Positions 1-64,000 of a stretch of DNA of 64,000 nucleotides are shown one piece after another. The stretch comes from Hungatella sp. (GTDB lineage: Bacteria; Bacillota; Clostridia; Lachnospirales; Lachnospiraceae), in contig JAAWBS010000021.1 in assembly GCA_022792815.1 (NCBI GenBank), positions 1-64,000 of the forward strand, written 5' to 3'. A program made the translations under genes and the position numbers. The notes beneath the pieces were generated by a model, which was given only the letters and a program-made list of their open reading frames with translations, searched no databases and had not been told where the DNA came from. Numbering within the stretch: position 1 is the stretch's first letter; every line of letters starts with the position of its first letter.

Positions 1-2335
1 AAGGCATTCTTCCGAAAAGGGCCTCATAAAAGATCCGGCTGTTCTTATAGATCTCCTCATTGGACAAAAGCTGTCTGGCCTCCATCTCCACAAAAGTGCC
101 GTAGTCCCCGATCTCCTTCTCATAAAACTCCTGCAGTTCCTTCCCCAGAGGATAATTCTCCAGGTCATATAAATTCCCCTCTTTGACATCGGCCCCTTTC
201 TTTCGCCAGAAGGAATCGCCGATGAGGGTCTTCTCCCCTGAGATGGACTCATACTCCTCATCCTTGTGAGCCTTAACCAGGGCATCTAATTTCTTGATCT
301 TTCCGATAATCTCCTTTTCCGTCAGAGGAATGCACCGCTTCATCCTCCCCTTTCCCGGACTGATCATAAGGATCTCCTCCTCCGCGTCCGGGTCATAGAG
401 GCCGAACCCCTTTTTGTCGGCAGCTGAAGTTTCCTGTTTCCCAAGAATCTCCCCCAAAAGAATCTTTTCCTTGTCCGAGGGATTCTCCACCAGAGAAGCC
501 AGGTTCTTTACCTTCCCGTAAAATTCCGCCTTCTCCTTATCCTTTGACATCCGCAGAAGAAGGTCCAGGCCGCCGCTCCGCTTCTCCTCCCTCCTGTCAG
601 TCAAAAGCCGCCTAAGGCATGGTTCCATGTCCTCTTCCCTCTGTTTCATGAGGAAGTTTAACAGTTCCCCTCTGAGAGAGCTTCTCTTAAACCGCAGCAT
701 ATCCTCCATAATCTCATACTCCCGGCTTTCCAGAGACAAACCTTTCACCAGAGAAACCGCCCTTCTGGACGTGGACTCCTCCGTAATCCCCATACACTGA
801 ATCAGCATATCCCTCTGAGTCCGGTTCCTGGGGGCGTGAAGAAGAAGGGTCATAAGATCCGCCCTGCCGTAAGTACCGGACATCTCCGTAAGAAGCCCTG
901 CCGCCTGGGTAATCCGCTCCTCGTCTCCCAGCACATAAGCCAGAAATGCCAGCTGCCTGATGACGTCGGAAGGCCCTATCTCCACCCGATGCCACGGAAA
1001 AATACAGGGGTCCCACACCATCCCCTTTTTGGGAAGCCGCTCATAGATCCCGCAAAAATTCCTGTAAAGTGCCTCGGCATCCTCCCGGCTGTCATAGTAG
1101 TCTGTAATCTTTGCCTTCCTGGGTTTGGTTTCCCAGTTGGTCCCCCCTGTCTTCCGGTCAAAAAGTCCACTCACCCAGCTGTAAAATTCCGTGGAATAAG
1201 CCGGAAGAAATGCCGCCGCAAGCTCCAAATCGTCACTGAACTCCAGAATCACTTTCTTGGCCGTCCTCTGTCTGAGCCGGCTGTCAAAAAGACTCTGGTT
1301 ATAGTAGGATGCCGTCAGCTTCTGATTCTTTGTCCCGCAGTCAATAAGCTTTTCCATAGCCGCCACAGCCATGTTCGCCTCGTCAAATCCCAGAGCCCAC
1401 AGGGCCACGCTGATGACAACAGAATCATTGCTTGCAAGCTGCTCCCGGCAGAACCTTTCATCCCTGAGACATTGACTCATAAGGTTTAACATCTTGTCCG
1501 TCAGCCGGTCCACACTGTTTTCCCCGAAAATTCCGATCCAGGTGCACACAGCCCTTCTCACGGAAGAATACCGGATCAGATTATTCTTCTCAATCACCTC
1601 GAAAAGCACCAGAAACGCCTCCCTGGTCCCCTCATCCATGGCCTCGCAGATACTCTGGCGCAGCCCTTCCTGGAGCCTGGCCGCCAGGAGAAGATCTCCC
1701 AAAAGTTTATGTAACTCCCCGTTGTCCGACCGGATTATCCCCAGGATCATCTCCCGGTTTAGATAGGCTGTGTTGCTCTCACTTAAGATTAAGTCCTTTA
1801 AGGCATGGATGACCTTCTCGTTCCCCCGGTCGATCTCCGCCGCATAGATATAGCTGAAATCTCTTTCAAACCACCAGGTATGTCTGACATAGTCCAGGGT
1901 CTCCTCATCCATACGCCCATAGATATAATCCTCCACCGGCACCCTGCAGTACTTAAGATTGTCATAAGCTTTCAGTATGGAAAATGCCTGACGCGCGCTG
2001 GGCCTGTAGTCCTTTGTCCTCACCGCCCTCCGGTTCCACCCGTAAGAAAAGGGGAACTTGTTCAGCTTGTCTATGATATACAGATAAGAGGGCCTGTATT
2101 CCTCCGGAACAAAAACATTCACCAGCTCCTTCCCCTGAAACCACGCGGAAGGCCTCAAACCTTCATAGAACTCACCTACTGCCTGAGACACTTTCCCTCC
2201 GTTTACCCCATAATCCCCTGCCAGCTCAAGGGCCAGCTCCTTGTCCCTGCCGGAAAGCTTTCCGATACTCTTAAAATGCTCCTCCTTCCTTGCCTTTTCA
2301 AGCCTTGCCCTGGTATTCCCGTCGTACTCTCCCAT
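1..2335 (-). CDS. DUF4132/YehI (MolR)-like giant protein, partial (C-terminus beyond left edge)
   Basis: The minus-strand frame is open from an ATG at 2335 to the window edge, giving about 778 residues with no stop. An AGGAGGAGG ribosome site ten bases upstream fixes the start. The visible part is helical and charged, with no signal peptide or membrane segment, so a cytoplasmic protein of more than 800 residues is expected. It starts MGEYDGNTR; near the left edge it has LYDLENYPLG and FYEALFGRMP. Its overall character and its 142-aa neighbour recall the DUF5724/DUF4132 proteins (E. coli YehI/MolR), which have no proven function; the diagnostic C-terminal domain is outside the window, so this is a judgement. 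In E. coli yehI lies beside the AAA+/VWA/SWIM genes whose equivalents here are at 49.8-57.9 kb. It is the last visible gene of a leftward run from the M29 peptidase. Confidence 0.6.
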   Translation of the reverse strand, partial: MGEYDGNTRARLEKARKEEHFKSIGKLSGRDKELALELAGDYGVNGGKVSQAVGEFYEGLRPSAWFQGKELVNVFVPEEYRPSYLYIIDKLNKFPFSYGWNRRAVRTKDYRPSARQAFSILKAYDNLKYCRVPVEDYIYGRMDEETLDYVRHTWWFERDFSYIYAAEIDRGNEKVIHALKDLILSESNTAYLNREMILGIIRSDNGELHKLLGDLLLAARLQEGLRQSICEAMDEGTREAFLVLFEVIEKNNLIRYSSVRRAVCTWIGIFGENSVDRLTDKMLNLMSQCLRDERFCREQLASNDSVVISVALWALGFDEANMAVAAMEKLIDCGTKNQKLTASYYNQSLFDSRLRQRTAKKVILEFSDDLELAAAFLPAYSTEFYSWVSGLFDRKTGGTNWETKPRKAKITDYYDSREDAEALYRNFCGIYERLPKKGMVWDPCIFPWHRVEIGPSDVIRQLAFLAYVLGDEERITQAAGLLTEMSGTYGRADLMTLLLHAPRNRTQRDMLIQCMGITEESTSRRAVSLVKGLSLESREYEIMEDMLRFKRSSLRGELLNFLMKQREEDMEPCLRRLLTDRREEKRSGGLDLLLRMSKDKEKAEFYGKVKNLASLVENPSDKEKILLGEILGKQETSAADKKGFGLYDPDAEEEILMISPGKGRMKRCIPLTEKEIIGKIKKLDALVKAHKDEEYESISGEKTLIGDSFWRKKGADVKEGNLYDLENYPLGKELQEFYEKEIGDYGTFVEMEARQLLSNEEIYKNSRIFYEALFGRMP

Positions 2336-2419
2336 ATTGCCAAACCCTCCTCCTACAGCGTTTGTTTCGATCTCTATAAATAATCCGTTTTTATTCTCTC
2401 CTCAATGGCACTTTTTCTA

Positions 2420-2494
2420 TGTCACCACAATCGCCCCGTAAGCATAGTCAGACGCACAAAAGTAAAGGTACTCTCCTCTGTCACCACAATCGCC
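2420..2494. repeat. 16-bp direct repeat around a gene end
   Basis: TGTCACCACAATCGCC occurs at 2420-2435 and again at 2479-2494, across the 3' end of the 142-aa gene. The copies are in different frames. One codes for AIVVT inside the protein; the other overlaps its stop codon. It may be a small tandem duplication or slippage scar, or chance. Confidence 0.4.
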
Positions 2495-2850
2495 TCATCC
2501 AAAGACTCCAAGGGCTTTTCATCCAAAAAGATCCGGTAAATCCCATCTTCAAAGCACTGAAGGGCATTGTCCGCTGCCTTTTGGAAGTCCGCCGCCTCCT
2601 CTCCATAGATCACCCCGAAAGAGATTTTGCCCCTTTCCGCCTGATCCTCAATATTCTCCTTGGTCAAACATTTTAAGATCTCCGGCTCCTGACGCCGCCT
2701 GTTGTAATCCTCCACTCCGGCTTTAGTCAGCTCCGTCACCAGCTGCCTCACAGTGAAGGCGCTCCCTTTCCCCAGAGGAAGGTCGTAAACCACCGGCTTT
2801 ATAGTCTGTTTTCGCTTTCCCATGGATTTTATGTTGACTTTTATCTCCAT
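2422..2850 (-). CDS. 142-aa conserved protein of unknown function, putative partner of the DUF4132-like protein
   Basis: A small soluble protein starting MEIKVNIKSMGKRKQ. The ATG at 2850 has GAGGAG seven bases upstream. An in-frame start inside the preceding peptidase gene (3072) is possible but lacks support. It has a beta-rich N-terminus, a helical middle (LTKENIEDQAERGKISFG) and ends RLTMLTGRLW. I recall similar small proteins with this C-terminus encoded next to DUF4132 genes, but cannot verify that here. It lies between the M29 peptidase (50 bases upstream) and the DUF4132-like giant, all in one direction, so the three are probably co-transcribed. No catalytic motif or membrane segment is visible. 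It may be a chaperone-like or regulatory subunit of the giant protein; that is inference. Confidence 0.7.
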   Translation of the reverse strand: MEIKVNIKSMGKRKQTIKPVVYDLPLGKGSAFTVRQLVTELTKAGVEDYNRRRQEPEILKCLTKENIEDQAERGKISFGVIYGEEAADFQKAADNALQCFEDGIYRIFLDEKPLESLDEAIVVTEESTFTFVRLTMLTGRLW

Positions 2851-2899
2851 ATGATTCTCCTCATCCCTTCCCGCCGGGCTGTCAGCCCCCTTAGCCTCT

Positions 2900-4978
2900 C
2901 TATCTGCACTCGCGAAGCGCCTCATTGAGCATCTCACTCCCAGGCGCCACAAACCGGCCTCCGGCGATGACGGGCAATTTATCCCCGTCAGCCGTGACCC
3001 CGTAGATCTCGTCCAGCTCCCGGTAGGGGATAGTGATGTCTGTGTGGCAGTTAAAATAAGCCTTTGACACATCCTCCTTCCTAAGGATAGAGATCTCGTT
3101 GTCCCGGGCGATGATCTCCTTGCCGTCGGGGTTAAAGACAGCCGTGTCCTCGGACCAGCTGTAGCAGGTATCCCCCACAGCGAAATGGGGGCCCATCTTC
3201 TCCACGATCAGGATAGGCAGCTTCTCCACGATGCCGTACTTCTCAGCCATGGCGTAGGCCACCGTGTTGGTGCCGATGGCAAATTCCCCTATGGGCAGAG
3301 TCTCGTGGTTCTTTAAGATCATCTGCTTCACCAGGGCCCTTCCCGCCGACGGGTCCTCAAAATTGTCGCAGGAGTAAGAGACCACCTTTCCGTCCAGAAA
3401 CTCCATGGTCAGATTCTTAAACCGGAAATCTCCGATATACACGCTGCTGACCTGCAGCGTCCCTTTTGTCCCGGAAAGCACCGGGGAGGTGAAGACTTCT
3501 CCGAGAGGAATGTTCACATCAGCCACACAGTTTTCAAAATTGGTCTGCCTGTCAGGGTCCTCCAGGCCATGAAGCTTCACAATAAGATTGGTCTTATTGT
3601 CCCCCTTCCCCGTGATCACCACATGGTCCGCCCGGTCCAGACAGTCGATGACAGACTGCTGGATCTTCTTGTACACCTCGTAGTCCAACGTGTTGATCCG
3701 GATGACCTCCTCAAAAATCTCTTCAAAATTCTCCCCGATAGAGGGCTTGGGAAAGGCGATGATGGTAAAACTGGTCTCCTCCCCCGGGATGTACTGATTG
3801 ACCAGCCGGGACGAATCATTGGCATGGGCGATGGTCAGCTTCTCCTGCTTTTCGCTCAGGGAGAAGGCCTCCTTTTTGTTGACCGGCTCAAAGCCCTCCT
3901 CCCCGAAGGTCTCCATGAGAGCCGGACCGCCGTAGTCTGCCGCCTGCCGCTTCCAGGTCTCATAGGCAGCCTTCATCACAGTCAGCTTCCGGTCCGTAAA
4001 TCCTTTTTTCAGATACAGAGCCGAGTCGTAGCGATGATCGTAGTCATACTGCCGGTTGGGGGAGGTTCCGTGGAATCCCCGCTTCCGGTTGGGATTTCGG
4101 TTCACCGACCACACAGGGGCCCGGTAGATAACCGGCTCCAGGCCGAGCGCGCGGAAATTCCCGACAGCCTTTCGCACCACCCGCTCAAAGCCCAGCTCAT
4201 AGAGCAGGGCCACCGCTCTTTTCTTCGACAGGTCCCGCCCCATGACCTCAAAACCTTTCCGATATCCCTCCGTGTAGGTATCTGCCATGGAGTCGATGGT
4301 CTCCTGCGGCAGCCTGTTTAAAAACCGGGCGATCTTTAACTCCTCCTCAGACACATACTCTCCGTAATAATACAGATATCGAACATCCTCAAGATCGCAG
4401 TCCATGACCAGATCTTTCGCGAAAGACAGGTCCGGATCCAGAAGCTCCCGAATCCGGTAGGACACGGTCAGATCCGTGTAGTCGCTGTTGAACCAGTAGA
4501 TGACATCTTTCACGGCATGGACTGATGGGGTCTCCCCCTCAAAAAGATTGTAAATCTCCATAAATAACTCGTTTAAAATGGTCATCTCCGTCAGGCGGAG
4601 TTCCGTGGCAAAGACGATCTCTCCCCGGATCTCCGCGTACAGATAGGCAAGGAGCGGCCCCATGTCCATGCCCAGAACCTCGGCGGCATAGGCCGGGTTG
4701 GCATAGCTTTTGTCATAATGGTCCGGAAGAATGTCCTGGTACAGGTCCTGATTCCACTGTCTCAGTTCCTCCTGTGACAGGGACCGGTACAGCCCTCTGT
4801 CTGTGGCCTGGTACAGTCTCCACGCCAGCCGGATAAAATCCGAAACCGCCACAAAATAGTCTCTGTACGGCTCTTCCACTGTCTTTTCGCCCCTAATCAG
4901 GCAGATTCTCTCCATAACCAGGGCAAAGCGTTCCTCCACCTGTCTTCTCTCCTCTTCCAATCGCTCTCTGTCGTCCAT
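2900..4978 (-). CDS. M29-family aminopeptidase with long N-terminal extension
   Basis: The 692-aa protein has the M29 (AmpS/AmpT/PepS-like) metallo-aminopeptidase fold in roughly its last 320 residues. Recognisable blocks are IPLGEVFTSPVLSGTKGTLQ, the EKMGPHFAVGDTCYSW segment and HTDITIPY, which carry the Glu, His and Asp ligands of the two-metal site. Such enzymes remove N-terminal residues from peptides in the cytoplasm. Typical M29 enzymes are about 410 residues; here about 280-370 residues of helical sequence without a recognised domain precede the peptidase. The ATG at 4978 has TAGGAGG seven bases upstream, within the end of the preceding gene (stop 4983), so translation is probably coupled. 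No signal peptide. Peptidase assignment is firm; the role of the extension is unknown. Confidence 0.88.
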   Translation of the reverse strand: MDDRERLEEERRQVEERFALVMERICLIRGEKTVEEPYRDYFVAVSDFIRLAWRLYQATDRGLYRSLSQEELRQWNQDLYQDILPDHYDKSYANPAYAAEVLGMDMGPLLAYLYAEIRGEIVFATELRLTEMTILNELFMEIYNLFEGETPSVHAVKDVIYWFNSDYTDLTVSYRIRELLDPDLSFAKDLVMDCDLEDVRYLYYYGEYVSEEELKIARFLNRLPQETIDSMADTYTEGYRKGFEVMGRDLSKKRAVALLYELGFERVVRKAVGNFRALGLEPVIYRAPVWSVNRNPNRKRGFHGTSPNRQYDYDHRYDSALYLKKGFTDRKLTVMKAAYETWKRQAADYGGPALMETFGEEGFEPVNKKEAFSLSEKQEKLTIAHANDSSRLVNQYIPGEETSFTIIAFPKPSIGENFEEIFEEVIRINTLDYEVYKKIQQSVIDCLDRADHVVITGKGDNKTNLIVKLHGLEDPDRQTNFENCVADVNIPLGEVFTSPVLSGTKGTLQVSSVYIGDFRFKNLTMEFLDGKVVSYSCDNFEDPSAGRALVKQMILKNHETLPIGEFAIGTNTVAYAMAEKYGIVEKLPILIVEKMGPHFAVGDTCYSWSEDTAVFNPDGKEIIARDNEISILRKEDVSKAYFNCHTDITIPYRELDEIYGVTADGDKLPVIAGGRFVAPGSEMLNEALRECR

Positions 4979-4982
4979 GTCT

Positions 4983-5582
4983 TCAACCTCCTAATCCGCT
5001 CCACACAATCATTGCCCATCCTGCCAGCATGAGAATTCCCAGGACAATTCCAAATTTTGCCAAAATATAGTTCTTGTCGTCTTCCAGAAAAGAGATCCCG
5101 CCGTACCATACAGCCAGAAGCGACAGCAGGATGCTGCACAGACCCATGGCTCCACAGGCCAAAGGAGCCTGTCCCTGAGTCCTCACCGCCTGAAAGATCC
5201 CTCCGCCGCCCAGGGCCAAGGCTGCCGCTGCCAAAAGGATGGACATGCGGCTTCTCCTGGCAAAGGGTTTCCTCACATAGGACACCCTTGTCGCAGCCAG
5301 TTCCTTCCTCTCCTTTTGGCGGCGCTCTTTTTGGGCCTGTTTGGCCGCCATGATCTCTTTTTTCTTCTCTTCGATCTCTCTTTCCCGGTCCCTGTCGGGT
5401 TCCAGGTAGTTCTGAAGAATCCCTGTCTTCTCGTAAACCGCAGAATCATGACGGGAAGCCCCCTTCCTTCGCTCAGATTCTATGGCCGTCTCTCTCCGAT
5501 TTTTTCCGCTTCGTTTCGACCTTTCTCTTCCCTTCTCCGACTTACTCATCCATGTGCGCCGTTTCCCTGTTTTCCCTGGCAC
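4983..5582 (-). CDS. Small membrane protein with basic coiled N-terminus, function unknown
   Basis: A 199-aa protein. The first half is highly charged and rich in Lys, Arg and Glu (DREREIEEKKKEIMAAKQAQ, probably a coiled coil on the cytoplasmic side). The second half has about three hydrophobic segments (ILLAAAALALGGGGIF; GLCSILLSLLAVWYGGI; FGIVLGILMLAGWAMIVW). A GTG at 5582 has a strong AAGGAGG seven bases upstream; an ATG at 5549 has no clear site, so the GTG is preferred. It overlaps the VanZ-like gene by 41 bases and is followed after four bases by the M29 peptidase, so the three probably form one transcript. I do not recognise the family. Confidence 0.75.
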   Translation of the reverse strand: MPGKTGKRRTWMSKSEKGRERSKRSGKNRRETAIESERRKGASRHDSAVYEKTGILQNYLEPDRDREREIEEKKKEIMAAKQAQKERRQKERKELAATRVSYVRKPFARRSRMSILLAAAALALGGGGIFQAVRTQGQAPLACGAMGLCSILLSLLAVWYGGISFLEDDKNYILAKFGIVLGILMLAGWAMIVWSGLGG

Positions 5583-6042
5583 GCAGTTTCCTCCTTATGC
5601 GGACCTTCTGTACGGTTCTGTAACAGACAAATCCCAGAATTCCTCCGATTGTATTCAATAATAAATCATCCACATCGAAACTTCCCACCTTGAACACAAG
5701 CTGAGTAGTCTCGATGCAGAGACTTAAGAAAAATCCAAGTAAAAATGCGTTATACCACTTTTTTCCTCTTCTGCTGACGATGGGGAGAATAAACCCAAAA
5801 GGCATAAATCCCACCACATTGCCTGCCAGATTCAGCGTGACTGCCTTCCAGCCCAGCTGTCTCCGATAGACATAAAAACGCCTGATCTCCTTGAACAATT
5901 CCAGATTATAGGCATACTCTGTCTGACTGCCGCCGCCTCTCCCCAGAGACTCGGCAAAAAACATCAAATATGTCAAAGCGACCAGGTATAAAACAAAAAG
6001 TACCCAGCCTAATTTCTGATTTCTTGTGGTGTTCCGAATCAT
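5542..6042 (-). CDS. VanZ-like family membrane protein
   Basis: About 166 residues with four or so membrane segments and the VanZ-like pattern: a hydrophobic N-terminus, a NLAGNVVGFMPFGFILP block, then ETTQLVFKVGSFDVDDLLLNTIGGILGF. VanZ itself gives low-level teicoplanin resistance in the vanA element, but most homologues are chromosomal proteins of unknown role. The start is uncertain: ATG 6042, TTG 6048 or GTG 6051 are all near a weak GGGAG site. The family call rests on the FMPFG and DVDDLLLN motifs and is good. It is first in a leftward run with the coiled membrane protein and the M29 peptidase. Confidence 0.82.
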   Translation of the reverse strand: MIRNTTRNQKLGWVLFVLYLVALTYLMFFAESLGRGGGSQTEYAYNLELFKEIRRFYVYRRQLGWKAVTLNLAGNVVGFMPFGFILPIVSRRGKKWYNAFLLGFFLSLCIETTQLVFKVGSFDVDDLLLNTIGGILGFVCYRTVQKVRIRRKLRARENRETAHMDE

Positions 6043-6114
6043 CTGCAACACTGCTCCCTATGGCCTTTTTCCGTGAGGACAACATGCAGTTTGCCCTCAT
6101 CATCATAATGAAAG

Positions 6115-6144
6115 GGCAGTACCCTGGCTTTCCAGGATACTGCC
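6115..6144 (-). terminator. Hairpin after the pyr operon
   Basis: A 13-bp stem with one mismatch: GGCAGTACCCTGG (6115-6127) and CCAGGATACTGCC (6132-6144), loop of four bases. It lies about 80 bases beyond the last small gene of the pyr operon on the minus strand. There is no clean U tract, so termination is likely but not certain. The rest of 6052-6224 shows no gene. Confidence 0.5.
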
Positions 6145-6224
6145 TGCCCGCTTCCAGTCTGCGACGCCCGTAAAACGCCTGACCGCCGGCCAGGTCCGTC
6201 TCTCATGGAATCCGCAGACTTCTC

Positions 6225-6374
6225 TTAAAACGTGATCTCTGACTTTCTCTTCAGCAACACAGCGCCCGTAACAATGGACACCGTCCCGGCAATCAGCCCT
6301 ACGCTGATGAGCACCACACCTACTGCGATGTTGGCCCCGCCGATATTTCTCATGGTCTTATAGATTCTTTCCAT
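6225..6374 (-). CDS. 49-aa membrane microprotein at the end of the pyr operon
   Basis: A short frame of 49 codons plus stop: starts MERIYKTMRNIGGANIAVG, continues with a single hydrophobic helix (VVLISVGLIAGTVSIVTGAVLL) and ends KRKSEITF. The ATG at 6374 has AAGGAG nine bases upstream, and the gene begins 18 bases after the pyrE stop. A short amphipathic N-terminus, one or two membrane passes and a basic tail fit a small inner-membrane protein with its tail in the cytoplasm. I recognise no family. The good ribosome site, operon position and coherent membrane topology argue for a real gene. A role in pyrimidine synthesis is only suggested by location. Confidence 0.72.
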   Translation of the reverse strand: MERIYKTMRNIGGANIAVGVVLISVGLIAGTVSIVTGAVLLKRKSEITF

Positions 6375-6392
6375 AGTCTGCACTCCTTATGC

Positions 6393-7067
6393 TCACTTTA
6401 CGCCATACTGCTCGTAGTAGGCGTCGATAGCCGCCTTCAGTTTATCATCGATGACAACCTGCCCCAGGCACTCTCTGTTATAGAGATATTCCACCACATC
6501 GGCCATAGTCACGATGGCATTGGCCTTAAATCCGTACAGCTCCTGCACTTCCTCCAAGGCGCTCTTGTCCCCCTTCCCTCTCTCCAGGCGGTTTAGGGAT
6601 ACGATCAGACCTGCGATCTCTATATCCCCCTGAGCCTTGATGATGGGGAAGGTCTCCTCAATGGACTTGCCGGATGTGGTCACATCCTCGATGATCACTA
6701 CCCGGTCGCCGTTCTTGATGGGGCTTCCCAGAAGGATCCCGGCATCCCCGTGGTCTTTGACCTCCTTGCGGTTGGAACAGTACTTGATATCCTTTCCGTA
6801 CAGTTCGCTAAAAGCGATGGCGGTGGCCACACTCAGAGGAATCCCCTTGTAGGCCGGCCCGAACAATACGTCAAAATCCTCGCCGTAATGATCGTGGATG
6901 GCCTTGGCGTAGTACTGTCCCAGCCTGCGCAGCTGGGAACCGGTGACATAGGCTCCTGCGTTCATGAAAAACGGGGATTTCCTCCCGCTCTTCAAGGTAA
7001 AGTCGCCGAATTTCAGGACTTTGCTCTCCACCATAAACTCGATAAATTCTTTCTTGTAGCTCTCCAT
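6393..7067 (-). CDS. pyrE: Orotate phosphoribosyltransferase
   Basis: PyrE joins orotate to PRPP to make orotidine monophosphate, the fifth step of UMP synthesis, in the cytoplasm. The 224-aa protein carries the type I phosphoribosyltransferase PRPP-binding signature VVIIEDVTTSGKS, the orotate-side loop FTLKSGRKSPFF near the N-terminus and the flexible-loop region CSNRKEVKDHGD. The length is usual for the family. The ATG at 7067 has AAGGAG six bases upstream. It follows pyrD by 82 bases on the same strand and is followed by the 49-aa membrane gene, so it lies late in the pyrF-pyrK-pyrD-pyrE operon. Confidence 0.97.
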   Translation of the reverse strand: MESYKKEFIEFMVESKVLKFGDFTLKSGRKSPFFMNAGAYVTGSQLRRLGQYYAKAIHDHYGEDFDVLFGPAYKGIPLSVATAIAFSELYGKDIKYCSNRKEVKDHGDAGILLGSPIKNGDRVVIIEDVTTSGKSIEETFPIIKAQGDIEIAGLIVSLNRLERGKGDKSALEEVQELYGFKANAIVTMADVVEYLYNRECLGQVVIDDKLKAAIDAYYEQYGVK

Positions 7068-7149
7068 CTTTCTCTCCTTACCTTCTCTTCATCTTCTTAT
7101 ACGCCTCTGAGTCTTTTTCACAGGACTGCGCAGATTCCGGTTTCTCCTT

Positions 7150-8052
7150 CTACTTTACGGCCCCGATCAGCTCCCGGATATCCTCCACACCTTGCCTCTC
7201 CATGTAAGCCCGGATCCCGTCGGCGATCTTCGCCGTGGCATAGGGATCGTGGAAATTGGCGGTTCCCACCGACACCGCCGTAGCTCCTGCCAGGATAAAC
7301 TCCACGGCATCGTCTGCGGTCATGATGCCTCCCATGCCGATGACAGGCAGCTTCACCGCCTGGGCCGCCTGGTATACCATCCGCACGGCCACCGGCTTGA
7401 TCGCAGGACCGGACAGGCCGCCGGTCTTGTTGGCCACCGCAAAAGTCCTCCGATTGATATCGATCTTCATCCCGGTCAGGGTATTGATCAGAGATATGGC
7501 ATCCGCTCCGCCGGCCTGGGCCGCCTTGGCCATGACCGTGATGTCCGTCACATTGGGACTCAGCTTCATGATCACAGGCTGCGCGGCATGGCGTTTTACC
7601 TCCCGGGTGATGGCCTCCACCGCTTTGGGGTCCTGGCCGAAGGCGATGCCGCCCTCCTTTACATTGGGACAGGAGATATTGATCTCCAAGAGATCCACCG
7701 GCTCCCCGGCCAGCCGCTCAACCACTTCCACATAGTCCTCTGTAGTCTTGCCGCACACATTGACGATGATCTTTGTGTCATGTTTCTTCAAAAAGGGAAT
7801 GTCTCTTCTGACAAATACGTCGATCCCAGGATTCTGAAGGCCGATGGCATTGATCATACCCCCATAGGTCTCCGCGATCCTTGGAGTCGAATTGCCGGGC
7901 CACGGCACATTGGATACGCCCTTTGTCACCACAGCCCCCAGAAGGCTTAAGTCTACAAACTCTCCGTACTCCTCCCCGGACCCGAAGGTGCCGGAGGCAG
8001 TCATCACCGGATTTTTCAGCTCCACCCCTGCAATGGTCACTCTGGTATTCAT
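7150..8052 (-). CDS. pyrD: Dihydroorotate dehydrogenase (NAD+), catalytic subunit (type 1B)
   Basis: PyrD oxidises dihydroorotate to orotate with FMN; the 1B type passes electrons through PyrK to NAD+. The 300-aa protein has the FMN-barrel motifs MTASGTFGSGEEYG near the N-terminus, LEINISCPNVKEGG (with the catalytic Cys of the class 1 enzymes), KLSPNVTDI and GMGGIMTADDAVEF. The ATG at 8052 shares one base with the pyrK stop (TGATG), with AGGAGG upstream; a GTG at 8055 is also in frame. The overlap implies translational coupling, fitting the PyrD2-PyrK2 complex. Confidence 0.97.
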   Translation of the reverse strand: MNTRVTIAGVELKNPVMTASGTFGSGEEYGEFVDLSLLGAVVTKGVSNVPWPGNSTPRIAETYGGMINAIGLQNPGIDVFVRRDIPFLKKHDTKIIVNVCGKTTEDYVEVVERLAGEPVDLLEINISCPNVKEGGIAFGQDPKAVEAITREVKRHAAQPVIMKLSPNVTDITVMAKAAQAGGADAISLINTLTGMKIDINRRTFAVANKTGGLSGPAIKPVAVRMVYQAAQAVKLPVIGMGGIMTADDAVEFILAGATAVSVGTANFHDPYATAKIADGIRAYMERQGVEDIRELIGAVK

Positions 8053-8822
8053 CACAGCTCCACCTCCTCTGCGTCAAAAACCGGTCCATCCTTGCAGATC
8101 CGCCGATTGCGGACATTGGAGTGGCTATCCACCTCTTTCGTCCGGCAGACACAGGCCAGACAGGCGCCGACTCCACAGGCCATCTTCTCCTCCAGGGAGA
8201 GATAACAGGGAATCTTCTGCTCTGCGGCGTACTGTTTCAGCGCCCGCAGCATGGGAGTGGGCCCGCAGGCCATGATGACATCCCCGCGGATGTCCTGTCC
8301 CCGAATCAGATCCAGGACGTTCCCCTTGGCTCCCTCACTGCCGTCCTCCGTGGCGATGAACACGTCCCCGCAAGGCTCAAATTCTTTATGAAGAAACAGG
8401 GCATCCCGGTATCCCAGGATGATCTTCTTTTTACAGGACAATGTTTTGGCCAGCTCCAGCATGGGCGGGATCCCGATGCCGCCGCCGATGAGACATGCGG
8501 TCTTCTCCGGGGAGACCTCCGGGAATCCGTTGCCCAGAGGGCCTAGGATATCCGCCTGATCTCCTGCCTTCCACCCGGAAAATTCCCTGGTCCCCTCTCC
8601 GGCCACCCGGTAGACCAGCCGGATCCTTCCTCTGCCGCGGTCGATCTCACAGATGCTGACAGGCCTTGGCAGAAGCCTGGAACCGTCCTTTGAATAGACG
8701 GAGAGAAACTGCCCTGGGCCGGCCTCTCCGGCCATGTCCCCCACATCCAGCCACATGCTGTAGATCCCTTCCGAAAGACACTCCTGACTCACTACAGAAA
8801 CCGTCTTCTTTTCTTTTGCCAT
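8052..8822 (-). CDS. pyrK: Dihydroorotate dehydrogenase electron transfer subunit
   Basis: PyrK carries FAD and a [2Fe-2S] cluster and moves electrons from PyrD to NAD+. The 256-aa sequence shows the ferredoxin-reductase fold in order: an FAD-binding LPRPVSICEID block, an NAD-side GGGIGIPPMLELAK block, CGPTPML, then the cluster-binding cysteines in ACGVGACLACVC with the fourth in RICKDGPVF. The gene starts at ATG 8822 behind AAAGGAG and 27 bases after pyrF, and overlaps pyrD by one base. Its presence marks the anaerobe-type NAD-linked route and not the quinone-linked enzyme. Confidence 0.97.
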   Translation of the reverse strand: MAKEKKTVSVVSQECLSEGIYSMWLDVGDMAGEAGPGQFLSVYSKDGSRLLPRPVSICEIDRGRGRIRLVYRVAGEGTREFSGWKAGDQADILGPLGNGFPEVSPEKTACLIGGGIGIPPMLELAKTLSCKKKIILGYRDALFLHKEFEPCGDVFIATEDGSEGAKGNVLDLIRGQDIRGDVIMACGPTPMLRALKQYAAEQKIPCYLSLEEKMACGVGACLACVCRTKEVDSHSNVRNRRICKDGPVFDAEEVEL

Positions 8823-8849
8823 GTTCCGTCGTTCTCCTTTTATCGCCTT

Positions 8850-9767
8850 TTACAAAACCCGATTGATATCGGCCACCATATCGGCCACCGCTTGTCTGGA
8901 GGCTTCGCCGAAATGCTCCGGCCCGAACTCTGCGTACTTTTCCTGCTTGTAGGCTGCGATAATTCCCCGGGAGGAGTTGACGATGGCGCCAAGGCCGTCC
9001 TCATTGAAGCAGAACTTCAGATCCTCCGCCGTGCCTCCCTGAGCGCCGTAGCCGGGCACCAGAAAATAGGTGTGAGGCATAAGCTTTCTCAAGATCCTGC
9101 TCATCTCTGGGTAAGTGGCTCCCACCACGGCTCCCACGTTGCTGTAGGTTCCGTCCATGGACAGATCGCCCCACTCCACCACCTTCTCGGCAACCAGCTC
9201 GTAGAGAGGCCGTCCGTCAATCAGCTGATCCTGAAATTCTCCGCTGGAGGGGTTGGAGGTCTTGACCAGAACGAAAAGACCTTTGTCCTCCTCCCTGCAC
9301 ACATCCACAAAAGGTTTCACTCCGTCAGTCCCCAGGTAGGGGTTTACTGTGATAAAATCCGTGTCAAATCCGGACAGAGTCTGACTGCCCACTTTCACAC
9401 GGCCCAGATGTCCTGCGGCATAGGCGGCAGACGTGGAGCCGATATCCCCTCTCTTCACATCTCCGATGACGGTCAGCCCCTTTTCCCTGCAGTAATCCAC
9501 GGTCCTCTTATATACGATCAATCCCTCGATGCCAAACTGCTCATACATGGCGATCTGTGGCTTCACCGCAGGAATCAGATCATAAGTGTGATCCACAATC
9601 TCCTTGTTATACTGCCACACCGCCTCGGCGGCTCCTTTCAGGGTCTCACCGTACTCCCCCCAGGCTCTCTCTTTGATGTGCTCCGGAATATAGCTCAACA
9701 TAGGGTCCAGCCCTACGCAGATTGGCGCCTTGGTCTTCTGAATCTTTTCAATTAACTGACTGATCAT
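8850..9767 (-). CDS. pyrF: Orotidine 5'-phosphate decarboxylase (long, subfamily 2 type)
   Basis: PyrF decarboxylates OMP to UMP. The 305-aa protein belongs to the longer bacterial subfamily and has the catalytic DVKRGDIGST motif (Asp103, Lys105, Asp108), the N-terminal ICVGLDP strand and FLVPGYGAQGGTAED near the phosphate-binding loop. The ATG at 9767 has AAGGAGG six bases upstream; a longer reading from 9833 would run through the promoter and is rejected. It is the first gene of the pyr operon. No PyrR-type attenuator is evident, since the apparent promoter is only about 40 bases upstream. Confidence 0.96.
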   Translation of the reverse strand: MISQLIEKIQKTKAPICVGLDPMLSYIPEHIKERAWGEYGETLKGAAEAVWQYNKEIVDHTYDLIPAVKPQIAMYEQFGIEGLIVYKRTVDYCREKGLTVIGDVKRGDIGSTSAAYAAGHLGRVKVGSQTLSGFDTDFITVNPYLGTDGVKPFVDVCREEDKGLFVLVKTSNPSSGEFQDQLIDGRPLYELVAEKVVEWGDLSMDGTYSNVGAVVGATYPEMSRILRKLMPHTYFLVPGYGAQGGTAEDLKFCFNEDGLGAIVNSSRGIIAAYKQEKYAEFGPEHFGEASRQAVADMVADINRVL

Positions 9768-9804
9768 AGTCTCCTCCTTCGTCCGGGGTTTTCTTTCCAC
9801 AGTA

Positions 9805-9833
9805 AGTCTATCATAAATCCCAAGCGGTTTCAA
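9805..9833 (-). promoter_or_regulatory. Candidate sigma-A promoter of the pyr operon
   Basis: On the minus strand TTGAAA (9828-9833) and TAGACT (9805-9810) are separated by 17 bases, about 38 bases before the pyrF start. The short leader leaves no room for a classical antiterminator/terminator pair. Confidence 0.55.
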
Positions 9834-9846
9834 GGCTCTCTTGGCT

Positions 9847-10539
9847 TTAAATCCACCCGGAAACCAAAGGCACCGCCACCACGGTCAAGAGCCCGGCCAC
9901 GGCGATGGAAAGGCTGCCCATGGCCCCCTCAACCTCTCCCAGCTCCAGGGCTTTCGCCGTCCCGATCGCATGAGCCGACGTGCCGAGGGCGAGTCCTCTG
10001 GCGATGGGATCACTGATCCGAAAAAGCCGAAATACCGCTTCCCCTATGACATTGCCCAGGATTCCTGTGATGATGATGCTGACCACCGTCATCACCACGA
10101 TGCCTCCGGCCTCCTCGCTGACTCCCATGCCGATGGCCGTGGTGATGGATTTGGGGAGAAGGGTCACATAGTACTCATGGCCCAACCCAAACAATTTACA
10201 GAGCCCAAAGATGCTCAGAGCGCTGGCGGCCACTCCGGAGAGGATACCGCCAAAGACTGCCGCCAGATTGTCACGCAGAAGCTTCAGCTGCTTGTAGAGA
10301 GGAATCGCCAGGCAGACCGTGGCCGGAGTCAGAAGATAGCTGACATACTGGCTGCCTGCCTGATACACCGAATAGTCGATGCGAAATGCTACAAGGCACA
10401 GCATCACCAGAATCACTGCCACCAGAAGAGGGTTCATCACCGCCAGCCGGGTCTTCTTTTTCAGCCACAGGCCCAGAAGGTAGGCTCCCGTCGTGATGAC
10501 AAATCCAAAATACATGGACTCCGAAAACAACTCATTCAT
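9847..10539 (-). CDS. lrgB: LrgB/CidB-family membrane protein
   Basis: LrgB-type proteins pair with LrgA-type holin-like proteins; the best studied homologues influence murein hydrolase activity, and others export glycolate or pyruvate. The 230-aa protein is hydrophobic along its length with many membrane segments and the family's conserved stretches PLYKQLKLLRDNLAAVFGG, LPKSITTAIGMGVSEEAGG, GTSAHAIGTAKALELGEVEG. The ATG at 10539 has GGGGAGG upstream and overlaps the lrgA stop by eight bases. Substrate here is unknown. Confidence 0.93.
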   Translation of the reverse strand: MNELFSESMYFGFVITTGAYLLGLWLKKKTRLAVMNPLLVAVILVMLCLVAFRIDYSVYQAGSQYVSYLLTPATVCLAIPLYKQLKLLRDNLAAVFGGILSGVAASALSIFGLCKLFGLGHEYYVTLLPKSITTAIGMGVSEEAGGIVVMTVVSIIITGILGNVIGEAVFRLFRISDPIARGLALGTSAHAIGTAKALELGEVEGAMGSLSIAVAGLLTVVAVPLVSGWI

Positions 10540-10894
10540 CCCTCTTTCCTCCCCTTCTACCAATCAGAAACTCCGTGACCTTCCCGGTAGTCACCATGAC
10601 CATCACCGTGGAGACCGCACAGATCACAGCCACCGGCACGGCTACTGCCCGCAGGGCGTCATAGTTCTCCATCATCCCCACGGTCACCGGGATGAACATT
10701 AACGGCATGATGTCCAGAAGAAAATTTCCCGTCTCCTCCACCTGGCTCAGCTTCACTGCCCCGGTACACAGTCCCGCCAGGAGGAGAAACAGCCCATATA
10801 CTCCAGATGGGATAGGGAGAGGCAGCAGCACATGGAGAAGCTCCCCTGCCATGGTGATACCAAAAATCATACAGCTCTGTCTTACATAGTTCAT
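10532..10894 (-). CDS. lrgA: LrgA/CidA-family holin-like protein
   Basis: The 120-aa protein has four hydrophobic segments and the LrgA signature LPLPIPSGVYGLFLLLAGL followed by LDIMPLMFIPVTVGMM and a basic C-terminus. It is expected to form a small membrane oligomer working with LrgB from the overlapping downstream gene. The ATG at 10894 is seven bases from AAAGAGGG. A 7-bp dyad lies in the upstream region, but no LytS/LytR regulator is nearby, so what controls it is not visible. Confidence 0.93.
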   Translation of the reverse strand: MNYVRQSCMIFGITMAGELLHVLLPLPIPSGVYGLFLLLAGLCTGAVKLSQVEETGNFLLDIMPLMFIPVTVGMMENYDALRAVAVPVAVICAVSTVMVMVTTGKVTEFLIGRRGGKRDE

Positions 10895-10925
10895 TCTGTT
10901 ACCCTCTTTCTTTTCCCTTTGACCG

Positions 10926-10962
10926 TTCTCATATCAAAGTTTTGTGCCATTTGCCATGAGAA
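10926..10962. promoter_or_regulatory. Inverted repeat upstream of lrgA
   Basis: TTCTCAT (10926-10932) and ATGAGAA (10956-10962) form a perfect 7-bp dyad with a 23-base gap, 32 bases before lrgA. It could be a regulator site; short enough to be chance. Confidence 0.25.
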
Positions 10963-11020
10963 TCACCCATCATTCTACCATCTTCCCCCACAGGCCACAA
11001 GATTATTTTTCAAATATCTC

Positions 11021-11050
11021 TTGTGCCCTCCTGCCCTCCTGTATTATACT
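11021..11050 (+). promoter_or_regulatory. Candidate promoter of the GNAT gene
   Basis: TTGTGC (11021-11026) and TATACT (11045-11050) are 18 bases apart and 37 bases before the start codon; an overlapping TATTAT offers an alternative -10. Confidence 0.4.
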
Positions 11051-11086
11051 TGGGACAGATATCAGTGAAAAAGACAGGAGATCCCT

Positions 11087-11836
11087 ATGAATATCATCCA
11101 AACATCCAAACCTACAGACCAGCAGAAGCTGGACATGTCCTCCCTGGTGGCAGCCTGCCAAAAGAAGGAGCCTCTGTCACTTTCCGCCCCCCTGGAAGAT
11201 GACCTGGGCTATGACATTCTCCTCGGATATGAAGGCCCTCACCTGGCAGCCATGGCCTTCCTCTTTTTCTCCACGGATACACTCTGCGAGTGCTGCGTCT
11301 TCGTCCATCCGCAAAACAGGCGAAACCGACTCTTCACCGGGCTTTTAGATCCCATCCTTGACCTGGTGGAGGCCCGTCAGAAGGCCCTGGGCCAGCCCAT
11401 CGACTTCTGTTTTCTCGCAGATGAGAAGACTCCCTCCGCCATGGCTGCCCTGAAGGCCATCGGCGCGGAATACTGGTACTCTGAACACAAGATGGAGCGC
11501 CCTCTCACTTCCGCAGACAGAGAATTTGTCATGGATTCTCTGTCCATCCAGGAGGCCGATGACCATCTGTATTCTGCAGTCCTGGATGGAAGAGTCATCG
11601 GAACCTGCGCCATCCTGCCCTCCCAAAACCGGATCTATCTCTATGCCTTTCAGATCCGCGAAGACTATCAGGGGCAGGGCTACGGAAGTCAGTTCCTCTC
11701 CGGTATGCTGGCTATTCTGGCCCACATGGGCCTAGTGGTCTCCCTCCAGGTCTCCGGTCAGAATTACATCGCCAGGAATCTGTACAAAAAGGCCGGGTTC
11801 TCCACAGTGGAATCCCTGGCCTACTATCTCTACTGA
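11087..11836 (+). CDS. GNAT-family N-acetyltransferase
   Basis: A 249-aa protein with a degenerate GNAT-like N-terminal half and a clear GNAT fold in the C-terminal half: strand RIYLYAFQIREDYQGQGYGS holds motif A (Q/R-x-x-G-x-G/Y) that binds acetyl-CoA, followed by YIARNLYKKAGF of motif B. The family moves an acetyl group to an amine; the substrate cannot be told from sequence. The ATG has CAGGAGA six bases upstream. It stands alone on the plus strand between the divergent lrgAB and convergent relQ genes, with its own promoter and a shared terminator. Confidence 0.88.
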   Translation: MNIIQTSKPTDQQKLDMSSLVAACQKKEPLSLSAPLEDDLGYDILLGYEGPHLAAMAFLFFSTDTLCECCVFVHPQNRRNRLFTGLLDPILDLVEARQKALGQPIDFCFLADEKTPSAMAALKAIGAEYWYSEHKMERPLTSADREFVMDSLSIQEADDHLYSAVLDGRVIGTCAILPSQNRIYLYAFQIREDYQGQGYGSQFLSGMLAILAHMGLVVSLQVSGQNYIARNLYKKAGFSTVESLAYYLY

Positions 11837-11864
11837 CACGCCGCCGGTTCATGGGATGACAAAA

Positions 11865-11902
11865 GGGATGTGCTGTGGCCCTCCCCGGGTACAACACATC
11901 CC
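11865..11902. terminator. Bidirectional terminator between GNAT and relQ genes
   Basis: A 12-bp stem with one G-U pair: GGGATGTGCTGT (11865-11876) and ACAACACATCCC (11891-11902). A run of four A precedes it, giving UUUU on the minus strand, so it fits best as the relQ terminator and lies 28 bases past the GNAT stop. Confidence 0.75.
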
Positions 11903-11921
11903 TTGTTCCGTCAATCTTCTC

Positions 11922-12635
11922 TCAGTACTCTCTCATGATCGGAATCCCCTGAGACTCGATGCTCCTGCGTATGGACAGCATCTTCTCATCGGTCTTGGCG
12001 ATAATATCCGCACACTCTTTCAGCTCTCTGCTGATCTGTGCGGAGGAGACCACCTGTTTTTTATATTTCAGCTGATGGTCCAGACTCGCCCAGAAATCCA
12101 TGGCAATGGTCCGAATCTGAACCTCCACCCGCATCAATCGTTTCTCATTGGAAAAGAATACAGGGATCTCGATGATCATGTGATAACTTCGATATCCGTT
12201 CTCCTTCGGCCCCCGGATATAGTCCTTGATCGCGATCACCGTCACATCGTCCTGCCGAACCAGCATCTCTGCCACCTGGTAGATGTCATCCACAAAGGAA
12301 CAGATGACACGGATTCCTGCGATGTCATCCAGATGATTGATCATGGACTCCACAGAAACCTCCAGGTTTCTTCTCTTCAGCTTTTCCACGATACTGATAG
12401 GTTTCTTCACTCTGGACTTGATCATCTCAATGGGGTTTCTCTGATTGCGCACAGACAGCTCATCGTTGAGAACCTCCAGCTTGGTCTTCACTTCCCGGAT
12501 AGCACAGGTATACATCATCATGGCTTCCTGAAACTCATGGGCTTGAGCCAGAAGATTGTCCGGCACTTGAATCATATGAGGCACACTGACAATGGACTGC
12601 ACCAGTTCACTGTTGGGGTTCATATTAATCCTCAT
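11922..12635 (-). CDS. relQ: Small alarmone synthetase (GTP pyrophosphokinase, RelQ/RelP type)
   Basis: The enzyme transfers pyrophosphate from ATP to GDP or GTP to make (p)ppGpp, outside the ribosome-bound Rel pathway. The 237-aa protein is one synthetase domain without hydrolase, TGS or ACT parts. Key blocks are IEMIKSRVKKPISIVEKL, HLDDIAGIRVICSFVDDIY, RGPKENGYRSYHMI and VEVQIRTIAMDFWASLDHQL. The ATG at 12635 is six bases from AGAGGTG. It begins 36 bases after mrp and is probably transcribed with it. RelQ and RelP are hard to tell apart by eye; the symbol is a family call. Confidence 0.88.
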   Translation of the reverse strand: MRINMNPNSELVQSIVSVPHMIQVPDNLLAQAHEFQEAMMMYTCAIREVKTKLEVLNDELSVRNQRNPIEMIKSRVKKPISIVEKLKRRNLEVSVESMINHLDDIAGIRVICSFVDDIYQVAEMLVRQDDVTVIAIKDYIRGPKENGYRSYHMIIEIPVFFSNEKRLMRVEVQIRTIAMDFWASLDHQLKYKKQVVSSAQISRELKECADIIAKTDEKMLSIRRSIESQGIPIMREY

Positions 12636-12671
12636 GACAACACCTCTGTCTTCGTCCTTTCATCCGATGGG

Positions 12672-13502
12672 TCACCGTGTCAATCTTTCTGCCGCACCGT
12701 CTAGCCAGTCCTCTTCCAGATACTCGACGGCTCCCTCATCCACCATCTTGGATATCCTGGATTCGATGGGAATCCTGGCCAACACATCGATCCCGTACTC
12801 TGCTGCCGCCTCGTCGAGATGGCTCTCGCCGAACACGGAGATCTCCTTCCCGCAGTCCGGACACTTGAGATAACTCATGTTCTCCACCACGCCGAGAATG
12901 GGGATATCCATCTTTCTTGCCATATTCACGGCCTTGCCCACGATCATGGACACCAGCTCCTGGGGTGATGTGACGATGATGATCCCGTCTACAGGAAGGG
13001 ACTGAAAGACGGTCAGGGGCACGTCCCCCGTCCCGGGAGGCATATCCACAAACATATAGTCGATGTCTTTCCACAAAGTCTCGTTCCAGAACTGCTTCAC
13101 AGCCCCTGCGATCACCGGCCCTCTCCAGATCACCGGATCGCTCTCGTGATCCAGCAGCAGGTTGGCGGACATGATCTGAATCCCCGTGCTGCTGGTGGCC
13201 GGAACCATCAGCTTCTCCTCCGTCAGACCGATGTCACCGCTCACTCCAAATGCCTTGGGAATAGAGGGTCCTGTTATGTCTGCATCCAGTATGGCTGTGC
13301 GGAAGCCTCTGCTGTTCATCTTCACCGCCATCAGGGACGTCACCAGGGATTTGCCTACGCCCCCCTTTCCGCTGACCACGCCGATCACCTTCTTTACGGA
13401 GCTCAGCGGATGCAGAGCCTCTAAGAAACTGGTCTGCTCCTGGGTCCTGCTGCTGCAGTTCTCCCCACAACTGCTGCAGTCATGAGTACAATTGTCGCTC
13501 AT
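12672..13502 (-). CDS. mrp: Mrp/NBP35-type P-loop ATPase (Fe-S cluster carrier)
   Basis: Mrp (ApbC) proteins bind and transfer Fe-S clusters in the cytoplasm. The 276-aa sequence has the deviant Walker A GKGGVGKS, the ILDADITGPSIPK switch region, DMPPGTGDVPLTVFQSL and a C-terminal LKCPDCGKE CxxC pair that bridges the cluster at the dimer interface. It also has an N-terminal cysteine cluster, CTHDCSSCGENC, like the ferredoxin-type extension of eukaryotic NBP35, so it may hold a second cluster. The ATG at 13502 follows AAGGAGG by about eleven bases. It heads a transcript with relQ. Confidence 0.92.
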   Translation of the reverse strand: MSDNCTHDCSSCGENCSSRTQEQTSFLEALHPLSSVKKVIGVVSGKGGVGKSLVTSLMAVKMNSRGFRTAILDADITGPSIPKAFGVSGDIGLTEEKLMVPATSSTGIQIMSANLLLDHESDPVIWRGPVIAGAVKQFWNETLWKDIDYMFVDMPPGTGDVPLTVFQSLPVDGIIIVTSPQELVSMIVGKAVNMARKMDIPILGVVENMSYLKCPDCGKEISVFGESHLDEAAAEYGIDVLARIPIESRISKMVDEGAVEYLEEDWLDGAAERLTR

Positions 13503-13556
13503 AGCTCTGTAAACCTCCTTAACCTTCTGTCATTCATTTCTTACTATGTCCAGAGC

Positions 13557-13579
13557 CACGGGACCTGACTCATCCCGTG
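13557..13579 (-). other. Leader hairpin before mrp
   Basis: CACGGGA (13557-13563) and TCCCGTG (13573-13579) form a perfect 7-bp stem with a nine-base loop in the mrp 5' leader, between its promoter and ribosome site. Function unknown. Confidence 0.35.
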
Positions 13580-13602
13580 TGTCTGCGTTCCTCTGTACCA
13601 CC

Positions 13603-13631
13603 ATTATAGGACACTTTGAAGGAAAAGTCCA
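13603..13631 (-). promoter_or_regulatory. Promoter of mrp-relQ
   Basis: A consensus TATAAT (minus strand, 13603-13608) with TGGACT 17 bases upstream (13626-13631) and a leader of about 95 bases before mrp. Confidence 0.6.
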
Positions 13632-13670
13632 GCGGGTATGGAAATACCGTCCGATGCCGGTGTGGCTGCC

Positions 13671-13691
13671 GTTCACAGGTACCCTGTGAAC
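13671..13691 (-). terminator. Hairpin after folT
   Basis: GTTCACAGG (13671-13679) pairs perfectly with CCTGTGAAC (13683-13691) around three bases, and the stem extends outward with a bulged C. It begins 12 bases past the folT stop. There is no U tract, so it may protect the 3' end instead of terminating alone. Confidence 0.5.
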
Positions 13692-13702
13692 GCAGACACA
13701 GC

Positions 13703-14260
13703 CTATGCCGACCGCCGGATGGCCCGAAACACTCCGGACTGCTCCAAAGCCCAGGTCATGGAATAGAACAAAAAGGAGTTGACCGGCCACATGACCAGGT
13801 TCTTGAAGGCCCTCATGGGCAGCAGGGCGAAGAACCCTTTCCCGTACATCATGTCCAGCCAGAGGGTTCCCAGGAAGATGTTACAGATGACCGCGACGGT
13901 CAGCTCTGCGGCCAGCACTCTTTTCAGACTCAGCTTCTTCTTGTAGAAGAAACACCCGTAGAGTACTCCCGCCGTCATGGCGCTTATGGTCCAACCGGGG
14001 AAGAAGGCCCCTGTGGGCTTGATGAGATACTTCAGGATGTCCATAGCCCCTCCAAAGAAGCACCCGGCCGCCGGGCCGAAGAGATAGTACACAAATTGGT
14101 TGGCGATGGTGGAAAAACCGATCTTGATAAAATCGCCGATCTGGATGGTCAGGCTTCCCAGTACCACCCCGACAGCCCCAAACATGGCCATGGTGGTGAT
14201 GGTGCGGACTGATCTCAGTTCACCGTAAGAAGCCTGAAACAAAGCTGCTAATTTTTTCAT
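13703..14260 (-). CDS. folT: ECF transporter substrate-binding (S) component, folate family
   Basis: FolT-type S components bind folate in the membrane and are energised by a shared EcfAA'T module, which is not in this window. The 185-aa protein has about six membrane segments and the family pattern: TITTMAMFGAVGVVLGSLTI near the N-terminus (AxxxA-like helix that contacts EcfT), ANQFVYYLFGPAAGCFFGGA, KPTGAFFPGWTISAMTAG. The ATG at 14260 follows GGAGGTAATTTTTT. The tetrahydrofolate riboswitch directly upstream makes folate the likely substrate. Confidence 0.93.
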   Translation of the reverse strand: MKKLAALFQASYGELRSVRTITTMAMFGAVGVVLGSLTIQIGDFIKIGFSTIANQFVYYLFGPAAGCFFGGAMDILKYLIKPTGAFFPGWTISAMTAGVLYGCFFYKKKLSLKRVLAAELTVAVICNIFLGTLWLDMMYGKGFFALLPMRAFKNLVMWPVNSFLFYSMTWALEQSGVFRAIRRSA

Positions 14261-14324
14261 AAAAAATTACCTCCTTTGCAGACTTATACCGTACCACAAC
14301 AGGAGATAATCCTATCTTCCATTG

Positions 14325-14420
14325 CAGCGGGATGCGGCCTGCGCACCGCAAGAATCATCTTTTCGTCCGGCTGGCAACTCCCCGTCCAACCGGCACTTAA
14401 CGCGCACGGGCCTACTCTGC
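14325..14420 (-). ncRNA. Tetrahydrofolate (THF) riboswitch upstream of folT
   Basis: Read on the minus strand, the leader has the THF-aptamer landmarks in order: GAGTAG, GCGTTAAGTGCCGG, GGGGAGTTGCC, CCGGACGAAA, GCGGTGCGC and CCGCATCCCGCT. The pairings CCGG/CCGG and the closing AGCAG-type stem are in the expected places. This class senses reduced folates and usually controls folate transport or synthesis genes in Firmicutes. About 45 bases separate it from the AAGGAGG of folT, so control is probably at translation initiation; no clear U-tract terminator follows. Confidence 0.88.
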
Positions 14421-14450
14421 TTTCTCTATTTTATTTTCTTAACGATGTTT

Positions 14451-14478
14451 ATTCTAACATATTCAGGGGAAAATGCAA
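14451..14478 (-). promoter_or_regulatory. Promoter of the folT riboswitch transcript
   Basis: TTGCAT (14473-14478) and TAGAAT (14451-14456) on the minus strand with a 16-base spacer, about 30 bases ahead of the aptamer. Confidence 0.6.
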
Positions 14479-14519
14479 CTGTTTTTTACAACTTGACAAG
14501 CTGTTCCTGAAATCAGAGC

Positions 14520-17099
14520 TCATCGGCACTTCAGCCGGCTCATGACCTGGAACATGTTTCTGATGTCCACCGGCTTCGCCAGATGTTCGTTCATTCCGGC
14601 GTCCTTTGCCAGCGCCACATCCTCCTCAAACGCGTTGGCCGACAACGCTATAATGGGCACAGTCCTGGCATCTGACCGGTCCAGGCCGCGGATCACGCGG
14701 GTCGCCTCATATCCGCTCATAACCGGCATCATCAAATCCATGAGCACACAGTCAAAGGCGCCTGGGTCGGAGGCCGCGAATGCATCCACAGCAGCTTTTC
14801 CGTCGTTTGCGGTCACAACCTCCGCTCCCGCCTCCGTCAGCATGAAATCCACAATTTCGCAGTTGATCTCATTATCCTCTACCAGGAGGACACGCATCCC
14901 GGCGATATCTGCCCGCCCATCCTGCTCCTTTGCAGGACGTGCACACCAGGTCTGATCCACCTGAATAGGCAGACTAATCTGAATCACACTGCCTCTGCCG
15001 ATCTGACTGTCCACCTCGATGGTTCCCTTCATCTGGTCTACCAGCTTCTTCACCATGGTCATGCCGAGTCCGGCGCCCTTATAATGGGTTCTGGCGTCCT
15101 GATGTTCCTGGGTAAACAATTCAAAAATGTGGTTTTTGAAATCCTCGCCGATACCAATTCCCGTATCTTCGATTATAAATCGGTAGTTTGCAGTGTCGTC
15201 CCGGCAGGCAGTCTCCTCTGCCCGAACCAGCACAGAACCATGGGGACGGTTATACTTGAGCGCGTTATCGATGACATTCATCAAAATCTGCTTCAAGTAC
15301 AGCGGATTTCCGATCAACTTCCTGTGCCCCAAGTCCTCCTCCAAAGCCAGCCGGATTCCCGCCTCTTCTGCCTGGACAGACAAGATGGTGATACAGGTGT
15401 CCAATATATCATGAAGGTCAAAGGGCTCCGACACTTCCTCCGGGCTTTTGCCGTCCAGTTTACTGACCTGGAGCACATCGTTGACCAGGGACAGCAGATG
15501 CTCTGCCGACACACGGATTTTTTTCCGACACACTCTCTGCCGCTCCGCGTCATCCTGACTCTTTTCCTGGATGGCCAGCATCCCCATAATCCCGTTGATC
15601 GGGGTACGGAGATCATGGGACATATGGGAGAGGAATTCGCTCTTTGCCGAATTGGCCCGCCGTACTTTTTCCAGAAGCTCCATGATATCCTGCTCCTGTT
15701 TCCTTCTCGTCACCATCGTCTCCGTGATGTCCTGATGATATCCGTTCAGACAAACACCCGGTTTTTTGAATGTTTTGTCCGGCACTCCGCCGCAGCGGAC
15801 ATAAATTTTCCCCAGTTCCGGATGATTCCATGGGTAGATCACCTCGGAACGCCCGGTTTCCAAGATCTCCCTCACCGATTCCTGCACCATCTCCACATAG
15901 TCCGGATCAATGCTCTCAAACCAGTGCCGATAGCACTCCTCCGGCTCGATCTCATCCGGCACCCCCAGAAGGATCCGCATAGTCCGGTCCGGGTACATCC
16001 TGGGCGGGCAGCCTTCCTCCAGCTCGATGGTCCAGATACCGGTTCTGGCTCCCTCCAGAATGTCCTCTAAACTTTGTCTTGCCTCCAGCTTGTACTTCTC
16101 CTCCTGCTCCACCACGGCGTTGACATCCCGCAGGGCTAAAATCGCGCAGTTTTCTTCCTTGGCCTTCTCGAAAGCGGAAAAGTGGATCTCCATGTGCTTC
16201 AGTCCTTGAGAACTGTCTTTCACCTGATAGCGGACATAGAACTTTTTCTTTATCCTGAGTTTGGCCAGCACATAGTCTTTTTTCGTCACGGTGCGGAGCC
16301 GTTCCTGGTCCCGGGGAATCACATATCGGGAGATGTACCGCTCTATGGCAGTCTCATAGTCATCCCTCAAATCGGCGGCCAAATCCATACTCATCCCCTC
16401 GCTGTCCCGGTAGATCTCACATTCGCCTGTATCAAAGTTCACCTGATAGATGCCCATGTAATCCACGCTGAGAGCATGAAGCACATTATAGCTCCTCTTT
16501 TGAAGCTCCCGGACCAGGTTGCGCCGCCTCAGAGAGGACACGATAAAATATGCCGCAGTCTGCAGCATATTGGAAGCATACTCCAGCTGCTTCACAGGCG
16601 GATTGTCCACGCCGTAAAATCCGATGATCTTTTTGCCGTCATAGAGAGGAACCACCACAAGGGAATGGATGTTCTGCCGCTTCAGGTTCTCATACTGCAG
16701 AGGCTCCGTCTCACGGATATCTTCCAGGCGCCCGATGACAATATGCCTTCCTATGTGGAAATTCCGATACCAGCTGGCACATACCTCCGGGGGAACATTC
16801 TGAAGATTATCCTTTTCCGGCTCCACTCCGGCGGCCGCCCACTCATAGGTGTTGTCATCGCCGCCGGACTCATTTCGTTCAAATATATAGGTCCGCTCCC
16901 CATTCAGGGCTTTTCCCAGGTGCTTTAACAGCACCTCCAGGGACTGGTCCGGAGTCTCCTCCATCAAGGCAATGCGAAGTCCCTCATTGATGATGGCTTC
17001 CAGATTCTGAACGCTCCTCACACTGCCGGGATGCTCATGGTCCCCGATGGCCGGCGCACTTTTGCCGGTTTGTTCAAAAATTTCCCTTGAGTCGTTCAT
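14520..17099 (-). CDS. Soluble hybrid sensor histidine kinase (GAF-PAS-HisKA-HATPase-REC)
   Basis: An 859-aa hybrid kinase. Order: an N-terminal GAF-like domain (about 35-190; GKIIGFYGVDNP), a PAS-like region (about 200-330), a second PAS (about 340-460), a HisKA dimerisation helix with phospho-acceptor His495 in SHMSHDLRTPING, an HATPase domain with NVIDNALKYN, EDTGIGIGED and GAGLGMTMVKKL, and a C-terminal receiver with Asp788 in CVLMDLMMPVMSGYEAT and the conserved Lys in HLAKPVD. No signal peptide or membrane helix is visible, so it senses something in the cytoplasm. No HPt or response regulator lies beside it. It has its own promoter. Confidence 0.92.
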   Translation of the reverse strand: MNDSREIFEQTGKSAPAIGDHEHPGSVRSVQNLEAIINEGLRIALMEETPDQSLEVLLKHLGKALNGERTYIFERNESGGDDNTYEWAAAGVEPEKDNLQNVPPEVCASWYRNFHIGRHIVIGRLEDIRETEPLQYENLKRQNIHSLVVVPLYDGKKIIGFYGVDNPPVKQLEYASNMLQTAAYFIVSSLRRRNLVRELQKRSYNVLHALSVDYMGIYQVNFDTGECEIYRDSEGMSMDLAADLRDDYETAIERYISRYVIPRDQERLRTVTKKDYVLAKLRIKKKFYVRYQVKDSSQGLKHMEIHFSAFEKAKEENCAILALRDVNAVVEQEEKYKLEARQSLEDILEGARTGIWTIELEEGCPPRMYPDRTMRILLGVPDEIEPEECYRHWFESIDPDYVEMVQESVREILETGRSEVIYPWNHPELGKIYVRCGGVPDKTFKKPGVCLNGYHQDITETMVTRRKQEQDIMELLEKVRRANSAKSEFLSHMSHDLRTPINGIMGMLAIQEKSQDDAERQRVCRKKIRVSAEHLLSLVNDVLQVSKLDGKSPEEVSEPFDLHDILDTCITILSVQAEEAGIRLALEEDLGHRKLIGNPLYLKQILMNVIDNALKYNRPHGSVLVRAEETACRDDTANYRFIIEDTGIGIGEDFKNHIFELFTQEHQDARTHYKGAGLGMTMVKKLVDQMKGTIEVDSQIGRGSVIQISLPIQVDQTWCARPAKEQDGRADIAGMRVLLVEDNEINCEIVDFMLTEAGAEVVTANDGKAAVDAFAASDPGAFDCVLMDLMMPVMSGYEATRVIRGLDRSDARTVPIIALSANAFEEDVALAKDAGMNEHLAKPVDIRNMFQVMSRLKCR

Positions 17100-17175
17100 A
17101 CTCCGCTGTCCTCCATGTCTCTTCTGATCACTGAATCCATCTGTTTTCTATTGTCAGTGTTTCCTGTGTCAGTAT

Positions 17176-17205
17176 ATCATACCATACAAAAGCCGCCGAC
17201 TGCAA
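17176..17205 (-). promoter_or_regulatory. Candidate promoter of the hybrid kinase
   Basis: TTGCAG (17200-17205) and TATGAT (17176-17181) on the minus strand, 18 bases apart, about 76 bases before the start codon; an overlapping TATACT could also serve. Confidence 0.45.
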
Positions 17206-17235
17206 TCGGGTTTTTTTCTATATTTTGTAAAAAAG

Positions 17236-17272
17236 CAATAAGTTTTGCAGCTGTAAACCGCAAAACTTATTG
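17236..17272 (-). terminator. Strong intrinsic terminator of the Tad/surface-protein transcript
   Basis: A perfect 13-bp stem, CAATAAGTTTTGC (17236-17248) and GCAAAACTTATTG (17260-17272), followed on the minus strand by CTTTTTT. It begins 47 bases after the stop of the surface-protein fragment and ends the whole leftward Tad unit. Confidence 0.88.
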
Positions 17273-17318
17273 TACATATCGCTATTTCAAAATTATTTTT
17301 TATTGCATAACAGTGGCT

Positions 17319-18392
17319 CTACTTTGCGCTCCCGTCCCAGACCCCCTGTGCGTCAACCTGAAATCCGTCCGGTGTCCTGCCGTCCCGATACAGGGCGCCG
17401 TAAGGCTTAGAGCCGCTTGCCCCGTTATAATTCCAGTTTCCGCTAATCGGGTCAAACACCCAGACAGGTTTTGCGGATACCCCGTTTAAATAATACCAGC
17501 TGCCGTCGATCTGTCTCCATCCCGCCGCCAGTCTTCCTGTCTCCGGTTCCATATAATAGGTCTGTCTATCCTGAGGATCTGTATACCATCCTGTCTGCAT
17601 TCCGCTGTCTATGGAAGAAAGATACCAGCTGCCCAGCTGATAATCATAGACCCAGCCGGATTTCAGCCTTCCGTCAGCTCCAAATGGATACCAGGAGCCG
17701 TTGATCTTTTCCCACAATACCTGCTCCGTGACTGTTCCGGGTTCCTCTTCGTTCCGGTATCCTGCTGCCATGGTCCCGTCCGCATAGATCAACTTCCAGA
17801 AGCCATCCTCCAAAAGCCAGCGGGAATAGCCCGCCTCCTCCCCTGTGATGATTCCGTTTGAGGAATGGACATATCCTTTCTTGGGATCTCGAGTGATCAT
17901 GGAGCTTCCCGCAGAAGTTCGGCCTGCGCTGCTGCTTCCACCGCCTCCTCCGCTGTTTCCGCCATTGGAGGTGTCTCCGCTACCTCCCTGACTGTCATCA
18001 TCATCGTCGTTTTCTCCCGTCACTTTGTAATTCTGTGCCGCCCTTTTCAGTTCCCCTGTGTCTTTGGTCCGAAACTCCATACCAAGAGTATGTGTCCCAG
18101 ACGCATTGGAACCTTTGAGGGTCTGACTCCTGACGGTAATCCTGGTGCTGCCGGATTCGGCCCTATAGTCCACATCCCTCTCCAGTTTTGCACCGTCCAG
18201 GAACAGATTCTCGAACTCTTCATAGATGCCCTCCGATATCATCAGATGATCCTCATTGGAGTCTAAAGAGATGTCGGGCACTCGGCGGGTCAGCTCATAT
18301 CCTTGGTCCGTGGCAGATTCCACGTTGGCGTCCGTGTTCTCGATGACCGTCAGGGTAAACTCCTTTTCGCTTTCGCCGAAATGTCGGATCCT
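17319..18392 (-). pseudogene. Cell-wall-binding surface protein fragment lacking its N-terminus
   Basis: The frame is open from 18392 (just after a TAA at 18393-18395) to a stop at 17319. It has no signal peptide, and the only usable start, GTG 18323, has no ribosome site. The sequence already reads like a beta-rich surface domain upstream of that GTG (EKEFTLTVIENTDAN). Then come a surface-type domain (FENLFLDGAKL, YRAESGSTRITVR), an acidic and Gly/Ser-rich linker, and about six Trp/Tyr-rich choline/glucan-binding type repeats (GWRQIDGSWYYLNG). Such repeats hold proteins on the cell wall. Its front overlaps, in another frame, the end of the TadE-like gene, which also looks truncated. A deletion or frameshift joined the two. 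If translated at all, it would be from GTG 18323 (334 aa). Confidence 0.65.
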
Positions 18393-19035
18393 TTAGAAAT
18401 AATTTTAACATGTGGATTTCTAAATCGTACTCTACCACGATATCAATCATGCGATATTCTTGATCTTGAAACATCTGGCTTTTTCCAAAATCCAATCCTG
18501 ATATCCCGTTTTTTACCCCAAAATATTTCAGATAACTGTCAGCATCCTGGCCATGATATCCGGAAAAACTTTCGTCCAGATATACTTCTATCAAGCCGTC
18601 AGAGATCACTTTTATCAGCAATGACTTAGCGGCTCCTTCTGTCTCCTCGATTCCCAGATAGACAAATCCCCGCAGCAAGGCTTTGGGATCACTGGCAAGC
18701 TCCCGAACAGAGCCTGCCAATTTGCGTCCTTCTGCTGCCCCCAGCTGATCAAGAAACTCATTTAAATCATGGATTGTACTGTCCAACTTAGCCGTATGGG
18801 CGTCAATATCCTTTTTCAATCCTAAATCTGCCCCTCTCACACCGAGAACCTGATAAAAATAAGTATAACAGGACAGCTCATTTCCCATCTGATACAGAGC
18901 GAACTGAATCTTGTTGTGTACTGCAAAAATATTGATAAAGGAAATGATTCCCATGATCGCAAGGATAAAAGGTACAAGCCCCAGCACTGCCTCTACTGTG
19001 AGCATCCCCTCTTCTCTTCGCCCCTCTGTTTTCAT
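18295..19035 (-). CDS. TadE/TadG-like pseudopilin, 3' end altered
   Basis: A 246-aa protein with a prepilin-like N-terminus: EEG followed by MLTVEAVLGLVPFILAIMGI, where cleavage after Gly and Glu at +5 fit TadV-type processing. The rest is a periplasmic-style domain. From about residue 213 (after MLKLFLKDPTF) the sequence turns into Arg/Gly/His-rich low-quality residues (RRKRKGVYPDGHREHGRQRG) that are read out of frame from the downstream surface-protein gene. The native C-terminus therefore seems lost. The start at 19035 has AAAGGTGG eight bases upstream. It is the last pilus gene of the operon; minor pseudopilins of this kind help assemble Flp pili. Confidence 0.75.
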   Translation of the reverse strand: MKTEGRREEGMLTVEAVLGLVPFILAIMGIISFINIFAVHNKIQFALYQMGNELSCYTYFYQVLGVRGADLGLKKDIDAHTAKLDSTIHDLNEFLDQLGAAEGRKLAGSVRELASDPKALLRGFVYLGIEETEGAAKSLLIKVISDGLIEVYLDESFSGYHGQDADSYLKYFGVKNGISGLDFGKSQMFQDQEYRMIDIVVEYDLEIHMLKLFLKDPTFRRKRKGVYPDGHREHGRQRGICHGPRI

Positions 19036-19051
19036 CTTTTGACCACCTTTC

Positions 19052-21550
19052 TCAATACCCCCGTATCACGGAATATCCAAAGTATTGATCTTCCAAAGAT
19101 TCGATCAGCGTCTCCACGTTCGTGCCGGAAAAATATATCTGAGCAATGTTCTCAGGCAGTACCACAAAATCTGCTTTCACTTTACAAGTGCTCTTGATCG
19201 CGGTCACGGTATCTGACATCTTAAACTCCAAAGAGGTCAGCTCACCACTGCTGTTCATGGCCTGATTCACATTTAATGTGATCAGATTGGCAGTTCTGGA
19301 AAGCAACGTATTATCATCTACCAAAAGACACAGAAGCACATATAAATAATCTTCGTAAGAGAGGGCAGGCTTTTTTCCCGAGGAATCTTTTCCTATGGTT
19401 ATTCCCAGAAGGCTTTCCAATGCTTCCTTAGATTCCAGATCTCCTAACTCCGTTTTAAGGAGAACCACATCTTCCCGTTTTTTCAAAGCGCTCCAGTCTT
19501 CCGCAGTTTCTATGGTGGCCACTGCCATACGCAGTGCGCCGCTGACAGCTACGCGGATCAGAGGTGCAGCCGCTGCGCCGACTCCTGTAGACGCGGCTGC
19601 AGAAGCTGCCGCATCTGCGATCACACGGATCGTGTCATTGATCTCCTTAATGGTATATGTGGACACAAAATTCATAGTCAGGCGTACACCGCAGATAATA
19701 TTTCTTGTCTCATTCAGGTTTGAGACCGACTTATTGTGTCCTCCAAACAGATATTCCAATTCTGCGCCATATAAATAATTTACGTCTGGCGACATCTTTA
19801 CTTTTGTCAAACTGTAATCCGCATAATTATCGTCAGCCTCCTCCTCAGGCGGCCTGATTCCGGATACACGACTGGAAAACATGCCAAAATCATAAGAAGT
19901 CACAAGAAATTTATCCACTACATTACTTCCAGCTTTGGAAAGTGCCTCGAAAGACAATCCGCCGGAAAAATAGTCTGTCAGTTTCGGAACATTGGATGAA
20001 ACCGTTCCGCTGCTCTTCAGCTGTGAGGCCAATTTTTTTGATATATCTCTTGCAGCGGTCTTCTCATCCCCATCCAATCCCTTCTCTGCATCTTCCTGAG
20101 CTTTGTTGGCTCTCTTTATCTCCTTCTTACCCGCGTTTTTATCTCCGTTTTCATCTCCATCCACTTCACACATCTGCCTTAATTGAGAATAGAAGTCCCC
20201 TTTATCTTCTCTAAAATCATACCATACCAAAGGGACCGTTCCTGGCCATGGACTGCTCTTGGGTTCTGCTTCTCCTGAGACAATCTTATCTCTTATCTGA
20301 TCCAGTTCCTTGACCTCACGCTTCATCACATCATGGTTGCTATTGTTTAGCCCTTTGTCATCATGAACAGCATCGATCAGTTCATATGTCTCCCGAAAAT
20401 CGTCTGCGAGAGACAGGATCTGGTTAAGCTGTGCGACCTCTTCCCGAATTCCCTCCTGCACTTCCCGGGAGCATCCTGACAGCTGACTCTCCAGCCGCTG
20501 AATCTGCTCATTTAGTCTCTGCAAAGTCGTCTCCAGCTCCTTCGTCCTTTTTCCAAGCAGATCGATGACACGGGCTGTATTGTCAAAATCAATAGGTGAA
20601 CTGTCATGATTACCGGCTGCCCGGGATAAGGAAAGAAACTCTTCTTTTAGATCCTTTTTATATTTATCTGCATCAAACTCTGAGAACCGTACATAGATAT
20701 CCTCTTTCTCTGCCAAATTCTCAGAATTGTCATCGTCACCGGAATGATCGCTTTCGCTGCTGTCTGCATTATCTTCAAACTCTCTTAGGATCGCTTCAAT
20801 GTCTGATCGGTGTTCCAAATAATAGACATAGTCATCATATTCATCGCTCTCTATGACTTCTGTCATTTTTTTACTGTATTCTTCAAAAGCTTCCTGACGT
20901 CCTTTTAGATAAGAAGGGTAGGCAGCCAGTTTTTTTAATTCCTCATAATACTCATCGATTGATCCAAGCGCTTTGGCACTGCTGTCCGTGATGTCGGATC
21001 GCTCCTCCATCGCTTCCATATCTGCGGAGAGAGAGTCAAATTGCTTCAATGACCCCAGAATCCCGGTCTCATCCAGGACCTCCTCGACGATGCGGTATCT
21101 CATAAAGTCACTGATCTGTGTCATCAGTACATTGTTGTTGGACAGGCTGGCACCTTCGATCTTTTCATAGAACACTTCCATATCTGCGTATTGATAGGGC
21201 ATGAAGCCAGTCAGTCCTTTTTCATCCTTATTGGGATTAAACGAATAAGAGGCATATTCTGCCATCTTTTCTACAGCTTCCATGCCTTCCTTATTCTGCG
21301 TCACAGCAAACAGTCCGTACAGCTGTTTCAGAAGATTATCAAACTCGCTTAAAACCGCAGCCCCATAGGCATCTGCCGCCATAGCAGCCTGGGAACTGTA
21401 CATCTTTAATCTTGCCACATCTACCATAACACCGGTGATCGCCACTACCGGAACCATGATCATAATGACAAACACTGTAATCATTCCCTGGTTTTTTCGT
21501 GTTCTTCTCTCTGTCCTTTTCGCCTTCCGCTTTTTCTCTGTTCCCCTCAT
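19052..21550 (-). CDS. Large Tad-locus membrane-anchored protein (DUF5702/TadG-like)
   Basis: An 832-aa protein with a very basic start, then NQGMITVFVIMIMVPVVAITGVMVD, a TadG-like anchor helix that may be cleaved after Gly. The long extracytoplasmic part has coiled-coil stretches (about 320-390, LEDELETTLQRLNEQIQRLES-like helices), an acidic DSSESDHSGDDDNSEN patch, and a second hydrophobic Ala-rich stretch near 620-680. Clostridial Tad loci regularly carry one such giant, usually called DUF5702; the role in pilus assembly is not known. It sits between the TadE-like gene (46 bases upstream) and the altered TadE-like gene (16 bases downstream). Confidence 0.8.
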   Translation of the reverse strand: MRGTEKKRKAKRTERRTRKNQGMITVFVIMIMVPVVAITGVMVDVARLKMYSSQAAMAADAYGAAVLSEFDNLLKQLYGLFAVTQNKEGMEAVEKMAEYASYSFNPNKDEKGLTGFMPYQYADMEVFYEKIEGASLSNNNVLMTQISDFMRYRIVEEVLDETGILGSLKQFDSLSADMEAMEERSDITDSSAKALGSIDEYYEELKKLAAYPSYLKGRQEAFEEYSKKMTEVIESDEYDDYVYYLEHRSDIEAILREFEDNADSSESDHSGDDDNSENLAEKEDIYVRFSEFDADKYKKDLKEEFLSLSRAAGNHDSSPIDFDNTARVIDLLGKRTKELETTLQRLNEQIQRLESQLSGCSREVQEGIREEVAQLNQILSLADDFRETYELIDAVHDDKGLNNSNHDVMKREVKELDQIRDKIVSGEAEPKSSPWPGTVPLVWYDFREDKGDFYSQLRQMCEVDGDENGDKNAGKKEIKRANKAQEDAEKGLDGDEKTAARDISKKLASQLKSSGTVSSNVPKLTDYFSGGLSFEALSKAGSNVVDKFLVTSYDFGMFSSRVSGIRPPEEEADDNYADYSLTKVKMSPDVNYLYGAELEYLFGGHNKSVSNLNETRNIICGVRLTMNFVSTYTIKEINDTIRVIADAAASAAASTGVGAAAAPLIRVAVSGALRMAVATIETAEDWSALKKREDVVLLKTELGDLESKEALESLLGITIGKDSSGKKPALSYEDYLYVLLCLLVDDNTLLSRTANLITLNVNQAMNSSGELTSLEFKMSDTVTAIKSTCKVKADFVVLPENIAQIYFSGTNVETLIESLEDQYFGYSVIRGY

Positions 21551-21596
21551 CTTACACAGGCACTCCTGTCATTTTCTTTCCATTTTTGCGCGTGGG

Positions 21597-22262
21597 CTAC
21601 GCACCTAACATATCTTTCATCTTTTTATAGGCTTTCGAAATATTGGCCGCAAGATCTTTGGCCATGGTTCCCAATTTGGTATCTTCCAACAGATCAACCG
21701 CATAGTCTACGTCTCGAATCACATTGTCATGATCGACCACCGCCACCCGGGCTGTAGCCGATATCCTATATTCCCTGTCGATTCCCAAGAGGTGAAAATC
21801 AATGGGAGCCGAGACCTTCTGCACAGCAGTCACTTCAAACTGCTTCAAATACACATAATTGCTGTAATCTATGGTCAGCTCCAGGTCATCTTCAAAAATC
21901 ATCCCCCCTGCCACAGACCGAAAATATTGTTCAAATCCCTCTTTGGAATTCAGATGATTCCCGTCTCCAAACATTCCTCTATAAGGACTTAAGGGCTGGG
22001 CGGCAGAATAACTGTTTCCTGCCCCCATATACTCCTTATCTCCCTGGATATAACTCAGCTTCTCTGTCTTCGACACATAGGTATCTGTCACGGTGTTCTT
22101 GTAGTAGACTAGAGATGTCTCCAGACAGGCTTGAAGATGAGCTCTCTGAAACAAGAAGAGAGACAGATACAGCAAAAGAAACACACTTAGACACCCGATA
22201 GGCAGTATGACAGCGGCTTCAACTTCAACAGAGCCCTGGTTTCTATATGTTTTTGATTGCAT
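21597..22262 (-). CDS. TadE-like pseudopilin
   Basis: A 221-aa protein with NQG followed by SVEVEAAVILPIGCLSVFLL: a prepilin-type site with Glu at +5 and a hydrophobic helix, as in TadE/TadF. The remainder is a folded extracytoplasmic domain. The ATG at 22262 has GGAGGG six bases upstream; in-frame ATGs farther up lack a site. It follows the Flp1-like pilin gene by 32 bases. It is expected to be processed by a TadV-type peptidase, which is not encoded in this window. Confidence 0.85.
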   Translation of the reverse strand: MQSKTYRNQGSVEVEAAVILPIGCLSVFLLLYLSLFLFQRAHLQACLETSLVYYKNTVTDTYVSKTEKLSYIQGDKEYMGAGNSYSAAQPLSPYRGMFGDGNHLNSKEGFEQYFRSVAGGMIFEDDLELTIDYSNYVYLKQFEVTAVQKVSAPIDFHLLGIDREYRISATARVAVVDHDNVIRDVDYAVDLLEDTKLGTMAKDLAANISKAYKKMKDMLGA

Positions 22263-22294
22263 ATCTGTCCCTCCTTCCATTGTTTTTCTGTCTG

Positions 22295-22519
22295 TCAATA
22301 ATTAAACTTGGTAGCAAAAATCGTGTCCATCATGTCATTCAGCCATGTTTTCAACTTATCCCAAAAAAAGGAAATAATGAGAACAACCATCAGTAAAATA
22401 ATAATCGTCGCCACCACATTCGAGACACCGCTTTGGGAATCAAGGAAATCTTTTACCTTTTCTCTCGCCTTCACTCCCCAGACCATGACATAGATACACA
22501 AATTGTCGATCGCATCCAT
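22295..22519 (-). CDS. flp: Flp1-like major pilin
   Basis: A 74-aa protein, MDAIDNLCIYVMVWG..., with a charged middle and a single long hydrophobic helix (SNVVATIIILLMVVLIISFF) after SQSG, then an amphipathic tail (WLNDMMDTIFA). Size, position between tadC and a TadE-like gene, and the Gly-before-helix pattern fit the Flp1-like pilin of clostridial Tad systems. The ATG at 22519 has GGAGGG six bases upstream. The 144 bases between it and tadC contain no other gene that I can support. Confidence 0.85.
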   Translation of the reverse strand: MDAIDNLCIYVMVWGVKAREKVKDFLDSQSGVSNVVATIIILLMVVLIISFFWDKLKTWLNDMMDTIFATKFNY

Positions 22520-22663
22520 CTTCTTCCCTCCTACTTGTAATTTTTCCGTTCCCTCTCTGCAATACAACCAATCAAAAGAGCCGAATGTCTTCCTGCTATA
22601 TGAATACATTCATCTGCCTCGTGCAAACAAGCACTCCGCTTTTTATCATCACCCTGCCCTGCC

Positions 22664-23755
22664 TTATAGGTTGAAGCCGGACATGGCCGGGACGATAATC
22701 ACAATCAAGATTCCTCTAAACATGAGCATCGTCGGGATAAACAGCTTATTTTGTACAACCTCTCCCATACGCCTGGTATTATGCTTTTTATCCAGCCAGC
22801 ACTCGTCATTGATGGCTTTCAAATCGCCGGCCAGATTGGCGTTGCCTGCCGTGTAGCTTTTGGCCACGATGGTCACCATCTTATCCAGATATTTGTTGTC
22901 ACAGCGGCACTTAAGCCTGGTCAGCGCCTCCTGTATAGTAGCTGCCTGGTTCATCTCTCTGATCACCAGCCTAAACTCCCGATATATGAGAGAATCGCCG
23001 CTGACTGCTGCCTCCTCCATGGCTTTGGTGATACTCATTCCTGCAGTAACCAGAAGCGCGATCTCAGAGATGGCATTGGGGAATCCCTGATCGATCTCCT
23101 CCTGTCTTTTTCGGGCTTTCACCCGAAGATCGTCATATGGAAGATAGCCATAGAGAGTGGGACATGCAAATCCTGCAGACATAGCCGCAACCACCGCTGC
23201 CGTGCTCTTCCCCATGGATATCATAAGCACCCCAAGAAAACAGGACACAATCCCCCCTGCAAAGAGAAAAGAGAACAGGGATGCTATCAGAAAATAGGCG
23301 TACAGAAAAGAATTCTTCTTCCCACTGGTCTCCTGATTCCTCTCCAGTTCGACATAACCAGTATGTTCACAGCTGACTGTCAGTTTTCTCAGAAGATCAT
23401 TGTTGCCGTCGATTTTGAGATCTTCAAGAATCTGATAGCCAAACAGTGTGATACAGTCAAGGACTGTAAACTTCTGTCCTGACAGATACTTGTCCTCATT
23501 GTCCTGATACTCTGCAATCTGTTTCTCCCACTCCTTTACTTTCTTTGCTGCCCTTTTTGCTTTTACCGTGCCATATTTCCGATTGTTTTCTATGAATTCC
23601 TCTTTCTTTTCCGTCAGCGTCTGCCTGGCAAACCGATATCTCCATGCCTTCGACAGAACGATTTGAGCCGCCTCCGCTTTTCCAGCCCTTCCGGACTCTG
23701 CAAGTAAAAACAAAGAGGCAGCCATCATGCCGCACAGCAATAATATGGTCATCAT
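22664..23755 (-). CDS. tadC: Tad secretion inner-membrane platform protein TadC
   Basis: A 363-aa type II secretion F-domain protein. It has an N-terminal membrane helix, a cytoplasmic charged region, two central helices (YFLIASLFSFLFAGGIVSCF; VLMISMGKSTAAVVAAM), the F-domain helices (GFPNAISEIALLVTAGMSITKAMEEA) and a final C-terminal membrane segment ending IVIIVPAMSGFNL. TadB and TadC form the platform on which the CpaF ATPase acts. It starts with ATGATG at 23755, eight bases from AGGAGG, and 12 bases after tadB. Confidence 0.9.
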   Translation of the reverse strand: MMTILLLCGMMAASLFLLAESGRAGKAEAAQIVLSKAWRYRFARQTLTEKKEEFIENNRKYGTVKAKRAAKKVKEWEKQIAEYQDNEDKYLSGQKFTVLDCITLFGYQILEDLKIDGNNDLLRKLTVSCEHTGYVELERNQETSGKKNSFLYAYFLIASLFSFLFAGGIVSCFLGVLMISMGKSTAAVVAAMSAGFACPTLYGYLPYDDLRVKARKRQEEIDQGFPNAISEIALLVTAGMSITKAMEEAAVSGDSLIYREFRLVIREMNQAATIQEALTRLKCRCDNKYLDKMVTIVAKSYTAGNANLAGDLKAINDECWLDKKHNTRRMGEVVQNKLFIPTMLMFRGILIVIIVPAMSGFNL

Positions 23756-23767
23756 AGGCTTTTCCTC

Positions 23768-24547
23768 CTACACATCGATTTCAACCGCCCTGGCTGCGAT
23801 CACATAAGACACAAAGGTGCAGATCACTCCGACCGTAGCCGATGCTCTCCCGATCCATGTGGTAAACAGTGCATCTAAAAAGCCGCTTCCCATCACAGAC
23901 ATAACCACCACCAATAACAGGGGCAGAACCAGCATCATATAGGCTTCTGACTTTGCGGAAGTTATGGCTGTTTCGATCTCCATGACAATCTCAGCCTTGT
24001 CCTTAATCATATCTCTGGTCTGAGCGATGATATATCCGAAATCACTGGTCTTTCCTTCAATCGTTTTGTAGATCGCCGCAAAACTGATGATATCATCGAG
24101 CTCACTTCTCTCTCCAAGCTCTGCAAACCCTTTGGACATGGGAATACCTGCCTGCTCGTAGTCGCTGACAATCAGGGCAATCTCTTTGACAATATCCGCA
24201 TCTCTATTAAAGATCATGTTCAATTCTCTGAGAGAGTCCGTGACGGCGTTTTCCATAGAACGTCCGCTTCCGCCGCTGACTGAGATGGCCACGATCTCCA
24301 GAAACTCTTTAAACTGCATCCTCAGACGAATCTGCCTTCTGCGCATGACGGATCTGGAGTAGTTCTTCTCCTGAGGTATGGCAATCAGCAATCCTCCCAC
24401 TACGGATACCGGAAGGAATCGATAATAGATAAACAGGATGGCTCCAATAGCAACCGCAAATCCCAGATAAGCCGTCATATGCTGCCATCTTGTCATATTG
24501 CATTCATAGTACTTCAGCCGGACTTTCACTTTATCTTCCTTTGCCAT
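23768..24547 (-). CDS. tadB: Tad secretion inner-membrane platform protein TadB
   Basis: A 259-aa protein with two N-terminal membrane helices (YLGFAVAIGAILFIYYRFLP), a T2SS F-domain (FKEFLEIVAISVSGGSGRSMENAV ending SDYEQAGIPMSKGFAEL) and two C-terminal helices (LVLPLLLVVVMSVMG; ATVGVICTFVSYVI). The ATG at 24547 has GGAGGG upstream and overlaps the CpaF gene by 17 bases. Together with TadC it forms the membrane platform of the Flp pilus machine. Confidence 0.9.
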   Translation of the reverse strand: MAKEDKVKVRLKYYECNMTRWQHMTAYLGFAVAIGAILFIYYRFLPVSVVGGLLIAIPQEKNYSRSVMRRRQIRLRMQFKEFLEIVAISVSGGSGRSMENAVTDSLRELNMIFNRDADIVKEIALIVSDYEQAGIPMSKGFAELGERSELDDIISFAAIYKTIEGKTSDFGYIIAQTRDMIKDKAEIVMEIETAITSAKSEAYMMLVLPLLLVVVMSVMGSGFLDALFTTWIGRASATVGVICTFVSYVIAARAVEIDV

Positions 24548-25829
24548 CCTGTCCCTCCAAATACTCATAAATCCCTGCCAAAATAAATTTCTCCTGATTA
24601 AGAACAGGATTTCCGGTTCTTTTCAGTCTGCCTGACACCTTGTTCAGCGTACTGTACTCATCCTCTTCGAACTTATAAATAGGGTTTAATCGTATCCTCC
24701 TGTCTTCATAACCTACAACCTCTGTAATTTCCATACACCTGCGCGAGAAATCCCGAAGCCTGGACAGATGGACGAGATAATCTACTGCAGACCCGATCTG
24801 CTGTCGAACGGCTTCCAACGGCAGGTCTGCACTTCCGGTAAGCACCATGGTTTCCAACCGGCTAAGCATTCCTTCTGGCGAATTGGCATGGCCTGTAGAA
24901 AGACTGCCATCGTGCCCTGTATTCATAGCCTGCAGCATGTCCAAAGCCTCTTCTCCGCGGACCTCTCCGACGATAATCCGATCCGGCCGCATCCTCAGGG
25001 AAGCTTTGATCAAATCGCGGATCGTAATCTCTTTCGTTTCTTTCGAGTTCGCTTTCTTGGTCTCCATTCGCACGAGATTCGGTATATTTTTGATCTGCAG
25101 CTCTGCTGAATCCTCGATGGTGATGACTCTCTCCCAAGGCTGTATAAAATTGGAAAGTGCATTTAAAAATGTAGTCTTGCCGCTTCCTGTTCCTCCGCAT
25201 ACAAACACATTATGTCTGGATACTACTATCTTTTCCAAAAAATCTGCCGCTTCAGCCGTGATGGAACCATGAGATAACAGTCTTTCTATCGTCATAGGTT
25301 CTTTAGAGAACCGGCGTATTGTGACAGTCGCCCCGTTCAGGGCAACCGGCGGAAACACCACATGAACACGGGAACCGTCTTTCAATCTGGCATCTACGAT
25401 CGGATTGCTGGCATCTACGGTTCGGTCCATACTGCTGACAAATCTCTGAACGATTCGAATCAAATCCTCATTATTCTCAAAATGTTCTTCTAATCGCATG
25501 AGTTTCCCGTCTTTTTCCACAAAAATAGTATCATATCCATTGATCATGACTTCTGTAATCTGAGGATCTGTAATGATTTTTCCCAAAATCCCCAGACCCT
25601 CTACAGATTCTGTAATCGTATATCTCAGAGTTCCCTTTTCCTTGAAAGACAGATTTTGATAATACCAGTACAGTTCGGAATTATTGACTTTTGCCCACTG
25701 GATTCTCTCTGTCAGTTTCTGATCCACAAGCTCAGCGATCTCACTGCTGGAATATTCTCTGACTCTGCTTGCCTCCTGAATCACCTGCTTTAAGACGGAC
25801 ACTTCATCCATAAAGTAATTTTTCGCCAT
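24531..25829 (-). CDS. cpaF: Tad secretion ATPase CpaF/TadA
   Basis: A 432-aa hexameric ATPase of the type II/IV secretion VirB11 class that powers pilus assembly from the cytoplasm. It has an N-terminal helical domain, PQITEVMINGYDTIFVE, the Asp-box region, Walker A CGGTGSGKTTF, IEDSAELQ, and the Walker B/His-box stretch RIIVGEVRGEEALDMLQA followed by GHDGSLSTGHANS. The ATG at 25829 has GAGGTG five bases upstream; a GTG at 25841 overlapping the TadZ gene is possible. Confidence 0.93.
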   Translation of the reverse strand: MAKNYFMDEVSVLKQVIQEASRVREYSSSEIAELVDQKLTERIQWAKVNNSELYWYYQNLSFKEKGTLRYTITESVEGLGILGKIITDPQITEVMINGYDTIFVEKDGKLMRLEEHFENNEDLIRIVQRFVSSMDRTVDASNPIVDARLKDGSRVHVVFPPVALNGATVTIRRFSKEPMTIERLLSHGSITAEAADFLEKIVVSRHNVFVCGGTGSGKTTFLNALSNFIQPWERVITIEDSAELQIKNIPNLVRMETKKANSKETKEITIRDLIKASLRMRPDRIIVGEVRGEEALDMLQAMNTGHDGSLSTGHANSPEGMLSRLETMVLTGSADLPLEAVRQQIGSAVDYLVHLSRLRDFSRRCMEITEVVGYEDRRIRLNPIYKFEEDEYSTLNKVSGRLKRTGNPVLNQEKFILAGIYEYLEGQDGKGR

Positions 25830-25837
25830 TCCACACC

Positions 25838-26881
25838 TCACTGAATGTTTACAATTCTATCTATTGCAATCTCATTGTTCATATCAATGGCATGAATCAC
25901 ACTCTTTAGAGGCAAATTTCCATAATTATGTATAAATCCCACCACCGGCAATGCAGGCTCTTTGCTGTGTTTTTGGTGATTTTCCGCAAAATTACAAACC
26001 CTAACCATCTTGCTGCCGTGTTCATTCACAAAAGCCTGTTTTGCAAAAAGCTCCATTTTGGCATCCGGCAATTCTCCCGTTCGATCTACCACTACAATGC
26101 GGTCCGCCAGCTTTGCGATACTTCTCCCAATTGCATTCAAATTACTTTCCATATCAATCACTAATGCATCGCAAATTCCGCAGCGGAGGATTTTATTGAG
26201 AACCAGTTCGATCTCTTCTGCGGTAATCGCGTCATAATCTGCCAGACGTTCAAATCCCTCTACATAAAACATATTGTTGAAGCCCTGTTTTATGGTTCCT
26301 TTTATCTTTAATTCAAAATTTGTATGCTTGTCTATGGCTGCCTGTGTAAGTGCTACCAGGCCATCTTCATACTGCGGATTCACACAGAGTGAACTGTTCA
26401 GCTGTTCCATGTTGATAAACAGCACACGCTTTCCCCGGTTAACCAACTGGCTGGCCAATGCCACTGTTGTCTTCCCGCTTCCTCCTATAGGGGAGTATAC
26501 CGCAGTAATCGAAGTGTTTTGAGAATGATCAAATTCCGCAGAATATCCGGCCTTTTCTGCATATTGACGAATCATTTCTTTATATATACTGCTGACCCTT
26601 TGATATTTTATCACCTTGGCAGCCTCTGCATAGACAGCTCCATTGCGAGCCTCATCACTGTACAGACAAATGGATAGTTTCGTATTGGGAAAAGTCAGTT
26701 TCTTATCTGCTATGTCCGGATCAAACAAGACTACATCGAACCGTCCCTGTTCCATGGACTCCTCCAGTTTTGTCCAATTCGTATAGACGTGAATTGTCAA
26801 GTCATCATATTGCTGCAGCACTTCTATCAGCCGTTCTACATACTCTTTATTCGAATCAGCAATCGCAATTGAAATATTCAT
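25838..26881 (-). CDS. tadZ: TadZ/CpaE-like localisation ATPase
   Basis: A 347-aa protein: an N-terminal receiver-like domain (1-120; FDVVLFDPDIAD) and a ParA/MinD-type ATPase domain beginning VYSPIGGSGKTTVALA (a Walker A with Gly-Gly-Ser-Gly). TadZ places the Tad machine at a pole or site in the cell. It is the first gene of the pilus operon, with AAGGAG eight bases before the ATG and a consensus -10 about 45 bases upstream. A DVVIDME-type Walker B (ALVIDMESN) is visible. Confidence 0.87.
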   Translation of the reverse strand: MNISIAIADSNKEYVERLIEVLQQYDDLTIHVYTNWTKLEESMEQGRFDVVLFDPDIADKKLTFPNTKLSICLYSDEARNGAVYAEAAKVIKYQRVSSIYKEMIRQYAEKAGYSAEFDHSQNTSITAVYSPIGGSGKTTVALASQLVNRGKRVLFINMEQLNSSLCVNPQYEDGLVALTQAAIDKHTNFELKIKGTIKQGFNNMFYVEGFERLADYDAITAEEIELVLNKILRCGICDALVIDMESNLNAIGRSIAKLADRIVVVDRTGELPDAKMELFAKQAFVNEHGSKMVRVCNFAENHQKHSKEPALPVVGFIHNYGNLPLKSVIHAIDMNNEIAIDRIVNIQ

Positions 26882-26923
26882 TCTGATCTCCTTACCAATA
26901 CAGATTTCTTCACGTCCTCAGAA

Positions 26924-26951
26924 ATTATATCATTTATTTTTGGTAAAGCAA
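26924..26951 (-). promoter_or_regulatory. Promoter of the Tad pilus operon
   Basis: On the minus strand TTGCTT (26946-26951) and consensus TATAAT (26924-26929), 16 bases apart, with a leader of about 40 bases. Confidence 0.6.
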
Positions 26952-26953
26952 AC

Positions 26954-26973
26954 TACTTTCTAAAAAGAAAGTA
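26954..26973. promoter_or_regulatory. Operator-like dyad at the Tad promoter
   Basis: TACTTTCT (26954-26961) and AGAAAGTA (26966-26973) form a perfect 8-bp inverted repeat with a four-base centre, two bases upstream of the -35 box. The spacing places the half-sites on one helix face, as for a dimeric regulator. The divergent HTH protein at 27165 is an obvious candidate to bind it. Confidence 0.5.
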
Positions 26974-27067
26974 TTAAAATCCATAATTCCATCCTGTGCT
27001 GCCCTTGCATAATGATTCCTCTTCAGGGAACTCTATCCATCATCTAGCAATTATTTTGCTTTCCCGA

Positions 27068-27073
27068 TTGACA
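27068..27073 (+). promoter_or_regulatory. Possible -35 box for the HTH gene
   Basis: A consensus TTGACA at 27068-27073, 92 bases before the HTH gene. The expected -10 position reads poorly (TTTCCA/TTCCAT), so the promoter may need help or lie elsewhere. Apart from the Tad promoter and dyad, I see nothing else in 26882-27164. Confidence 0.3.
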
Positions 27074-27164
27074 AGTAACATACCTTTGCGTTTCCATCTA
27101 CAATTAAAGCATTGCAACCTTATCAACCACAGGAAATCATACACAGAAAAGAGGTTATCAGTAA

Positions 27165-27476
27165 ATGAATGTCATGGAACGGATTGATGATCTGTGCAGG
27201 CAGCATAACATGAGCAAATATCGTCTTTCCCTGATTACCGGGATTTCTCAATCTGCTTTTTCTAAAATGGCACGGCAGCAGTCCACCTTATCTCTCGAGA
27301 CGATCCAGAGGATCTGCGATGCCCTAGGAATCTCTCTGGCACAATTTTTCTCCGAGTCTGAGGTATATCCTGATCTGACAAAGCAACAGCAGAATCTACT
27401 CCATTTCTGGTCCCTGCTGGACGAAAAAAAGAGGGCTTACGCCCTCCTCATGATGGAACAATTAGTGGATCTCTAA
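27165..27476 (+). CDS. HTH (XRE/Cro-type) transcriptional regulator
   Basis: A 103-aa protein. Residues 5-60 make a five-helix XRE domain: MSKYRLSLITGISQSAFSKM contains the turn and recognition helix, then LSLETIQRICDALGISLAQFF. A short helical tail (LLHFWSLLDEKKRAYALLMME) probably dimerises. No ligand-binding or peptidase domain. The ATG at 27165 has AGAGGTT upstream. It is divergent from the Tad operon with a shared 283-base control region holding a dyad, so it may regulate the pilus genes; this is inference from layout. A hairpin follows the stop. Confidence 0.85.
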   Translation: MNVMERIDDLCRQHNMSKYRLSLITGISQSAFSKMARQQSTLSLETIQRICDALGISLAQFFSESEVYPDLTKQQQNLLHFWSLLDEKKRAYALLMMEQLVDL

Positions 27477-27488
27477 ACATGTAAACAA

Positions 27489-27529
27489 GGCTATAACACC
27501 GGTTATCACTCGTCACAGGTGCTATAGCC
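27489..27529. terminator. Terminator hairpin between the HTH and SNF2 genes
   Basis: GGCTATAACACC (27489-27500) and GGTGCTATAGCC (27518-27529) pair over 12 bp with one G-U or A-C position. It lies between two converging genes and probably serves both; the U tract is weak on either side. Confidence 0.6.
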
Positions 27530-27553
27530 TCTCGTCATTCTCTTACCTCTCCG

Positions 27554-30500
27554 TCACTCTATCTCCGCTCCCCCCAAAAGCTCCTCGAGCTGTGCCTGGC
27601 TAAGGCTCCCCAAAGACTGCATCCCCTCCGTCACCACCTGATCCGCCAGCGTCTGCTTTGACCTCTGCAGCTTTAGAATATTCTCCTCGATGGTATCCTT
27701 TGTAATCAGCTGGAATACCGACACCTGCCTTAGCTGGCCGATGCGATGGGCCCTGTCCGTGGCCTGATTCTGGGCAGCCACATTCCACCAGGGGTCGTAG
27801 TGGATCACCATGTCCGCAGCCGTCAGATTGAGTCCGGTTCCTCCGGCCTTTAAGGAGATCAGAAACACCGGCACCTGATCCTTTCCGAAGGCGTTGACCA
27901 GGCGGATCCTCTCTTCCTTGGATGTCTCGCCGGTCAGCCTGTGAAACGGGATCTCCTCCCGGCTCAGACGCTGTCCGATCAGCTCCAGCATAGAGGTAAA
28001 CTGGGAGAACAAAAGCAGCTTATGTCCCCCCTCCACACCGGATTTCACCAGCTCCATGCAGGTATCCAGCTTCGCCGATCCCCCCCGATATCCCTCATAG
28101 ATCAGCCTGGGGTCACAGCAGACCTGGCGGATCCTGGTGAGGGCGGAGAGAATCTCAATCTTGGTGCTCTCCTGAAGATGCTGCTTTAGCTGCCATGCAT
28201 TGGCTGTGTACAGCTCCTTCTGTTCCTTCTCCATCCGGGAATACACTACTGTCTCCAGCTTCCCGGGAAGCTCCTTTAACACATCACCCTTAAGTCGTCT
28301 TAAGATAAAAGGTCCGGTCAGAAGCTTAAGCCGCCTCAATGCCTCTTTGTCCCCCTCCTTCACCACAGGCGCCTCGATCTGTTTGTGAAACCTGGAATAA
28401 GAAAACAGAAATCCCGGCATCAGGTAGTCAAAGATGCTCCACAGCTCCCCCAGACGGTTCTCCACCGGGGTTCCTGTCAGGGCATACCGGGTCTGAGAAC
28501 AGATGGATTTTACTGCCTTTGCCGTCAGAGTCCCAGGATTTTTGATATACTGGGCCTCGTCGATGATCTGAAAGCGGAACCGGACAGATTCATAAAAGGA
28601 CAGATCCCGCTTCAGGAGGTCATAGGAGGTAATCACCACGTCAAAAGCTCCCATATCCCTCAGCATCTCCTCCCGCTCCCGGGAAGTGCCCACCGCCACT
28701 AAGACCTTAAGGGAAGGGGCGAAATGTTCGATCTCCCACTCCCAGTTGTACACGAGAGACGCCGGGCACACCACAAGAGAAGGGGACCCATAGCCTTGTC
28801 CGGATACCCGGTCGTACAGAAGGCTGATGATCTGGACCGTCTTGCCCAGTCCCATATCATCGGCTAATATTCCGCCGAACCCCCACGCATCCAGAGTCTT
28901 AAGCCACTTAAATCCGGTCTTCTGATAGCCTCTGAGCACTTCCTCAAAGGCGGCAGGCACCTCAAAGTCGCTGTCCTCCACCGATTTCATCCCCCGGATG
29001 ATGGACCGGTACATGGAATCTTTTGTAAATCGGATGTCCTCCCTGTCCCGGCAGAGACTGTCCAGGTAAAAAGCCCGGTATCTGGGGAGACGGACCTTTT
29101 GTCCCATCAGCTCCTTTTTCGTCAGTCCCAGCCCCTCTGCCATACGCGCCACCGTCAGAAGCCCGTTGTCCTCCAGTCTGAGAAATTCTCCGTCTTTCAG
29201 ACGGCAATAAGGTTTCTTAAGCTGATACGCCTCCAGAATCTCCAGAAAATCCTGGTTGGTCATATCTCCCGCATCGATGGTCAGCTCCAGCCACTGGCCC
29301 GAGGCTTCCACCCCCACCGACACCGGCGGCGGAGCCAGAATCTTCATGTGCTCCTCCCCTCGGGAAAAATACACCTCACCCAGGTTCTTAAGCTCCTCCA
29401 CTCCTTCTGCCAGAAACCGAAACAGGCCTGCCTCGTCATCCCGGATCACCAGGTCTCCTGTCTCATGATCCCGATATTTAAAATACTTCATCAGAACCTG
29501 GCTGATCCGAAACTCCCCCGGCACATCCCGGCATATGGTCCTCGGCACATGCTCATCCTCCACAGGGTGAAAGGAGTAGTCCCCGTAGCTTAAGGTGGGA
29601 TGTACGGTGACCTCCCCGGCCGCAGGGCTGTCCAGAACAAACCTGGCCCTAAGCTTCACCGGGCGGGATTCCTCCAGCTCCACGCCTTTGACATCCAAAA
29701 GCCCGTAGGGCTCCAGCTTTCTCAGGACCCGTTCATAGAACAGCGGCACATCCTTTTCGCTGACCGTCACCTCATAGGGGGCATCGTACCCGTGAGTCAT
29801 CTCACGGAAAAAGACGGCGCTGTCCCTGGTGAATTCCCGGCTGCATAGGTACAGAGTCTCTCCCGACAGCACATAGAGACAGGTCTCTCCGCAAAAGCTG
29901 ACCGTATCCCGGTTCACGGCCACTTTAAGTCCTTTCTCCCCGGCTCTTCTCACGGTGACGGCTGCCTCCGGATTCTCCCTGACCACCCGGAGCCGGCAGC
30001 GCTTTCCCTTCGGATCCTCCGCCTCCACCTGCTGCCCTTCTAAAAGCCCGAAAAACCGATCCTGATAGATCGGGCTGATATTCAGCGCCCTGAGAGGCGG
30101 CATGACTGCGTAGGCACTCTTCTGAAACTCCTCATAGTGCTCCTTATAAGCCCCCAGCATCTCCAGCATAAGCATAAGCAGCTTCCTGGAATCCTCACAA
30201 AAGGCCTCCACGCTGTGGTAGAAAGCCAGATTCTTGCCGTACTCCACATGGGCTCCCGACTCCACGGCCCGGGCAAAGGCGGTCAGATCACGGATCACAT
30301 ACAGCCGCTCTCTTCCCAGACGAAACTCCGCCCTCACGCCCTGACGGCTGATCAAAAGCTTTGGAAGGAGCCTGACCGGGTCCTCCCTGGTCTCTCTCAG
30401 GATTCTGGCCACCTCCCCGTTGGTGTACTCCCGGATCATGGCTCGGACCTGGGAGGAGGTAGATACCGGCTCCCGGAAGGAAGCTGCCGCCTGACGGCGG

Positions 30501-30700
30501 TAATGATCCAGCAGCGCCTTTGCGTGAGGGCACATCTCTCTGTAGGAATTTCCCTGACTACAAGAACAAGAGTAGCTGTTGACATAGCTACCCTTGACCT
30601 CTAATCTTACCCGATACAGTTGTTCCTGATCCTTGATCTGACCGTCGATACCTACTTCACCTTTCCAGAAGGCTCTGGTCTGCATCCTGGTTATCTCCAC
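27554..30700 (-). CDS. SNF2-family DEAD/DEAH helicase-like ATPase with N-terminal SWIM zinc finger
   Basis: A 1048-aa protein. A SWIM zinc finger occupies the N-terminus (Cys45, Cys47, Cys57, His59 in SCSCSQ...MCPH). A long middle part of unknown fold follows, then a SNF2 ATPase: Walker A DDMGLGKTVQ (Lys620), DEAQYIKNPG as the DExx box, and a C-terminal helicase lobe with LLFSQFTSML, ISLKAGGTGLNLTAADMVIH and QATDRAHRIGQ. SNF2 enzymes translocate on double-stranded DNA and remodel protein-DNA complexes; bacterial SWIM-SNF2 proteins are poorly understood. The start may be GTG 30700 (AAAGGAA upstream) or ATG 30685. It follows argS by 49 bases. Confidence 0.92.
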   Translation of the reverse strand: MEITRMQTRAFWKGEVGIDGQIKDQEQLYRVRLEVKGSYVNSYSCSCSQGNSYREMCPHAKALLDHYRRQAAASFREPVSTSSQVRAMIREYTNGEVARILRETREDPVRLLPKLLISRQGVRAEFRLGRERLYVIRDLTAFARAVESGAHVEYGKNLAFYHSVEAFCEDSRKLLMLMLEMLGAYKEHYEEFQKSAYAVMPPLRALNISPIYQDRFFGLLEGQQVEAEDPKGKRCRLRVVRENPEAAVTVRRAGEKGLKVAVNRDTVSFCGETCLYVLSGETLYLCSREFTRDSAVFFREMTHGYDAPYEVTVSEKDVPLFYERVLRKLEPYGLLDVKGVELEESRPVKLRARFVLDSPAAGEVTVHPTLSYGDYSFHPVEDEHVPRTICRDVPGEFRISQVLMKYFKYRDHETGDLVIRDDEAGLFRFLAEGVEELKNLGEVYFSRGEEHMKILAPPPVSVGVEASGQWLELTIDAGDMTNQDFLEILEAYQLKKPYCRLKDGEFLRLEDNGLLTVARMAEGLGLTKKELMGQKVRLPRYRAFYLDSLCRDREDIRFTKDSMYRSIIRGMKSVEDSDFEVPAAFEEVLRGYQKTGFKWLKTLDAWGFGGILADDMGLGKTVQIISLLYDRVSGQGYGSPSLVVCPASLVYNWEWEIEHFAPSLKVLVAVGTSREREEMLRDMGAFDVVITSYDLLKRDLSFYESVRFRFQIIDEAQYIKNPGTLTAKAVKSICSQTRYALTGTPVENRLGELWSIFDYLMPGFLFSYSRFHKQIEAPVVKEGDKEALRRLKLLTGPFILRRLKGDVLKELPGKLETVVYSRMEKEQKELYTANAWQLKQHLQESTKIEILSALTRIRQVCCDPRLIYEGYRGGSAKLDTCMELVKSGVEGGHKLLLFSQFTSMLELIGQRLSREEIPFHRLTGETSKEERIRLVNAFGKDQVPVFLISLKAGGTGLNLTAADMVIHYDPWWNVAAQNQATDRAHRIGQLRQVSVFQLITKDTIEENILKLQRSKQTLADQVVTEGMQSLGSLSQAQLEELLGGAEIE

Positions 30701-30749
30701 ATGTTCCTTTCCGCCGCTTCTCCGGCCTCCCTAGGTCTATACAGCCCTT

Positions 30750-32519
30750 CTACATCCTCTCGGGAGCCTCAAATCCCAAAAGATCAATACAGGTTTCCAG
30801 AACACCCTTGGTTAGCGTGATCAGCTTGATATAGCTGCAGCGGCGCTCTTGGTCCTCCTCCTTGAGGATCATGGTGCTGTTGTAGAATTTATTGAACACA
30901 TCCGACAGCTCATAGATAAACTGACAGATCTTGTGAGGTGCTGTCTCCAGAAAGCTGTTCTCGATGACCTCATTGTACTTCACAAGCTGCAGCATCAGAT
31001 TTTTCTCCGTGTCCGATACGGCCCCCAGGATTCTGGCATCCCCGGGCACTGTGCCGCCCTGCTCCCGATATTTGGACAGGATGGATTTGATCCGCACGAT
31101 GGTGTAGAGAATATAAGGTCCCGTATTCCCCTCAAAGGAGATGAACCGGTCCATATCAAAGACATAGTCCTTGGAGGCCTGGTTGGACAGATCCCCATAT
31201 TTTAATGCGGCCAGACCGATGATGGCGGCCGTCTCTTTGGCCTCCTCACAGGACACGGTCCGATTCTCCATGATGCGCTCATACACCGCGCTGTTGATCT
31301 CCTCCACCAGGCACTCCAGGCGCATCACGCCGCCATCTCTGGTCTTAAAGGGCTTTCCATCCTTGCCGTTCATGGTCCCGAACATCAGATGAACCATGGG
31401 GGTCTCTTCTTTCACATACCCTGCCTTCTTGGCAGTCCGGAATACCTGGATAAAATGGAGTTCCTGCCTCTTGTCCGTGATATAGATATATTTGGAGGGA
31501 GCATACTCCTTCTCCCGCTCGATGATGGTTCCCAGATCCGAGGTGGCATACAGAGCTGCCCCGTCGGATTTGCGGATGATACAGGGAGGCAGCTCTTTGG
31601 AATCCGTCTCCCGGGCGATATCCACCACCAGAGCCCCCTGGCTCTCATGGGCAAGCCCTCTCTCCTCCAGATCCTTTATGAGCTCCGGAATGTACCTCTG
31701 GGCATCGCTCTCCCCCTTCCACAGGTCGAATGTCACACCCAGATTTCCGTAGTTTTTCTTTAAATCTGCCAGAGACACATCCATGATATGGCGCCAGACA
31801 GCCCTAAACGGCTCATATCCGTTCTGCAGCTGAAAGGTAGCCTCCTGAGCTCTGGCCTTAAAGGTCTCATCCTCCTTGGATCTGGCGCTGGCCGCAGGGT
31901 AGATCTCCTCCAGCTCACTGATGGTAAAGGGAGCCTCCTGGGGATAGGTCCCCTGAAAAGACTGGTCAAAGTAGGGAAGATCGGGCTTTCTCTCCCTCAG
32001 CTCCTCGATGATCAGACCCATCTGAAGACCCCAGTCTCCCAGATGGACATCACCGATCATCTCATATCCCAAAAATCGTCCTGTCCGCTTGATGCTCTCC
32101 CCGATGATGGCAGACCTCAGGTGTCCCACATGAAGAGGCTTGGCCACATTGGCGCCGCCGTAGTCTACGATGATGGTCTCCTGGCTTCCGATCTCCTCCA
32201 AACCGAATTTCGGTTCTCTCTCCATGGTGTTCATAATATCAGCCAGGTATTCTTCCCGGATGCACAGATTGATGAATCCCGGCATCACCGCGCTGACTTT
32301 GGAAAATACCGGACTCCCATCCAGCTTGGCCACCACCTCACCTGCAATATCAATGGGTTTCTTCTTATAGGCCTTCGCCGCCGCCATGGCCCCGTTGCAT
32401 TGGTACTCACACAGGTCCGGGCGGTTGGACAGGGTCACTCTGGCATAGCTGTCCTCATAGCCGCAGGCTGTAAATGCCGGCTTGATGACCTCTGCAATGC
32501 AGTCAAGAATCTTCTTCAC
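30750..32519 (-). CDS. argS: Arginyl-tRNA synthetase
   Basis: ArgS charges tRNA-Arg with arginine in the cytoplasm. The 589-aa class I enzyme has the N-terminal additional domain, the HIGH motif as HVGHLRSAIIGES preceded by ANVAKPL, the KMSKS-region replacement usual in many ArgS (MNGKDGKPFKTRDGG), and the anticodon-binding DALR domain ending GFEAPERM. GTG at 32519 has AAGGAGG seven bases upstream. It follows the DUF1266 lipoprotein gene by 12 bases and is probably transcribed with it. Confidence 0.97.
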   Translation of the reverse strand: MKKILDCIAEVIKPAFTACGYEDSYARVTLSNRPDLCEYQCNGAMAAAKAYKKKPIDIAGEVVAKLDGSPVFSKVSAVMPGFINLCIREEYLADIMNTMEREPKFGLEEIGSQETIIVDYGGANVAKPLHVGHLRSAIIGESIKRTGRFLGYEMIGDVHLGDWGLQMGLIIEELRERKPDLPYFDQSFQGTYPQEAPFTISELEEIYPAASARSKEDETFKARAQEATFQLQNGYEPFRAVWRHIMDVSLADLKKNYGNLGVTFDLWKGESDAQRYIPELIKDLEERGLAHESQGALVVDIARETDSKELPPCIIRKSDGAALYATSDLGTIIEREKEYAPSKYIYITDKRQELHFIQVFRTAKKAGYVKEETPMVHLMFGTMNGKDGKPFKTRDGGVMRLECLVEEINSAVYERIMENRTVSCEEAKETAAIIGLAALKYGDLSNQASKDYVFDMDRFISFEGNTGPYILYTIVRIKSILSKYREQGGTVPGDARILGAVSDTEKNLMLQLVKYNEVIENSFLETAPHKICQFIYELSDVFNKFYNSTMILKEEDQERRCSYIKLITLTKGVLETCIDLLGFEAPERM

Positions 32520-32531
32520 CCTCTGCCTCCT

Positions 32532-33836
32532 TTACCAGGTCTTCTCCAGAGTCAGATTGTAATCCACCGCATAGGGATTATCGTCTCTGGTCTTTATGTC
32601 ATCATAGATAGCCTGACGCTCCGCGCTGCTCTCCTCGGCCCAGTACTGGTAACCTCTCAAGTAGCTGGCGATCAGATCATCCCATGATGTAAACAGAGGC
32701 TGTATGGTCTGAGCGATCTCCAGGGATTTGTCCAGAGCCTCTGTCTCGGTGTAATAGCCTGCCAGATAGTAGAAGCTGAGAAGGTTCATAGCGCGGCAGT
32801 AATCCCAGCCGTCAATGGCATTCTCGCCGAATTCCTCATACAGGGCATAGGCACCTGCGTAGCTCTCTGCCTCCTCATCTGTTATATCCAGCAGCCCAAG
32901 AAGAAATTCCTTCCGCCCGTCGGCAGCCACATCACCCATGCCCTCTCCATCCAGATACTTCATATCCTCGGCAAAGCCGGTTCTGTGGCCCTCGGTGAGA
33001 ATCCAGTCCAGGGTCTCGTCCGCGGAAGCCCGGTCCGTCACTTCCCACCACTCACTTAAGGACTGCTGCTCCACGGTCGCCATGTTGTCGTTGGCCGCAA
33101 ATCCTGCGAAGCGGTTGTAATCCCCGCCGTTTATCTCGGTGAGAATCGCATAGGAGGCATTGAACCAGCGGACGGTATCGGTGATCTCCACCGTGGTATT
33201 ATCCTCCTCCTCGATGGGAGTCTCCACAAAGGAAGCGCAGGAGGCCTTCATGGCTTCGATCTGCTTGTCGTCAATCTTATCTGCCACATAGATCAGGGCA
33301 TAGTAGGCATAGTCCGTCTCTCCATATATGAGATAGCCGTCTACTGTCACACCGTCCGTATTGGCCTTGCAGGTGCTGGCAGTGACACCGGTCATACCGG
33401 GAATCTCCGGAGCCTCGGCCGCCGTCTCCTCTGTCACCAGACAGGTCTCATTGACCAGTGTCTTCACGGAATCCATGCTGTCAGCCAGCTGCATGGTCCC
33501 TGCTTTTGGAAACTGCATCACCAGTACCGCCTCATCTCCCTTGGCGTTCTGCACTCCCAGCCAGAAATCAAGTCCCAGATCTTCCTCTCCCCAATCCTTG
33601 TTCAGCTTGATGGAAACCGAGCCGTCTTTCGTGGTAAACTCCTTCATATCCTCCAAAAGCTTCCCGTAATCAGCGCCCTCTTTTGTCTCGTCAGCCTTTC
33701 CAGAATCTGCCTCTTTCTTCGTGCCGTCCTGGCTTGCCTGCTTGCCGCTTCCCCCGCAGCCCTGCAGCATGGAAGCTGCCAGCACCATAGCCATGCCGGC
33801 CCCAGCCAACATCCTGTTCCACCTTTTTAAATACAT
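32532..33836 (-). CDS. Lipoprotein with C-terminal DUF1266 domain
   Basis: A 434-aa protein beginning MYLKRWNRMLAGAGMAMV with a lipobox MLQGC (Cys at about residue 27), so it is exported and lipid-anchored. A Lys/Asp/Glu-rich linker follows, then a beta-rich domain (about 60-200), and a C-terminal helical DUF1266 domain with the family's DETLDWILTEGHRTGF, GWDYCRAMNLLSFYYLAGY and a final YNLTLEKTW. DUF1266 function is unknown. The ATG at 33836 has GGAG upstream; a longer reading from 33890 runs through the efp terminator and is rejected. Confidence 0.82.
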   Translation of the reverse strand: MYLKRWNRMLAGAGMAMVLAASMLQGCGGSGKQASQDGTKKEADSGKADETKEGADYGKLLEDMKEFTTKDGSVSIKLNKDWGEEDLGLDFWLGVQNAKGDEAVLVMQFPKAGTMQLADSMDSVKTLVNETCLVTEETAAEAPEIPGMTGVTASTCKANTDGVTVDGYLIYGETDYAYYALIYVADKIDDKQIEAMKASCASFVETPIEEEDNTTVEITDTVRWFNASYAILTEINGGDYNRFAGFAANDNMATVEQQSLSEWWEVTDRASADETLDWILTEGHRTGFAEDMKYLDGEGMGDVAADGRKEFLLGLLDITDEEAESYAGAYALYEEFGENAIDGWDYCRAMNLLSFYYLAGYYTETEALDKSLEIAQTIQPLFTSWDDLIASYLRGYQYWAEESSAERQAIYDDIKTRDDNPYAVDYNLTLEKTW

Positions 33837-33904
33837 AATTCTTCTCTCTCCTTTTTTTGATCTATTCCCACCCGGATTCTGACCGGACATTGGAACCGCA
33901 AAAA

Positions 33905-33938
33905 CACCCTGAAAGCAGATTTCGCTCCTCTCAGGGTG
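33905..33938 (-). terminator. Intrinsic terminator of efp
   Basis: On the minus strand CACCCTGA (33931-33938) pairs with TCAGGGTG (33905-33912) and is followed by TTTTTGC. It starts 17 bases after the efp stop. Confidence 0.85.
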
Positions 33939-33954
33939 CCCAAAGCTTCCCGCC

Positions 33955-34512
33955 TTATACTCTGGATAAATACTCTCCTGTACGGGTGTCGATCTTGATC
34001 TTGTCTCCCTGGTCTACAAACAGAGGTACATATACCGTGGCTCCGGTCTCCACAACAGCAGGTTTCGTAGCGCCTGTGGCCGTGTCTCCCTTGAATCCCG
34101 GCTCGGTGTCCGTGATCTCCAGCTCTACAAACAGAGGAGGCTCCACGGAAAATACGTTGCCGTTGTAGGAACATACCTTACAGGTCTCGTTCTCCTTCAC
34201 AAACTTTAACGCATCGCCGATGGTCTCCTTGCTCAGCGCCACCTGCTCATAGGTGTTGGAATCCATAAAGTTATACAGGTCGCCATCTGCGTACAGGTAC
34301 TGCATGTCCACCCGGTCAATCCTGGCTGCCGGGAACTTCTCGGTGGGACGGAAGGTCTTCTCCACCACACCGCCGCTGATCACGTTCTTGATCTTGGTCC
34401 TGACGAATGCGGCGCCCTTACCCGGTTTTACATGCTGAAACTCCATGATCTGATAAACGTTTCCATCAATCTCCAAAGTCACGCCATTCCTAAAATCTCC
34501 TGCTGATATCAT
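33955..34512 (-). CDS. efp: Translation elongation factor P
   Basis: EF-P rescues ribosomes stalled on polyproline. The 185-aa protein has three beta-barrel domains: a KOW-like N-terminal domain with the tip loop [12 protein letters not shown] (Lys32 is the modification or contact residue), an OB middle domain ([18 protein letters not shown]) and an OB C-terminal domain ending [16 protein letters not shown], the normal EF-P C-terminal signature. The ATG at 34512 has AAGGAGG eight bases upstream. It has its own promoter at the end of aroK and a strong terminator. Confidence 0.98.
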
Positions 34513-34592
34513 AAATGATATTCCTCCTTGAATTTCTCATTCATTGCAACAGTTTTTTCCCTTTACTGTCATAAGCAACGTGAATCTACTTT

Positions 34593-34621
34593 ATTCTATA
34601 CTAAATGTCCTGTATTTTCAA
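34593..34621 (-). promoter_or_regulatory. Promoter of efp
   Basis: TTGAAA (34616-34621) and TAGAAT (34593-34598) on the minus strand, 17 bases apart. The -35 box lies inside the last codons of aroK. Confidence 0.6.
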
Positions 34622-35128
34622 CCGTTTTTTACAAAGAATCTCCTGACAGATCTCCACAGGAGATTTTCCGTCCACATCCACGAGGAAGTGGGCCGCGGCC
34701 TCATACACAGGACTGCGGCTCTCCAAAAGGGCCCGCATCCGGCCCCCCGCATCCTCCCCCAAAAGAAGAGGTCTGCTGGTGTCTCCCTTAAGTCTCTCTG
34801 CCACCGTCTCCGGGCTTACCCTTAGGTAGACTACGGTTCCCGCCTGCCTTAACAGCCGCTGGTTCTCCTCCTTAAGAGGCAGGCCTCCGCCTGTGGACAC
34901 CACCCAGTCCTCTCTCCTGGCCGCCAGACTTTTCACGGTCTCTGTCTCCAGCCTGCGAAACTCCTCCTCCCCCAAGCTCTCAAAGATTTGGCTCACCCTC
35001 ATCCCGGCTCTCTCCTCGATCATAAGGTCCGTGTCAAAGAGGGGAATCCCTGTCTCCCCTGACAGAGTCCGTCCCACGGTGGTCTTTCCCGCACCCATGA
35101 AACCGATTAAAATGATATGCATCCCCAT
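34601..35128 (-). CDS. aroK: Shikimate kinase
   Basis: AroK phosphorylates shikimate at O3 with ATP in the chorismate pathway. The 175-aa protein has Walker A GFMGAGKTTVGRTL, the shikimate-site Asp in LFDTDLMIEERAG, GEEEFRRLETE, the STGGGLPL loop and the LID region KGDTSRPLL. The ATG at 35128 lies three bases past the aroE stop with GGAG upstream; ATG 35122 is an alternative. It is coupled to aroE in the same operon. Confidence 0.96.
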   Translation of the reverse strand: MGMHIILIGFMGAGKTTVGRTLSGETGIPLFDTDLMIEERAGMRVSQIFESLGEEEFRRLETETVKSLAARREDWVVSTGGGLPLKEENQRLLRQAGTVVYLRVSPETVAERLKGDTSRPLLLGEDAGGRMRALLESRSPVYEAAAHFLVDVDGKSPVEICQEILCKKRLKIQDI

Positions 35129-35131
35129 GTC

Positions 35132-35998
35132 CTATCGCTCCAGTTCCCGTCTCATCATCACTCTGGCCTTATCCACGATCTCCGGCGGCACCTTGCCTTC
35201 CGGATTCCACAGCTCAAAAGCCTGTATCCCCTGGTAGAGCAGCATGTCTAGGCCTCCTACAGCCCTTCCCCCCGCCTCCTCGACAAGGGCCATAAACCTG
35301 GTCCTTGCAGGTGTGTAGATCACGTCGACCCCGATGTCAATCGTCCGATAAAATGCCCTGTCTTCCACCGGCGCCTCGTCCCCGTGAGGGTACATGCCCA
35401 CGCTGGTGGTCTGAACTGCCAGCCACCGCCGGGCAGGCAGCTTCTCATAGTCTGCCAGGGCCATTCCTGTCATAAAGGTTCTTCCGAAATGCCGATTCAT
35501 CTCTTCGGACAGCTGCCACGCCCTGTCCGCGCTCCGGTTCAGCACAGTAACCGAGGCCGCCCCCTCGTCCCCCAGCATAAAGGCTGCCGCCTTGGCTGCG
35601 CCTCCGGCTCCGATCAGAAGACAATCCCGTCCTCTCACCTGGACTCCCGCCTCCTTCACGGCCCTCTTAAGCCCGGGGGCATCCGTGTTGTAACCCCAAA
35701 ATCCCCCCTCGACTCTCACCAATGTGTTGACCGCACCGACAGCCTCTGCCGCCTCATCGATCCCGGCAAGAAGAGGGATGACCGCCTGCTTGTGAGGGAC
35801 GGTCACGTTCACCCCGGTAAGATTCAGGGCATACGCCCCCAAGACAGCCTCCTTTAAATTCTCGCTCTTCACCAAAAACGGCACATAAGCCAGATCAATC
35901 CCCATCTCCCCGGCAAAAAAATTGTGCATCAGCGGGGAGAGGGAGTGCTCTACCGGACAGGCCATAAGCCCGCATACCTTTGCCTTCCCGCTTATCAT
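35132..35998 (-). CDS. aroE: Shikimate dehydrogenase
   Basis: AroE reduces 3-dehydroshikimate with NADPH. The 288-aa protein has the substrate-binding PVEHSLSPLMHN, the catalytic Lys in NVTVPHKQAVIPLL, DAPGLKRAVKEAG, the nucleotide-binding GAGGAAKAAAF, and GLDMLLYQGIQAFELW near the C-terminus. Its ATG overlaps the yqeG stop by four bases (ATGA), so the genes are translationally coupled; aroK follows at three bases. Confidence 0.97.
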   Translation of the reverse strand: MISGKAKVCGLMACPVEHSLSPLMHNFFAGEMGIDLAYVPFLVKSENLKEAVLGAYALNLTGVNVTVPHKQAVIPLLAGIDEAAEAVGAVNTLVRVEGGFWGYNTDAPGLKRAVKEAGVQVRGRDCLLIGAGGAAKAAAFMLGDEGAASVTVLNRSADRAWQLSEEMNRHFGRTFMTGMALADYEKLPARRWLAVQTTSVGMYPHGDEAPVEDRAFYRTIDIGVDVIYTPARTRFMALVEEAGGRAVGGLDMLLYQGIQAFELWNPEGKVPPEIVDKARVMMRRELER

Positions 35999-36504
35999 CT
36001 CTTCTCCCTCCTGCGTCGTCTTCTGTAAAAATACAACACCACCGCCTCCAGATACCGCTTCAGAACGATCTGAATCTCCTCCCTGGGGTCCATGGGTTTT
36101 ACCAGATAGCTTGTGATGCCTGCACGGTTGGCGCCAAAGACATCGGTAAACAGCTGATCTCCCACAAAAACCGTGGCCGTTCTGCTTGTCCCCATCAGCT
36201 CCATGGCCTTCTCATAACCTTTCACCGATGGCTTGCCGGCTTTGAAGAGATATGAGCTCCCCACCCGCTCCGCGAAAGCAGCCACTCTTGGCTCCCGGTT
36301 GTTGGACAAAAGGCAGGTCTCCATGCCCATGTGATGAAACCGCCGAAACAGTTCTACAGCCCTCTCGTCTGCCGGAGAGTCGTGGGGAACCAGAGTGTTG
36401 TCCACGTCAAAGATCACACCCCGAATTCCCCCCTCATACAGTCTCTCATAGGGAATCGCATAGGCAGAGCTTACATAGTATTTCGGGTAAAATGGTTCTA
36501 ACAT
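35995..36504 (-). CDS. yqeG: YqeG-family HAD-IIIA phosphatase
   Basis: A 169-aa HAD-superfamily protein with motif I VIFDVDNTLVPHD, motif II LLSNN and motif III/IV FVGDQLFTDVFGANRAG. YqeG proteins are widespread in Firmicutes, often beside aroE, and are likely phosphatases; the physiological substrate is not settled (homologues act on phosphatidylglycerophosphate in some lineages). A basic C-terminus (YFYRRRRRREKR) may touch the membrane. It starts ten bases after nrdR and overlaps aroE by four. Confidence 0.92.
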   Translation of the reverse strand: MLEPFYPKYYVSSAYAIPYERLYEGGIRGVIFDVDNTLVPHDSPADERAVELFRRFHHMGMETCLLSNNREPRVAAFAERVGSSYLFKAGKPSVKGYEKAMELMGTSRTATVFVGDQLFTDVFGANRAGITSYLVKPMDPREEIQIVLKRYLEAVVLYFYRRRRRREKR

Positions 36505-36513
36505 TGTATCATC

Positions 36514-36966
36514 CTACTTTTTCAACAGTTTTCCCAATTCTTCCATAAAGGTATTTACATCTTTGAATTCCCGGTACACAGAGGCAAATCTCACATAGGC
36601 GACCTCGTCTAAGTCCTTCAAACTCTCCATCACCATCTCTCCGATCACGGAAGTGGACACCTCTTTCTCCTCCAGATTGAATATGCGATTCTCGATATCC
36701 TCGATCATGGAGTCGATCTGCTGGGTGGAGACAGGTCTCTTGTGGCAGGAACGTATCACCCCTGACTCGATCTTGGAGCGGTCATAGGTCTCTCTGGAAT
36801 TATCTTTCTTGATCACCATCAGAGGCATGGTCTCCAGTTTCTCATAGGTCGTAAAACGTTTTCCGCACCGCTCGCACTGCCGCCTGCGGCGGATGGAGCA
36901 GTTGTCGTCAGCCGGTCTGGAATCGATTACCTTGGTATCGTCCTCATTACAGTAAGGACACTTCAT
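36514..36966 (-). CDS. nrdR: Transcriptional repressor NrdR
   Basis: NrdR senses ATP/dATP through its cone domain and represses ribonucleotide reductase genes. The 150-aa protein has the N-terminal zinc ribbon (MKCPYCNEDDTKVIDSRP with RRRQCERCGKRFTTYE) and the ATP cone (LMVIKKDNSRETYDRSKIES). The ATG at 36966 has AAAGGAGGAG upstream. It is the first of a leftward run nrdR-yqeG-aroE-aroK. No NrdR box is evident close by, and no nrd genes lie in the window. Confidence 0.97.
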   Translation of the reverse strand: MKCPYCNEDDTKVIDSRPADDNCSIRRRRQCERCGKRFTTYEKLETMPLMVIKKDNSRETYDRSKIESGVIRSCHKRPVSTQQIDSMIEDIENRIFNLEEKEVSTSVIGEMVMESLKDLDEVAYVRFASVYREFKDVNTFMEELGKLLKK

Positions 36967-37036
36967 GGTTGCTCCTCCTTTGTTCTGCTTTCTCCTTCCA
37001 TTTTACTCTACCCTTCCTAAATTCGCAAGGAATATT

Positions 37037-37297
37037 TCAAACACGGCAGGGGCCTTCTACCTCTTTTTTCTTCACATTGACCAGGATGATATCGTCTCCC
37101 ACCTGGCAGATATCGGCAAAGGGAATCACAAATTCCTTCTCCCGCCCCAAGAATCCGCAGAAACACCCAGGACCGGGTACAATCAGAGCCGTCATACATC
37201 CGGTGTTCATGTCAAAATCCACATCTCCCACAAATCCCAGACGCTTGCAGTCCTCCGCGTTGATCACTTCTTTTTGCTTTAACTCAGAAATCCGCAT
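37037..37297 (-). CDS. ylmC: YlmC/YmxH-family PRC-barrel protein
   Basis: An 86-aa single PRC-barrel protein: MRISELKQKEVINAEDCKRL, GFVGDVDFDMNTGCMTALIVPG, EFVIPFADICQVGDDIILV. The YlmC/YmxH family is found in endospore-forming Firmicutes and is linked to sporulation by expression, with no defined biochemical role. Its start codon lies in the arm of an 11-bp inverted repeat, so translation may depend on RNA folding. Confidence 0.88.
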   Translation of the reverse strand: MRISELKQKEVINAEDCKRLGFVGDVDFDMNTGCMTALIVPGPGCFCGFLGREKEFVIPFADICQVGDDIILVNVKKKEVEGPCRV

Positions 37298-37338
37298 AGC
37301 TTCACCCCTTCTCTCTTTGGTGTAAGTCTATGCGGATT
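37289..37338. promoter_or_regulatory. Long hairpin enclosing the ylmC start codon
   Basis: AATCCGCATAG (37289-37299) and CTATGCGGATT (37328-37338) are perfect 11-bp arms, with further partial pairing inside (TTCACC/GGTGTAA). In the ylmC mRNA the AUG and the purine-rich GGGGUGA site fall within or inside this stem. On the plus strand the stem is followed by TTTCC, so it could also terminate antisense transcription. Confidence 0.6.
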
Positions 37339-37348
37339 TTTCCATGTC

Positions 37349-38110
37349 TTATTCCTGGGATATGGCCCCCTCTTCTTTCAAATCCAGATAGAAGAGCAGA
37401 TTGGCACATTTCACGTAGGGGATCAGCCATAAAAAGCCGATTCCGCAGAACAGAAACGCGGCCGCGTACCACCCAGAAAAGCTGAAATTCAGAATCAGGA
37501 ACTCCATCCGGTTTCCCCTTATCATCTCCCGGCTTTTCTCGAGAGCCTCCGTCAGGGAAAGCTCTGTGCGGTCTGCCAGCACAAAGGGCAGCAGACAGTA
37601 GTCGAGACAGAGCCACACACCGATCAGGACTATAACAGGAAGATACAGCGACAGAAAAAGCTCGGGAAACTCCCCCGCTCCGCCTCTCTCCATGGCGGCG
37701 CTCAGCACCGCCACCGGGGTGTGAACCACAGCCCCCAGGATTACAAGAATCAGCGACAGGCCTAAAAACCTCCAAAACTGCTCCCCAAATCCCCAGAAGA
37801 TATCCCCCACGCTGCCTTTTCCCTTTTGGCAGATGTTGAGATACATCTTCTGAAAGCCGGGGATGAGCACTCCGCAAAACACAAGAAACACCAGGATCTC
37901 CACTGCCCGGATCGTCTCTGTCACAACCGGCCGGCTCTCCTGCTCCAGAAGAAGGGACCTGGTCTGATAGAGCAGGCTGCACATGGTCAAGACCACCCGG
38001 TTTAAGCCCGCCAGCACTCCGAAAAGCAGACAGGCTCCTATGGCAGTGGAGTAATTGCCGCGAAGAGCTCCTCTCGCCCTTGCCCTCAATTCCCTTCTGT
38101 TCACTCTCAT
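37349..38110 (-). CDS. DUF975-family membrane protein
   Basis: A 253-aa integral membrane protein with about five to six hydrophobic segments. It starts MRVNRRELRARARGALRGNY, a basic helix typical of DUF975 proteins, followed by STAIGACLLFGVLAG, and has the family's WGFGEQFWRFLGL and EALEKSREMIRGNRMEFLIL stretches. Function unknown. ATG 38110 has AGGAGC upstream. It follows the next membrane gene by nine bases. Confidence 0.82.
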   Translation of the reverse strand: MRVNRRELRARARGALRGNYSTAIGACLLFGVLAGLNRVVLTMCSLLYQTRSLLLEQESRPVVTETIRAVEILVFLVFCGVLIPGFQKMYLNICQKGKGSVGDIFWGFGEQFWRFLGLSLILVILGAVVHTPVAVLSAAMERGGAGEFPELFLSLYLPVIVLIGVWLCLDYCLLPFVLADRTELSLTEALEKSREMIRGNRMEFLILNFSFSGWYAAAFLFCGIGFLWLIPYVKCANLLFYLDLKEEGAISQE

Positions 38111-38119
38111 CACAAGCTC

Positions 38120-39157
38120 CTACTCCTGCGTCCCGCGAAACTTCATATTCAAAAAGGCATCTCTGTCGTGCTGGTACAGATAGGCATACTCCGGATTGCT
38201 GCCCCTGACGATATGGGGGAAGCCTGCATACAATTCCATCACCTGCCTGCTGTTTTTCTCCGAGGACACGGACAGTCTCCTGGTAGTCCCGTCCATCAGT
38301 TCCGCATACACATAAAACGAGACGCTTCTTCCGCTCCTCTCTGATCTCGAGTGGACCCAGACTACTTCCCTGTTGTCAAACAGCACTTCTTTTAAATTGG
38401 CGGCAAAGGTCCAGTTTTGTCCTACCCACACACTGTCCACCTTCCGGGCAGCGGCAAAGTCCGCCTCCAGCTGAGAAAGGGTCACATTGGGATGGGCGGA
38501 CAGATACCGGTTTACCCTCTTCTTCACCGGATCTTTTAAGACGGTGAACAGGATTGCCAGGGCCATCAGCCCCATAAGCAGCCCAATGGCAGTAAACCCG
38601 TACACATTGGACATGGAATTCCCGCGGATCTTCTTGTCGGCAATGTGATACACCACCTCATCCACCGAAAGCCCCGCATCCTCCATGGCCTCTATGTAAT
38701 ACTCCAGATCTTCGCCTGTCAGACGGTCCAGGGAACCGGACACCAGGATACCGGAGAAATCCTCCTCCCCCTTGTCGATAGCTTCCTGGTACTTATCCGG
38801 GATAGCCTCCATCTCGCTGCAACGGTCCGCTCCCACCTGAATCGACAGGAAGACCTCTCTGGCCTCGTCAAAGACCACGTAAGCGGAACTGTCCTTTTTG
38901 GAACTCTGAGTGACCCCGTATTTCTTGGTGACCTTGGTGACCTCCAGATACTCCCCTAACGGATACTTTGCCTCGTAGGTCACATATCTGCCTTCCATAT
39001 CGGCCAGATCCGCCTCCGCTTCTAAGGGGACGCTTCCCCGGATCGCCGTCACGGCAGACAATCCCACCCTGGAGAACATAAAACCGCTGAGTCCTCCCAG
39101 GAACACTACCAGGAAAAAGACGGACATCAATTCCTTCATCTGCAATTTATTAATCAT
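38120..39157 (-). CDS. Membrane protein with extracytoplasmic domain, function unknown (paralogue of next gene)
   Basis: A 345-aa protein: N-terminal membrane helix (MSVFFLVVFLGGLSGFMF), an exposed domain (about 45-180) with GRYVTYEAKYPLGEYLEV, a central helix (FTAIGLLMGLMALAILFTVL) and a cytoplasmic C-terminal domain (about 220-345) with a beta-rich pattern (WVGQNWTFAANLKEVLFDNREVVWV). The GxYVxYExxxPL motif recurs in the following gene, which has the same overall plan, so they look like diverged duplicates. I do not recognise a named family. It lies in a leftward run after the second copy. Confidence 0.75.
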   Translation of the reverse strand: MINKLQMKELMSVFFLVVFLGGLSGFMFSRVGLSAVTAIRGSVPLEAEADLADMEGRYVTYEAKYPLGEYLEVTKVTKKYGVTQSSKKDSSAYVVFDEAREVFLSIQVGADRCSEMEAIPDKYQEAIDKGEEDFSGILVSGSLDRLTGEDLEYYIEAMEDAGLSVDEVVYHIADKKIRGNSMSNVYGFTAIGLLMGLMALAILFTVLKDPVKKRVNRYLSAHPNVTLSQLEADFAAARKVDSVWVGQNWTFAANLKEVLFDNREVVWVHSRSERSGRSVSFYVYAELMDGTTRRLSVSSEKNSRQVMELYAGFPHIVRGSNPEYAYLYQHDRDAFLNMKFRGTQE

Positions 39158-39172
39158 GGTTTCCCTTTCCTC

Positions 39173-40507
39173 CTATAACGAGACGATCTCGATGCTGTCG
39201 CCGGTGTATTTTTTAATCTGCGTCACCAGAAATCCCAGGGTGTTCTCTGCGTCAAAGGCCAGCATCTCGTCACAGCCCTTTTTCTTTGTGGAATCCTTAA
39301 AGTAGATTTTGGCCGCATAGTTGGTGAAGGTCACCGTCACTCTGCCGCTTGGAATCTGATAGGACTCTTTGGACGTCTCCACCTTGGCCACTCTGGCAGA
39401 GTCCACGATCTGTACGGTCTTATTGCTGCTGAACACGGCCCAGTACCGTCTCCCCACTGCCACCCAGGTCATCCGATCCTTGCTCCGCTCCCGAAAGGCC
39501 TGCTCTCTGGCCGCCTCCAGAACATCCGCGGCCATGGCCTCCCTCTCCTCCCCGGACGGCATAAGCTTGCCGATGCGCCTGCGAAACGCCGTGATCGTCT
39601 TTTCCGTACTGTTTACCCTCTCCGTCATCCACTGGACCCAGAGATACAGATCCCCAAACAGGATCCCCAAAGGCAGATGAATCGTCATCACTGTGGTCAT
39701 AGAAGCTCCCACAAAATAACCGATGGCAGTGGGGACGGCGAGGCCTCCGATCACAGCCAGGGCCGCCATTTTTCGGTTCTTTGTCTTCGTGATGGCAGTC
39801 CAGGAATTCAGCCAGACCCTCTGAATCATAAGAAGCTGATCCAGCTTGGAACCTGCAAAAGCCTTTCCCAGGATCTCCTCCTCACTCTCCTTCGGTTCTC
39901 TCTTTAAAAATTGTGTCAGCGCCACAAGAAAAATCAGCAGGTTGATTCCGGCCGTGACAGCACAGAGCCACAGAGGAAATCTGCCAAAGCCCTGGATAGA
40001 TTTGGACTCTATGGAATACCAGCCCTCCTGGGAAGAAGCCAGCACGTCCATCTCCCTTGTACTCTTAGAGTCGTTGCCTGCCAAAAGACGCAGCAGCTCT
40101 TCCACACCGGAATCCTCCACCGGCACTAACGTTCCCTCTATGGTTACGGGAGTCAGCTTGGCGCGGTCCTCCTCACTCCGGTTGGCCTCTGACAGGAGAT
40201 GATGAAACTTGGTGTGGTCCTGCTCCGGGACCACAATGTTAAAAAACTCCTGCCGCTCCTCATCGTACATCACATAGCCCCACTTGGAGATTCGGTCCGG
40301 GTCACCGGAATAATACTCTGCCCCATAGGAGACCAGCGGCCAGGACACCTCATAAGCCACATAACTGCCTGACACCTCCTCAAAGCTTCCCGTAACCGGG
40401 ACAGGGCCGGACAGCATCTCCACAAAGGGACCTCCTGTGAGAACCGCAAAAAAGGCGGTAAATCCAAGAGTCATCGCCATTACCACGGCACAAATTCCTT
40501 TTTTCAT
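39173..40507 (-). CDS. Membrane protein, function unknown (paralogue of the gene at 38120)
   Basis: A 444-aa protein with an N-terminal helix (VVMAMTLGFTAFFAVL), an exposed domain with GSYVAYEVSWPLVSYGAEYY and YVMYDEERQEFF, a helix near 190 (LWLCAVTAGINLLIFLVAL), two more near 260-300 and a C-terminal cytoplasmic domain. The exposed domain matches that of the 345-aa neighbour (YVVFDEAREVFL beside YVMYDEERQEFF), so the pair probably arose by duplication. ATG 40507 lies nine bases after the ClC gene. No enzymatic motif seen. Confidence 0.75.
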   Translation of the reverse strand: MKKGICAVVMAMTLGFTAFFAVLTGGPFVEMLSGPVPVTGSFEEVSGSYVAYEVSWPLVSYGAEYYSGDPDRISKWGYVMYDEERQEFFNIVVPEQDHTKFHHLLSEANRSEEDRAKLTPVTIEGTLVPVEDSGVEELLRLLAGNDSKSTREMDVLASSQEGWYSIESKSIQGFGRFPLWLCAVTAGINLLIFLVALTQFLKREPKESEEEILGKAFAGSKLDQLLMIQRVWLNSWTAITKTKNRKMAALAVIGGLAVPTAIGYFVGASMTTVMTIHLPLGILFGDLYLWVQWMTERVNSTEKTITAFRRRIGKLMPSGEEREAMAADVLEAAREQAFRERSKDRMTWVAVGRRYWAVFSSNKTVQIVDSARVAKVETSKESYQIPSGRVTVTFTNYAAKIYFKDSTKKKGCDEMLAFDAENTLGFLVTQIKKYTGDSIEIVSL

Positions 40508-40516
40508 ACGTTCCTC

Positions 40517-41782
40517 CTATTCATCGTATTCATTTGCCTTCCTGTTGATAAACTCCGTCTTCACCTTGGAATACACGAATTTCTGACTTCCGTACAGCCC
40601 GTAGTATCCTGACAGCGTAAAGCTGACCGCGATGGCTATGGCAAAGTAGGGCATAGCCTCGAATCCGCACATCTCAAAAGCGATAAACAGGCTGGATATG
40701 GGACAATTGGTCACCCCTGCAAAGAGAGCCGCCATGCCGCAGGCCGCGCACAGGGACGGCGAAAAACCGAGCAGCGTTCCCACGATACACCCAAAGGCGG
40801 CTCCCACACACAGCGTCGGCACGATCTCCCCGCCTTTGTACCCTGCTCCGAGGGTCACCGCCGTGAACAGCATCTTCAGGAGAAAGGCCTCATATCGCAC
40901 ACGGCCCTCTAAAGCCTCCTCGATCAGTGCCACACTGCTTCCGTTGTAGATCCTGCTGCCCAGGGCAGTGGTCAGAAGAATAAGAATCACCGAAGCCGCC
41001 AGAATCCGCAGGTAGGGATTCCTGAAAAAATGGCGGTACCAGTGCTCCGCCTGATGGAGCAGAAGGCAGAAACCGATGCTTAAGACCGCACAGAGGCTCC
41101 CCAAGAAGACGGTGATGATGGCCGGCACAACTCCGAATTCCGGTATCTGCACAATGGTAAAATGCTCACCGGAAAGCCCCAGGGTGCCGGACACTCCCGC
41201 TCCGATAAAAGAGGCAAACAGACAGGGCACCAAGGCCGCGTAATACATGATACCGATGCTGACCACTTCCAAGGAGAAGATCCCGGCTGCCAGAGGAGTG
41301 CCGAACAGGGCGCCGAAGCAGGCGCTCATGCCGCACATCACCGCCACTTTTCCGTCTTTCTCATCCAGGCGCAGCACCTTTCCGATCAGAGTTCCCAAGC
41401 TGCCCCCGATCTGGAGGGCAGCACCCTCTCTTCCTGCGGAACCGCCGGTCAGATGTGTGAGCACTGTGCCTGCAAAAATCAGCGGCCCGGTTACCAGGGA
41501 CATCTTCTCATCCGATGAGATGGCCACAAGAACCATGTTGGTTCCTTTGTTCTTCTCCTGGCCGGCCGCCCGGTACAAAAAGACGATGATCACTCCGGAT
41601 ACCGGAAGCAGGTATAAGAGCCAGCTGTGATTTTGAAAACACTCCGCAGCCAGGCGTATCCCATGGCCGAAAGCTCCTCCCACGACTCCCCCGCACACTC
41701 CCAGGACCACTGAGATCAAAGTCCATTTGACAAAATAATCTACCTGTGCCCCAAAGGGTACCTTGATCTTTAACCGTTCCAT
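40517..41782 (-). CDS. ClC-family chloride channel/antiporter
   Basis: A 421-aa multi-pass membrane protein of the ClC family. The selectivity sequences are visible: GSAGREGAALQIGG (the GREGP motif with Ala for Pro, keeping the gating Glu), a GKVLRL segment and GGEIVPTLCVGAAFG (GxFxP-like region). It lacks the CBS domains of many eukaryotic ClCs. ClC proteins exchange Cl-, F- or other anions for protons or let them flow. There is no clear Met/Asn signature for the fluoride class that I can be sure of. It heads a run with the paired membrane proteins. Confidence 0.92.
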   Translation of the reverse strand: MERLKIKVPFGAQVDYFVKWTLISVVLGVCGGVVGGAFGHGIRLAAECFQNHSWLLYLLPVSGVIIVFLYRAAGQEKNKGTNMVLVAISSDEKMSLVTGPLIFAGTVLTHLTGGSAGREGAALQIGGSLGTLIGKVLRLDEKDGKVAVMCGMSACFGALFGTPLAAGIFSLEVVSIGIMYYAALVPCLFASFIGAGVSGTLGLSGEHFTIVQIPEFGVVPAIITVFLGSLCAVLSIGFCLLLHQAEHWYRHFFRNPYLRILAASVILILLTTALGSRIYNGSSVALIEEALEGRVRYEAFLLKMLFTAVTLGAGYKGGEIVPTLCVGAAFGCIVGTLLGFSPSLCAACGMAALFAGVTNCPISSLFIAFEMCGFEAMPYFAIAIAVSFTLSGYYGLYGSQKFVYSKVKTEFINRKANEYDE

Positions 41783-41810
41783 CTCGTTCTCTTGTTCCCC
41801 CTGCCGCCCC

Positions 41811-43034
41811 CTATTCCGTATAGGTTCCGGAAGCTTTCACCAGTTTGGGGCGGTACCCCTCCTCGTTGAGGGCTCTCACGATGGCATTCTTGTGCTCGGT
41901 CCCGAAGGCCTCTATGGTAATCTTAAGCTCCACCGCCGCGTTGCGGTTGATGCTGATAAACTGATTGTGCTCCAGTTTGATGACATTGCCCTTTTCCTGG
42001 GCGAGAAGGGCGGACACCTTGGCCAGTTCTCCCGGCTTGTCCGGAAGCAGGACCGACACGGTAAACACCCGGTCTCTCTGGACCAGGCCGTGCTGTACCA
42101 CGGAAGCCATGGTGATCACATCCATATTGCCGCCGCTTAAGACGGAGACGATCTTTTTTTTCTGTACATTCAGATGCTTTAATGCCGCCACGGTCAGAAG
42201 ACCGGAATTCTCCACGATCATCTTGTGATTCTCCACCATATCCAGGAATGTGACGATCAGCTCACTGTCCTCCACCGTGATGATGTCATCCACATTTTCC
42301 TGGATGTAGGGGAAGATCAGGTCTCCGGGACACTTGACTGCCGTGCCGTCGGCGATGGTGTCAGCAGACTTAAGCTCCACCACATGCCCTGCCTTTAAGG
42401 ACTCCTGCATACAGTTAGCCCCCGCAGGCTCCACGCCGATGACCTTGATCTTTGGGTTCAAAAGCTTGGCCAGTGTGGAGATCCCGGCGCACAGCCCGCC
42501 TCCGCCTACAGGGACCAGAATATAGTCTACCGTAGGCAGCTCTTTGATGATCTCCATGGCGATGGTTCCCTGCCCCGTGGCCACTGCCAAGTCGTTGAAG
42601 GGATGGACAAAGGTCAGGTTTCGCTCCTGGGCCAGCGCGAAGGCATGAGCGCAGGACTCGTCGAACCCGTCTCCCTCCAGGATCACCTCGGCTCCGTAGT
42701 TCTTGGTCCTGTTCACCTTGATGAGAGGAGTGGTGGTGGGCATGACGATCACCGCGGGAATCCCCGCCAGCTTGGCCGCATAGGCTACCCCCTGGGCGTG
42801 ATTGCCTGCGGATGCCGTGATCAGGCCGTGCTTTTTCTCCACCTCTGTCAGGGTGCTGATCTTGTAGTAGGCGCCTCTCACCTTATAGGCCCCCGTGTAC
42901 TGCATGTTCTCCGGCTTGAAGTACACCTTGTTGCCGGTCTGATCGGAAAAATACTCGCTGTATACCAGCTTGGTCTCCTGGGTCACCTTGCCGACCGCCT
43001 CGGAAGCCTCCTCAAAACTTTCCAGTGTCATCAT
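41811..43034 (-). CDS. ilvA: Threonine ammonia-lyase (threonine dehydratase)
   Basis: A PLP enzyme that converts threonine to 2-oxobutanoate, either for isoleucine synthesis or for catabolism. The 407-aa protein has Lys51 in QYTGAYKVRGAYYK, ASAGNHAQGVAYAA, the Gly-rich phosphate loop VGGGGLCAG and SGGNMD. A single C-terminal ACT-like domain (about 325-405; SVLLPDKPGELAKV) suggests allosteric control. One ACT domain is closer to the short TdcB/IlvA-like form than to the long biosynthetic enzyme. It starts six bases after the ftsY stop. Confidence 0.93.
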   Translation of the reverse strand: MMTLESFEEASEAVGKVTQETKLVYSEYFSDQTGNKVYFKPENMQYTGAYKVRGAYYKISTLTEVEKKHGLITASAGNHAQGVAYAAKLAGIPAVIVMPTTTPLIKVNRTKNYGAEVILEGDGFDESCAHAFALAQERNLTFVHPFNDLAVATGQGTIAMEIIKELPTVDYILVPVGGGGLCAGISTLAKLLNPKIKVIGVEPAGANCMQESLKAGHVVELKSADTIADGTAVKCPGDLIFPYIQENVDDIITVEDSELIVTFLDMVENHKMIVENSGLLTVAALKHLNVQKKKIVSVLSGGNMDVITMASVVQHGLVQRDRVFTVSVLLPDKPGELAKVSALLAQEKGNVIKLEHNQFISINRNAAVELKITIEAFGTEHKNAIVRALNEEGYRPKLVKASGTYTE

Positions 43035-43039
43035 AATCC

Positions 43040-43978
43040 CTACTCCTCTCCCTTTGTATTAAACAGTGCGTTGATAAATTCCTCTGCGTCGAATTTCTGA
43101 AGGTCGTCGATCTGCTCCCCGATGCCGATATATTTCACCGGAATCCCCAGCTCTGACTGGATAGCCACCGCGATTCCGCCTTTGGCCGTGCCGTCCAGCT
43201 TGGTCAGGATGATGCCGGTGACATCGGCCACCTCCATAAACTGCCTGGCCTGGGACAGGGCGTTCTGGCCCGTGGTCCCGTCCAAGACCACCAATGTCTC
43301 CCGGTAAGCCTCCGGGTACTCCTTGTCGATGATCCGGTTGATCTTCTTAAGCTCCTCCATCAGATTCTTCTTGTTGTGGAGCCGCCCTGCGGTGTCACAG
43401 ATCAGCACATCCGCATTCCTGGATTTGGCCGCCGCGATGGCATCGAAAATCACTGCTGCCGGGTCCGATCCCTCCTGCTGGGCGATGATCTCCACCCCCG
43501 CCCGGTGAGACCACTCGGTCAGCTGCTCGATGGCCGCCGCGCGGAACGTATCCGCCGCCGCCATGATCACCTTCCTGCCGCTGTCTTTCAGCTGGCCTGC
43601 CAGCTTTCCCACGGAAGTGGTCTTGCCCACCCCGTTGACGCCGATGACTAACAGGACAGACCTGCGGTTTTCGAACTCATAGGCATTTTCCCCCAAGTCC
43701 ATCTGCTGCTTCATGGTCTCCATCAGAATCTCCTTGCACTCCGACGGTTCTTTGATGTGCTGTTCCTTCACTTTCTGTCTGAGGCTCTCCACGATGGACA
43801 TGGTGGTGGTAATCCCCAGATCTCCCATGATCAGCGTCTCCTCGATCTCCTCGTAAAAATCGTCATCAATGGCGGAAAACCCGCTGAAAATCGAGTCCAT
43901 GCCGGATATGATATTGTCTCTGGTCTTGGTCAGTCCCTCCACCAGTCTGCCGAAAAATCCCTTTTTTCCTTCTGCCAT
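43040..43978 (-). CDS. ftsY: Signal recognition particle receptor FtsY
   Basis: FtsY is the membrane receptor GTPase that docks SRP-ribosome complexes. The 312-aa protein has the N-domain helices ([14 protein letters not shown]), G1 [16 protein letters not shown]2 [14 protein letters not shown]3 [14 protein letters not shown]4 [10 protein letters not shown] and the closing [15 protein letters not shown]. The acidic A domain is almost absent, as in many Firmicutes. ATG at 43978 is six bases from GGAGGG and 11 bases after smc. Confidence 0.97.
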
Positions 43979-43989
43979 AGCGCTCCCTC

Positions 43990-46900
43990 CTACTTGTCCA
44001 ATGTATCCTCAATGAGATTGACGGAAACCAGGGTGGACACTCCCTTCTCCTGCATGGTGATGCCGTACAGCCGGTCGGCGCTCACCATGGTTCCTCTCCT
44101 GTGAGTGATCACGATAAACTGGGTATTTCTGGTGAGTTTGTGCAGATACCCTGCAAACCGGTCCACATTGGAGTCATCCAGAGCCGCCTCAATCTCATCC
44201 AGAAGACAGAATGGAGACGGTTTTAAGTTCTGGATGGCAAACAGCAGGGCGATGGCGGTCAGCGCCTTCTCGCCGCCGGACAGCTGCATCATGTTCTGCA
44301 GCTTCTTTCCCGGAGGCTGTGAGATGATCTGAATTCCCGCCTCCAGGATATCCTCCCCCTCCACCAGCTCAAGCGTCCCGTGCCCGCCTCCGAAAAGCTC
44401 CTGAAACACCTGATCGAATTCCCGGCGGATCTCTCTGAATTTCTCCTCAAACTGCCTTCTCATCCCGGCATCCAGCTCCTCGATGATCCCCTGAAGAGTC
44501 TCTTCTGCCCGCACCAAGTCCTCGTGCTGGGTCCTCATAAACTCGTACCGTTCCGAAATCTCTTTATAGTCCTCGATGGCATTGACATTCACATTGCCCA
44601 GAGCCTTGATGGCGCCCTTAAGTCCTTCTGCCTGCTTTTTCATCTCAGGAAGAGAGGTCCATTCTTTCTTCTCAAAAGCCTGGGCCGTGGTATAGGTCAG
44701 CTCATACTCGCTCCACATATACTCGATGTGGTGTTCCAGCCGCTCCTCGAGCTTCTCTTTCTGGCTCTGAAGACGGAACAGCTCTTTGTCCAGACGGCTC
44801 TGACGGCTTCCAAGCTCTTCTCTTTTGTCAAACAGCTGTTTCTGTTCTTTGGATCTCTCCTCCTTGGCCGCAGAGTACTTTTCCACTGCTTTGTCAGCCG
44901 TCTGGGCTCTGAGACCAGCCTCTTTTATCTGGCCTCTTAAAGTTTCGATCTCCCTGTTTTTCCCGGCGATGATCTGGTCACTGGCATCCGTGCTGCCCGC
45001 CAGCTGGTCAAGCTCTTCCTCAAGCTTTTGGATCTCTGTCCGGACACGCCTTACATTCTCCTGGACAAACTGATACTTCTGCTGCAGATTGGCATTCTCC
45101 AGCTGGACCACCGACAGTTCCCTTGCCAGCTGTTCCCGGTTCTCCCTGGCCTGCTCCAACTGCCCGGTCAGCGCCTCCACCTGTTTGCTTGTCTGATCAT
45201 TTTGGGAGATTAACTGATCCACTTCCCCTGTCAGCTTTTTCTGATTTCCCTCGATCTCCCGGATCTGTTCCTCCAGATGCCGGTTCTCCAGAACCATATC
45301 CTGTGCCGACTCTGCGATCTCCAGAATCTTATCATCCAGCTGGGATAAATTCATCTGAATGGTGTTCTGTTCCAGAAAGGCGGTCTGGCGCTGCTGCTTG
45401 AGCTGTTCCAGCTCTTCTCTCTTCTGCTCTAAGCAGGCCTCATTCATGGTCAGCTCTTCTCTCAGCTGCCTGACAGCCCCCATGGCCTTCTCGCACCGTC
45501 TCTCCAGATCCTCGATCTCCCGCTTTCGTCCCAGAAGGTTGCTGGTATTCTTAAAAGCCCCTCCGGTCATGGAGCCTCCCGCGCTCAAAAGCTCTCCGTC
45601 CAGAGTGACGATCCTCAGCGTATACTGGAATTTTCTGGACAGGGCGATGGCGTGATCGATATGGTCCACCACCACCACTCTGCCCAGAAGATATCTCACC
45701 AGGCCCTCATACCGGCTGTCCGCCTGGACAAGCTGGCTTGCCAGTCCCAAGACTCCGGGCTCTGACAATGCCTTCTCCTGGGTGAATCCTCCCTTCTGCC
45801 CCACACTGGTCAGCGGGAGGAAGGTGGCCCTGCCGTATTGATTCTTCTTCAGATATTCGATCAGCTGTTTGGCTGTGATCTCCGTGTCCGTGACGATGTT
45901 CTGGATGCTTCCCCCCAGAGCCGTCTCGATGGCGATCTCGTACTCTTTCTGAGTGGTGATAATGTCTGCCACCACACCGTGGATGCCCCGAACCCTACTT
46001 TTCACTTCCATGACCCGGCGGATACTTCCGCCGTAGCCCTCGTAACGCTCTGCCAGATTTCGCAGGGACTCCAGCTTGGTGTGACTCATCTGGTACTCCT
46101 GCTGCCTCTCGTTTACATTGCGGGAAAGGCGTCGAACCTCCGAGTCCAGCTGCCCGATCTGTTCCTCGAGAGATTGCTGCTCCAAGGCCAGCGCCTCGAT
46201 GTGCTCCTCCACCCCGGCAAGCCTCTCGGCCTCTGTCTTCTTCTGTTCCTCCTGAACCGACTCGTCACTTTTGGACTTTAACAGCTTCTGAACCACTTCC
46301 GAGCGGCGCACCTGAACCTGCTCCAGCATGGCCTCGTACCGCTGCTGTCTGGCCGCCACAGAGGCTTTCTCATTCATGGTCATGATGATCTGGCTTTTTC
46401 CCGACTCGATCTTCTCGTCCAGAAGCATGATGGCCTCATCCGCCCGGCGAAGGGTCTCCTCCGCCGCCTCCTGGCCCTTCTTTCCTTCTTTTACCTGACC
46501 GGATATCTGGGCATTGTCCGCCTCATAGGTTTCGATCTGAATCTTTTTCTCCCCGATCTCCTGACCGATGGTCTCCATCCGGGAACCGATATGCTCCGCG
46601 TTCATCCGCTCTGTGTTGATCTGCTCCAACAGAACGTTGATCTGACCCTCCAGATTACCTTTGTGCAGGCTGGCCTGTCCGGCCTGGCTTCGCTCTTCCT
46701 CAATCTTCTCGTCCAGCTCTTTTAATACCTGGTCCAGCTCCTCATAGGTGACTCGAATCTGATCGGAAGCTGCCCTGGTCTCCTCTAGGTCTTCCGACAC
46801 GACGGTCTCATTGCGCTCCACCTCTTTTAACTGAGCCTTCAGCTCCTCACTCTCTTTCAGGAACACGTTGACCTCATAGGCCTTCAGCTCCTCCTTCAGC

Positions 46901-47550
46901 CGCAGATACTCTCTGGCCGTCTCCGACTGTTTCGCCAGAGGGCCCACCTGTTTTTCCAACTCCGATAGGATATCGCTTACACGAACCAGGTTCTGTTTCT
47001 CATCTTCCAGCTTTTTCTGAGCAATGGTCTTACGCCGCTTGAATTTGACGATTCCTGCCGCCTCGTCGAACAGCTCTCTTCTCTCCTCCGGCTTTCCGCT
47101 TAAGATCTTGTCGATCTGGCCCTGACCGATGATAGAGTAGCCTTCCTTGCCGATTCCCGTATCATAAAACAGTTCATTGATGTCCTTTAAGCGGCAGGCG
47201 CTGCCGTTGATTAAGTACTCGCTCTCTCCGGAGCGATAGATCCGTCTGGCCACAGTCACCTGATCATAGTCGATGGCCAGCTGATGGTCCGAGTTGTCCA
47301 GAGTGATGGCCACATAGGCGAACCCCTGGGGTTTTCTGGTCTCTGTCCCCGAGAAGATCACATCCTGCATGCTGGCGCCTCTCAGCTGCTTGATCCGCTG
47401 TTCTCCAAGTACCCAGCGCACCGCGTCGGCCACATTGCTCTTGCCGCTTCCGTTGGGACCCACGATTCCCGTGATGCCGTTGTGGAATTCAAACACGATC
47501 TTGTTGGCAAATGATTTGAATCCCTGTACTTCAATGCTTTTTAGATACAT
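43990..47550 (-). CDS. smc: Chromosome segregation protein SMC
   Basis: SMC forms the condensin ring with ScpA and ScpB and organises the chromosome. The 1186-aa protein has Walker A IVGPNGSGKSNVADA near residue 32, long coiled-coil arms (about 170-500 and 680-1010), a hinge (about 515-670; GGSIQNIVT, GGSMTGG) and a C-terminal head with the signature QLSGGEKALTA and Walker B CLLDEIEAALDD. The ATG overlaps the rnc stop by ten bases. The order acpP-rnc-smc-ftsY is classic for Firmicutes. Confidence 0.98.
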   Translation of the reverse strand: MYLKSIEVQGFKSFANKIVFEFHNGITGIVGPNGSGKSNVADAVRWVLGEQRIKQLRGASMQDVIFSGTETRKPQGFAYVAITLDNSDHQLAIDYDQVTVARRIYRSGESEYLINGSACRLKDINELFYDTGIGKEGYSIIGQGQIDKILSGKPEERRELFDEAAGIVKFKRRKTIAQKKLEDEKQNLVRVSDILSELEKQVGPLAKQSETAREYLRLKEELKAYEVNVFLKESEELKAQLKEVERNETVVSEDLEETRAASDQIRVTYEELDQVLKELDEKIEEERSQAGQASLHKGNLEGQINVLLEQINTERMNAEHIGSRMETIGQEIGEKKIQIETYEADNAQISGQVKEGKKGQEAAEETLRRADEAIMLLDEKIESGKSQIIMTMNEKASVAARQQRYEAMLEQVQVRRSEVVQKLLKSKSDESVQEEQKKTEAERLAGVEEHIEALALEQQSLEEQIGQLDSEVRRLSRNVNERQQEYQMSHTKLESLRNLAERYEGYGGSIRRVMEVKSRVRGIHGVVADIITTQKEYEIAIETALGGSIQNIVTDTEITAKQLIEYLKKNQYGRATFLPLTSVGQKGGFTQEKALSEPGVLGLASQLVQADSRYEGLVRYLLGRVVVVDHIDHAIALSRKFQYTLRIVTLDGELLSAGGSMTGGAFKNTSNLLGRKREIEDLERRCEKAMGAVRQLREELTMNEACLEQKREELEQLKQQRQTAFLEQNTIQMNLSQLDDKILEIAESAQDMVLENRHLEEQIREIEGNQKKLTGEVDQLISQNDQTSKQVEALTGQLEQARENREQLARELSVVQLENANLQQKYQFVQENVRRVRTEIQKLEEELDQLAGSTDASDQIIAGKNREIETLRGQIKEAGLRAQTADKAVEKYSAAKEERSKEQKQLFDKREELGSRQSRLDKELFRLQSQKEKLEERLEHHIEYMWSEYELTYTTAQAFEKKEWTSLPEMKKQAEGLKGAIKALGNVNVNAIEDYKEISERYEFMRTQHEDLVRAEETLQGIIEELDAGMRRQFEEKFREIRREFDQVFQELFGGGHGTLELVEGEDILEAGIQIISQPPGKKLQNMMQLSGGEKALTAIALLFAIQNLKPSPFCLLDEIEAALDDSNVDRFAGYLHKLTRNTQFIVITHRRGTMVSADRLYGITMQEKGVSTLVSVNLIEDTLDK

Positions 47551-48248
47551 GGTTCACCTGTGTTTTCTTCTCTCAGTCTTAAGATTCCCCTATAAGCGGC
47601 CATGCTCTCCGCCGCTTTCTTGGTCCGGCCCGTCCCCCGTCCCACCTCCGTCTCCCCCACCAGCGCTCTGGCCTCGAAGATCTTATTGTGGTCCGGTCCC
47701 TCCTCACGGATCAGCTCATAGACCAGGGGATCGTCCCCCATAGCCTGCACCATCTCCTGTAAGATAGTCTTGCTATCAAAAAAGAGCTGTTTGTGCTCGA
47801 TATCATGTAAGATAAACCGTTCAATAAACTCTTTTGCACTAGCAAAACCACCATCCAGATAGATGGCCCCGATGAGCGCTTCCATGGCATCCGATACGAT
47901 GGAGCTGCGCTCCCTCCCCCCCGTGGCCTCCTCGCCCTTTCCGAGAAGCAGATAGGTTCCCAGGGAGAGCTCCCCGGCACACAGAGCCAAGGTAGACTCG
48001 CAGACGATGCTGGCCCGCAGCTTGGTTAAGTCTCCCTCCGGAAGGCTGCCGTATTTGTGGTACAGAAAATCGCTGGATACCACCTCCAGCACTGCATCCC
48101 CCAAAAACTCCAGCCTCTCATTGCACTTTAACTTATCGATATGGTGCTCATTGGCATAGGAGCTGTGAGTCATAGCCTGGGACAGCAGTTTTCCGTCATG
48201 AAATTCATATCCTGTCCTCTGTTCCAGCTCTTTTAAATGTAGATTCAT
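47541..48248 (-). CDS. rnc: Ribonuclease III
   Basis: RNase III cuts double-stranded RNA, processing rRNA and some mRNAs. The 235-aa protein has the catalytic signature ERLEFLGDAVLEVV, a later DAMEALIGAIYLDGG with the second metal-ligand set, and a C-terminal double-stranded RNA-binding domain (ILQEMVQAMGDDPLVYEL ending KKAAESMAAYRGIL). ATG 48248 has AAGGAAA six bases upstream; a reading from 48317 would run through the strong hairpin after acpP and is rejected. That hairpin sits just before its ribosome site. Confidence 0.96.
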   Translation of the reverse strand: MNLHLKELEQRTGYEFHDGKLLSQAMTHSSYANEHHIDKLKCNERLEFLGDAVLEVVSSDFLYHKYGSLPEGDLTKLRASIVCESTLALCAGELSLGTYLLLGKGEEATGGRERSSIVSDAMEALIGAIYLDGGFASAKEFIERFILHDIEHKQLFFDSKTILQEMVQAMGDDPLVYELIREEGPDHNKIFEARALVGETEVGRGTGRTKKAAESMAAYRGILRLREENTGEPCI

Positions 48249-48264
48249 ATCTGTTTCCTTCTCT

Positions 48265-48305
48265 ATAGAGGGAAAAAGCCCCATAACCAGGGCTTTTTCC
48301 TCTAT
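48265..48305 (-). terminator. Long stem-loop between acpP and rnc
   Basis: ATAGAGGGAAAAAGCCC (48265-48281) and GGGCTTTTTCCTCTAT (48290-48305) make a 16-bp stem with one bulged G and an eight-base loop. It is nine bases past the acpP stop and followed on the minus strand by the rnc ribosome site. It can act as acpP terminator/attenuator, and as double-stranded RNA it is also a plausible RNase III target. Confidence 0.75.
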
Positions 48306-48313
48306 CGCCTTTC

Positions 48314-48544
48314 TCAATTCAATGCGTTTTTGATCTGCTCTACCGCATCGCCTACGGTCACGATTTTTTCTGCCTCTTCCTGGGGAATCTCGATGTCGAA
48401 TTTCTCCTCGATGGCAGCCACGATCTCGAAGATATCCAGGGAATCCGCCCCCAGATCGTCCACAAATGTGGTGGAGGCAGTGATGTCATCCTCACTCACA
48501 TTCATAACCTCTGCAATGATTTCCTGTAACTTTTCAAACTCCAT
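48314..48544 (-). CDS. acpP: Acyl carrier protein
   Basis: AcpP carries growing acyl chains on a 4'-phosphopantetheine arm. The 76-aa acidic four-helix protein has the DSL motif with Ser35 in [10 protein letters not shown] and starts [19 protein letters not shown] 48544 has GAGAGGG six bases upstream, 25 bases after plsX. Its high expression relative to rnc may be explained by the stem-loop right after its stop. Confidence 0.97.
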
Positions 48545-48569
48545 GATAAACCCTCTCTTTCTTTTCTCT

Positions 48570-49580
48570 TTATTCCTGCTCTTTATTTGGCAGCAGGCTC
48601 TCCTTTATTTTTTCATTGATCTGCTGTTCCTTAAAGGTGACGCACTGGAGGATGGAATTGCAGACTTCATTGGCTTTGGAGTTGCCGTGAGTCTTTACCA
48701 CCAGTCCCTTTAAGCCCAGCAGCGGCGCCCCTCCGTACTGGCTGGCGTCGAAGGCCTTCATGGTCTCCTTCAGGGCCGGCTTCACCAAAAGAGCCCCGAT
48801 CTTGCTTTTCAGGTTTGTCATCATGCCCTGCTTCACCATGCCGATCAGGGTGGATCCCACTCCCTCATAGAGCTTTAAGATCACATTGCCCACAAAGGCT
48901 TCGCTGACGATGACATCCGCTCCTCCGTGGGGGATCTCCCTGGCCTCGATGCTCCCGATGAAGTTTAAGTCCTCACAGGCTTTCAGGAGCGGAAACGTCT
49001 CCTTCACCAGGGCGTTGCCCTTCTCCTCCTCGGCGCCGATGTTGACGATGGCGACCCTTGGCTTCTTAATGCCTATGACATGCTCCATGTAAATAGAACC
49101 CATCCTGGCAAATTGTACCAGATGAGAAGGCCTGGCGTCAACATTGGCCCCGCAGTCAATGAGAAGGGACGCCCCTCTCTCCGTGGGGATCAGAGGGGCC
49201 AGAGGCGGTCTCTCCACTCCCCGTATCCTTCCCACGATAACCTGACCTCCGACCAGGATGGCGCCGGAACTGCCTGCCGACACGAAGGCGTCCGCCTCCT
49301 GCCTCTTGACCAGATTCATCCCCACCACGATGGAGGAATCCTTTTTTTTGCGGATGGCGTTCACCGGCGGCTCCTCTGTCTCGATCACCTCAGAGGCATG
49401 GACGATGGTCAGCCGGTCAGCCGGGTAGGCGTAGGAAGACAGCTCCTGCCGGATCCTGTCCTCCTGGCCCACCAGGATCACATGGACCTGCTCTTTCTTT
49501 TTCAGCGCCTCCACGGCCCCTTTGACCATCTCTGCCGGAGCATAATCCCCACCCATAGCATCTACTGCTATCTTTATCAT
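48570..49580 (-). CDS. plsX: Phosphate acyltransferase PlsX
   Basis: PlsX converts acyl-ACP to acyl-phosphate for phospholipid synthesis. The 336-aa protein has the N-terminal [20 protein letters not shown], the [22 protein letters not shown] loop in two parts, [12 protein letters not shown] and the C-terminal [18 protein letters not shown] 49580 has AAGGAG eight bases upstream. It heads the plsX-acpP-(rnc-smc-ftsY) series; fapR and fab genes are absent here. Confidence 0.97.
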
Positions 49581-49630
49581 ATTGTGATTCTCCTTTCGGC
49601 CCCGCTGGGGCCTGAGATAATCTATTACAT

Positions 49631-49659
49631 AATATACTAGATATCCTTTTATAAATCAA
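49631..49659 (-). promoter_or_regulatory. Promoter of the plsX-acpP cluster
   Basis: TTGATT (49654-49659) and TATATT (49631-49636) on the minus strand with a 17-base spacer, about 50 bases before plsX. I see no clear FapR-type box. Confidence 0.6.
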
Positions 49660-49726
49660 TACTGTTTTTTCACAGGTTACAGGAATTTTTACCGGTTGAT
49701 TTTTTACCCTTTTTTCAAATGAAATG

Positions 49727-49782
49727 CAGCCATGACAGGTTCTGTTTTCCTTTTTCCTGAAAAACCGAACCTGTCATGGCTG
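49727..49782. terminator. 16-bp perfect inverted repeat after the VWA gene
   Basis: CAGCCATGACAGGTTC (49727-49742) and GAACCTGTCATGGCTG (49767-49782) are exact complements around a 24-base centre that itself can pair (GGTTTTTC with GAAAAC). It starts six bases past the VWA stop and most likely ends the five-gene operon; the tail is only weakly U-rich. Confidence 0.65.
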
Positions 49783-49787
49783 TATCA

Positions 49788-50978
49788 TCACCCTTTGGCC
49801 ATCTCCCCCAGATCCTGCCCCTTGAGGGCTCTCTCCAGAAGTTCCGGCAGTTTCTGTGGATTGCAGGCAAAACAGGGAATCCCCATGCGTGCAACCTTCT
49901 CCGCCATCTGGGCGTCATAGTAAGGTTTCCCTCCGTCGGCGATGGCCAGGAGGCAGACCACCGTAACCCCGCTTTCTTTCAGCTCTCCCAGACGTCTCAC
50001 CAGAGCCGCCCGGTTTCCTCCTTCCATCAGGTCGCTGACCAGGAAAAACAGAGTCTTCCTGGGATTCTCCACGAACCGGCTGCAGTAGGCCACCGACTTG
50101 TCAATATCCGTGCCTCCCCCCAGCTGAAATCCGAACAGAAGGTCCACCGGATCGTCGCATTTCTCCGTCAGATCCACCACCTGGGTGTCAAAGGCCACGA
50201 TCCTGGTCTTCACCGACGCCATGCTGGCCAGGATGCAGCTGATGATGGACGAATAGATCACCGATTCTCCCATGGAACCGCTCTGGTCCACATCCAGGAT
50301 AATGGTGTACTTGTTGGCCGCCGTGGTGGAGGTGCGGTCAAAGAAATAGTAGTGCTCCGGGATGATCTTTTTCAGCTCCGGCCTGTAGTTCTTGATCCCT
50401 CTCCTTATGGTGGTGGGAAAATCAAGGGCCGAGGCAGATGGGATGGGGGAATGCTGCCTCTTGTTCACCGCAGCCGTCACCGCCCGTTTGATATCGCTCT
50501 CCAGCAGCTTGTTGATCTCCTCCACGATCTTCTTCATAAACTCCCGGACGCTCTCCTTGCTCCTCTTGGGCACCTGGTCCTTGAGGAGCAGGATGGTGGC
50601 GGCCAGGTTCATGTCCGGCTCCAGGTTCTCCAGAAGCTCCGGCTCAAAGATCAGCTGCTTTAAGCCGCACCGCTCCATGGCATCTGCCTGGACGATCTTC
50701 ACCAGATCCTTGTCAAAAAGGGTCCGCACGTCCCCCAGCCACCTGGTGATCTGGGGATTGGATGGGCCGTGGCCCGCCCCTCTCCCTCCCGGTCCAAACC
50801 CGCCCTGGGAGGGGTTGTTGTAGATACAGGCCAGAGCCTGGTCCATGAGCCACTGCTCCTGGGAGAGAACAAGCCCCTCTCCCCCGTTCATCTTGTCAAA
50901 CCCTTTCTCGCCGTCCTGACCCAGGATCAGCCGCCACCTGGTCATACGCTCCTTTAATTTCTCGTCAGATGTCTCCAA
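49788..50978 (-). CDS. VWA-domain (CoxE/YehP-like) protein of a MoxR-VWA system
   Basis: About 396 residues. The N-terminal part is helical (TRWRLILG, then a Gly/Pro-rich stretch). The C-terminal half is a von Willebrand A domain with an intact MIDAS: DVDQSGSMGES (DxSxS), the Thr in FDTQVVDLT and the Asp in GGGTDIDKSVAY. VWA proteins paired with MoxR AAA+ ATPases bind metal and act as adaptors between ATPase and target. A TTG at 50978 has GGAGG nine bases upstream and overlaps the DUF5682 gene by 14 bases; ATG 50945 (AAAGGAG three bases upstream) is the alternative. Last gene of the operon, equivalent of E. coli yehP. Confidence 0.88.
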   Translation of the reverse strand: METSDEKLKERMTRWRLILGQDGEKGFDKMNGGEGLVLSQEQWLMDQALACIYNNPSQGGFGPGGRGAGHGPSNPQITRWLGDVRTLFDKDLVKIVQADAMERCGLKQLIFEPELLENLEPDMNLAATILLLKDQVPKRSKESVREFMKKIVEEINKLLESDIKRAVTAAVNKRQHSPIPSASALDFPTTIRRGIKNYRPELKKIIPEHYYFFDRTSTTAANKYTIILDVDQSGSMGESVIYSSIISCILASMASVKTRIVAFDTQVVDLTEKCDDPVDLLFGFQLGGGTDIDKSVAYCSRFVENPRKTLFFLVSDLMEGGNRAALVRRLGELKESGVTVVCLLAIADGGKPYYDAQMAEKVARMGIPCFACNPQKLPELLERALKGQDLGEMAKG

Positions 50979-53346
50979 AATCGAAATCCTCCAGTCCTTC
51001 CAGCATCTCCATGGCATCCTCTGTCAGAGTCCCGCCGAGAACCTCGCTGACCTGCTCCGGGTTCACCTGCCAGATCTCCCCCAGATTCTCCGCGATCTGA
51101 TCCTTCTCCATGGAAGAAAAGTCCGCAAAGGCCCTGCGCAGAAACAGGAGGGCCCTCTTAAACTCTTCCTCATCCAGGGTATCCAGATATCCGCTCAGCT
51201 TCTCCCACAGGGTGAGGCGGGCAATGAGGGCGTAATGGTTCCTGGAAGACAGACCGGCAAACCATCCGGCTCCCAGCTCCGCAGGGATCCCCTTAGAAAG
51301 GCGGCGCTCCACCTCCCGCCCCAGCTCCTCGCTGTCCATGATCCCCTGCTCTAAGAGGATCGAGGCCGCCAGCCCGGAAAGACGGGTGTTTAGGTCGTCC
51401 CTGGCTGCGATCTGTCCCAGAACCTTGAGGAAACGGTCCCTGTCCAGAAAATCATGGGCCACACTGACTGTCTGAAGGCGGTTTACGGCCTCTGCCAGAG
51501 TCCCTGCCGCCCCGTCGTCGCAGGCGCACTCTCCCGGCAGCATCAGACAGGCCCGCAGAAACAGCTGGGACAAGATGGGCATCAGAGGCTTTCGGTCAAG
51601 CCTCCGGATATCCCCGTACTGAATCACCACCGACAGACTTCCTGCCGTGTCCGCGATCTCTGTCAGCGTCGCCCCGTCCACCGCCATGGCCTGGAGGTGG
51701 TCCAGAGCCGCCGACACCATCCCGGGCATGCCGCAGTAAAAAGCCTCCTCCACGATCCCGGCCACGCCGGCGATGCCCTGGCTCTCATCTAACCGGTTCT
51801 TCAGCTCAAAGGCCGCCGCCTGCTTCACCGTATCCCCTTTTAACACCGCCTCCACGATCTGGATCTCCGCCTCCGGGGTCCACCTTAAGCTCCACTGCTC
51901 CGCCCAGGTGGCATTGTCCTGGCGGACTCCCTGGATCTGGGCAAACCGGATGCCGAGGACCCTGAGCCGGTGAAGGAAAAAAGACCGCTCCAGGTCGAGA
52001 AAGGCCGCTTTCTTCGTCTTTACCCTCAAGTTTTCCCTTAAGTCCAGGGAAAGCTCCGAGGCGGTGACGGATTTATATTTTTCCAGTTTCAGTTCCTTTA
52101 ATTTGTGATAGAAATCGCTCTGAATGGAGGTCTGACTCACCCCCTGGGGCAGGCTTCCGATCCGGGTGCCGATCTCCGTGTCGGCCGCCGCCAGGGCCAG
52201 CTCGGAAAATGATCCGTGTCCCATACAAGTGACGGCGGCATCCCGCAGATCCTTAAGAGTGGGGATCCTGCCGTCGTGAAGCCCGGCCAGGGCCTTTGCC
52301 AGTCTTGCCGCCTCCAGCACCTCCGCCGAGGACGTCACTCCGCCGTGATTTCTCTGAAAAGATGCCAGGCCTGTCAGATACCGCCTGGCCCCGAAGTCCG
52401 CCTCTCCCCTCAGAAAGCCCTGCCACAGATATTCGTAGTAGGCCGGAGCCCGGTTCCCCGCCCCGTAGCCGGAATGCTCCGACAGCCGGTAGTAGGAGTA
52501 GGGCATCAGAGTCTTCATGGAGGCCAGCCTGGGGAGCGCCTTCCACTCCCTGTCCGTCATGGCCGGGGCGTCTCCCAGGATTCCCTCCACATGGTAGGCC
52601 CCGGTGATGACCGCGATCTTCTCAGGCCGGACGCCCTCTCTCCCCGCCTCCTGGACCTGCCTCCTCATGAAGGCTTCCCGCACCAGATTCTCCTCACGGT
52701 CCCTGGGGCCTCTGGATTCCAGCTGCCGCAGACGGCGGCCAAACTCCTTGGCCCCCTCCTCGTAGCCGGCCTCGTCCCCGGCCTGCTCCATGGTCCGCTC
52801 CCAGAAGGTCTCATGGTCCCTGTCCTGACACTGTCTGTCCAGAGCCTGGTACACGTCAAAAGCTTCCTCACCAGATCCGTCTTCCCGCCCGGATCCGGTT
52901 TCTGCCCCGTTGTCCGGCTCCCTGCGTGGATCTGCCTCCGGTTCCTTCCCGGCTTCCGCTTCTCCGCTCTGTCCCGGCATAAGCGACGGATCCCGGTTTT
53001 GTCCGGCCTCCCCGGCGGCTCTCATGCCGAGAAACACGTCCGAGGGCAGATCACAGAACCGGCACCTGCGCCCGTGTTCCCTGGCCCACAAAAGAGCCTG
53101 ATACTCCGGCGAATATTCGGCAAAGGGATAGAGGATGGTCCGGATGGGAAGTTCCTTTGTGTAGGCCATGACTGCCACCGGCGGCTTCACCTCCTCCGCC
53201 CCCAAATCCTCCATCAGGTCCGTGAAATCTGCCGGTCCCTCGATGAGAACCAGCTCCGGGTCCGTCCGGTCCAGAAACTCCCTGACATAGTAGGCTCCGG
53301 CGGGAGACAGGTGGCGAATTCCAAATACAAAAGGCCGTGTCTCCAT
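50965..53346 (-). CDS. DUF5682-family protein with TraB/EreA-like motifs
   Basis: A 793-aa cytoplasmic protein. It starts METRPFVFGIRHLSPAG and shows GIRH (9-12), LVLIEGP (Glu36) and TGAYHVEGI (His252). These resemble the GxxH, EG and GAxH motifs of the TIKI/TraB/erythromycin-esterase-like fold, in which paired His and Glu residues are catalytic; the resemblance is my reading, not a proven relation. An acidic low-complexity insert (about 112-162) interrupts the first domain. The remaining 500 residues are mainly helical, ending in the acidic tail EGLEDFDFGDI. Its ATG overlaps the AAA+ gene stop by one base. In this cluster type DUF5682 (E. coli YehM equivalent) is always beside the AAA+ gene, so it may be the effector handled by the ATPase. 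Confidence 0.83.
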   Translation of the reverse strand: METRPFVFGIRHLSPAGAYYVREFLDRTDPELVLIEGPADFTDLMEDLGAEEVKPPVAVMAYTKELPIRTILYPFAEYSPEYQALLWAREHGRRCRFCDLPSDVFLGMRAAGEAGQNRDPSLMPGQSGEAEAGKEPEADPRREPDNGAETGSGREDGSGEEAFDVYQALDRQCQDRDHETFWERTMEQAGDEAGYEEGAKEFGRRLRQLESRGPRDREENLVREAFMRRQVQEAGREGVRPEKIAVITGAYHVEGILGDAPAMTDREWKALPRLASMKTLMPYSYYRLSEHSGYGAGNRAPAYYEYLWQGFLRGEADFGARRYLTGLASFQRNHGGVTSSAEVLEAARLAKALAGLHDGRIPTLKDLRDAAVTCMGHGSFSELALAAADTEIGTRIGSLPQGVSQTSIQSDFYHKLKELKLEKYKSVTASELSLDLRENLRVKTKKAAFLDLERSFFLHRLRVLGIRFAQIQGVRQDNATWAEQWSLRWTPEAEIQIVEAVLKGDTVKQAAAFELKNRLDESQGIAGVAGIVEEAFYCGMPGMVSAALDHLQAMAVDGATLTEIADTAGSLSVVIQYGDIRRLDRKPLMPILSQLFLRACLMLPGECACDDGAAGTLAEAVNRLQTVSVAHDFLDRDRFLKVLGQIAARDDLNTRLSGLAASILLEQGIMDSEELGREVERRLSKGIPAELGAGWFAGLSSRNHYALIARLTLWEKLSGYLDTLDEEEFKRALLFLRRAFADFSSMEKDQIAENLGEIWQVNPEQVSEVLGGTLTEDAMEMLEGLEDFDFGDI

Positions 53347-54434
53347 CAATGATTTAACTCCTTGCACTCTTTGTAGAGGGAAAGCCATCTGGAGCCTCTC
53401 TTTTTCATGATGTTCTCCAGGTACTCCTCCCAAACCTTCTGATCCTTCTCGTCCTCCTTCACCACAGCCCCCTGAAGGCCCGCGGCCAGGTCATAGTCCG
53501 TAACGTCCCCGCTGCCGAAGCTGCCTGCCAAAGCCATGCTGTTGGCTAAAAGGGAGATGGCCTCCGCCGTGGACAGCACTCCTGTGGTGGTCTTTATCTT
53601 CTGTTTGCCGTCCAGGGTAGCCCCCGACCTCAGCTCCCGGAAAATGGTGCACACCTTCTCCACCACCTCCGCCTCCGGAAGTCTGGCGTTGAGATCCAGG
53701 CTCTCCGACAGCTGGCCGATTCTGGTCTTCACGATCTCCATCTCCGCCTCCAGGCTCTCCGGAGCCGGCAGCACCACGATGTTGAACCGCCGCTTCAAGG
53801 CCGCCGACATCTCATTGACTCCCTTGTCCCGGGTGTTGGCCGTGGCGATGACGGAAAATCCTTTTTTGGCCGGAACCTCGATGCCAAGCTCCGGCACGGA
53901 GATCCGCTTCTCCGACAAGATGGAGATCAGGGCATCCTGGACCTCCGAGGCGCACCTGGAGATCTCCTCCACCCTGGCGATGGCTCCCTCCTCCATGGCC
54001 CGGTACACGGGGCTGGGAATCATGGCTTCCCTGGACGGCCCGCCGGCAATCAGCATGGCGTAGTTCCAGGAGTACTTGATCTGCTCCTCCGTGGTCCCGG
54101 CCGTCCCCTGGATCACCCTGGTGGAATTGCCGTTGATGGCAGCCGTTAAATGCTCCGACAGCCAGGATTTGGCCGTCCCCGGCTCCCCGATGAGAAGAAG
54201 AGCCCGGTCCGTCACCAGAGTGGAGATGGCGATCTCCACCAGCCGCTCATGGCCGATGTACTTGGGGGTGATCTCCACCCCGCCGCTCTCTCCCCCGCAG
54301 ATGTAGGTGAGCACCGATTTCGGCGACATGCGCCAGCCTGTGGGCACCGGGTACTTCTCGTTGGCGATCAGTGCGTCAATCTCTCTCTGAAACAGCTGCT
54401 CCGCAGGCAGCCTCTGGACATCATTCTTACTCAT
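53346..54434 (-). CDS. MoxR-family AAA+ ATPase (YehL type)
   Basis: A 362-aa ATPase. The AAA+ core starts at about residue 55 with GHERLVEIAISTL, Walker A GEPGTAKS (Lys89), sensor and pore region YAMLIAGGPSREAMIPSPVYR, Walker B IARVEEIS (Glu in place of the usual Asp), the second-region SEVQDALISILSEKRI and sensor 1 FSVIATANTRDKG. A lid domain follows (LKRRFNIVVLP). MoxR ATPases act as chaperone-like remodelers together with VWA partners. ATG 54434 has GGAGGA about six bases upstream; a longer reading to 54506 overlaps the previous gene. Third gene of the five-gene operon. Confidence 0.93.
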   Translation of the reverse strand: MSKNDVQRLPAEQLFQREIDALIANEKYPVPTGWRMSPKSVLTYICGGESGGVEITPKYIGHERLVEIAISTLVTDRALLLIGEPGTAKSWLSEHLTAAINGNSTRVIQGTAGTTEEQIKYSWNYAMLIAGGPSREAMIPSPVYRAMEEGAIARVEEISRCASEVQDALISILSEKRISVPELGIEVPAKKGFSVIATANTRDKGVNEMSAALKRRFNIVVLPAPESLEAEMEIVKTRIGQLSESLDLNARLPEAEVVEKVCTIFRELRSGATLDGKQKIKTTTGVLSTAEAISLLANSMALAGSFGSGDVTDYDLAAGLQGAVVKEDEKDQKVWEEYLENIMKKRGSRWLSLYKECKELNH

Positions 54435-54460
54435 GGCTTCCTCCATATTTATCATCTTAT

Positions 54461-56341
54461 TTACAAATCTCCGGCCAAAACTCCGCTTCTCAACTTCCCG
54501 CACCACATCTCCAGAATCCCCACTCCGATCCTGGCCTTCTTTCCATAAGTCTTTATGAGGCTCTCCAGCTCCTCGGCCAGTTCCTCGCTGCTCATGGGCA
54601 GTTCCGTGAGCAGCTCCCTGATCTCATAGGTGGCGATGTGGTCATGTTTCTTGCCCGTGAGAGCCAGAAGTCCCCTGTAATCCTTCCAGCCGCATCGCTT
54701 CAGCATGCGCACATCCGCGGCCACAGTCCCCCGAAGCCGGGCCCCCTGGTAAAAATACTTCCCGTAATCTTCCTTCAGCTCTTCCATGTCAGGCCGGAAA
54801 AGACCTGCCACCATGGCGTCATATCCGTTGTCAAAGCTGCTTCTCACCTGTTTCCGGAGCCGGGAATCAAACCGGTTTTTCGACTGCAACAGGAGAGGAT
54901 ACCACCGGGGGTCAAAGCCCTCCTCCAGCCTGGAAGCCACGGTCCGAAACCTGACGGGAGAATCCCAGGCTTCCCGGTACGCCACATAGGCGCCCTCCTT
55001 CTCCTCATATCTTACCCGCATGAGAACCTTGTAGATCCCCATGGGATCTCTCTTGCCGCCGCCCTTATTTTTTACCTGATCCAAAAGACCTTCCGGGCTT
55101 AAATAGGAATGGAACCGGTCATAGACCTCATGAGATCCTTTGGTCAGCAGATGAACCCAGAACACCGGCTGGAGGAACTGGTCTCCATAAGCCTCATACA
55201 GCTCCTCCGCCGTCCGGCACAGACTCTCAGGCTGCTCTTCCAGGAGAGAATCCCACAAAAGCTCCGCCGTCTCCTTGGGTATCACTCGATAGAGCCGCTT
55301 GTAGCAGGTGCACATCCGGGGAGACGACTTTCTGAGCGCCGCTCTTTGCAGATCATACAACATCTGGCGGTCCTCATTTTTCAGGTCTTTGAAAGGAATT
55401 CCTGACTGGTCAAAGGCATCCAGCCATCTCTCCAGATGCTCTGCGATCAGATCCGAGGCCCACAGCGTCCGGGAGTCCTGCAGATAATCCGCTGCCTTTC
55501 CAGGCTTCTTCTCCATCTGTTTTCTCCAGAACTCTCTGGCCCCCTGCCCGTTCATATGAGTCAGAGCGCAGAGAGCCGCCTCCTTCCCCTTGCCCTTCTC
55601 TGATTTCACCAGCTCCAGCAAAAGCTCCTCGTTGTCCTCCCTGTGCCGCAGCGCCCGGATAAGCTCCTCCTTCACCTCCTTGGAGGCTCCAGAAAGAGCC
55701 GCCACATAGAAATCATTTTCCTCTCCCCCGGCAATGGCGGATATCAGCTCCGCTCTCTTTGCCATATCCCGCTTCCCGCCAGGGTCGAATCCCTGTTTCA
55801 ACAGGGGGAGGATCTCCCGGCCCTCCAAAAAGAGCCACCCGGCCACCATGTCGGCCAGTTCCCCATAACTGTCCCCTAAAGCCTTCACCATGAGATTCTT
55901 GATCCTGTAATCCTCAAAAATTTCCGGCTTCTCCTCATGAGCGTCACGGATCACTGCGTACCTGCCGCTTCCCGTTCCCCGGAACGCTTCCAGCACCGGC
56001 GCCATCTGGCTGTAGGGAATCTTGACGCAGAGCCTGCCTTTCCTGTCTGTGCCGGAAATCTGCCGCCACTCCCCTTCTTTCAAAAGCCCTCCCTGGGTAC
56101 AAAGCACCGCGTCCAGAAGAGCCAGAGTGTCAAGAACCGCCGCCGTCCTGTGTTCGCACTCCGGGGCCACGGCCTTCTGGGCCATCTGACAGATCTTTCC
56201 AAACACCGGAGAAGCCTTGGCCAGAGGAGCCATCTGCTCCACAGCCCTCTTAAGCCGAAAATCCTCCTGTATCAGCCCGGTTCCCGCCACCGCAGCCGTC
56301 TTAAACCGCTCACGCAACTCATACACCACACTCAGATTCAT
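54461..56341 (-). CDS. Alpha-solenoid (HEAT-like) protein of the MoxR-VWA operon
   Basis: A 626-aa helical protein without signal peptide or membrane segment. Repeated helical pairs with Ala/Leu spacing (KEELIRALRHREDNEELLLELV, split at the turn; KGKEAALCALTHMNGQ) suggest HEAT-like repeats, mainly about 200-290 and 340-460. It begins MNLSVVYELRERFKTAAV. In actinobacterial clusters of the same make-up the gene at this place is annotated DUF5691; whether this one belongs there needs a profile search. It lies 39 bases after the SWIM gene and 26 bases before the AAA+ gene. Probably a scaffold or target-recognition subunit. Confidence 0.75.
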   Translation of the reverse strand: MNLSVVYELRERFKTAAVAGTGLIQEDFRLKRAVEQMAPLAKASPVFGKICQMAQKAVAPECEHRTAAVLDTLALLDAVLCTQGGLLKEGEWRQISGTDRKGRLCVKIPYSQMAPVLEAFRGTGSGRYAVIRDAHEEKPEIFEDYRIKNLMVKALGDSYGELADMVAGWLFLEGREILPLLKQGFDPGGKRDMAKRAELISAIAGGEENDFYVAALSGASKEVKEELIRALRHREDNEELLLELVKSEKGKGKEAALCALTHMNGQGAREFWRKQMEKKPGKAADYLQDSRTLWASDLIAEHLERWLDAFDQSGIPFKDLKNEDRQMLYDLQRAALRKSSPRMCTCYKRLYRVIPKETAELLWDSLLEEQPESLCRTAEELYEAYGDQFLQPVFWVHLLTKGSHEVYDRFHSYLSPEGLLDQVKNKGGGKRDPMGIYKVLMRVRYEEKEGAYVAYREAWDSPVRFRTVASRLEEGFDPRWYPLLLQSKNRFDSRLRKQVRSSFDNGYDAMVAGLFRPDMEELKEDYGKYFYQGARLRGTVAADVRMLKRCGWKDYRGLLALTGKKHDHIATYEIRELLTELPMSSEELAEELESLIKTYGKKARIGVGILEMWCGKLRSGVLAGDL

Positions 56342-56380
56342 AATCCGCTCCTTTTTATCACTATAACAGGTGGGAATCCT

Positions 56381-57871
56381 CTAGTACAACAGTCTGTAGA
56401 TTCCGTCTCTCTTGATCAGACTGCAGGGATAAATCCCCATCTGCCGGTCTTGGGGATCATAGTAGGCCAGTCCGAACAGCACCCCGTCTCGGTAGAGAGA
56501 GCCGTCAGGAAGCAAGGGGATCATGGAGACCGTGTCTTCCATGCCTTCGGGGCAGCCCAGCCTGATTCGGTTTTGGCCGTGATCCCTCATGGCATAGACC
56601 GCCTTTTTCCCTGTCCCGGCGGACTCTCCATCCCCGTCCTCACCGTCGCCGGTCTCCACCATGCCGATCTCCTCATAGGCTGTCAGCACGGGACAGTACC
56701 CCTCTGACAACGTATTTTTCAGCTCATTTTTCACCGCCTTCATGGCGGCGGGAAGATCCGCCCAGGCCTTTTTTACGATCTCCTCATAGACCGTCTCCGG
56801 TATCTCCTCGTAGGAGGCGGACTCCCAGCGCACCCTTTTGTCCACGGCGCCCGGATAATAAAACAGGACCGGGATCCGCAGAAGCCCGAAACAGGAATCT
56901 TCCTGCTTTACGTACTTCAGCGCCTTCACCGGGCGGTAATTACAGGTGTGGACGATCTGCCCGTCGTCTACATCCACCCAGTATCCCTTGTCGATATACT
57001 CTTTTCTGGCCGGGTCGAACGTAACCTGGAAAGCCAGCTGTACCAGGCGGGCCCCTTCCTTCTTAAGGCCCAGGTCATTTAACTGTTCCAGCTTCCAGAT
57101 TCCCCCCAGCTCCTCATAGAGCTCATCGTCGTCTGCATCAGGGCTGTCGCTGTCCAGTTTGTCCTGAAGGTAACTCTGAGCCTTTTTCTCCAACGCCCGA
57201 AGTTTTTTGAGAATCTCCACCCCGTTTTCATAATGGCGGGGATCCTGGTCCTTCTGACAGGCCTCCATCTCCAGGATCAGCCGGTTCAGATATGTCAGAG
57301 GCCCGGGCAGATAGTAATCACCCAGCTGCTTTGCCAGATCCCGGTAGGTCTTTAAGGACACGCTTCCCATAGCCGCCAGGCCGCCTTTCACCAGACCGTC
57401 TGTCAGCTGCCGCAAAAGCTCTAAGCCCTCCAGCTGTTTTTTGATCTTCTTTGTCCTGGCCGCCCTGGAGGCTTTCCGGCTCTTCTCCGTGGCCGGCTTC
57501 TTTTCCCCGGCCTGCTTTTTGGCCTCCCTGGCCTCCTTTTTCTCCCGCTTGTCCAGGATGTCCTGGGGGATCTCTGTGATGGCAAAGGCCTTCCCCGCCG
57601 CCATCTCGTAGAGCAGTCCCAGGCTGTGCTTGCACGGGAACTGCCGGCTGGGACAGGTACATCGGAACACCGGATGCACCTCGTCTATGTAATCCGCGGA
57701 TACCACGTAATTGTTCTTTCCGCTGCCCTTACACTCCCCCATGTAAAAGCTGTCGTCCTCCGACCGTTTCAGGGACACAAATCCGCCCCCTGTTGAAATT
57801 TTTCTGCCGTTGGCCGCCGCGTTGGCGTTGGGCGCCAGAGCGGCGATCTCCTGCTCCTTTACTGTTCTCAT
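56381..57871 (-). CDS. SWIM zinc-finger protein (YehQ-like), first gene of the MoxR-VWA operon
   Basis: A 496-aa protein. The SWIM finger is near the N-terminus: Cys71, Cys73, Cys80 and His82 in FRCTCPSRQFPCKHS. A basic Lys/Ala-rich coil (EKKEAREAKKQAGEKK region) links it to a helical part and a C-terminal beta-rich domain (GYWVDVDDGQIVHTCNYRP; YPCSLIKRDGIYRLL). SWIM fingers bind nucleic acid or protein. E. coli yehQ has the same finger and neighbourhood. ATG 57871 follows GGAGAGG. The promoter at 58040-58068 leaves a leader of about 160 bases; 57872-58083 holds no other gene that I can support. Confidence 0.88.
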   Translation of the reverse strand: MRTVKEQEIAALAPNANAAANGRKISTGGGFVSLKRSEDDSFYMGECKGSGKNNYVVSADYIDEVHPVFRCTCPSRQFPCKHSLGLLYEMAAGKAFAITEIPQDILDKREKKEAREAKKQAGEKKPATEKSRKASRAARTKKIKKQLEGLELLRQLTDGLVKGGLAAMGSVSLKTYRDLAKQLGDYYLPGPLTYLNRLILEMEACQKDQDPRHYENGVEILKKLRALEKKAQSYLQDKLDSDSPDADDDELYEELGGIWKLEQLNDLGLKKEGARLVQLAFQVTFDPARKEYIDKGYWVDVDDGQIVHTCNYRPVKALKYVKQEDSCFGLLRIPVLFYYPGAVDKRVRWESASYEEIPETVYEEIVKKAWADLPAAMKAVKNELKNTLSEGYCPVLTAYEEIGMVETGDGEDGDGESAGTGKKAVYAMRDHGQNRIRLGCPEGMEDTVSMIPLLPDGSLYRDGVLFGLAYYDPQDRQMGIYPCSLIKRDGIYRLLY

Positions 57872-58039
57872 AACCTCTCCTGTCTGCCGGTAAAACGGCT
57901 TTTTCCAAAGCTGACCCGTTAATCTGCTTCCGGAACCAGCTCATGGTCGCTTCGCTCCGTGCCGGAATCCGTCCTTCGAAAACATAAACCTACGTCCTCT
58001 TTCTTTCCCAAAGCGTTCCTGCGCTTTTTTCTGTTTCCT

Positions 58040-58068
58040 ATTATAAACCACTGATCCGGTCAAAGCAA
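58040..58068 (-). promoter_or_regulatory. Promoter of the five-gene MoxR-VWA operon
   Basis: TTGCTT (58063-58068) and consensus TATAAT (58040-58045) on the minus strand, 17 bases apart, just past the SGNH gene stop and about 165 bases before the SWIM gene. Confidence 0.6.
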
Positions 58069-58083
58069 GCCGTATCCCAGGGA

Positions 58084-58716
58084 CTACAATCGCCACAGAA
58101 CCCCTCTGAGCCGCCGGTAGATCCTCTCATGTCCAGCCTCGTTTGGGTGGAGGCCGTCAGGGCAATAGATCTCCTTATTTGTCAGAAGCTTGGGCTGAAT
58201 CCCACTCTCGCCGTACAGGTTCACCACCGGCACGCCGTAGTACTCCGTCACCTGCCGCAGAGCCTTCACATAATCCTCCAGCCGTCTGCCGTTCTGCTCC
58301 TCCACCAGACGGTGAAGAGGTGTCATAAAGACCAGCTCCGTCCCGGGAAACCGTCCCATGAGGCTGCGGATCAGCAGATCACAGGCCCCGTAGAATGTGT
58401 AGGGCGATCTCTCCCCCCTGACACCCAGCGGCGCATCTCCGTGGCCGAAATCATTGGTCCCCCCGAAGACGACGATCACGTCCATGCCCTCCGGGATATC
58501 CTTCACCCTGGAGACGAAATCCAGATCATGCCTGGGCTTCTCGCTGGGTGTCCACTGCCTGGAGATCCTGGTTCCGCCGATTCCGTCCACATAGATTTCC
58601 GCCAGGCCTTCTCTCTCCTTTAACAGATTCCAGTAAGCCCCCTCCGTATTCACGAGCCCGTGTCCCTCTGTGATGCTGTCTCCTAAAAAAGCGATCCTTT
58701 TTCCTTTCAGTTCCAT
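58084..58716 (-). CDS. SGNH/GDSL-family hydrolase
   Basis: A 210-aa cytoplasmic esterase-type protein. The four SGNH blocks are visible: block I IAFLGDSITEGHG (Ser nucleophile), block II Gly in GIGGTRISR, block III GGTNDFGHG (Asn), block V CPDGLHPNEAGH (Asp and His). It probably removes acyl or acetyl groups from a carbohydrate or lipid; the substrate is unknown. ATG 58716 has AAGGAGAG upstream; the reading to 58770 is rejected. It is divergent from the alpha-galactosidase, which hints at a carbohydrate link. Confidence 0.92.
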   Translation of the reverse strand: MELKGKRIAFLGDSITEGHGLVNTEGAYWNLLKEREGLAEIYVDGIGGTRISRQWTPSEKPRHDLDFVSRVKDIPEGMDVIVVFGGTNDFGHGDAPLGVRGERSPYTFYGACDLLIRSLMGRFPGTELVFMTPLHRLVEEQNGRRLEDYVKALRQVTEYYGVPVVNLYGESGIQPKLLTNKEIYCPDGLHPNEAGHERIYRRLRGVLWRL

Positions 58717-58911
58717 CGTTTCTCTCCTTTGTGTTTTAGTCTCTCTATAGTATACCACCATTGCTTTCATTAAAAAAGTAGTGTTTGAAGATGTTTTCCA
58801 CTTTCCATTTTTACTGTTTTTCCTGTCATTAGGGTAAAGGCATTTTCTGGAAAATATGGTAAACTGGTGTCACAGATAAAATCTCTCAGATACTAAAGGA
58901 GTGATACGAAC

Positions 58912-61101
58912 ATGGCGATTATTTTTAATGAAAAGGCAAAGACCTATACCATTCATACCAAAAACACCACATACCAGATGAAAATCGGCAACCTGGACTA
59001 TCTCCTCCATCTTTATTACGGCCCCACCGTCACGGACCCGGATATGAGTTACCAGATCATGCAGTATGACAGGGGATTTTCCGGCAATCCCTACGAATCC
59101 CGCAATGCCCGCACCTTCTCCCTGGACGCCCAGCCCCAGGAGTTCCCCACCCAGCAGCAGGGCGATTTCCGTGTCGCCGGCATCGAGGTGGTAAACAGCG
59201 ACGGCAGCTATTCCTTCCACGGAAAGGCCGCAGACTGCAGGGTCTATAAGGGAAAATACAACCTGGACGCCCTGCCCTCCGTGTTTGCCAATGACGCCGA
59301 TACTGCGGACACCCTGGAGGTGACCCTCCGGGATCCGGTGAGCGGGGTTTCCGTGACTCTGCTCTACGGCGTGTTTGAGGAGGCCGACGTCATCACCCGG
59401 GCCGTGAAGGTGAGGAACGAGGGGAAGGCGCCCATCCATCTGAGAAAGATCATGTCCGTCTGCCTGGACTTTTTAAACGGAGCCGATTTGGATCTGGTGA
59501 GCTTTCCGGGGCGGTACGGCCAGGAGCGCCAGGTGGAACGGCAGCACATGACCCACCATATCCACAACATCGGAAGCGTCCGGGGCTCCTCCAGCCATCA
59601 GCAGAATCCCTTTGTGATCCTCTGCGGCCGGGAGACTACGGAGGACTACGGCAGATGCTACGGCTTCTCCCTCATGTACAGCGGCAACTTCTTAGCCGAG
59701 GCCGAGCTGGACCAGTACGACCAGCTTCGTCTGGTCATGGGGATCAACCCCAAACAGTTTTTCTATGAACTGAAACCCGGCGAGACGTTCGAGTGCCCGG
59801 AGGTGGTCATGGCCTTCAGCAGCCGCGGGTTTACAGGCTTAAGCCACCTCTACCACGACTTCTACCGCACCAACCTGTGCCGCAGCAAATTTGTTCAGGA
59901 GGTGGAGCGGCCGGTGCTGATCAACAGCTGGGAGGCTGCCTTCATGGATTTTGACGACGTGAAGCTGGTGGAGATCGCCAAAGCCGCCAGGAACATGGGC
60001 GTGGATCTGTTGGTCATGGACGACGGGTGGTTCGGCAAGAGGGACGACGACAACAGCGGCCTGGGGGACTGGTACGTCAATGAGAAGAAGATCAAGTGCG
60101 GCCTCCACAAGCTGGTGGAGCAGATCAACGACCTGGGCATGAAATTCGGCATCTGGTTCGAGCCCGAGATGGTGTCCGAGGACAGCGACCTCTACCGGGC
60201 TCATCCGGACTGGGCCATGGAGATCCCCGGAAGGCACGCCGTGCGCAGCCGGAACCAGATCGCCCTGGACATGAGCCGGAGGGAGGTTCAGGACTATCTC
60301 ATCGAGAAGATCAATGCCATCCTGGACGACGCCCACATCTACTATGTAAAATGGGACATCAACCGGTCCCTGACCGACATCTGGTCCAACAGTCTTCCGG
60401 CCGAGAAGCAGGGGGAGGTCTACCACCGGTACATCCTGGGCCTCTACCGTGTGATGGACCAGATCATCCTGACTCACCCGGACATCCTGTTTGAGGGCTG
60501 CTCCGGAGGGGGAGGCCGCTTTGACCCGGCCATGCTGTCCTACTATCCCCAGTACTGGGTCAGCGACAACAACCATCCCATCGACCGGTTAAAGCTCCAC
60601 TACGGCACCTCCTTCGTGTATCCCACCTGCGCCATGGGAGCCCACATCTCCGACAGCGGCAAGTTCGTGCCTCTAAAGACCAAGGCTGTGGTGGCCATGT
60701 GCGGCACCTTCGGCTATGAGCTGGATGCCACCCACCTGTCCGAAGAAGATCAGGAGATCTGCAAAAAGCAGAGCGACCTGTTCCGCAAGTACTATCACAT
60801 CACATTCCGGGGAGACTTCTACCGCCTGACCAACCCCTTTGAGCCGGGAAATATGACCGCCTGGCAGCATGTGACCAAGGACAAAAGGGAATCCCTTCTC
60901 AGCGTGGTGGTCACAAACCTGACCTGCAACGGTCCCCAGGAATATGTCCGGGCCAAGGGGCTGATATCGGATGCCATGTACTCTGTCAACGGAAGCAAAG
61001 AGACCCGGTCCGGAGCCGCCCTCATGAACGCAGGGATCCCCATCAACCGGGAGGTGCCGGAGTATTCCGCTTTTCAGTTTTATCTGGTGAGGGAGGACTG
61101 A
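58912..61101 (+). CDS. agaA: Alpha-galactosidase, GH36 family
   Basis: Hydrolyses terminal alpha-1,6-galactosyl bonds of raffinose-family sugars or melibiose. The 729-aa protein has the usual GH36 architecture: an N-terminal beta-supersandwich (about 1-330), a TIM barrel with DDGWFGKRDDD, GIWFEPEMVSEDSDL, the nucleophile Asp482 in YYVKWDINRS, CSGGGGRFD and the acid/base Asp552 in WVSDNNHPIDR, then a C-terminal beta domain. No signal peptide, so it acts in the cytoplasm after sugar import. No transporter lies beside it. AAAGGAG lies about ten bases before the ATG. A short dyad, ATTTTC-TG-GAAAAT, lies in the upstream region (about 58839-58852). Confidence 0.95.
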   Translation: MAIIFNEKAKTYTIHTKNTTYQMKIGNLDYLLHLYYGPTVTDPDMSYQIMQYDRGFSGNPYESRNARTFSLDAQPQEFPTQQQGDFRVAGIEVVNSDGSYSFHGKAADCRVYKGKYNLDALPSVFANDADTADTLEVTLRDPVSGVSVTLLYGVFEEADVITRAVKVRNEGKAPIHLRKIMSVCLDFLNGADLDLVSFPGRYGQERQVERQHMTHHIHNIGSVRGSSSHQQNPFVILCGRETTEDYGRCYGFSLMYSGNFLAEAELDQYDQLRLVMGINPKQFFYELKPGETFECPEVVMAFSSRGFTGLSHLYHDFYRTNLCRSKFVQEVERPVLINSWEAAFMDFDDVKLVEIAKAARNMGVDLLVMDDGWFGKRDDDNSGLGDWYVNEKKIKCGLHKLVEQINDLGMKFGIWFEPEMVSEDSDLYRAHPDWAMEIPGRHAVRSRNQIALDMSRREVQDYLIEKINAILDDAHIYYVKWDINRSLTDIWSNSLPAEKQGEVYHRYILGLYRVMDQIILTHPDILFEGCSGGGGRFDPAMLSYYPQYWVSDNNHPIDRLKLHYGTSFVYPTCAMGAHISDSGKFVPLKTKAVVAMCGTFGYELDATHLSEEDQEICKKQSDLFRKYYHITFRGDFYRLTNPFEPGNMTAWQHVTKDKRESLLSVVVTNLTCNGPQEYVRAKGLISDAMYSVNGSKETRSGAALMNAGIPINREVPEYSAFQFYLVRED

Positions 61102-61160
61102 ACGAGCAGGGGCACAGCCGACATGGCACAATAAGTTTTACGAAAATCTGAGCACAGAAA

Positions 61161-61186
61161 AAGGAAGCGTGTGGGATTGCTTCCTT
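61161..61186 (+). terminator. Hairpin after the alpha-galactosidase gene
   Basis: AAGGAAGC (61161-61168) and GCTTCCTT (61179-61186), perfect 8-bp stem, ten-base loop, 60 bases past the stop. No U tract. Confidence 0.5.
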
Positions 61187-61200
61187 GGAAACATTGAAAC

Positions 61201-61257
61201 ATCATATTGACCGCTGTCTGTTTCTTTATGGACAGCGGTTGTCTTCTTTGATATGAT
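61201..61257. terminator. Nested stem-loop at the boundary to the AT-rich block
   Basis: An inner 9-bp stem (ACCGCTGTC at 61210-61218, GACAGCGGT at 61231-61239) inside outer arms ATCATAT (61201-61207) and ATATGAT (61251-61257). The plus strand follows with TTGTCTTCTTTG. It lies between the converging agaA and acetyltransferase genes and probably ends both transcripts. Confidence 0.6.
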
Positions 61258-61259
61258 CT

Positions 61260-61874
61260 TTATTTTAAACGCTTAATTACTTTAGCAGGATTTCCGGCAA
61301 CGATTACATCCTCCGGAACATTCTTGGTTACCACACTGCCGGCAGCAATAACAGATCGACTTCCGATCACAACACCTTTCATAATACATGAGTTGGCCCC
61401 AATCCACACGTCATCACCTATCTGTACACGCTTATGCTCGACTTCACCATTAAGATTGTTTTTGCCGTATTTAAGAAGGTTTTGATAATCGATTGCTCTT
61501 AGATTAGCATCAATCGGATGACAATTTGAATCAAAGATATTACAATTATGGGCAATTAAAACTCTGTCGCCAATCTCAACTTCTAAAAATGCCCATATTC
61601 TTGTATTAGGACCAACATAACAGTAATCACCTATTTTTATAGCGCCTATTCCCTGGTCACTATTAATAAGGCCTTCAATGATCGTTTTTTCTCCAATCCT
61701 AATATTAGGTCCTCCACCCGAAATTTTAGCTGTTGCTGTAAATGTAACCGAATTACTTCCATTGCCAACATATACATATCTTGATTTATTAAAAATATTA
61801 CAGGAAACTTCATACAATTTAATAAACCTGCAGAACAAAGGAAACAGAAAATGACCAATTATCCATTTTATCAT
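61260..61874 (-). CDS. Hexapeptide-repeat O-acetyltransferase of a polysaccharide locus
   Basis: A 204-aa left-handed beta-helix protein (WbbJ/NodL-like). Hexapeptide repeats run from about residue 50 ([18 protein letters not shown]) to the end, with the catalytic His in [12 protein letters not shown] and the coil [28 protein letters not shown] typical of the family. It would add acetyl groups to a sugar of a capsule or exopolysaccharide. The first 25 residues are hydrophobic and may touch the membrane. The gene is AT-rich compared with the rest of the window. It follows the flippase by three bases. Confidence 0.9.
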
Positions 61875-61877
61875 CGA

Positions 61878-63179
61878 TTATCTTCCTCTAAATCTTTTCA
61901 TGTGATAAGTTGCTCTCCAACCTATGAGAAGCGCATAGGGAATCTGCGAAACTAAAGTTCCGAGAATAATCCCGGTTAGTCCCAGATTCATAAACTTAGC
62001 AAACATGATTGAGAGCGGAATATTCAATAGGGCACTTGTCAGCGCCATGACGCTATACAATTTCACATCTCCAATCCCACATAGAAACGAAGCATAATTT
62101 CCAGAAAATAAATATATTATAAAATATACAGCCATTACAAAGAGCATATTGGAGCTGTAATCTATCGCATGACCCAGCCATAGTCTTGATATCGGTTCAA
62201 TCAAAATAAACAGCATAAAAATTCCAACAGATAAAACTACTGCAATCCATTGCATTTTATTGAATTTTTCACATATCCATTTATATTCTCCCTGTACCTT
62301 CGCATTGGTAAAGGCAGACCACATCGGCATGATGACAACTCCCTGTAATTGTACAAATACCATAAATAATTTATATGCCACAGAATAAGGCGTTACATCC
62401 GAGGCAGTGAAAAGCTTTGAAATTAGTATATTGTCGGTTGAATTCATTACAAGCGCACTGATCTGACCACAAAAAAATAAAATTCCCAAGGAGGTAATGG
62501 AATGGATAAGTTCCCTATTGAATTTATTTTTTTGTAATCTTAGATATGGATATTTTCTAAAAATATAAATATTTAGAATGCCGTTAACGATCACTGAAGA
62601 GCTTCCAAGAGTCAACGAAATCAAAACCATATCTGCAGGTCTGAAAGCTCTGCAAAGCAGAACAAATATGATATTCAATATATGCAAAAAAAGTCCGCAA
62701 ACAGAGGCAAGTGCCGGCTGCTGCATGGAATAGGTAATCGTATTTCCGAGTGACAAAACAAAATTTATGCAAATAAATAATACAGTAATCCAGACAGCTA
62801 ATCTGACATTTTCACCGGCAATACTTATATTTAGAAAAGTCGGCAGGTCAATCAATAATGATATCACCCAAAAACATCCGAAGATACATACAGAAATTAC
62901 TGATATCACCGCATAAGAAGTAGCTACAATCTCGCCGGATTTTTGGTCGTCTCCCGCGGCCAAGCTCTCGGCCAACTTATTACGCATCCCGTTGCCTATA
63001 CCGATATCAAACACGCTGAACCAATTGACAAAGGCCGAAATTGTAGCCCAAACCCCATACTTTTCGTCTCCCAGATAGTCTAATAGTACAGGAATATAGA
63101 TCATTGAGAGAAGCATGGTTAAAGGTTTAAGAATCACATTGATACCGATATTTTTATATAATCTTTTATCATTCATCAT
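61878..63179 (-). CDS. wzx: Wzx-type oligosaccharide flippase
   Basis: A 433-aa protein with about twelve membrane helices of the MOP/PST family. It starts NDKRLYKNIGINVILKPLTM, has VWATISAFVNWFSVFDIGIG (the conserved early loop) and a basic C-terminus. It should flip lipid-linked sugar repeat units across the membrane. The ATG at 63179 overlaps the previous gene's stop by four bases. Wzx proteins vary widely in sequence, so the substrate cannot be told. Confidence 0.88.
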   Translation of the reverse strand: MMNDKRLYKNIGINVILKPLTMLLSMIYIPVLLDYLGDEKYGVWATISAFVNWFSVFDIGIGNGMRNKLAESLAAGDDQKSGEIVATSYAVISVISVCIFGCFWVISLLIDLPTFLNISIAGENVRLAVWITVLFICINFVLSLGNTITYSMQQPALASVCGLFLHILNIIFVLLCRAFRPADMVLISLTLGSSSVIVNGILNIYIFRKYPYLRLQKNKFNRELIHSITSLGILFFCGQISALVMNSTDNILISKLFTASDVTPYSVAYKLFMVFVQLQGVVIMPMWSAFTNAKVQGEYKWICEKFNKMQWIAVVLSVGIFMLFILIEPISRLWLGHAIDYSSNMLFVMAVYFIIYLFSGNYASFLCGIGDVKLYSVMALTSALLNIPLSIMFAKFMNLGLTGIILGTLVSQIPYALLIGWRATYHMKRFRGR

Positions 63180-64000
63180 CTTTGTTTCAACACAATCGTT
63201 TTCTTATAATTAAGGTTATTGAACATTACTGCCGCACTGGTCACATTTGATACACCACATATTAAGTAATCACATTTGCTTAATAACAGCGCATCTAATA
63301 ATACTTCTCTTCCCAACAAATAGTGATGATGGGAACGATTAAAATTCTGTTTATGTATCCCGACAGAAGAATGTCCTGATGAGCGATACGCATTTAATGA
63401 AAATACCATATCTCCATATTTCTCTTTAAACCAATTAACCGCATCTATTTCGTCACAGCAGAGAAAAATCCTAAAATTTCTTCTGCCCTCTAGCAATTCA
63501 TCTACTTTATTAGAAATATTTATTATTCTCGGAGGAATGGAATGAAATTTTCTTTTCTCATTCATATCCGTCCCTCGTATATGGACGCCTATGCATTCTT
63601 GATCCGAAATGTATTTTTTATATAGAGAGGAACATTCATCTAAAATTTCTTTATGAACAGGAATCCTTTCCGACTGTAAAAGATATAATTTCCTTACCAT
63701 TTCCTCTGTAATATGTCCTTGATTTATATGATAGACCGGAACTCCTAAATCACCATAGTATTGATTCTTAGATAATACATAATTACCAGAAGCATAAGCT
63801 TCTTCAATATGTATACGATCTGGTTGTTTAAAATAATACTCCCAGCTATTTAATATTCCATGATATTCATTCTCTTCAGAATATAAGGTGGGATAGTTTT
63901 GCATGTCAACTACACTTTTCCAGCCGTGCTGATCCGCATAGATTATATTAGACAACACATAAAAGTAGTTTGAAAAAAAGCCTTCCCACAACGGCTTTCT
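63176..64000 (-). CDS. Fucosyltransferase-like glycosyltransferase, partial (N-terminus beyond right edge)
   Basis: The frame is open to the window edge (a TTG at 63991 is not a credible start because coding continues upstream as RKPLWEGFF). The visible 275 residues contain IGVHIRGTDMNEKRKFHS, the HxRGTD-type motif of the GT11/GT23/O-fucosyltransferase group that contacts GDP-fucose, and a C-terminal domain with LLSKCDYLICGVSNVTSAAV, the late donor-binding segment of this fold. It would add fucose or a similar residue to a surface polysaccharide. Low GC, co-directional and overlapping with the flippase. Confidence 0.8.
   Translation of the reverse strand, partial: RKPLWEGFFSNYFYVLSNIIYADQHGWKSVVDMQNYPTLYSEENEYHGILNSWEYYFKQPDRIHIEEAYASGNYVLSKNQYYGDLGVPVYHINQGHITEEMVRKLYLLQSERIPVHKEILDECSSLYKKYISDQECIGVHIRGTDMNEKRKFHSIPPRIINISNKVDELLEGRRNFRIFLCCDEIDAVNWFKEKYGDMVFSLNAYRSSGHSSVGIHKQNFNRSHHHYLLGREVLLDALLLSKCDYLICGVSNVTSAAVMFNNLNYKKTIVLKQR

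Follow-up and report, generated by a model that had tools for sequence, protein, structure and literature searches.

What does a MoxR-type ATPase do when it is encoded in one operon with a VWA protein, a DUF5682 protein, a SWIM zinc finger protein and a probable solenoid? The question is raised by a locus in a 64,000-nucleotide stretch of a Hungatella sp. contig, the whole of which is called the window here. An earlier note on this DNA had described five co-directional genes, tightly spaced or overlapping, with one promoter and one terminator hairpin, and had stated that the same set exists in E. coli. The five genes were found on the minus strand at the positions which that note gave, whereas the promoter and the identity with the E. 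coli set were not confirmed. The gene starts were re-set by ribosome-binding site, and a purine-rich site precedes each chosen start. The features of the locus are as follows.

56381..57871, minus strand: SWIM protein, 496 aa; start re-set by the ribosome-binding site caggagagg
54461..56341, minus strand: SOL, 626 aa; no Pfam family matched, probably a scaffold of the alpha-solenoid kind
53346..54434, minus strand: MoxR AAA+ ATPase of the YehL class, 362 aa; AAA_5 at 2e-40; ribosome-binding site present
50965..53346, minus strand: DUF5682 protein, 793 aa; PF18934 at 1.5e-152
49788..50945, minus strand: VWA (CoxE-like) protein, 385 aa; VWA_CoxE at 5.5e-41
49695..49790, minus strand: hairpin at the VWA stop, between the VWA gene and plsX; -40.6 kcal/mol, z -8.93

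Transcription runs from SWIM through SOL, MoxR and DUF5682 to VWA, with intergenic gaps of 39, 26, -1 and 19 nt in that order, the MoxR stop and the DUF5682 start having one base in common. A GDSL-lipase gene flanks the operon on one side and plsX on the other. A scan for sigma-70-like promoters stayed at chance level (2 sites against 2.2 expected) and placed none on the operon strand ahead of the SWIM gene. The hairpin is strong, with none of 200 shuffles equally stable; because its U tail is weak, its role as the terminator is likely but not certain. The earlier note was right to treat a YehL-class MoxR, DUF5682, a VWA protein with a MIDAS, a SWIM protein and a probable solenoid as one unit.

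The MoxR protein is 40% identical to E. coli YehL and 19% identical to RavA, the outside reference, which places it by sequence in the YehL subfamily, one of the seven MoxR subfamilies described (PMC3893208). Its Walker A motif is GEPGTAKS at position 83, and its Walker B ends in Glu-Glu (E156 E157) with the catalytic Glu present; this ending occurs in all 61 aligned MoxR proteins, whereas RavA has Asp-Glu at that place. The MIDAS of the VWA protein consists of D220-x-S222-x-S224, T279 and D305. Among 62 aligned VWA proteins, the first Asp, both Ser and the final Asp are present in all and the Thr in 61. The VWA gene of a Methylosinus plasmid operon is split into three frames (L033:11172-12400).

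The SWIM match of the window protein (8.3e-4, 19.3 bits) lies slightly below the cut-off of 19.6, and the finger, C71-x-C73-x6-C80-x-H82, keeps its residues in 30 of 31 aligned homologues. SOL itself matched no Pfam family. The earlier description of it as HEAT-like is plausible, as HEAT_2 was matched below the cut-off in four of seven other SOL proteins scanned (best 5.3e-5), and SOL is probably an alpha-solenoid scaffold. In two loci a tandem pair of SOL-like open frames replaces the single one (L014:6018-8866 and L069:12991-17023).

The conservation of this arrangement was surveyed with profiles built in this analysis, on loci drawn from a genome scan, from surveys of the window's phylum and family, from records of plasmid and phage collections and from E. 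coli. The census is not a random sample: its seeds are DUF5682 matches, mostly from the window's family, and for other phyla it draws mainly on records that are filed as plasmids. L070 and L071 were left out because they duplicate other loci, and neither repeats nor short sub-stretches (L001, L018-L028, L054-L057) entered the count. In the resulting 64 distinct DUF5682 loci, MoxR precedes DUF5682 in 62 and a VWA gene is present in 63. Both loci lacking MoxR are on contigs that start at the DUF5682 gene, and L059, the one locus lacking VWA, has no such gene within 9 kb after DUF5682. MoxR, DUF5682 and VWA thus form, at the level of sequence, a near-constant trio, whose co-inheritance is read from a tree correlation taken without a species-tree baseline.

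Around this trio, 37 loci are of type I and 20 of type II, with seven untyped (six with the contig end upstream, plus the Streptomyces locus L034, which has DUF4132 annotated upstream and a weak SWIM match downstream). Type I loci have the order SWIM, scaffold, MoxR, DUF5682, VWA. SOL is the scaffold of 31 loci, and DUF5691 that of four recognised by profile and of the Nocardia locus, recognised by Pfam; L012 lacks a scaffold. SWIM is found in 36 of the 37, the other (L005) having a contig that ends upstream. The window's five genes recur in identical order in relatives and in Fusobacterium. Type II loci carry a YehQ-like SWIM protein (20/20) and mostly DUF4132 (17/20), and they form a separate clade with a support of 0.945 in the DUF5682 tree, 0.70 in the VWA tree and 1.0 in the MoxR tree after L034 was added. 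Both types occur together in three genomes (G570, G637 and G669). In the window's family, DUF5682 is present in 28 of 299 genomes, its own genome counted.

The scaffold slot appears to be held by three families without detectable mutual similarity. Membership of SOL in DUF5691 was rejected, with none of 18 type I genomes above the PF18944 cut-off and an hhalign probability of 0.43% (3 DUF5691 rows). Homology of SOL and DUF4132 was likewise rejected, the similarity not being detectable at 1.1% (6 DUF4132 rows), and DUF5691 and DUF4132 gave 0.2% (3 and 6 rows). The alignments of SWIM and YehQ matched weakly, at 39%. Operons of the DUF5691 kind (Rhizobium, Deinococcus, Methylosinus, Hymenobacter, Nocardia) share the gene order and the scaffold slot with the window but fill the slot with DUF5691, which Hymenobacter L032 and Nocardia L041 encode as a single polypeptide with SWIM. 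Streptomyces L034 has DUF5682 fused to VWA. The two kinds of fusion suggest that the system is built from two parts, a core of enzyme, VWA and MoxR and an arm of SWIM and scaffold. Some relatives carry further genes inside the operon, which we take as insertions. An AAA-ATPase_like/PDDEXK_9 gene, absent from the window, separates SOL from MoxR in two close relatives, at L002:7252-8970 (assigned by Pfam) and L009:7245-8972 (assigned by resemblance to it); others have DUF6560, kinase-like or lipoprotein-like genes, or a reversed glycosidase gene.

The E. coli locus yehI-yehL-yehM-yehP-yehQ is a sister system rather than the same set. It has homologous MoxR, DUF5682 and VWA genes in the same order, and a SWIM protein, all in one direction. 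However, DUF4132 (YehI) takes the place of the solenoid, a two-finger YehQ stands at the opposite end, and the profile search found no SOL or DUF5691 gene in the yeh stretch. Next to yehI lies the pseudogene yehH, another DUF4132 homologue, which is disrupted in K-12 (L029:5300-8267). Among 5426 complete E. coli genomes, yehM is present in 5284 (5166 with at least 80% of it) and yehI in 5283. Titles and abstract openings of the literature found by gene name give no function for the yeh genes, and no mention of DUF5682 was found in the literature searched, a scope that excludes most subscription papers and all bioRxiv preprints. A published description places a resistance transposon in the E. 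coli metG/DUF4132/yeh region. One E. coli plasmid, L037 (NZ_CP103756.1), carries a chromosomal-looking yehI-mlrA segment between two IS26 transposase genes, with a beta-lactamase gene adjacent.

At the centre of the presumed machine stands DUF5682, an enzyme-like protein not placed before. Its structure model comprises a TIKI/TraB-like N-terminal domain (about residues 1-300), a helical region (about 300-770) and a low-confidence tail ending in EDFDFGDI. The N-terminal domain matched the TIKI/TraB profile with an hhalign probability of 96.1%, against a maximum of 4.4% in 200 column shuffles, and the comparison of its model agreed with the fold of the TIKI/TraB/EreA superfamily. His12, Glu36, Arg223 and His252 are invariant in 20 of 20 aligned DUF5682 proteins and align with TraB positions. 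On profile and model evidence, DUF5682 bears a TIKI/TraB/EreA-like domain with these four invariant residues, followed by the helical region, and the putative hydrolase of the earlier note is plausible. The protein shares its fold and the positions of His, Glu, Arg and His with the TIKI/TraB/PrgY and EreA/ChaN superfamily (EreC, RRSP, HopBA1), but adds the long helical region and is tied to an AAA+/VWA pair. It lacks the 2His/2Glu arrangement of RRSP, whose Glu ahead of the first His is replaced by Ile or Val two residues before that His in all 20 proteins. Searching PDB sequences with the DUF5682 profile returned a designed fibre at E 0.013 and nothing else, and Foldseek and VIA-align searches with the full-length model returned mainly helical-repeat or unrelated proteins, none at E < 1e-3.

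The acidic-aromatic C-terminal tail with FDF is found in 30 of 31 SOL-type loci, L072 having FSF instead. It is absent from all four DUF5691-type loci and from type II, where the C-terminus could be read in 19 loci, E. coli included; the twentieth, L077, is broken and its DUF5682 end falls outside the count. In a 17-sequence alignment the tail residues are invariant and the stretch directly before them is mostly variable, in a region where model confidence is low. The tail may serve as a peptide that docks DUF5682 onto the solenoid or the VWA protein. Relatedness could account for part of the correlation between tail and SOL, and L012 retains the tail though no SOL gene adjoins MoxR.

How could such proteins work together? 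MoxR ATPases with a VWA partner are known from the NorQ/NorD and RavA/ViaA chaperones; the operon differs from them in its three further proteins, with a likely enzyme encoded inside it. In NorQ/NorD, the MIDAS residues are described as required for target activity and dispensable for the MoxR-VWA contact (PMC9976466), and NorQ is described as twisting NorD to act on the target (PMC13036017). Transferring this principle to MoxR, VWA and DUF5682, we propose, at roughly even chances of being right, that the operon is an ATP-driven remodelling machine controlling a TraB/TIKI-like hydrolase. A MoxR hexamer would hold the VWA protein, the MIDAS of which would take hold of an acidic DUF5682 site in the way that NorD grips its target, and ATP hydrolysis would twist the VWA protein so that the DUF5682 active site is opened, matured or switched. 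SWIM and the solenoid would be a recognition arm that decides when or on what the hydrolase acts, exchangeable among SOL, DUF5691 and DUF4132. The substrate of DUF5682 would most likely be a protein or a small ester or amide within the cell. A more specific version, in which a MoxR/VWA motor turns an enzyme of the TIKI/TraB fold on and off mechanically, with a plug-in arm made of SWIM and one of three scaffolds and with the FDF tail as docking peptide in the SOL subtype, can only be put forward tentatively. It is conceivable, though less likely than not, that such a switch would represent a novel type of ATP-gated hydrolase or protease, unlike an AAA+ ring that threads its substrates into a chamber.

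One alternative to a cellular role is phage defence, in which SWIM and the solenoid would sense foreign nucleic acid and DUF5682 would be a toxic effector freed by MoxR. The earlier note had thought of conflict, and MoxR-vWA ternary conflict systems with the same MoxR and VWA core have been proposed (Kaur et al. 2020, PMC7159879). The window ATPase does match bpMoxR as a secondary family, at 33.1 against a cut-off of 27, whereas PADLOC matches for the five proteins are weak, fall on the ATPase only and reach E 0.0045 at best. Kaur et al. describe varied effectors, and here DUF5682 is invariable, with no beta-propeller or FtsH domain among the window Pfam matches; SWIM, DUF5682 and Yeh are absent from the main text of that paper. 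The operon is patchy in the family, and a same-genus genome, G511, lacks DUF5682. In G511 the ackA-like gene, the yceD-like gene, a short rpmF-site stretch and plsX are contiguous, whereas the window genome has its ackA-to-rpmF stretch on a different contig, with unrelated genes after it (L095, L097; window 48570-50945), so the operon occupies a rearrangement point (ackA, yceD and rpmF were named by eye, plsX by Pfam and search). Of 48 loci checked, many of them short, three (L002, L009 and L015) have plsX next to the operon. Some copies are on plasmid records, a number of these chromosome-sized, and a set of type I restriction genes lies near the locus of an Iodobacter plasmid. No relative was confirmed in two scans of IMG/VR, and the sole phage record, L039 (MT835988.1), is a 14-kb unverified 'Bacteriophage sp.' entry with MoxR-DUF5682-VWA that may be bacterial DNA; carriage by phages was not accepted on these grounds.

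The scan of flanking genes covered 125 proteins (79 type I, 46 type II) out of 155 listed, the list having taken up to five per locus for 32 loci. The 79 type I proteins matched 62 PADLOC families at 1e-15, a count taken without a control set; the best 25 of these 62 are for the most part models of a single REase_I and a single Specificity_I protein, and the rest among the matches listed are mad3 (3 proteins), mad5 and PbeA. The 46 type II proteins matched seven families, again with no control set, including mad3 (2), PDC-S01, WYL and AriA. Few defence families thus flank the operon, those listed for type I being nearly all the same restriction proteins, and the Pfam families of the flanks are mostly housekeeping among the matches listed (25 of 41 and 25 of 105). 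On these matches, a setting in defence islands was rejected as the general pattern. All five genes have dN/dS of 0.02-0.29 against five relatives, with dS close to saturation against L004; SOL is highest in every comparison, and in the two relatives where plsX and ftsY could be set beside them, MoxR and VWA are under about the same constraint as those two genes. The low dN/dS, the distribution, the flank content and the near-ubiquity of yehM and yehI in E. coli together argue for a maintained cellular function that is open to horizontal transfer, more than for a typical defence system, and we consider phage defence unlikely.

TIKI/TraB/EreA-fold proteins of the ChaN-like kind bind haem, and the MoxR/VWA pair might instead insert a metal or cofactor into an enzyme encoded elsewhere, as NorQD and CoxDE do, with DUF5682, SWIM and the scaffold as target adaptors and a non-catalytic TraB-like site. 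The window VWA protein is of the CoxE family, and the MoxR/VWA pairs characterised so far mature metalloenzymes (PMC3893208, PMC13036017, PMC9976466). Such a maturation role seems improbable, however, as no metalloenzyme gene recurs beside the operon (flank families comprise at most three proteins each among the matches listed) and the residues at catalytic positions are invariant in DUF5682. SWIM fingers can bind DNA or protein, and with DUF4132 and WGR-type proteins they could be the nucleic-acid side of a machine for DNA damage or DNA-linked stress. When DdrO is depleted in D. radiodurans, a DUF4132 gene (DRA0166) and a WGR gene go up, which links the former to the Deinococcus damage regulon, and the same paper counts MolR among the members of the LexA regulon (PMC8533742). 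However, DUF4132 is no part of type I systems like the window's, and of 48 loci checked just 3 have beside the operon the SMC and RNase III genes that lie close to it in the window. This last explanation appears very improbable.

The preferred reading remains an ATP-driven machine that would control a hydrolase, and its role we infer to be a maintained one in stress or quality control, not that of a weapon in an arms race. Once DUF5682 is assigned to the TIKI/TraB/EreA fold and its key residues are named, an obscure operon becomes a testable enzyme hypothesis. With the sister system in nearly every complete E. coli genome, as the count of yehM indicates, its job can be tested in K-12. If the proposal is true, it would extend the chemistry of MoxR/VWA pairs from cofactor insertion to the gating of a hydrolase.
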